This document shows positions 1 to 20,108 of a DNA stretch of 20,108 nt, piece by piece; within the stretch, counting starts at the first letter, position 1; every line of letters begins with the position of its first letter. Source of the stretch: a virus; the IMG/VR virus record IMGVR_UViG_3300034061_004440, positions 1-20,108 of that record. One strand, 5' to 3'. The position numbers were made by a program, and so were the translations under genes. Under the pieces are notes generated by a model. The model was not told the DNA's origin, searched no databases, and saw only the letters and a list, made by a program, of their open reading frames with translations.

Positions 1-3000
1 GAATTAAAAATAGAAAGAAGACCAGTATCACCAGCAATAAACTTAGGTAACACATCAGCTAGCTTATTCTTAACAGAAAATTTCTTTGCTATTGATAACT
101 TAGCTAAAAATGAAGGACCAGTTAATATGGCCCTACAATTTGGTAATTTAAAAGCTATTGATTTTTTAAGAGGTTTACAAGAACAATTCAATTTAGTATT
201 TTGGTCTGATAGAGATAATCCCACTAAAATTTACATAGAACCTTGGAATACTTTTAAGGATTTAGGTACAACATTAGATTGGTCGGATAAAGTAGATTAT
301 AATGTTAAATGGGAGATTTCACACCCATCTGCTGATGCTGAAAAAACATTAGCATTCCAAAATGCAAATGATGAAGATGCTGCTAACAAATATTATATTG
401 TAACAGATAATAAACCATTTGGTTCCTTCACTTATGAAGCACAAAGTGATTATGCTAAACAAACTACTAAAAAAATAGGTGGTTCATTCTTCGCACCAAC
501 TATTGTTAAACCTATTCCAGGTACTCAAGCTATAACAGCTATTAGTAATATAACTGTACCTCATATATATGGTTCTGATACACCTAATAGACCTCCGTTA
601 ATTAAATTTAAACCAAGGTTATTATTTAAGAATGGTAAGAAAACATTTGCTACTACCTATAATTTAGAATCAGTTAATCTCAACACTTATTATCAGATGT
701 CCCCTGTAACTACTTTACAGAACTCTGCTTCTAAGTTTGATTTGAATTATTCCTCAATGAATTATTATTGGGGTGCTGATAGTATTATACAATATGACCA
801 TTATACTGATAATGATTGTTTTAACAGATTCTGGGCTGATTATATAAATAATATTTATAGAAATCCTGCTAGAAGATTAACTTGTAATATAGTTTTTGAC
901 CCTACTGATTTACAAAGATTTAAAATCAATGATACTATTTTAATCGATGGTCAAACCTATTTAATCGATAAAATTAGGGGTTTTAACTTAACTAAACCTG
1001 ATTCTGTAGAGGTACAATTAATTAAATTATTATACCCATCTGATAAATATAGACCAATTTATATTGTTGATGGAAATGATGATATACAAGTACCTGGTCA
1101 TCCTGCACCTGATAATACTCATAATGGTTCTGAATTTACATTTGATGTTGATTTAGCAGACCCAACAAAAGTTATTATTAGAGATTTAGATGGTGGAACA
1201 GTACCACCTGATGTTGTAAGTAAAGATTTAGTTAGAAACTCAGGTTACTTAGTTAGTGGTTCTAAAGTATTAGCTAAACAAAAATGGGATAAACAATTTG
1301 TTACAAGAAATGTTCCTAACAGTTTACAATATGGAATTAATGATGGTTCAACACCTTCGGGAAATTCGTTTAATGTTGGTGATAATAACACACTAAATGG
1401 ATTTGGTCGAAATATAGTTGTTGTTGGAGATTCAAACGAATTATCCGTTGAAAACCAAAATTTAATTGTTGTAGGTAATACTAATAATGTTGATAGAACA
1501 AACCAGAACTTAATTTACATAGGTGATAACAGTAACTCAGGTGTTAAGAACTTTCAAGGTAGCTTAATTATTGATAACACATCAGGTAGTAGTGATTTAA
1601 ATAGTGATGGTGTTACCAAATCTGGTTTAATTGCTTTGAATAGTAACATCCAGTTAGCTGGTACAATGAATGATACTGTTATCTTAGCTAATACATTAAG
1701 AGGTAGCACTGGTGTATCAATAGGTAGAACAGGTTATGATACTAAGAACTGTTTATTCATTGGTAATGATAATGTTAATGCTACTCCATCAAGTGAGATG
1801 GATAATATCACTATGATTGGTAACACAGGTGTTAACTTTTCTGGTTATGCTGCTGCTGGTATTTATCCTGATTTTGGTAGAATAACTATTATAGGTAACC
1901 AAGGTGTAATTGTAAGTGGTGGTTATTGGAACTTAGCCCAACATAATGATTATGGTACTACACATACATCTATAGGTAGTACATCTTATAGCATAACCAG
2001 TTTAGGTAATGAGAGTACTGATATTAAATATTCTCTTTATGCTAACAACAGTTATATCAATAATACAGATTGTGATTTTTCAGGTTCACAATCTAATGCT
2101 AGTACTCTTATAGCTAACAGTTATGCAGGAACTAAAAAAGATATTTCTGATAGTGCTTTAATTGGTAACAAAAGATTAACAGTAAATAATAATGCTGATG
2201 GTACTTTATTTGCTGCTAATGATGCTGTTAGTGTTGGTAAAACAGATTTTAGCAATATATTAACTAATGGTAATCCTAGTTTTGTAGTACCTGGTGGTAA
2301 CCCAGATTCTCCAGGTTATGCATATCCTAATTTCTATGCTACTGCTTCTTATTCAACATTATTAAATAACTGGAATTCATATATTTCAAGGTCTGATTAT
2401 TCTGTTATAGCACAAAACCAAGCATTAGATAGTAGAACAACTAATACTAGAACTGTTATTTTAAATACATTTAGTGCTTCATTTAGACCAACAGGTGGTA
2501 GTACAGGTAATACTGATTCAAATTATATAGGTGTTAAAAATACTACACTATCAGGTAGTACAACAACAGCTTATGATAGATTAACCTTATTGAATATTGA
2601 GGCTTGTACCTTTACAGGCAGCCACATTGATAGTATCTATGCTAATAACACCAATGCTGATTTTAGAGAAGCAGGTGGTAATAATATTATCATGGGTGTT
2701 AACTATGGTGATTATAATATTGGTGATAATAAAATTATATTAGGTTGGCCTGGTATTTTAAGGAATTTCGATTATCAAGATTTCAACTTATCATCAACTG
2801 ATTATTCTACTATTTTAGGTTCTCCTGATAAAAACAATTATGGTAATGGACCTATTATGGAAACCATTAGTGTGATAACAGGTCACCAATATCATTATGG
2901 TGCCCAATATCATGGTTTTGATAAAGTAGTAGGTTCAGCAGGTGGTAGTTCAACCTTAGATTCTTCAGCTAATACTATAATGTTAGATTGGTTTAGCACA

Positions 3001-3216
3001 GCAGGTACTCATACATTAACTTTACCTGATGCTGTTGATGTTGATGGTAGAGTAGTAGTTTTTAAAGCTAATGGTAATATATCAGCTACTAAAATTATTC
3101 AATTAACTATTGATGGTGTTCAAAGAATTGATGCAAACACTACTTACAATATTGATGCTGCTTATGAAACAGTTACTATAATGGCCATGGATGGTCAGTG
3201 GTGGATAATAAATTAA
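1..3216 (+). CDS. Tail-tip hub / receptor-binding protein with beta-roll repeats (5' end outside window)
   Basis: The reading frame is open from base 1, so the ATG at 127 is probably internal and the start lies outside the window; 1071 residues are visible. Three parts can be seen. The first (to about base 1045) contains FLRGLQEQFNLVFWSDRDNP and an acidic DEDAANKYY segment, which resemble tail hub/baseplate proteins of Bacteroidota phages. The middle (about 1370-2900) is Asn/Gly/Ser-rich with short repeats of the type NLIVVGNTNN, like a YadA-type beta-roll or beta-solenoid. The last 90 residues (from about 2940) are a beta-rich cap ending in DGQWWIIN, typical of fibre C-termini. It probably sits at the tail tip and contacts the host surface. 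The gene lies just upstream of the tape measure. The tail-protein assignment is firm; the exact position in the virion is inferred. Confidence 0.7.
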   Translation, partial: ELKIERRPVSPAINLGNTSASLFLTENFFAIDNLAKNEGPVNMALQFGNLKAIDFLRGLQEQFNLVFWSDRDNPTKIYIEPWNTFKDLGTTLDWSDKVDYNVKWEISHPSADAEKTLAFQNANDEDAANKYYIVTDNKPFGSFTYEAQSDYAKQTTKKIGGSFFAPTIVKPIPGTQAITAISNITVPHIYGSDTPNRPPLIKFKPRLLFKNGKKTFATTYNLESVNLNTYYQMSPVTTLQNSASKFDLNYSSMNYYWGADSIIQYDHYTDNDCFNRFWADYINNIYRNPARRLTCNIVFDPTDLQRFKINDTILIDGQTYLIDKIRGFNLTKPDSVEVQLIKLLYPSDKYRPIYIVDGNDDIQVPGHPAPDNTHNGSEFTFDVDLADPTKVIIRDLDGGTVPPDVVSKDLVRNSGYLVSGSKVLAKQKWDKQFVTRNVPNSLQYGINDGSTPSGNSFNVGDNNTLNGFGRNIVVVGDSNELSVENQNLIVVGNTNNVDRTNQNLIYIGDNSNSGVKNFQGSLIIDNTSGSSDLNSDGVTKSGLIALNSNIQLAGTMNDTVILANTLRGSTGVSIGRTGYDTKNCLFIGNDNVNATPSSEMDNITMIGNTGVNFSGYAAAGIYPDFGRITIIGNQGVIVSGGYWNLAQHNDYGTTHTSIGSTSYSITSLGNESTDIKYSLYANNSYINNTDCDFSGSQSNASTLIANSYAGTKKDISDSALIGNKRLTVNNNADGTLFAANDAVSVGKTDFSNILTNGNPSFVVPGGNPDSPGYAYPNFYATASYSTLLNNWNSYISRSDYSVIAQNQALDSRTTNTRTVILNTFSASFRPTGGSTGNTDSNYIGVKNTTLSGSTTTAYDRLTLLNIEACTFTGSHIDSIYANNTNADFREAGGNNIIMGVNYGDYNIGDNKIILGWPGILRNFDYQDFNLSSTDYSTILGSPDKNNYGNGPIMETISVITGHQYHYGAQYHGFDKVVGSAGGSSTLDSSANTIMLDWFSTAGTHTLTLPDAVDVDGRVVVFKANGNISATKIIQLTIDGVQRIDANTTYNIDAAYETVTIMAMDGQWWIIN
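1411..1570 (+). repeat. Beta-roll repeat units in the tail-tip protein
   Basis: Two adjacent 16-codon units begin at 1411 (NIVVVGDSNELSVENQ) and 1459 (NLIVVGNTNNVDRTNQ), and a related unit begins at 1507 (NLIYIGDNSNS). The pattern of hydrophobic strand, Gly, then Asn/Asp-rich turn recurs less regularly down to about 2900. The DNA copies have diverged, so this is a protein-level repeat rather than a recent duplication. It resembles YadA-head or hemagglutinin-type rolls. Confidence 0.7.
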
Positions 3217-3257
3217 TCTTAGTGAACATAATAATCTATCTGTAATAAATAAATAAA

Positions 3258-5093
3258 ATGTCGGCCCAAGCAGAAATAGATATCAGGGTAAATACAGAAG
3301 GTGCCCAACAATCCTTAGATAAGTTTCAAGGTGCTATTGATACCTTAGGAGGTTCTGTAGAAGTTGTTTTCGGTTCATTAGCACTGTTTGGTGTTGAAAA
3401 TGAATGGGTTAAGAATTTAGAACAAGGTGCTGTAGGTGCTATTGCGTTAGCTGATGGTGCTAAGCGAATGACCGAAGGTATCATCAAATTTACTGGTGCT
3501 ACTACATTAGCTGAAGCTGCACAAGCTGCTTTTAATGCTGTAGCTAATGCTAACCCCTATGTTTTATTAGCTACTGCTATTTTAGCTGCAGGTACTGCTT
3601 TATTCTTATATAAGAAAAATGCTGAAAAAGCTAAAGAAGCACAAAGGCAATTAAGGGAGGAAATAGGTAAAGCTAATTTTGATACAATTAGAAATATTCA
3701 GCTGTTAAAAGTTGAATTAAAAAATGAACAAAACTTAAGAGAATATCAAGCACGTGTTAGCACTAAATCTGTAAAAGAATTAAATGCTGAAATTGCAGCA
3801 TCTAATAAAGCTATCACTCAACAAACTGCTAATGTTGAAAAACAAATTCCTTTACTACAACAGTTAGATTTACAATTTCAAAAGGAAGCTAATGCTTTAC
3901 AAGCTAGATTTGATGCTGGTCAATTAAGCAATGAACAATATGAAAAGGAAAGTGAAGCATTAGCTAAAAGAACAGACCAAACAAAACAAGATATTGAGTT
4001 ACAGCTTGAAAATGCTAGAATAGCTATTGAACAACAGCAAGCTTACATTGATATAGCAAATGAGGAGATAGATAAAAGAAATGAAGTAGCTGAAACTAAA
4101 TCTGAAAATGCTAAAGCTGATAAGGTACTTAGAGATGCTGAAAAAGCAGCTGAAAAAGAAAAAGCAGCAGATTTAGTTAAAATTCAAAATGAATTAGAGG
4201 ATGAATTATATTTAGCTAGGTTTAAAGGTCAAGAATTAGAAGAACTACAAGCACAACAGTTATTTGATGATAGGGTAGCTAGGGCTAATGGTAATGCTGA
4301 GTTAATAAAACAAGCTGAAGAATTATTATTAGCTGATTTAGCTGAAATTAGACAAAGATATGCTGATGATGAAGAAGCTAAAGCAGTTGAACAAACAACT
4401 AAACAAGCTGAAATTAATGCTGCTACTTTAGAAGCACAAAAAGCATTAGATGCTGAGTTATTAGAATCACAAAAAGCATTAGCAGCAGAAGAAGCAGCTT
4501 TACAAGATGCTAAAATATCTGCTATAAGAAGTACATTTGATATAGCTAGTTCTTTAGCTGGTGATAATGAAAAAGTACAAAAAGCTATATTCTTAGCTTC
4601 TAAATTATCTGAAGCTGCCCAGGTTGCTGTTAGTACTACAGCTACAGTAGCTGGTATAAATGCAGAAACAGATGCTGCTGTTGCAAGTATAGCAGCTAGA
4701 AAAAATGAAACTATAGCTGCAGGATTAGCAGGTGACCCTTCAGCATTTGCTAGAGTACCTGCTTTACAAGCTTTACAATTAACTACTAAAGCAACAGGTG
4801 TAGCTAAATCTAGAATAGCTAAAATTAAAGGGGCAGCTGCAATAGCTGCTATATTAGCATCCTCCATAACTGGTCTTAAAGGTGGAGGTGGTGGAGGTGG
4901 AGGTGAAGGAGGTGGTGGTGGTGATTCGGGTATAGGTACAGGTGCTTTTGCTACATTAAGTTTACCTGGTCAAAACCAAAACCAACCTCCTCAATCACAA
5001 CCATCTCAACCTATCCAAGCATATGTATTAGCTGGTGATGTATCTAGTGGTTTAGAAGCACAACAAAAAATTCAAGAAAGAAGAAGATTATGA
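3258..5093 (+). CDS. Tail tape measure protein
   Basis: This 611-residue protein sets tail length and is threaded through the tail tube. The N-terminus (AEIDIRVNTEGAQQSLDKF) is the usual tape-measure opening. A hydrophobic segment follows at about residues 100-118. A long Ala/Glu/Lys/Gln-rich coiled coil runs from about 120 to 430, and a second hydrophobic, Ala-rich stretch from about 435 to 540. A glycine-rich hinge at about 541-557 precedes a conserved-looking tail, AYVLAGDVSSGLEAQQKIQE, which I associate with tape measures of Bacteroidota phages. It is short for the family, suggesting a tail of roughly 90 nm if the usual length per residue holds. The start follows an A/T-rich leader (aataaataaataaaATG). 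It overlaps the protease gene by ATGA. No chaperone frameshift gene pair is seen beside it. Confidence 0.88.
   Translation: MSAQAEIDIRVNTEGAQQSLDKFQGAIDTLGGSVEVVFGSLALFGVENEWVKNLEQGAVGAIALADGAKRMTEGIIKFTGATTLAEAAQAAFNAVANANPYVLLATAILAAGTALFLYKKNAEKAKEAQRQLREEIGKANFDTIRNIQLLKVELKNEQNLREYQARVSTKSVKELNAEIAASNKAITQQTANVEKQIPLLQQLDLQFQKEANALQARFDAGQLSNEQYEKESEALAKRTDQTKQDIELQLENARIAIEQQQAYIDIANEEIDKRNEVAETKSENAKADKVLRDAEKAAEKEKAADLVKIQNELEDELYLARFKGQELEELQAQQLFDDRVARANGNAELIKQAEELLLADLAEIRQRYADDEEAKAVEQTTKQAEINAATLEAQKALDAELLESQKALAAEEAALQDAKISAIRSTFDIASSLAGDNEKVQKAIFLASKLSEAAQVAVSTTATVAGINAETDAAVASIAARKNETIAAGLAGDPSAFARVPALQALQLTTKATGVAKSRIAKIKGAAAIAAILASSITGLKGGGGGGGGEGGGGGDSGIGTGAFATLSLPGQNQNQPPQSQPSQPIQAYVLAGDVSSGLEAQQKIQERRRL
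4880..4925 (+). repeat. GGN glycine-codon run in the tape measure gene
   Basis: A run of GGT/GGA codons encodes eight glycines, one glutamate and five more glycines, forming a flexible linker before the C-terminal segment of the tape measure. It is a simple-sequence tract, in frame, in an otherwise AT-rich gene. Confidence 0.8.
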
Positions 5094-6586
5094 GTACCCC
5101 ATTAATAATAAAATTAGATTTCGAAGAGGATAAAATAGAAGATGGTGTTTATGCTATCTCTATAGTTGATAGTCCTGCAATAGAAGTAGATTTCTTTACT
5201 TTTAATAAATATGAATTTGCTACTTATTCTGATTATCCTAAAGCTGTATCCGCAGCTGCTGAAAGAGGTATTAGATTAAACGAAGCAGTAAACAATAAAT
5301 GTGCTACACAAGTTGGTAAAGTTAGGGCACAACAGTTAGCCCAGGGTAAACCTGTTAGTGAGGAAACAATTAAGCGAATGTTTGCTTATTTGTCCCGTGC
5401 TAAAGAATATTATAACCCTGATGATACTGAAGCTTGTGGTACAATTTCTTATTTATTATGGGGTGGTGAACCAGCATTAGGTTGGTCTGAAAGAAAATTA
5501 GCACAAATTGAAAGAGAAAGAGAATTAAAAGCAGAAAATGAATTAGTTGATTCATTTGAGTTCTCTAAAAAGAAAAAAACCATCTATCTAATATCTTGTA
5601 GTTCAGATAAATTAGAAAGCAAAGCAGCAGCAAGTGAATTGTACTGTTCTCCTTTATTTAAGAAATCCCTTGAATATGCAAGAAAACAAGTATCAGATGA
5701 CCAAATATTTATTTTATCAGCTAAATATGGTTTAGTACCTTTAAATAAAGTTATAGAACCTTATGATGTTACATTAAAGGATATGCCCAGTGATGAAAGA
5801 AAAATGTGGGCTGAAAAGGTTTATTCTGAATTAGAAAATCAATTCAGTATCAATACTGATGAGTTTGTATTTTTAGCTGGTACTGCTTATACAGAATACT
5901 TAATTCCTAAATTTAAGTACACTCATGATTTCTTAGAAGGTAAGAAAATAGGAGAGAGATTAGAATACCTAAATAAATTCTACATTTGCTTCAACAGTGA
6001 TTATTTAGCTTTCTCTTATTTATTTAATGCTTTAGAACAGTTACCAGAATCAGAAAAAGATAATGTTATTGAACTACTTGATAAAATCTCGCAGAATACC
6101 AATAAGGAGATATTTTGTGATGCAGATGGTGGGTGTGAAGTTAAAATGGAAATTCAAACGGATTTTACAGCAGAATCCGAAAAGCAAATGATAGTTTCAC
6201 CGGTAATGATACCGAACAAAGCTATCCTAAGAAAATCTGTTACAGGTGAAGAATTTTATGTTTATTTTACACCTGATACTATTGAAAAAATGGCCCATAA
6301 CTTTCTAAAAAAGAAAGCAACAGATAACTTCAACATCCAGCATGATACAGGTACTAAATTAAAAGGTATTAGTGTTGTTGAAAGCTGGGTTAAACAAGAT
6401 GATAATGATAAAAGTTCCAAATATGGTTTTAATTTACCTGATGGTACTTGGTTTGTTATGTTGAAAGTTGAAGATACTAATTTATGGAATCTAATTAAAA
6501 CAGGTGCTGTAAAAGGATTATCGTTAGAAGGTTACTTTGGTAAACAAGAAACCTTAAACAAATTTGAAGATTGTGGTTGCGAATAA
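5090..6586 (+). CDS. XkdF-like prohead protease with embedded DUF6884-like domain
   Basis: This 498-residue protein has an unusual build. Residues 1-40 carry the GVYAISIVDSPAIE strand that opens XkdF-type proteases. Residues 46-140 form a separate domain (DYPKAVSAAAERG, then CGTISYLLWGG) that I have met in other phage head proteins. Residues 163-297 match the DUF6884 pattern: an ISCSSDKL start, then ELYCSPLF, FILSAKYGLVPL, IEPYDVTL and a KIGERLEYL close. Residues 365-484 are the protease core, with probable catalytic His418 (NIQHD) and Ser478 (GLSLEGYF). Its job is to cleave scaffold and itself during capsid maturation. It sits directly before scaffold and capsid, overlapping the tape measure by ATGA. 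The protease call is strong; the role of the inserted domains is unknown. Confidence 0.85.
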   Translation: MSTPLIIKLDFEEDKIEDGVYAISIVDSPAIEVDFFTFNKYEFATYSDYPKAVSAAAERGIRLNEAVNNKCATQVGKVRAQQLAQGKPVSEETIKRMFAYLSRAKEYYNPDDTEACGTISYLLWGGEPALGWSERKLAQIERERELKAENELVDSFEFSKKKKTIYLISCSSDKLESKAAASELYCSPLFKKSLEYARKQVSDDQIFILSAKYGLVPLNKVIEPYDVTLKDMPSDERKMWAEKVYSELENQFSINTDEFVFLAGTAYTEYLIPKFKYTHDFLEGKKIGERLEYLNKFYICFNSDYLAFSYLFNALEQLPESEKDNVIELLDKISQNTNKEIFCDADGGCEVKMEIQTDFTAESEKQMIVSPVMIPNKAILRKSVTGEEFYVYFTPDTIEKMAHNFLKKKATDNFNIQHDTGTKLKGISVVESWVKQDDNDKSSKYGFNLPDGTWFVMLKVEDTNLWNLIKTGAVKGLSLEGYFGKQETLNKFEDCGCE

Positions 6587-6644
6587 TATGATTAGTGGCC
6601 TCAAGTATATATATGTTTCTGTAATATTAAAATATTTTAATCTC

Positions 6645-7244
6645 ATGTTAAACTTAAAAGAATTAGTAAAACAACATTTTGGTCTAGTTGAACCAACTGT
6701 TGCTACTGAAACTGCTATTGAGTTTGCTACCGCTAAAACATTAGATGGACAATTAACTTTAGAATTTGATGAATTATCTGCTGGAAAAGAAATTTTCATA
6801 GTTGATGCTGAAGGAAATAAAGTTAAAGCACCAACTGGTGAATATGTGTTAGAGGACAAAAAAGTAGTTAAGGTAGAAGAAGGTGTTATTGCTGAAGTTA
6901 AAGAAGCTACTGATGTTGAGGTAGAAGTTGAAGCTGAAGAGGTTGTAGAGGAAGAGGTTGTTGAGGAAATGAAAGATAAAGAAGAAAAAATGGCTGAAAT
7001 TACCCCTGCATTAGTTGAAGAATTAATTAAGCAAATTGCAGCAGTTGTTGAAGAAAGATTGCAACCATTAGAAGCTAAATTAGCTGCATTAGAAACAACT
7101 ACAACCAAGATGGCTGTTGCCCCTGCGGTTGAACCAACTGTTATTAAATCAAATAAAAACGCTGAAATATTCAAAGGTTCAGCAATAACCAAAAACGCAG
7201 AAGCGAGATTAAATAGAATCGCTAACGAATTAAAAACAAGATAA
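6645..7244 (+). CDS. Capsid scaffold protein
   Basis: This 199-residue protein lies between the protease and the capsid gene, the standard place for a scaffold. It is highly charged and helical. An acidic Val/Glu stretch lies near residues 80-107, and a predicted coiled coil (LVEELIKQIAAVVEERLQPL) follows in the second half. A basic C-terminus (NEAR/LNRI region, ending KTR) would suit capsid binding. I chose ATG 6645 because MLNLKELVKQHFGL looks like the native N-terminus of this family; in-frame ATGs at 6588 and 6564 would add a hydrophobic stretch that looks non-native. An in-frame ATG at 6990, after an A-rich stretch, could give a shorter C-terminal form. The assignment rests on position and composition rather than on a clear domain signature. 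Confidence 0.72.
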   Translation: MLNLKELVKQHFGLVEPTVATETAIEFATAKTLDGQLTLEFDELSAGKEIFIVDAEGNKVKAPTGEYVLEDKKVVKVEEGVIAEVKEATDVEVEVEAEEVVEEEVVEEMKDKEEKMAEITPALVEELIKQIAAVVEERLQPLEAKLAALETTTTKMAVAPAVEPTVIKSNKNAEIFKGSAITKNAEARLNRIANELKTR

Positions 7245-7255
7245 AAATTTAAAAA

Positions 7256-8221
7256 ATGAGTAATAACTTATCAACAATCACTACCGATTTTATCGATAGA
7301 GAAGGATTGGGATTCTTAGCAAGAATCGTAAATGAGGGTAACACTATTGAGTTAGCTACCCTACAAACTGGTGTTAGACACAAAGCAACTGTTAACTCAG
7401 TTTATGCTGATGGTAATTTCCAGTATGGAACTTGTGCTGGTACTGCTGATACAGCTACCACTTCTTCATTCCTAGCTAGAGAAATTTTAGCTTGCAAAAC
7501 CACTATGTATGATGGTATTTGCTTACAGGATGTTCAAGAAAAGTTTGGTGCTTTAGGTGGTGAAGGTGCATATGCACAAAACGCAGAGGTATTGAGACCA
7601 TTGGTTGAAGGTGCATTAAGTTCATTCCAGTGCCAAGTTGAAAAGAACTTATGGAACAAAGCAAATGCTACATTATGTGAAGCAAACACTGGTTTGTTTA
7701 GAGTTATTTCTGGTTCTACAACTGGTGTTACTTTCAGTGGTTCAGCTTCTCCAAACGCTTGGGTTGGTGATGCAGTTGCAACTCCAACTTCTAACAACAT
7801 CATTGCACAGGTTAATGCTGTTTACCAAAACATCCCTGAAATAGCTTCAAACAAAGGTGATTTAGCTATCTTCATGAGTGTTGCTAACTTCAAGTTGTAT
7901 GTTAACGCATTAAGCACTTCTACCGGTACTGTTTTAGGTGGATACAATGTTAAGCAAACTGCTAACAGAAGCTTGATGTACATTGAACACCCAACTGCAC
8001 CTGGTGTTATTGTTGTTGGTACTTTAGGATTGAGTGGTTCAAACAGAATTGTTGGTGGTCCTGCAAAAGATATTGTTGTTGGTACCGACCTTGCTTCTGA
8101 TGCAACTAACTTCCAGTTGTGGTACGATATTAATGCTGACCAAGTTAAGTACAGAATTTCTGGTAAATTCGGTGCACAAATTGCTAATCCTACATTCTGG
8201 GTATCTAACGATTTAGCCTAA
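7256..8221 (+). CDS. Major capsid protein
   Basis: This 321-residue protein directly follows protease and scaffold, which is the strongest argument that it is the HK97-fold capsid subunit. The length fits. The N-terminal FIDREGLGFLARIVNEGN and the C-terminal beta-rich part (YRISGKFGAQIANPTFWVS) agree with a capsid protein of Bacteroidota phages, though I see no diagnostic motif. Its codons are richer in C-ending forms (AAC, TTC, plus AAG and TTG) than those of its neighbours, which fits the most highly expressed phage gene. The leader aaaaatttaaaaaATG has no Shine-Dalgarno sequence. Five cysteines are spread along the chain. Confidence 0.8.
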   Translation: MSNNLSTITTDFIDREGLGFLARIVNEGNTIELATLQTGVRHKATVNSVYADGNFQYGTCAGTADTATTSSFLAREILACKTTMYDGICLQDVQEKFGALGGEGAYAQNAEVLRPLVEGALSSFQCQVEKNLWNKANATLCEANTGLFRVISGSTTGVTFSGSASPNAWVGDAVATPTSNNIIAQVNAVYQNIPEIASNKGDLAIFMSVANFKLYVNALSTSTGTVLGGYNVKQTANRSLMYIEHPTAPGVIVVGTLGLSGSNRIVGGPAKDIVVGTDLASDATNFQLWYDINADQVKYRISGKFGAQIANPTFWVSNDLA

Positions 8222-8254
8222 TTTAACAGTTTAACCTTTAAAAACTAATAAATT

Positions 8255-8827
8255 ATGGCTACTTGTAATATAACTTCAGGATTCCAATTAGGATGTAGAG
8301 ATAATACCGGAGGTGTTAGAAGAATCTATATTTTAAGTGGTAGTGTGAGTAAGGTAGTTAATACTAACTCTTTAATCACAGCAATAACAGGTTCAGGTAA
8401 GTTCTTTGCTTTTGAACAAGTTAACCAAACCGCTAACTATACAGAAACTATCAACTCTAGTATTGAAAATGGAACTATTTTCTATCAGCAGGATTTAACA
8501 ATCCAGTTCCACAAATACCAGGATTCGTTACAAGATATAATTGGTACTCTAGGTAAACAACCAGATGCTAAGATTATCTTAGAAACACAGAATGGTAGCA
8601 GTGATAACGATGCTAGATGGTTCTATTTAGGTCAGTTTAATGGTTGTACTCTATCAGCTGGAACTGGTCAAACAGGTACCGCATATGGTGATTTGAATGG
8701 TTACTCATTAACATTCACTGCATTCGAACCTGAACCAGCAAAAGAGATAAGTGCATCTTATGATAATACTAAAACAGCATTCCAGATGTTATCTGGTAGC
8801 TTAAATGGTATTCTAGTAGGTTACTAA
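8255..8827 (+). CDS. Probable tail tube (major tail) protein
   Basis: This 190-residue, mostly beta-stranded protein begins MATCNITSGFQLGCRDNTGG, an opening I associate with structural tail proteins of Bacteroidota phages. The middle holds alternating polar/hydrophobic strands (FYQQDLTIQFHKYQDSL). The late segment, YSLTFTAFEPEPAKEI, resembles the final strand of tail tube proteins. It lies 33 bases after the capsid gene and is the last gene before a strong terminator, so capsid and tube could be made from one abundant transcript. An alternative is a minor capsid or decoration protein. The structural role is well supported by position; the tube assignment is moderate. Confidence 0.62.
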   Translation: MATCNITSGFQLGCRDNTGGVRRIYILSGSVSKVVNTNSLITAITGSGKFFAFEQVNQTANYTETINSSIENGTIFYQQDLTIQFHKYQDSLQDIIGTLGKQPDAKIILETQNGSSDNDARWFYLGQFNGCTLSAGTGQTGTAYGDLNGYSLTFTAFEPEPAKEISASYDNTKTAFQMLSGSLNGILVGY

Positions 8828-8850
8828 ATAACCGAATCTATATAAATGAG

Positions 8851-8880
8851 AAAGCGGGCCTTAGTGCCCGCTTTTTTTTA
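8851..8880 (+). terminator. Intrinsic terminator after the capsid/tube genes
   Basis: A perfect 9-bp stem (AAAGCGGGC 8851-8859 with GCCCGCTTT 8866-8874) closes a six-base loop and is followed by a run of eight T (8872-8879). It is the clearest terminator in the window and separates the capsid/tube genes from the portal group. Confidence 0.93.
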
Positions 8881-8889
8881 TCTATAGGT

Positions 8890-9027
8890 ATGATTTATGA
8901 ACCACCTTTAGCAATGTTACTAAATGCGGTTAGTGCATTAGGAACGCAAAATGCATCATATGATTTTAATTATGATGGTTGGGTTACAGTTAAAGATATA
9001 TTGTTCATATTAGCTAATATGTTTTAA
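8890..9027 (+). CDS. 45-aa protein with a dockerin-like calcium-loop motif
   Basis: This small gene encodes 45 residues and its stop shares a base with the next start (TAATG), which supports real translation. Residues 25-36 read DFNYDGWVTVKD, followed by ILFILANM. Asp25, Asn27, Asp29, Gly30, Thr33 and Asp36 occupy the calcium-ligand positions of an EF-hand or dockerin loop, and the following hydrophobic helix also fits a dockerin repeat. Only one loop is present, whereas true dockerins have two. It lies just after the terminator and before a small structural protein, so it could be a minor virion or tail component. The function is unknown; the loop call is by motif only. Confidence 0.7.
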   Translation: MIYEPPLAMLLNAVSALGTQNASYDFNYDGWVTVKDILFILANMF

Positions 9028-9563
9028 TGTTATATTTCAGTTTACAAGATAATAATACAGTTGTTTTTTATACTCCTACTAAATTAAATTTGGTAGCAGG
9101 TGAACAATTGTCTATTGATTTTGTAGCTGAATATTCATTAGAATCTTATAGCATAACCTCCAGTATAGTTTCTTATAATGGTCCTTATATAAAATTTGTT
9201 ATACCATCAGCATCATTAGTTAATGAAGCTATTAAAGGAGGTTTTTATACTGTTAGTTTAGTTGCTTCTGTTGTATGGGAAGAGGATTTAGATAATTGGG
9301 AGGATGCAGATTATAATTGGGATGAGGGAGGTAATGTATATGATACTGATAGAGGATGGGTTTATGAATTTGTTCCTTCAAATATCTATACATCAAGCTT
9401 TGAATCTGCTTCTTACTATACTCACAGTATCAATATAACAGAATATGTTTATACATCAAGTTTTGAAACAGCATCTTATTATACAGCATCGATTCCAGGA
9501 GATGGGGGCACCCCTTATATATCTGTAAGAGAGACCGCAACATACTACGTTTACAATGGGTAA
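9027..9563 (+). CDS. Small structural protein with YTSSFE repeats
   Basis: This 178-residue protein is rich in Ser, Tyr and Thr and appears beta-stranded. The first 80 residues (VVFYTPTKLNLVAGEQLSID to GFYTVSLVA) resemble an Ig-like or fibre-type fold. A Trp/Asp-rich stretch follows (DNWEDADYNWDEGG), then two copies of YTSSFE(S/T)ASYYT spaced 21 residues apart. The YTSSFE motif also occurs in the long tail fibre (near 15145). It starts inside the stop codon of the mini-gene before it and overlaps the portal gene by 8 bases. I do not recognise a family; a minor virion, neck or decoration protein is plausible. Confidence 0.65.
   Translation: MLYFSLQDNNTVVFYTPTKLNLVAGEQLSIDFVAEYSLESYSITSSIVSYNGPYIKFVIPSASLVNEAIKGGFYTVSLVASVVWEEDLDNWEDADYNWDEGGNVYDTDRGWVYEFVPSNIYTSSFESASYYTHSINITEYVYTSSFETASYYTASIPGDGGTPYISVRETATYYVYNG
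9387..9488 (+). repeat. Two-copy YTSSFE-ASYYT repeat (63-bp spacing)
   Basis: Copies start at 9387 and 9450, in the same frame. The DNA is similar (tatacatcaag shared, then tttgaa), pointing to an old internal duplication. Confidence 0.75.
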
Positions 9564-10743
9564 TACAGCAAAATATTTTTCAAGGAATTATAGCAACCGT
9601 TATGCTATAAATGAGGAGAGAATGGAATACCATATTAGATATGGTGAAGATGATTTATTCCCTCAAAAGTTAATTTGGTTATTTAACCATTGTTCTATCA
9701 ATGGTGCTTGTATTAAAGCAAAAACTGAAGCAACTATAGGTAATGGTTTAATTTGTGACCAGGATTATATTTTAGATTATGCAAACCCTAAAGAATCCTG
9801 GAATGATATCTATAGAAAAATAGCTTTAGATTATAATTTATTTGGTGGTTTCGCTTTAGAAGTTATATGGTCTCAAGATAGAACTAAAATAGCAGAGGTT
9901 TATCATGTTGATTTCTCATTTGTTAGGGCCCAACATAAAAACCATAGAGGTGAGGTTGATGCATATTATGTTAGTGCATTATGGAATAGTAGTTATGGTA
10001 TAGCAGATATTCATAAAATTCCTGCATATAACCCGGAGAATACGGTTGAATGTCCAAAGCAGTTATTATATCACGCACCATATAGACCTGGTTTAGAATA
10101 CTATCCTTTACCGGATTATATGGGTGCTGTAAGAGTTATAGAATTAGATGCTGAGGTTGATAATTTCCATGTTAACAATGTTAGAAATGGTTTAGCACCA
10201 TCTTTAGCTATAACAACATTTACAGATGCTTCAAGTGAAGAAAAAGAATGGATTGAAAGGGCACTTAGGGCCCAATATGCTGGTTCACACAATGCTGGTT
10301 CTCTACTTTATATGGATGTTCCCTCGCAGGACCAAGCACCTATTATAACACCTATTCCAGCAAATGGTAACGATGCATATTATGAAATTATGCATAAAAT
10401 TATGGAACAGAAAATCCTAACTGGTCATAGAATCACCTCACCAATGATTTTAGGTATTAAAACTGAAGGTCAATTAGGTGGTAGAGATGAGATGATGGAT
10501 GCTTATTTGTTGTTTATGAATACTGTTATTAACCCAAAACAAGCTGATATATTAGGTTGTTTAGAAAAATTATTAGAGGTTAATTATGGTGATGTAACAT
10601 TAGGTGTTGAAACAACTCAATTATTTGATGATGGTTCAGTAGAAACTGATGTTGTTGTATCAAATGAATCAACACAAGCAGACAGTAAGGATTTAGAAGT
10701 TCAAACCATCACAGAACAAACAACTGAAACTGAGGTATTATGA
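9556..10743 (+). CDS. Portal protein
   Basis: This 395-residue protein has the length and features of a small portal, the dodecameric ring at the capsid vertex through which DNA passes. Supporting segments are the N-terminal YHIRYGEDDLFPQKLIWLF, which occurs in portal proteins of Bacteroidota phages, and CIKAKTEATIGNGL, where portals usually carry their conserved core. Others are ALDYNLFGGFALEVIW, the helical wing region (EVDNFHVNNVRNGLAPSL) and the stretch ITSPMILGIKTEGQLGGRDE, typical of the portal crown. The last 30 residues are polar and rich in Thr, Glu and Val. It overlaps the genes on both sides (8 bases, and ATGA). Its place after the tail tube rather than before the protease is unusual. 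Confidence 0.85.
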   Translation: MGNTAKYFSRNYSNRYAINEERMEYHIRYGEDDLFPQKLIWLFNHCSINGACIKAKTEATIGNGLICDQDYILDYANPKESWNDIYRKIALDYNLFGGFALEVIWSQDRTKIAEVYHVDFSFVRAQHKNHRGEVDAYYVSALWNSSYGIADIHKIPAYNPENTVECPKQLLYHAPYRPGLEYYPLPDYMGAVRVIELDAEVDNFHVNNVRNGLAPSLAITTFTDASSEEKEWIERALRAQYAGSHNAGSLLYMDVPSQDQAPIITPIPANGNDAYYEIMHKIMEQKILTGHRITSPMILGIKTEGQLGGRDEMMDAYLLFMNTVINPKQADILGCLEKLLEVNYGDVTLGVETTQLFDDGSVETDVVVSNESTQADSKDLEVQTITEQTTETEVL

Positions 10744-11360
10744 CCAACACTCTCTTTATAAGTGAAACTAAATTAAAAAGTTTCACAGATATAAATAATA
10801 ATGTTGATGATGAACTAATCAAAAATGCGGTTAGGGAATCTCAAGATATAGAAATACAAAGAATATTAGGTACCAAACTATATAAAGCACTTATAGATGG
10901 TATTATCAATAATACATTAACAGCAGATGAAACAACTTTGCTTAACGATTATGTTGCTGATGCTTTAACATATTGGGCCTACTATTATGCACTTGATGCT
11001 ATTTATATCAAACCTAGAAACAATGGTTTAATAAGGTCCACTGGTGGAGAGAATAGTGAAGCAGCAGATTTAACATTATATGATAGAAAAAGAAAGGTAG
11101 TTAAATCAAAAGCAGATTGGTATAGTGAATTATTAGCTACTTACCTTGTTGAGAATAAAGATTTATACCCTGAAATATCTGAAACAGTAGGTGCTGATGA
11201 AAAAGCAGCTAACTTAAGTTCTAAATACTCTAAATCCCCATTCGTGATGAGAGGTTCAGGAAGGTGCCAATCACAATGGAGAGGTTTACCAATAGCAAAT
11301 TCAGCATATCCTTATTTACCTCCTTATTATGGGTGGGGTAATGAAAATGGTTGTTGCTAA
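10740..11360 (+). CDS. Head-tail connector, DUF6712-like
   Basis: This 206-residue protein begins LFISETKLKSFTDINNNVDD and continues with DIEIQRILGTKLYKALIDG and DYVADALTYWAYYYALDAIY. This order of helices is typical of the DUF6712 group, which sits near portals in Bacteroidota phages and is thought to act as a head-to-tail adaptor. The centre (TGGENSEAADLTLYDRKR) also matches that group. The C-terminal 40 residues are rich in Pro, Tyr and Gly, contain YPYLPPYYGWGNENGCC, and look disordered. Translation is probably coupled to the portal gene through ATGA. Confidence 0.75.
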   Translation: MTNTLFISETKLKSFTDINNNVDDELIKNAVRESQDIEIQRILGTKLYKALIDGIINNTLTADETTLLNDYVADALTYWAYYYALDAIYIKPRNNGLIRSTGGENSEAADLTLYDRKRKVVKSKADWYSELLATYLVENKDLYPEISETVGADEKAANLSSKYSKSPFVMRGSGRCQSQWRGLPIANSAYPYLPPYYGWGNENGCC

Positions 11361-11380
11361 CCCGTAGAATCCGTTTAATT

Positions 11381-11527
11381 ATGAAAGAACATCATTTAGC
11401 TAATATAATATCAGCTGTAGGTCTAACATTCAGTTTAGCCAATATAAATCAATTATTAACAATGGTATCATTATTAGTAGCCATTGGATTAAATATTCAC
11501 CTTATATATAAAAACTATAAGAAATGA
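11381..11527 (+). CDS. 48-aa membrane protein, possible holin-like
   Basis: The sequence MKEHHLANIISAVGLTF is followed by a strongly hydrophobic stretch (residues 25-43, including LLTMVSLLVAIGLNIHLIY) and a basic tail (KNYKK). One clear and perhaps one weaker membrane segment can be seen. The stop overlaps the next start (ATGA), which supports a real gene. Size, charge and position suggest a holin or holin-accessory protein, but no endolysin is visible nearby, and a second, better holin candidate lies at 17341. Confidence 0.65.
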   Translation: MKEHHLANIISAVGLTFSLANINQLLTMVSLLVAIGLNIHLIYKNYKK

Positions 11528-11865
11528 AGCAAAAAGAACTCTTAAACAGTGTTAGTGGGAAATCAATAGACCAAATAATAGATATGTTTATTGAAAAGGA
11601 TATAGAGATATATGAGGAATATAAAAACCAAATACCATATTCTAAAGCTGATTATCTATCGTTACACTTAATCGATTTAGTTACCAATCAACATAAACTA
11701 GTAAAAAAGCTAATTAAAGCAACTCTACCCTGTAATATAAAAAATGTAGACCAGTTTGCTGCTTATTATAATAAAAGAATAGCTGAGGAAACAAGAAATG
11801 TGATTCAATTAAAACTACCTCAGTTGAAAAAAATAGAGTTACCTAAACTCAAAGCTATATCCTGA
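11524..11865 (+). CDS. Helical protein of unknown function (113 aa)
   Basis: The protein is Lys/Ile/Leu-rich and probably all helical, with a basic C-terminus (IQLKLPQLKKIELPKLKAIS) in which a KLPxLK(K/A)I-type unit occurs twice. It contains one cysteine and no recognisable motif. It is the last plus-strand gene before the convergent hairpin and is coupled to the small membrane gene by ATGA. I do not recognise a family. Confidence 0.65.
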   Translation: MKQKELLNSVSGKSIDQIIDMFIEKDIEIYEEYKNQIPYSKADYLSLHLIDLVTNQHKLVKKLIKATLPCNIKNVDQFAAYYNKRIAEETRNVIQLKLPQLKKIELPKLKAIS

Positions 11866-11886
11866 TTCATTTTGTTCCTATGTTTA

Positions 11887-11930
11887 AGAGTGAGGGGGTG
11901 GACCAAACGTGGTTCACCCCCTTTAACTCT
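11887..11930. terminator. Large hairpin in the convergent gap
   Basis: A 12-bp stem (11894-11905 with 11910-11921, one G-T wobble) has an AACG tetraloop and five GC pairs at its base. An outer 5-bp helix (AGAGT 11887-11891 with ACTCT 11926-11930) extends it. Neither strand has a strong T-run directly after the stem, so it may terminate inefficiently or act as an RNA-stabilising end. It sits between converging transcription units, where a two-way terminator would be expected. Confidence 0.75.
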
Positions 11931-11940
11931 AAAAAATTAA

Positions 11941-11965
11941 TTAAAAAACAAAAACAAAAACAAAA
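11941..11965. repeat. AAAAAC short tandem tract
   Basis: A simple run of aaaaac units directly follows the end of the minus-strand operon. Read on the minus strand it is a T-rich tract just after the stop codon. Confidence 0.7.
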
Positions 11966-11966
11966 G

Positions 11967-12227
11967 TTACTTTAAATGTTTCAACAAGCTTGGTTTATTC
12001 ATAACCTCTGCTAACTGTATTAACGCAGCATTGAAATGGTCCTTTTCTGTTATAAAACCATCTTGATTGAAATGCTTTTTTTGGTATTTTAATGCTGATT
12101 TTTTTGATTGTATATTTGCACATGGTTTGCAATATCTATAATACCCACTTTTACAACTATCACACTTACCAAAGTATTCTGATGTTAATGGATATTCAGT
12201 GTTACATATAGCACATAGCTTGTTCAT
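11967..12227 (-). CDS. Zinc-ribbon protein (86 aa)
   Basis: Six cysteines lie in three CxxC pairs (Cys5/8, Cys22/25, Cys33/36). The layout CAICNTEYPLTSEYF ... RYCKPC resembles the zinc-binding N-terminal module often found before HNH endonuclease domains in phages. No HNH motif follows; the remaining 45 residues are helical and charged. It may bind DNA or a protein partner. It is the last gene of the minus-strand operon. An AT-rich stretch (tatatttat) lies five bases before the start codon. Confidence 0.7.
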   Translation of the reverse strand: MNKLCAICNTEYPLTSEYFGKCDSCKSGYYRYCKPCANIQSKKSALKYQKKHFNQDGFITEKDHFNAALIQLAEVMNKPSLLKHLK

Positions 12228-12251
12228 CCCATATAAATATATGGAGAGATA

Positions 12252-12452
12252 TTAAGAACGCTTTTCTTTGTTCCTTTGTTTAAACTGAATAGCTTGAACA
12301 ATTTCCATCTTACATTCTCTAGATAATCCTTTCCATCTACCCAACAACCATGTTAAATATTGTTCATCAGCAATATGTACTGATAATCCCTTAAATTGTC
12401 CCATGGTGAACTTATTATACTCATCTAAGGGTTGAAAATATACATTTTTCAT
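12252..12452 (-). CDS. DUF3820-like small protein (66 aa)
   Basis: The core MGQFKGLSVHIADEQYLTWL matches the pattern of DUF3820 proteins (compact Gly-x-(F/Y)-(K)-Gly, then Tyr-Leu-x-Trp-Leu), a short fold found alone or at the end of exonucleases. The C-terminus is basic (FKQRNKEKR). It lies 8 bases after the gene before it in the operon. The family call is by pattern only, and its function in phages is not known to me. Confidence 0.6.
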   Translation of the reverse strand: MKNVYFQPLDEYNKFTMGQFKGLSVHIADEQYLTWLLGRWKGLSRECKMEIVQAIQFKQRNKEKRS

Positions 12453-12460
12453 TGTATAAC

Positions 12461-12934
12461 TTATTTTACTATACTGTTAATTAATTCTTTATGATATTCA
12501 TTATTTATAGAATTAAATTTAAGTTCTATATCATCTAAGGCCAAACCTTTTACTTTAGCTGTTTCTATTAGATAATCCATTGTATAATATACAATCATTT
12601 CATCGGTCATAGTATCTCCTATACCAGCAGCTGAATATCTTTTTTCTAAGTGCCTGAATTGGTTAATAGCTGCTTGTAAATCTAAATCAATTAGATGGTT
12701 ATGTTCATATTGATTTTCTACTTGTAATTGATGCCAGTGCAATTTACTGTAAAATGCATCACTAAAAGCATTAATGTTAATAGAGGGATATTGAGTAACC
12801 TTATAAATTAGGTTCTCAATAATCTCAATTATTTTGTTAGTACAATTCACCTGTGCTTTACCGGTGTTAAGGAGTGCAAATGGGTTAGAACCATACTTAG
12901 ATTCTAAAATCCCTGTTATATTTTTAATTTCCAT
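12461..12934 (-). CDS. Unknown helical protein (157 aa)
   Basis: This is a soluble, mostly helical protein with the segments INAFSDAFYSKLHWHQLQ and INQFRHLEKRYSAAGIG, and with several His residues in the middle. I see no known motif. I prefer the start at 12934 (MEIKNITGILESKYG); ATGs at 12940 and 12970 are in frame, but the extra MGPIFVGLIF stretch looks like translated promoter/leader DNA (it contains ttatatttatg). It lies in the middle of the minus-strand operon with short gaps on both sides. Confidence 0.6.
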   Translation of the reverse strand: MEIKNITGILESKYGSNPFALLNTGKAQVNCTNKIIEIIENLIYKVTQYPSININAFSDAFYSKLHWHQLQVENQYEHNHLIDLDLQAAINQFRHLEKRYSAAGIGDTMTDEMIVYYTMDYLIETAKVKGLALDDIELKFNSINNEYHKELINSIVK

Positions 12935-12985
12935 GCCCATAAATATAAGACCAACAAAAATAGGTCCCATATTTATGAGAGAGGT

Positions 12986-13243
12986 TTATTCAGGTGTGGA
13001 CATTTTATGCTTAGAGAAAATATCTAAATTATCCATTTCAAAATCAATCAGTGCATGTTTAACACTATTCTCAATATTTAAATCATAATTGTAGATACCA
13101 TTTTCAGGTTCAAAAATACCCCATTCACTGGACCAGTAGTATACATCTGATTTACCTGTAATGTTATCAATAACTTCAACAGTAACATATTTAACACCTT
13201 TAGTCAACATTTCTGTTAATACACAAATCTCAAACTTGTTCAT
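12986..13243 (-). CDS. Unknown small protein (85 aa)
   Basis: It starts MNKFEICVLTEMLTKGVKYV and continues with beta-like strands (VTVEVIDN, DVYYWSSEWGIFEP) and an acidic helix near the end. The open frame extends upstream to 13300, but that part overlaps the preceding small gene. An A-rich leader (taataaaaaaATG) precedes the ATG at 13243, 10 bases after the previous stop. No family is recognised. Confidence 0.62.
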   Translation of the reverse strand: MNKFEICVLTEMLTKGVKYVTVEVIDNITGKSDVYYWSSEWGIFEPENGIYNYDLNIENSVKHALIDFEMDNLDIFSKHKMSTPE

Positions 13244-13253
13244 TTTTTTATTA

Positions 13254-13406
13254 TTAGGAAATAATTGTAACGTAACCTTCATCATCAAAACCAATTTCAC
13301 AACCTGGCATATAAACAGTTAATTGTCCATCTTCAATAATAAGTTCAAAACCAGCATCAGATAAAATGCTGTAAGCTTTAGCGAATTGAATTTCTTGTTC
13401 TTTCAT
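13254..13406 (-). CDS. 50-aa acidic protein of unknown function
   Basis: This short gene reads MKEQEIQFAKAYSILSDAGF followed by alternating strand-like segments (ELIIEDGQLTVYMPG, then GFDDEGYVTII). It ends in TAA 10 bases before the next minus-strand ATG. The leader aaaaacataacaaaATG is A-rich, like other starts in this window. Composition (many Glu/Asp, helix followed by strands) and tight spacing make it a convincing gene. It is the first intact gene of the minus-strand operon. The function is unknown. Confidence 0.7.
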   Translation of the reverse strand: MKEQEIQFAKAYSILSDAGFELIIEDGQLTVYMPGCEIGFDDEGYVTIIS

Positions 13407-13436
13407 TTTGTTATGTTTTTCTTATTTTTCTTATAC

Positions 13437-13538
13437 CTAAATATAAGTATCCTTTTGCATAAGGCCAAACTTTACACCTTTCTTAAAATAAGCTTGTTTT
13501 TCCAGAATTTCTGAAGTAACTTCAGCATCAATGTTAAT
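13437..13538 (-). pseudogene. Start-less 33-codon frame, possible gene remnant
   Basis: The frame reads INIDAEVTSEILEKQAYFKK and on to GLMQKDTYI before TAG, with codon choice like the phage genes. No ATG, GTG or TTG starts it; the only candidates are ATT at 13538 or ATA. The next minus-strand gene begins 30 bases after its stop, the usual spacing in this operon. It could be a decayed gene, or a gene using a rare AUU start. No family is recognised. Confidence 0.4.
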
Positions 13539-13548
13539 ATTTATTAAC
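13533..13548. promoter_or_regulatory. Palindrome GTTAATA-TT-TATTAAC, possible operator
   Basis: Two perfect 7-bp arms flank a TT centre, placed upstream of the minus-strand operon and over the expected start of the start-less frame. Such a site could bind a dimeric repressor. The AT-only composition means chance cannot be excluded. Confidence 0.35.
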
Positions 13549-13591
13549 TGAGGAATAAGGGATAGAAGGGTAAAAAGGAAAAAAGGAAATG

Positions 13592-13623
13592 AGGTTACAG
13601 AGAAGTTTGGTCTTTGGTAACCT
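13592..13623 (-). terminator. Terminator-like hairpin on the minus strand
   Basis: A 7-bp stem (AGGTTAC 13592-13598 with GTAACCT 13617-13623) is followed on the minus strand by a pyrimidine-rich tract with runs of six and five T. It lies after the broken frame at 13694-13864 and would end its transcript. The stem sequence is the same as the core of the terminator at 17532-17567. Confidence 0.5.
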
Positions 13624-13693
13624 TTATCAGTTTGTTTATATTTATATTAGAACATAGGACCGAGTGACTGGAACAACTCACTTTAAATAGATT

Positions 13694-13864
13694 CTAAACT
13701 TCAGCAATACCAGCTGTTGGTTCTTGTAAATTAAATCCCCTCAGTATTGCAAAATGTACCAGGTTGTTTGAACTAACATAGCATCCATTTTATTCAAGCT
13801 GGGTGGTAAAACTCTCTAATAAAACCTGGTATCGGGGGGATGCGTTGAATGTTTTAGTGCCCAT
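13694..13864 (-). pseudogene. Small gene interrupted by one in-frame stop, possible DNA-binding protein
   Basis: Reading from ATG 13864, 24 codons (MGTKTFNASPRYQVLLESFT...) end at TAA 13792-13790. The same frame then runs on for 31 codons (NGCYVSSNNLVHFAILRGFN... to AGIAEV) to TAG. A single base change (for example AAA to TAA) would explain the break. Restored, the segment looks like a small strand-helix-helix protein of the kind seen in ribbon-helix-helix regulators, but that is a weak impression. The first half uses more C-ending codons than the phage average. The ATG lies 35 bases from the divergent tail fibre start. Confidence 0.4.
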
Positions 13865-13899
13865 TATATTATATCTATTATCATCAATAATTAACTGCT

Positions 13900-16191
13900 A
13901 TGGCCCTTCCAGATTTAACAGGAAATAAGATAAAAGATACCTATCAGAGAGTTGTTCAAACTGGAGATGGTAAAACATTCTATAATGGTACCGGTTCAGC
14001 TATTCCTATAGTTACCAATCCCTATACTGGTTCTTTAGCTATCTCAGGAGGTGTTGTAATAAATGGTACAACATTATCAGGTGGAAATTTAAATGGATTA
14101 AGTGATGTAGTTATAACTAATCCTCAGCTAGGTGATTTATTAGTTAGAGATACTTACAGCACTAACTGGGTTAATTCCCAGACCTTAGATGGTGATTATA
14201 CCTATAATGGTACTAATGTTTTCACTAATGAAACTACTCATAATGGAGGTATTTATACAGCTGGAGATATAAATGCAGGTGCTGATTTAGCTTATAATAT
14301 AGGAGGTGACCCAGCTAGAGATTATTGGTTTGCTACAGCTTCTATTGGTTATATTAGAACATTCCAGGGTGGAATAGAATTTGTAGACCCAACTGGTAAA
14401 ACACCTCAGGCTGTATTAACAGTTAATTCTAATGGTTTTACATTAAATAATGCTGCAGGTGCTAAAACAAATTTATCAGCATCAGGTGGTACCTTTACTA
14501 GTAATGTTTCAGCTAATAGATTTGTAGGCCCATTAACAGGTGCTGTAACAGGTAGTGTTTTAGGTAATTTAACAGGTACAGCTAGTTTAGCTACAACTGC
14601 TTCATTCGCTACCCGTGCTAATGTTGCTACCTCAGCTACCTCATCTACCTCAGCTTCTTTTGCTGTTACAGCTTCTTATGTTCTCAATGCTGTAAGTAGT
14701 TCCTTTGCAACTACAGCATCTTATGCTTTAAATGGAGGTGTTACTCAAATAATAGCAGGTACTAATGTTACAATATCCCCAGCTGGAGGAACAGGTGCTG
14801 TTACAATTAACTCAACAGGTGGAGGAGGAGGAGGTACTACATTCCCATATACTGGTTCTGCTATAATATCAGGTAGCTTAATAGTTACAGGTTCTACAGC
14901 AGTATCAGGAGGTATAAGTACCCAATTTATTGATTTTGATATTAATGCTGCACCTGCTTTTTCTACAGGTAGAGTTAATTGGGTAGATGATACTAAAACA
15001 TTAGCAATTGATACTGAATTAAATGGTTTCCAAATTGAAGTAGGCCATCAAAATGTTATTAGAGTAAGAAACCAAACTGGTACTACTATATCAAGAGGTA
15101 GAGTAGTTTATTTAAGCGGTTCCTCAGGTAACAGACCTCTTATTTATACTTCAAGTTTTGAAATAGACCCAACATCAGCAGGTACTGTAGGTTTAGTAGC
15201 AGCTGATATTAGCACCTCTAACAATGGTTATGTTATATCTAATGGTCTAATAAGAGATATAAACACAACAGCTTATACCGCGGGTGCAGTTTTATATCTA
15301 TCCTCAAGCGGTCAACTTTCAACAACAGCACCTGTAGCCCCCTTACATAGTGTTAGATTAGGTAAAGTTATAACATCTGCAGTATCCGGTATAATCCATG
15401 TAGATGTTGATAACGGTTACGAAATCGGTGAGTTACACGATGTAGTTGATACTTCAACAAATTCTACGTTTGGTGCATTATTAGTTAAATCAGGTAGCGT
15501 TTGGAAAAATGGTTATCAACTAACTGGTTCATATGGTTTAACTGGTAGCTTAAGTGCAACATCATTTACTGGTTCATTATTTGGTACTGCATCTTGGGCT
15601 ACTAATGCTTTAACTGCTTCAAACCTAACACCAGCTATAACTAACAATACAGATAATAGAGTATTAACAGCTACAGGTGCGGGTAGTATTAATGGTGAAG
15701 CCAACCTAACATTTGATGGTTCTTTATTAGATATAATAGGTGATATTCAGTTTAATGAAAATAGAATAAGAACATCAAGTACAACAGTAGGTCAACCTGG
15801 TAAAGGTGCTGATTTAGCTTATGATTGGGGTAACTTTACAACAGCACCTACAGCAGGAAGAATAGTTTATTATGCTAGTGGTTCAGGAGGATTTGGTTGG
15901 AGAGATGCTTTAGCAAGTGCTACAGGTAGCAGTATTGGACCATTAGGTGTAGCTACTAATGCTGCTTCTCAAGATGAAATAATGTTAAGAGGTGCTGTTA
16001 GAGTAAGTGGTTCACTATCTGGATTAGCAGCAGGCCAAGTAGTATATTTAAGTAACACAGTATCAGGTAGTGTAACAGGTACAGCACCATCAACAACTGG
16101 TCACGTAGTTAGAATAATAGGTTATGTTATTAGCCCAACAGACAACACAATATACTTTAACCCTGATTTCTCTTATATAACAAGAACATAA
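13900..16191 (+). CDS. Long tail fibre protein
   Basis: This 763-residue protein begins MALPDLTGNKIKDTYQRVVQ, a typical opening of tail fibres in Bacteroidota phages, probably the part attached to the tail. A Ser/Gly/Thr-rich beta region follows, then a TASFA/TASYA repeat zone (about residues 227-277), a Gly-rich linker (near 308-312) and two or more beta modules. The module near residues 400-505 contains GRVVYLSGSSG and VGLVAADIS. A segment at about 585-615 (NRVLTATGAGSINGEANLTF) is common in fibres of marine phages. The last module (GLAAGQVVYLSNTVSGSV...) resembles the earlier VVYLS module, suggesting duplication. It overlaps the LamG gene by TAATG. Its role is host binding; the receptor is unknown. 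Confidence 0.85.
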   Translation: MALPDLTGNKIKDTYQRVVQTGDGKTFYNGTGSAIPIVTNPYTGSLAISGGVVINGTTLSGGNLNGLSDVVITNPQLGDLLVRDTYSTNWVNSQTLDGDYTYNGTNVFTNETTHNGGIYTAGDINAGADLAYNIGGDPARDYWFATASIGYIRTFQGGIEFVDPTGKTPQAVLTVNSNGFTLNNAAGAKTNLSASGGTFTSNVSANRFVGPLTGAVTGSVLGNLTGTASLATTASFATRANVATSATSSTSASFAVTASYVLNAVSSSFATTASYALNGGVTQIIAGTNVTISPAGGTGAVTINSTGGGGGGTTFPYTGSAIISGSLIVTGSTAVSGGISTQFIDFDINAAPAFSTGRVNWVDDTKTLAIDTELNGFQIEVGHQNVIRVRNQTGTTISRGRVVYLSGSSGNRPLIYTSSFEIDPTSAGTVGLVAADISTSNNGYVISNGLIRDINTTAYTAGAVLYLSSSGQLSTTAPVAPLHSVRLGKVITSAVSGIIHVDVDNGYEIGELHDVVDTSTNSTFGALLVKSGSVWKNGYQLTGSYGLTGSLSATSFTGSLFGTASWATNALTASNLTPAITNNTDNRVLTATGAGSINGEANLTFDGSLLDIIGDIQFNENRIRTSSTTVGQPGKGADLAYDWGNFTTAPTAGRIVYYASGSGGFGWRDALASATGSSIGPLGVATNAASQDEIMLRGAVRVSGSLSGLAAGQVVYLSNTVSGSVTGTAPSTTGHVVRIIGYVISPTDNTIYFNPDFSYITRT
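14578..14730 (+). repeat. TASFA/TASYA repeat zone in the tail fibre
   Basis: Short Ala/Ser/Thr motifs recur: TASLATTASFAT, then SASFAVTASYVL and SSFATTASYAL. Codons are mostly GCT, ACA, AGC and TCA/TCT. Such zones are frequent in Bacteroidota phage fibres and may form trimeric stalks. Confidence 0.75.
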
Positions 16192-17087
16192 TGCCCATAG
16201 CTACAATAAATGGTATAACAGCAGGTAATATATCTCTTTTGAATGGGATATCCTATACATTAGTAAGCACATATAATGGTGTTGTATCTTCATCTGCACC
16301 TGCACCACCACCAGCTACAGCATCTTTTGTTACAGGTGGTTTAGTAGCTTATTGGGACCCAACAAATAGTGGTAGTAGAACTACTGGGGTTATAGGTGGT
16401 TTAACTTACAGTAGGTCATTGGATTTAACTTACTTGTATACAGCAAGCAACCCAATTGTTACTCGTAGCTTCTATCTATTTAGTGGTGCTACCTTTACAA
16501 CATTTAATAGTGGTAGTGTAAACCAAACTGTTTTTTATGTTGATGGTGCTGGGGGTGATTATTTGTCATCTTACAATGATATAACAGGTCAACTTACAGC
16601 TTCTAATAGTGACCCAATGAAAGTTAGTACTATGCTTAATTTTACTAATGAATTCTGGTTTAGAAGTAGTGGTAGTTATTTACCTGATGGTGCTTTATAT
16701 AGTGCTATTTATAACCAAGGTTCAAGAACAAGAATAGCAGATGCTACAGGAACCCATTGGGGTTATGCACCCAACCTTGTAAATGCTGCTAATATAGGTG
16801 GAACTTTTGCTACAAATACCTGGCATCATTATGTTATAACTATAGCTAATATAGATGCCACTAATGATAGATATAGAGTTTATAAAGATGGTGTTCAAGT
16901 AGGTGTAGATACAACTGGTAACTATGCCCCTACAGATATCTCAGCAGGATATTTAATGGGTAGCTGGAATGGTAGTACTGAGTTACAAAGAATGTTTGTT
17001 GGTGAAGTTAGAAGATATGATAGAGAACTAACAGCAGCTGAAGTATTAACTAATTATAGTGCAAGTAAAGCGAAATATGGAAAATAG
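16191..17087 (+). CDS. LamG/concanavalin A-like receptor-binding protein
   Basis: This 298-residue protein has a short N-terminal piece (about 1-35), a Pro/Ala linker (SSSAPAPPPATASF), then a laminin-G-like jelly-roll domain. The typical motifs are FTNEFWFRS (about 151-159), TWHHYVIT (210-217), YKDGVQVG (231-238) and GEVRRYDRELTAAEV (271-285), the usual end of Laminin_G_3-type domains. Such domains bind sugars, so this is a likely adhesin at the fibre tip. It starts within the stop codon of the long fibre gene, which supports a joint fibre complex. The C-terminus overlaps the next gene by 11 bases. Confidence 0.82.
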   Translation: MPIATINGITAGNISLLNGISYTLVSTYNGVVSSSAPAPPPATASFVTGGLVAYWDPTNSGSRTTGVIGGLTYSRSLDLTYLYTASNPIVTRSFYLFSGATFTTFNSGSVNQTVFYVDGAGGDYLSSYNDITGQLTASNSDPMKVSTMLNFTNEFWFRSSGSYLPDGALYSAIYNQGSRTRIADATGTHWGYAPNLVNAANIGGTFATNTWHHYVITIANIDATNDRYRVYKDGVQVGVDTTGNYAPTDISAGYLMGSWNGSTELQRMFVGEVRRYDRELTAAEVLTNYSASKAKYGK

Positions 17088-17328
17088 ATATTATAGAATA
17101 ATAGCCTCTCCTTATTTATTAAATATAGATTATAATGATTTATATCAAGCGGGTATAGAAGATACTCGATTCTCTATTAGTGGAGAATGGGCTATAATAA
17201 CCTACATAAATCTCCCAGAAAATCCTGATTTTCCTTATTATACTAATGAGGAAATAATACAATTTATCTATAATAATTGGGATGAATGGAATGAAAATCC
17301 CTTAGGTAGTAACCCAGAACCAATTTAA
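17077..17328 (+). CDS. Small acidic protein next to the fibre genes (83 aa)
   Basis: The protein is rich in Tyr, Asn, Glu and Asp (YYRIIASPYLLNIDYNDLYQ; TNEEIIQFIYNNWDEWNENP). I chose ATG 17077 because it gives an 11-base overlap and a natural MENRYYR start; an in-frame ATG at 17059 would lengthen it by six residues. Its position directly after the receptor-binding genes could mean a fibre assembly chaperone or minor tail component, but no family is recognised. Confidence 0.6.
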   Translation: MENRYYRIIASPYLLNIDYNDLYQAGIEDTRFSISGEWAIITYINLPENPDFPYYTNEEIIQFIYNNWDEWNENPLGSNPEPI

Positions 17329-17340
17329 AACTTAAAAAAA

Positions 17341-17508
17341 TGAAAGAACAAACTTACGGTGTTATTAGACACATATTAACCTTTGCTGGTGGTTTATTAG
17401 TAGCAAAAGGAATGATATCAGAGGAACTAATGTTAGAATCAGTAGGTATATTAACCTCTGTAATTGGTGTCCTTTGGTCTATATTTATCAAACGAAATAG
17501 AATATAAA
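17341..17508 (+). CDS. Putative holin (55 aa, two membrane segments)
   Basis: This 55-residue protein has two hydrophobic segments (about residues 11-24 and 35-50), joined by a short turn (KGMISEELMLES) and ended by a basic tail (KRNRI). The motif RHILTFAGGLLVAKGMIS is the pattern I associate with small holins of Bacteroidota phages. Holins form the membrane lesions that trigger lysis. The leader aaaacttaaaaaaATG is A-rich. It is the last gene before a terminator, and no endolysin is visible in this window. Confidence 0.75.
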
Positions 17509-17531
17509 TCTCTGTTTAATTGCCATGTTGT

Positions 17532-17567
17532 AAGGGAGGTTACTCGAAAGGGTAACCTTCTTTATTC
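17532..17567 (+). terminator. Intrinsic terminator after the holin gene
   Basis: A 12-bp stem (AAGGGAGGTTAC 17532-17543 with GTAACCTTCTTT 17552-17563, two G-T wobbles) has an eight-base loop and a T-rich end (tttatt). It separates the fibre/holin group from the sigma-terminase group. Confidence 0.85.
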
Positions 17568-17585
17568 TGTGTATATTTATAACAA

Positions 17586-18092
17586 ATGGCAATACATAAA
17601 CAAATAGAATTAGTTTATCCTGAGTTAATACTCATGATAACAACAATAACAAAAGATAAGGTTATTGCTACTGATTTGGTGCATGATAGTATAGCTGATT
17701 TTTTATCAATGCCCAGCTTAAAACAGAACAAAATAAAAAAAGATGATAGAATAAAAGAATATATCTATCAAATAGCTAAAACGCAATATTTCAGTAGCAC
17801 ATCTAATTTCCATCTAACATACAGAGAAAATCAAGTACTAAAAGTAAAAGATAACTCAGATTTAGAACAGTTAGAGGTAGAGGATACAGATAACCAAAGC
17901 ACAAGTGAATTAAGGTTAATAATGAGTACAATAAATAAACATTGTACTAAATTTGAAAAACAACTAATAGTAGATAGGTTTGTTGAAAATATGACCTATA
18001 AGCAAATGGGTGATAAGCATGATATGCCCACCTACTTAATAACAAACAAAATTAAAACTCTAATAAACAAAATAAAACAAAATGTATTATAA
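17586..18092 (+). CDS. Sigma-70-like (ECF-type) factor
   Basis: This 168-residue protein has two helical domains. Residues about 10-40 (MITTITKDKVIATDLVHDSI) match region 2 of small sigma factors, where DLVxDxxxxxL is typical. Residues about 112-165 match region 4, a helix-turn-helix with the segment MTYKQMGDKHDMPTYLITNK as the DNA-recognition part. Such factors direct RNA polymerase to particular promoters. It is the first gene after a terminator, with an AT-rich tatatttat stretch six bases before the ATG, so it probably has its own promoter. The match is by pattern and rather diverged; a simple helix-turn-helix regulator is the main alternative. Confidence 0.65.
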   Translation: MAIHKQIELVYPELILMITTITKDKVIATDLVHDSIADFLSMPSLKQNKIKKDDRIKEYIYQIAKTQYFSSTSNFHLTYRENQVLKVKDNSDLEQLEVEDTDNQSTSELRLIMSTINKHCTKFEKQLIVDRFVENMTYKQMGDKHDMPTYLITNKIKTLINKIKQNVL

Positions 18093-18372
18093 TATCTTAG
18101 ATATGATAGCCTTTGCATCATTAGGATTTATGTTTGCAAAGTGGTTTGTACCAATACAAATAATCAAAGATACATTCTTTGAACATTGGAATAAAGCATT
18201 CAATAAAGAATTTCCATTTAAATATGTTTTTTATTGTAGTAAATGCACTACCTTCTGGGGAACACTCATTTATACGCATGATATAAAGGTAGCTGCTATT
18301 TCCGCAGTATTAGCGTATGCAATTCACTTTAGTATTAACAAAATGGAATGGTACTGGAGTGAAAAAGGCTAA
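18082..18372 (+). CDS. Small membrane protein with CSKC-TFW motif (96 aa)
   Basis: The N-terminal hydrophobic stretch (residues 7-27, IAFASLGFMFAKWFVPIQIIK) and a C-terminal one (about 68-86, VAAISAVLAYAIHFSIN) flank a central YCSKCTTFWGTLIY. A Cys-x-x-Cys followed by Phe-Trp between membrane segments recurs in DUF1360-like and other small phage membrane proteins. It overlaps the sigma-like gene by 11 bases. The function is unknown. Confidence 0.65.
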   Translation: MYYNILDMIAFASLGFMFAKWFVPIQIIKDTFFEHWNKAFNKEFPFKYVFYCSKCTTFWGTLIYTHDIKVAAISAVLAYAIHFSINKMEWYWSEKG

Positions 18373-18823
18373 AATATATAATTTGGATAAGTTAAATAGG
18401 AAAGTTATATTTGAAGGATTAGAACATGGTTATAACACTTATCCCACAGATTTTGATATGGTATTTAATTTAAGAAACGAAATAAACATTATAGTTGATG
18501 CTAAGGAAGCAGGTAAAGAACCTGTTATGGGTCAAACAATCACTTATGTAAACATTAGCAAAGCATTAGAAGCAGCTGGTGTACCATCTTATGTTATATG
18601 GGTAGAACACTCACCATCAGATGAAAATATAAAATTAGCTGATTGTAAAGTAGTTTTGATATGGAATAAAGGTAAATTTATAAAGCGAAACCAAATATGT
18701 GAATTATTTGAATGCGATATCACCTATAAAGAACTGCAACATTATCTACTAAAAAAACATAATGTAGAACCATATAACCCAGCAAAACATAAATTTAATA
18801 AATCAGAATACTCATGGAAATAG
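18359..18823 (+). CDS. PD-(D/E)XK-like nuclease-fold protein (154 aa)
   Basis: The sequence FEGLEHGYNTYPTDFDMVFN followed by NIIVDAKEAGKEPVMGQ matches a phage family with a PD-(D/E)XK nuclease core: Asp31/Asp33 as the first acidic site, Asp47-Ala-Lys49 as the D-x-K site, and a downstream Gln59. A strand (YVIWVEHS, then CKVVLIW) and helices follow. I favour the GTG at 18359 (14-base overlap with the previous gene); the in-frame ATG at 18317 would add 14 residues and force a 56-base overlap. It lies three genes upstream of the small terminase. It could process or degrade DNA; the catalytic role is inferred by motif only. Confidence 0.58.
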   Translation: MKKAKIYNLDKLNRKVIFEGLEHGYNTYPTDFDMVFNLRNEINIIVDAKEAGKEPVMGQTITYVNISKALEAAGVPSYVIWVEHSPSDENIKLADCKVVLIWNKGKFIKRNQICELFECDITYKELQHYLLKKHNVEPYNPAKHKFNKSEYSWK

Positions 18824-19074
18824 AAACACCTTGGACCCCATCAGAAATTAAATTCTTATATGAATTTAAAAACAGCCCTAACTACAATGGTTGGACCAAC
18901 TATAATCAAGGGCAATGGTTAGAAGCAGAACGCTTACTCACATACAGTGAAACATTAAGAAAAATGAAATGCAACTGTGAAGTAAACCAAGTTATGAGTA
19001 GTGTAAAAGCAATGATGGAAGCTGCTTACCCTAAAATAGAGGAAATATATTTATTAGAAAACGGATTATTATGA
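18814..19074 (+). CDS. Unknown small protein (86 aa)
   Basis: It begins MEIETPWTPSEIKFLYEFKN and carries two close cysteines (MKCNCEVNQ), then a helical end. Its N-terminus overlaps the previous gene by 10 bases and its stop overlaps the next start by ATGA, so it is probably real and co-translated. Short W/Y-rich proteins like this occur near terminase genes of Bacteroidota phages, but I do not know a function. Confidence 0.65.
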   Translation: MEIETPWTPSEIKFLYEFKNSPNYNGWTNYNQGQWLEAERLLTYSETLRKMKCNCEVNQVMSSVKAMMEAAYPKIEEIYLLENGLL

Positions 19075-19508
19075 AAGGTAAAGCACGTGGTAATAAAAAC
19101 AGAATCGAAGCAATATCATCTGTAATGTATGTAGATGAGGATATGGAGAAAATCTGGAAATATATCGAAGAATCCTGTAATATAACACAGGTACTCCCAT
19201 TCTATAATAGTGATGGTGAGGAATTATTATCTATGAGTATCAAACCAGATGAAATGGTATATTATTGTAACCCACCATTCAGCAATTATGCAATAACCAG
19301 TTTAGGTAGGTTATGGTCTTTTAAATTTAAAAAATTTATTAAAGCATTCTACAGACCAAACAGCAACATATACTATATGAATAGCCCAACAACTAAAAAC
19401 ATTAAAATAGAAAAACTATTTAAGGAAGCAGGTTGGGAATACAATCATAAAGAAATAACAATTAACCTATATTCTTTTGAATTATTAATAGATGATTACA
19501 ATGGCTAA
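19071..19508 (+). CDS. NUMOD4-like protein (145 aa)
   Basis: Residues 72-120 (NYAITSLGRLWSFKFKKFIK, then KNIKIEKLFKEAGW) resemble the NUMOD4 module: a Y-x-(I/V)-(S/T)-x-x-GR start, strands, and a final helix normally followed by an HNH nuclease. Here no HNH motif follows, so it may be a degenerate homing-type element or a DNA-binding protein. The first 60 residues are charged and unrecognised. It is coupled to the genes on both sides by short overlaps and sits directly before the small terminase gene. Confidence 0.5.
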   Translation: MKGKARGNKNRIEAISSVMYVDEDMEKIWKYIEESCNITQVLPFYNSDGEELLSMSIKPDEMVYYCNPPFSNYAITSLGRLWSFKFKKFIKAFYRPNSNIYYMNSPTTKNIKIEKLFKEAGWEYNHKEITINLYSFELLIDDYNG

Positions 19509-19932
19509 AAAGCAATTCACACCTAGAACAGTCCCACCAACAGGTAGGGATACCGAAATAGATAAATTAGTAACATTAGAAGAATGTTGCGAAGCAATAA
19601 TGTCCAATCACTTTGGATGGGGGCAATTTAAACAATGGTACATAGAGAAGACTTCGCTTTCTCACGCAGCTGCAAATGACCAATGGAATAGATGTTGGGA
19701 GGTATTAAGAGAAAAATTCAAAGCAAACATTTATGATACTGTTGAACGAACCTTAAATGAATTAGAGGGCCAAAAAATGGAAACTAATGATGCAAGATTA
19801 AGATTCGAAATAACTAAATACCAAAATAAAATAAAGGGAGGAGAAATCGATAGACAGGAAATAAAACACTCAGGTGAAATAAAATTTGATTTCGGTTCCC
19901 CAATACCAACAACAACTAAATATAATTTATGA
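19501..19932 (+). CDS. Terminase small subunit
   Basis: This 143-residue protein recognises phage DNA and recruits the large subunit. It is helical (LVTLEECCEAIMSNHFGWGQ; DTVERTLNELEGQK) and ends with a short beta tail (IKHSGEIKFDFG) seen in many small terminases. The gene directly precedes and overlaps the large terminase gene by ATGA, which is the main support. I chose MAKKQF at 19501; an upstream in-frame ATG at 19492 adds three residues and increases the overlap with the previous gene. Confidence 0.75.
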   Translation: MAKKQFTPRTVPPTGRDTEIDKLVTLEECCEAIMSNHFGWGQFKQWYIEKTSLSHAAANDQWNRCWEVLREKFKANIYDTVERTLNELEGQKMETNDARLRFEITKYQNKIKGGEIDRQEIKHSGEIKFDFGSPIPTTTKYNL

Positions 19933-20108
19933 AAGTAGAAGGATTCAATCCCCATTATGGTCAATTAAAGGTAATTAATGAGTTTGTAAAAACAAATCAT
20001 AAATGGGGAATTGTTTCTACTGGTAGACAATATGGTAAATCATTGTTAGCAATGAATGCTATGTTGTATTGGTTATTAAATAATAATAAAAGTAAGGGAT
20101 GCTGGATA
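19929..20108 (+). CDS. Terminase large subunit (3' end outside window)
   Basis: Sixty residues are visible. They begin MKVEGFNPHYGQLKVINEF and contain the Walker A-type loop STGRQYGKS (residues 30-38), with the Arg/Lys pattern usual in large terminases. The protein is the ATP-driven packaging motor and, through its C-terminal nuclease, cuts the concatemer. The nuclease part lies beyond the window. The ATGA overlap with the small subunit supports the call. Confidence 0.85.
   Translation, partial: MKVEGFNPHYGQLKVINEFVKTNHKWGIVSTGRQYGKSLLAMNAMLYWLLNNNKSKGCWI

Follow-up and report, generated by a model that had tools for sequence, protein, structure and literature searches.

A gene for a 45-residue protein with a calcium-type loop in a morphogenesis block

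Does a short open reading frame among the structural genes of a tailed phage encode a free-standing calcium-loop protein, and if so, does this protein belong to the virus particle? The question is raised by a stand-alone virus record of 20,108 bases, the whole stretch of DNA analysed here (the window). A first-pass annotation had proposed a 45-aa protein with a stop that overlaps the next start as TAATG, and its coordinates, length and overlap are all confirmed in the sequence (Table 1). The frame begins with the earliest start codon open to it, ATG 8890, encodes MIYEPPLAMLLNAVSALGTQNASYDFNYDGWVTVKDILFILANMF and ends with TAA (9025-9027), which shares the TAATG at 9025-9029 with the ATG of the next gene. 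The loop of the product, DFNYDGWVTVKD, is of the D-x-N-x-D-G type. As claimed, ligands are found at loop positions 1, 3, 5, 9 and 12 (D25, N27, D29, T33 and D36), and position 4 is a Tyr; D25, N27, D29, G30 and D36 are invariant across the family alignment described below. The 44-base loop pattern has one match in the window versus none in 100 shuffles. Codon usage of the frame is compatible with coding, and is non-discriminating.

Table 1. Features of the 45-aa gene and its surroundings in the window.
Feature	Position	Strand	Basis or remark
Large coiled protein, probable tape measure	3258-5093		position and composition only
S78-type protease gene	5090-6586
Conserved 190-aa gene upstream, probably a tail structural protein	8255..8827	+	weak Prophage_tail/PHROG matches
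Intrinsic terminator AAAGCGGGC..GCCCGCTTTTTTTT, 5' of the gene, common to L003, L004 and L051	8851..8879	+	sequence
Insertion relative to L003 and L004	8884..9026	+	alignments end 8883/8885, restart 9020/9027
45-aa stand-alone one-loop dockerin-like/EF-hand-like microprotein gene	8890..9027	+	ORF, profile, predicted fold
Predicted helix 1, residues 6-15	8905..8934	+	AlphaFold2/DSSP
12-residue calcium-type loop, residues 25-36	8962..8997	+	sequence; family alignment
Predicted helix 2, residues 34-44	8989..9021	+	AlphaFold2/DSSP
178-aa gene downstream, TAATG-coupled, overlaps portal gene	9027..9563	+	predicted N-terminal beta-sandwich, weakly BppU N-domain-like
Portal protein gene	9556..10743	+	Pfam/PHROG matches

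The surrounding genes form a morphogenesis block of a tailed phage, which includes a DUF6712 protein after the portal; by position, the protease is probably followed by a scaffold-like gene and a capsid gene. Distant relatives of the portal occur in Nonlabens and Bacteroides phages, and the host is thus likely a member of the Bacteroidota. The 45-aa gene had been placed between a terminator and the portal gene. The terminator is where it was expected, whereas on the other side the 178-aa gene intervenes. From an alignment of 21 sequences of its family, the 178-aa product is predicted with moderate confidence to have an N-terminal beta-sandwich. Its fold matches are weak and mostly Ig-like; the first is a baseplate chain of phage NF5, and the N-terminal domain of TP901-1 ORF48, the large phage baseplate 4v96 and the 80alpha baseplate also rank high. 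The coupled neighbour is therefore plausibly a baseplate component. Homology of the 178-aa product to the N-terminus of the large protein of contig L108 was tested and rejected.

The gene appears to be a recent acquisition in a variable slot

A portal-based search gave 47 relatives, and two contigs are identical to the window wherever they overlap it. Of the distinct relatives with a complete slot, L003 (portal 97%) and L004 (portal 91%) are the closest. Both lack the 45-aa gene: the terminator is followed by about 20 bases and then by the homologue of the 178-aa gene. In nearly all relatives where it could be measured the slot is empty, with a length of 43-78 bases; the window lineage has 199 bases there and L042 has 353. 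The L042 slot holds an unrelated 88-aa ORF (L042:2792-3058) with no family match, located after a tail-like gene and before the 178-aa homologue, indicating that the slot accepts various small genes. L044 shows the remaining long gap, and its upstream gene is truncated.

The relative search for the 45-aa gene used a 48-residue read-through of the same frame as query. Contig L051 shares the start of the gene, 24 residues, before the contig ends. Over the neighbouring genes L051 is about 90% identical to the window and clearly represents a different strain. Judging from these alignments, the 45-aa gene was acquired recently, as a precise insertion of one gene's length, in a slot able to take small genes. 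The first-pass annotation had set absence from close relatives as evidence against its proposal, and L003 and L004 are precisely without the gene. By this criterion an obligatory part of this particle is refuted, though a functional accessory gene is not: absence from these two and from nearly all other relatives shows the gene to be dispensable. Absence does not mean that the ORF is spurious, since the gene is also present in the distinct phage L051 and strong purifying selection acts in the wider family, as measured in its 49-aa group.

Free-standing one-loop proteins recur in virion gene blocks

A scan of IMG/VR with a loop pattern reached at least 80 contigs. Among the matches listed were many large proteins with dockerin-type loops and, unexpectedly, free-standing small ORFs. 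Following up by pattern and profile, we found at least 24 distinct stand-alone one-loop proteins of 41-59 aa in at least 38 contigs, with the window lineage excluded and some of the 38 probably being one phage sampled repeatedly. These proteins have in common a hydrophobic helix 1, a short linker often starting G-T/S, a YD-phi-N-x-D-G loop and a hydrophobic helix 2. We define the class as free-standing ORFs of 41-61 aa with a hydrophobic helix 1, a short linker, a YDxNxDG-type loop and a helix 2. The 45-mer falls within this definition, is 31-44% identical to members, and like them is located in a structural/packaging block.

A profile built from the stand-alone relatives, with the window sequence left out, scored the 45-mer at 39.3 bits, whereas 200 shuffles of its residues scored at most 8.3 bits. 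In the ORF set of all collected loci the same profile gave the 45-mer an E-value of 2e-9; among the loci collected by then, the highest-scoring long protein with such a loop reached 31.0 bits. Because the relatives were collected by the loop pattern, identity within the loop is partly by construction, and kinship is supported instead by helix 1, by the spacing of the linker, by the size of the free-standing proteins and by the location of their genes.

Between two members of a 49-aa group, L063 and L088, 37 of 150 nucleotides are different but just one amino acid is, demonstrating strong purifying selection on the protein. This selection was measured in the 49-aa group; full-length copies of the window version are all identical.

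Nearly all members lie inside structural or packaging gene blocks; the proposal of a stand-alone gene in a virion cluster thus holds for the window and for nearly all of at least 38 other contigs. Three positions recur. The first is directly 5' of the portal and 3' of lectin-domain (LamG) and minor-tail-like proteins (L108, L088 and L145; L165 is similar). The second is beside tail genes (L064, L071, L104, L112, L117 and others), in the order large virion structural protein, 133-aa gene, microprotein, small putative membrane protein, neck/tail-completion-like gene. In the third, the gene overlaps the start of the terminase large-subunit gene and the portal comes next (L186, L174). The least clear case is L170 (the same as contig L164), where a 372-aa gene separates the microprotein from a terminase-like gene.

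A tblastn search against annotated phages returned chance-level matches only (E of at least 1), so the search revealed the gene in no cultured phage, and a search of genome contigs returned only long bacterial proteins with the loop. The Pfam dockerin and EF-hand models match these proteins below threshold, and no PHROGs family meaningfully matches any of the five members tested; neither resource describes these mini-proteins as a family.

The predicted fold is dockerin-like with a single loop

An AlphaFold2 model of the 45-mer, built from a 13-sequence alignment, is a helix-loop-helix with a mean pLDDT of 90.1, as the first-pass annotation had anticipated. Both helices are very hydrophobic, and the hydrophobic helix proposed to follow the loop is borne out by the sequence, the profile and the model. 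A fold search of the PDB placed dockerins at all top positions (2ozn_B, 5k39_B, 2y3n_B and 5m0y_B), with TM of 0.65-0.77 over about 40 residues; the best match was the NagH dockerin 2ozn_B (TM 0.77, rmsd 0.9, 39 columns). E-values were weak (0.4-0.6), as expected for a query of only 45 residues. A search of BFVD gave no significant match.

Like PF00404 and type II dockerins, the 45-mer has a hydrophobic residue at loop position 2, D/N/D ligands and the order helix-linker-loop-helix. Dockerins are fused to an enzyme or a scaffoldin, whereas the 45-mer stands alone and lacks the first loop. Type I dockerins have two loop-helix calcium repeats, whereas the 45-mer has one loop; it matches PF00404 at 14.2 bits, against a gathering cut-off of 22.9, over profile positions 25-52 of 57. 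When two-loop viral modules are aligned to the 45-mer, their first loop has no counterpart and the linker and spacing ALGTxNxxYDxNxDG coincide, which explains the dockerin fold matches. No cohesin was found, and the best fold matches of the 178-aa neighbour are baseplate and Ig-like domains. We regard the 45-mer as a one-loop mini-dockerin: in order and linker it resembles dockerins, but the missing first loop and the score below the Pfam cut-off keep it outside the dockerin family proper. Of the dockerin/EF-hand-like character first proposed, loop and helix are upheld by sequence, profile and fold, whereas the single loop and the sub-threshold score, with no cohesin found, set the protein apart from a dockerin proper.

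The comparison with EF-hands is likewise mixed. As in a classical EF-hand, a 12-residue loop with the standard ligands at positions 1, 3, 5 and 12 (D25, N27, D29, D36) is flanked by predicted helices. Unlike one, the 45-mer has a linker of about 9 residues between helix 1 and the loop, a dockerin trait, and it is single whereas EF-hands are usually paired. It does not match the canonical pattern PROSITE PS00018, owing to the Tyr at loop position 4; its 49-aa and 42-aa relatives do match. Relatives hit the EF-hand models PF00036 and PF13405 with E-values of about 1e-4.

Loops of this type are known within larger phage proteins. The phage lysin LysGH15 has an EF-hand-like calcium site with a 12-residue EF-hand-type loop (PMC4022735), which sits inside an enzyme domain, whereas the 45-mer stands alone in a virion block. 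EF/dockerin-type loops also occur within large phage tail proteins, a baseplate wedge protein in L055 and a tail protein in L076; the loop is of the same type, but is fused into proteins of more than 1000 residues. Two phage proteins of about 800-890 aa (L052:1314-3710 and L056:3782-6451) carry a one-loop dockerin-like module at their extreme N-terminus, and that of L052 has no PHROG match.

A calcium-dependent accessory of the virion is the most likely role

Together the data suggest that the 45-mer, stapled by calcium, most likely serves the virion as an accessory for docking or assembly. The fuller statement, a recently inserted and translated accessory that serves as virion clamp or decoration through a one-loop dockerin-like mini-domain recurrent in environmental tailed phages, has in our judgement about an even chance of being correct. 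From the reading frame, the family, the selection on its relatives and the gene position, and from the predicted fold, we infer the following course. The gene would have entered the morphogenesis operon of this phage lineage recently, and translational coupling with the next structural gene would lead to synthesis of the 45-mer. Calcium would fill the loop, upon which the protein would fold with its two short hydrophobic helices held across the loop. The helical face could then dock on another copy of the 45-mer or on a virion protein with a beta-sandwich, for which the baseplate-like 178-aa product encoded next to it is the most plausible candidate, and the docked protein may act as a calcium-dependent clamp or decoration in tail/adhesin assembly or in adsorption.

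A somewhat unlikely alternative is that the 45-mer needs a partner, as a homodimer or as a heterodimer with a second microprotein, to form an EF-hand pair or a split dockerin. EF-hands are usually paired, and four contigs (L068, L086, L112 and L117) contain two different one-loop genes in tandem with ATGA overlaps, while three others (L152, L154 and L155) contain both types apart. Nevertheless, L064, L071, L108, L158, L161 and L165 have a single type only and no second copy was found in the 20,108-base record, so a heterodimer is not obligatory; furthermore, the monomer is predicted to fold confidently. An obligatory heterodimer was accordingly rejected, many phages carrying one type only. The tandem pairs at L068:6580-6851 (-) and L117:4799-5076 (-) resemble a split two-loop module.

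It is rather unlikely that the product is a moron-type protein acting inside the host, in a regulatory, membrane-directed or anti-host capacity, for which the late-operon slot is a mere landing site. Such a role would suit the variability of the slot (empty in most relatives, filled by the loop gene here and by the 88-aa gene in L042), the very hydrophobic helices and the small putative membrane protein encoded next to the gene in several phages. In unrelated phages, however, the gene stays with portal, terminase and tail/lectin genes and is not scattered over the genome, and calcium-type loops normally function at high calcium, that is, outside cells.

Whether the gene is a functionless relic, a transferred helix 1-helix 2 fragment of a larger two-loop dockerin-like protein, appears highly doubtful. 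In its favour, the shared linker and spacing extend to fused viral modules, the closest single sequence being a one-loop module within a 257-aa protein of L187 (19 of 35 residues identical), and the gene is absent from close relatives. A relic is hard to reconcile with an exact gene-sized insertion that brings its own start codon and whose stop overlaps the start of the following gene, and with the same stand-alone architecture under selection in other phages. Finally, a chance loop-like sequence in noncoding DNA has next to no likelihood: the frame is short and AT-rich and its codon usage indecisive, but a profile score far above the shuffles for practical purposes refutes this explanation, and the confident fold, the clean insertion and the family elsewhere also speak against it.

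Returning to the virion accessory, one may extend it to a general proposal, which we hold to be quite unlikely: many uncultured tailed phages would carry one or two free-standing mini-dockerins that clip calcium-dependently onto beta-sandwich virion proteins and gate or assemble the adsorption apparatus, a phage counterpart of cohesin-dockerin docking.

Our literature search found no description of such stand-alone one-loop microproteins. Since both loop and fold are familiar, and large phage tail proteins contain loops of this type, the microproteins are not categorically new. There are many reports that phage adsorption and virion stability depend on calcium, often with no known protein basis; a recurrent, strongly conserved class of one-loop proteins encoded among virion genes offers a concrete candidate for that basis. 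In a study of phage TP-84, putative structural proteins were screened for EF-hands and none was found (PMC5889276). That no PHROG family reached significance for the five members tested suggests that genes of less than 60 aa in phage structural operons are overlooked.

Other features of the window

The S78-type protease carries a seamless DUF6884 (YaaA-like) domain insert (window 5555-6007, residues about 156-306), which is absent from the homologues in L003, L004, L005 and L051; in L013 and L016 the corresponding site holds about 1.4 kb. On the reverse strand, an 86-aa protein (11967-12227) starts like a zinc ribbon and matches HNH/endonuclease VII weakly; it also contains an EF-like stretch, HFNQDGFITEKD, without the first ligand. 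A LamG/ConA-type lectin virion protein, likely a host-binding gene, is encoded at 16191-17087. Further downstream, the gene at 17586-18092 encodes a small sigma-factor-like protein that may regulate late genes; it matches a PHROG sigma factor with E 4e-6.

Follow-up and report, generated by a model that had tools for sequence, protein, structure and literature searches.

A proposed divergent unit of a zinc-ribbon gene operon and a candidate pseudoknotted RNA gene in a putative Bacteroidota phage

In an IMG/VR virus record (G000), the interval from the head-connector genes to the tail fibre gene holds what we regard, with fair but not high confidence, as a divergent unit, in which a leftward operon ending in a small zinc-ribbon gene (here A86) stands back to back with a rightward gene for a pseudoknotted RNA. 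The window, by which we mean the whole stretch of DNA analysed, comprises 20108 bases and encodes recognizable portal, DUF6712, head-maturation protease and holin families. In the phages collection, its portal is most similar to those of Nonlabens phages (28–29% identity), with weaker matches to Bacteroides, Methanobacterium and Microcystis phages; this similarity and the family content suggest a tailed phage of Bacteroidota. At the DNA level, the window had no match in the same collection, and no host was found because the sigma family described below has no relative in the genome contig collection. ARAGORN reported no tRNA in the window, and a tRNA gene is present in a relative (L092:1170-1240). 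The head-maturation protease ORF (window 5090-6586) carries a DUF6884/YaaA-like domain in mid-protein, and the parts flanking this domain match in separate pieces in L004 and L005.

The initial annotation described a minus-strand operon of small genes within the late region, and this block is real, with five ORFs filling 11967-13406. Minus-frame ORFs of at least 50 codons sum to 1425 bases (over three minus frames, overlaps counted twice), whereas 500 Markov sequences averaged 97 bases and never exceeded 702. Each of the five ORFs has its best phage codon usage score in its own frame of the six, and these scores were reached by fractions of 0.02, 0.007, 0, 0 and 0 of 300 shuffles, with the ATG starts at 13243 (fourth gene) and 12934 (third gene) used for scoring. 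GC skew changes sign and is negative across the block. The features of the leftward part are the following:

11887..11930, no strand assigned (.): hairpin, probable two-way terminator between the convergent plus-strand structural genes and the minus-strand block.
11967-12227, minus: A86, gene for an 86-aa zinc-ribbon protein, the lineage-conserved gene of the block.
12252-12452, minus: gene for a 66-aa protein, with a weak ExoX-like C-terminal match and codon usage in its favour.
12461-12970, minus: gene for a 169-aa protein (157 aa from 12934), no family found.
12986-13300, minus: fourth gene, 104 aa with a GTG start, or 12986-13243 and 85 aa with an ATG start.
13254-13406, minus: gene for a 50-aa protein, no family found, top codon score of the five.

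For the fourth gene, the in-frame ATG at 13243 is a more plausible start than the GTG and gives a 10-base gap to the next gene. The 169-aa gene possibly starts at 12934, where a TATATTTAT element precedes the ATG as it does before A86 (window 12928-12960). The hairpin proposed as the left-hand border was also confirmed (−31.5 kcal/mol, z −5.1, a stability reached by 0 of 200 shuffles); an inverted repeat is visible by eye in the same gap of L004 and L005, and a simple terminator scan of 11400-14000 returned none.

The block had been read as an inserted accessory cassette that would show variable content among relatives. The content does vary: L004 and L005, the nearest distinct relatives (portals 97% and 91% identical), carry one gene here and the window five. 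That sole opposite-strand gene encodes a zinc-ribbon A86 homologue (40–46% identical), and L007 and L092 have two A86-family genes in tandem on the opposite strand. All five distinct viruses whose contigs extend to the site (window, L004, L005, L007 and L092) thus have an opposite-strand A86-family gene there. Contigs L002 and L003 belong to the window's own virus (97–100% identical proteins), that of L006 stops short of the site, and that of L007 stops short of the fibre gene. At 17 of 25 more distant loci, not all of them independent, a long fibre-like ORF lies 16–20 bases after DUF6712, so near that there is no room for an A86-type gene, and the remaining eight are uninformative because the ORF caller gave no long ORF. 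In addition to the known close viruses, a search with the fibre N-terminus returned loci with seemingly unrelated other genes (12 examined).

The accessory reading holds for four of the five genes because these occur only in this virus: across 103 loci, the 66-, 169-, 104- and 50-aa genes gave no tblastn match (E 0.01) outside its own copies, and the most plausible view is that they are optional cargo preceding A86. No family was found for the 169-, 85- and 50-aa proteins, the 169-, 66- and 85-aa proteins matched nothing in the phages collection, and the AF2 model of the 169-aa protein is poor and all-helical (pLDDT 46.9). The gene annotated as DUF3820-like, that of the 66-aa protein, has a sub-threshold match to ExoX-like_C (Pfam, E 0.007, 16.2 bits, cut-off 26.5) and none above the cut-off. 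A broader alternative, that all five genes form an accessory cassette with anti-host or counter-defence functions, draws on the restriction of those four genes to this virus and on a host-type promoter-like site (TTTG-N20-TATATTTA) that precedes the first gene and bears on the suggested early expression; such sites are, however, not clearly enriched in the window. We consider this alternative unlikely, as A86 is fixed at the site in all five viruses, the other proteins lack any family above cut-off, and the suggested link to defence was not borne out (none of the 5 block proteins has a PADLOC match at E ≤ 1).

As the fixed occupant of the site, A86 deserves closer description. PHROG searches support its annotation as a zinc ribbon, with matches to that portion of phage HNH/endonuclease VII families (phrog_2255, phrog_1035 and phrog_2633; 5/5 A86-family members scanned), as does a confident AF2 model of a zinc ribbon plus helices (pLDDT 90.9, pTM 0.58). 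Residues C5, C8, C33 and C36 and the HFNAA motif are invariant in 9/9 aligned homologues, while the L095 copy, which is outside that alignment, has HFNYA. The PHROG matches cover residues 2-64 at most; unlike the HNH/endonuclease VII proteins, A86 has only 86 aa and its own C-terminal part with HFNAA, and neither a nuclease active-site domain nor a nuclease family in Pfam was found in it. A fold search in the PDB returned no match at E 0.001 or better, a viral fold library gave two unnamed matches below E 0.001 and, further down, several HNH proteins, and the phages collection contained no match. Among PDB sequences, zinc-finger proteins appeared from E 0.006, weak matches that were taken as chance.

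In five relatives (L089, L090, L093, L095 and L102), an A86 homologue (32–49% identical to A86 over the matched part) is followed by a sigma-like gene. In L090 and L093, these two genes share a few bases, and a large terminase gene comes next. Sigma70 region 4 matches all four sigma-like proteins scanned (E 0.01), the best score being that of the L095 protein (25.8 bits versus a cut-off of 24.1), the only one above the curated cut-off; the L102 protein matches phrog_1740 (E 2.6e-7). The window’s own sigma-like homologue lies apart from A86, at 17586-18092, and its matches are weaker (a sub-threshold Pfam sigma match at E 0.0066, and phrog_1740 at E 4.3e-6). A match of the sigma-like family to a sorbitol regulator among PDB sequences (E 0.022) was taken as chance.

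To the right of the block, where the initial annotation had placed a broken-gene region, the segment is better explained as a gene for a knotted RNA. The proposed features are the following:

13646..13860, plus: proposed structured noncoding RNA gene, ~210 nt, ends approximate.
13662..13683, plus: predicted hairpin near the 5' end of the RNA, with its own 5–6 bp stem in each of 5 members.
13756..13765, plus: helix C, 5' arm.
13781..13786, plus: helix B, 5' arm.
13823..13832, plus: helix C, 3' arm.
13838..13843, plus: helix B, 3' arm.

Comparison shows the segment to be homologous across six viruses, which give five non-redundant members (L089 being near-identical to L095). Homologues of window 13640-13899 were first seen upstream of A86 in L089 and L093; L095 was added by a pattern scan, L102 by the sigma search, and L090 makes a sixth, divergent member. 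We built a covariance model (R1) from L095, L089, L093 and L102 without the window, annotating helix C alone; it finds the window core at 13716-13844(+) with 92.1 bits and E 3.3e-19, E-values of this search being rough. Over 35 sources, R1 returned the members, the window and, weakly, L090 (E 0.0036), followed by L007 at E 0.31; L004, L005 and L092 gave no match at E 5 or better, and a scan of 67 additional sources gave nothing but copies of these viruses before L048 at E 0.35. In the five relatives, the RNA, the A86 homologue and the sigma-like gene follow one another in that order, and in the window, four genes separate A86 from the RNA. A blastn search with the L095 RNA found nothing in the phages collection, and a GGGGGG pattern match in L096, an unrelated phage, falls within an ORF and was taken as chance.

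The arms follow one another in the order C5', B5', C3', B3', an interlocking arrangement that defines a pseudoknot, and comparison shows that compensatory changes keep both predicted helices. In helix C (9 pairs), 43 of 45 cells are paired across the five non-redundant members (L089 dropped), six of the nine pairs are seen as two or three different pair types, and controls with one arm slid by 1–3 positions paired only 7–19 of 45. In helix B (6 pairs), 30/30 cells are paired and three of the six pairs vary; the window itself forms 9/9 C pairs and 6/6 B pairs. When the 3' arms were permuted among members, the true total was reached in 0/119 permutations for helix C and 1/119 for helix B, the latter being expected because L093 and L090 share the same arms. 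Some selection is built into these counts because the arms were located by anchor words of our choosing. The 5'-end hairpin is weaker evidence because its arms were picked from folds. A tenth, outer pair of helix C, G-U in 5/6 members, would read C-A on the opposite strand, which favours the plus strand, and a G run before helix B could pair with an upstream UCCC in 5/6 members (seen by eye, without variation). Nested folding energy is no better than that of shuffles in any of the six members (z −0.7 in the window, −0.52 in L089, 1.11 in L095, −0.69 in L102, −0.38 in L090 and −0.25 in L093; −0.09 in a separate fold of the window alone), so the case for an RNA rests on the pseudoknot helices.

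A remnant of a minus-strand protein gene, with the similarity among viruses being old coding similarity, would account for the antisense frame of L089, which is open across the segment for 135 codons, for similar translated pieces in L095, L093, L102 and the window that are split by stops or shifts, and for the differences between L093 and L089, which fall mostly at third positions (6, 5 and 11 substitutions at codon positions 1, 2 and 3). That frame is, however, closed in the other five of the six viruses, and the corresponding counts against L089 for the window (13, 10, 7), L102 (12, 12, 15) and L095 (1, 1, 0) give no third-position excess, so that no steady codon-position bias emerges over the set. 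Translations of the segment matched nothing in Pfam at E 10 or below and nothing in the phages collection by tblastn; their PHROG matches were weak, the best having E 0.012. A decaying gene is also not expected to keep 43/45 and 30/30 long-range pairs by compensation, and we regard this explanation as very unlikely. More generally, the knotted RNA gene that we prefer is a warning that an RNA gene can lie hidden in what looks like a ‘broken gene’ gap of a phage genome.

Promoter-like motifs are found in both parts of the proposed unit:

12233..12261, minus: bipartite promoter-like motif upstream of A86, overlapping the end of the 66-aa gene; held-out score 21.9.
13438..13469, minus: promoter-like TTTG-N20-TATATTTA for the minus-strand block; its position fits, its count is near chance.
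13613..13644, plus: promoter-like TTTG-N20-TATATTTA just upstream of the RNA; count near chance.

The bipartite motif is common to L004 and L005, where TCGATTTTGA or GCGTTTTTGA, 8 bases, and then CATATATTTAT or CATATATGTAT precede A86 and the noncoding segment at the same site and, in L004, the holin gene too. A matrix trained on these 5 sites gave, besides the held-out site in the window, scores of 21.6 each before the noncoding segment in L089 and L090, against a background of 435,984 bases of Markov sequence with 9 matches above 12 and 2 above 15. Nothing above 8 was found in L093 (whose contig is cut off there), L095, L092 and L007, L102 scored 11.4 and 10.5 at other places, and deviating versions can be seen by eye in L095 and L102. 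The window lacks the two-part motif upstream of the RNA segment. Unlike that motif, the single element CATATATTTAT (one mismatch) is not above chance, occurring 4 times in the window versus 3.6 expected. A 19-base form of the L004/L005 motif also occurs in L052 and L054, inside a shared long protein frame (chaperonin-like by eye), and was taken as chance; a 20-base version had no match in the genome contig collection.

The TTTG-N20-TATATTTA copy on the RNA side faces the minus-strand copy before the gene block. Both are of the Bacteroidetes −33/−7 type, with the last base off the consensus, for which PMC6847099 gives TTTG / TANNTTTG. Six sites of this type were found in the window versus 3.4 expected, a count so near to expectation that only position speaks for them. 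Repeats of the AACGTCATAT type, possible operators by eye, lie close to A86 or upstream of the promoter for the RNA at L092:4100-4280, L089:4570-4615 and L090:4580-4615.

Taken as a working scheme, the leftward operon would end in A86 as its fixed occupant, with four extra small genes placed in front of it in this virus, and the rightward part would yield, from its own promoter on the plus strand, a separate small structured RNA of ~210 nt. This RNA may regulate phage late expression, and A86 could be its nucleic-acid-binding partner or that of the phage sigma factor encoded next to A86 in the relatives. The segment is probably a regulatory RNA that works with A86 and the phage sigma factor. 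An RNA tied to a small protein family and a sigma factor in two genome layouts offers a target for studying late-gene timing in uncultured phages.

Structured RNAs of phages are already known. The c4 antisense RNA acts in phage immunity, and the phi29 packaging RNA is a small structured phage RNA. The segment resembles c4 antisense RNA in being apparently structured and phage-borne and differs from it in its setting beside A86 and sigma. In the relatives it precedes A86 and sigma, with the large terminase gene beyond them in L090 and L093, a position that recalls phi29 packaging RNA; it has no Rfam match to either. The c4 antisense RNA (RF01695) appears in the table of PMC2864571, and the STAXI motif described in that paper is mainly a pseudoknot near genes for DNA-handling proteins, repeated two or three times, whereas our segment has one predicted pseudoknot and no Rfam match. 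Rfam 15 gave no match over the segment in the window (E up to 5) or in L004, L005, L089, L090, L092, L093, L099 and L102 (E up to 1). Given this result and the structured phage RNAs already known, we describe the segment as a probable structured phage RNA without an Rfam 15 family and do not call it categorically new. Readings as a group I intron, a hammerhead or an HDV-like element, made by eye from known motifs, were dropped, Rfam having given nothing over the segment. Among the literature matches listed for the RNA and promoters, none was recognized as this RNA, which is not proof that it is unpublished.

L089 and L090 differ in this segment within otherwise nearly identical surroundings. 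Their flanks are 97.4% identical on the left and 95.7–98.6% on the right, L089 4662-4884 has no blastn match in L090 at E 1e-5, and the swapped stretch starts just past the shared promoter motif. Both segments, though swapped, have the helix architecture, and such an exchange between near-identical phages suggests selection on the RNA itself. The exchange would also suit a structure that acts as DNA, its inverted repeats belonging to a site of recombination, packaging or replication, as would the position upstream of A86 and sigma in the relatives, with the large terminase gene following in L090 and L093. We give little credence to such a DNA site, since the G-U at the outer C pair favours RNA, the promoter motifs of L089 and L090 point into the segment, and the interlocking order of the arms is unlike a simple cruciform. 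If the segment is an RNA gene, as we prefer, a further and rather doubtful extension is that the slot is exchangeable and its RNA swapped as a unit, and that this RNA, as a ribonucleoprotein with A86, determines specificity in late expression, in superinfection exclusion or in counter-defence.

The same slot holds a different noncoding segment in L004 (12706-12975) and L005 (12711-12978), which is 85.8% identical between the two, their A86 genes being 76.0% identical. Of 54 predicted pairs in this segment, three have changed on both sides, and it is possibly a second RNA type.
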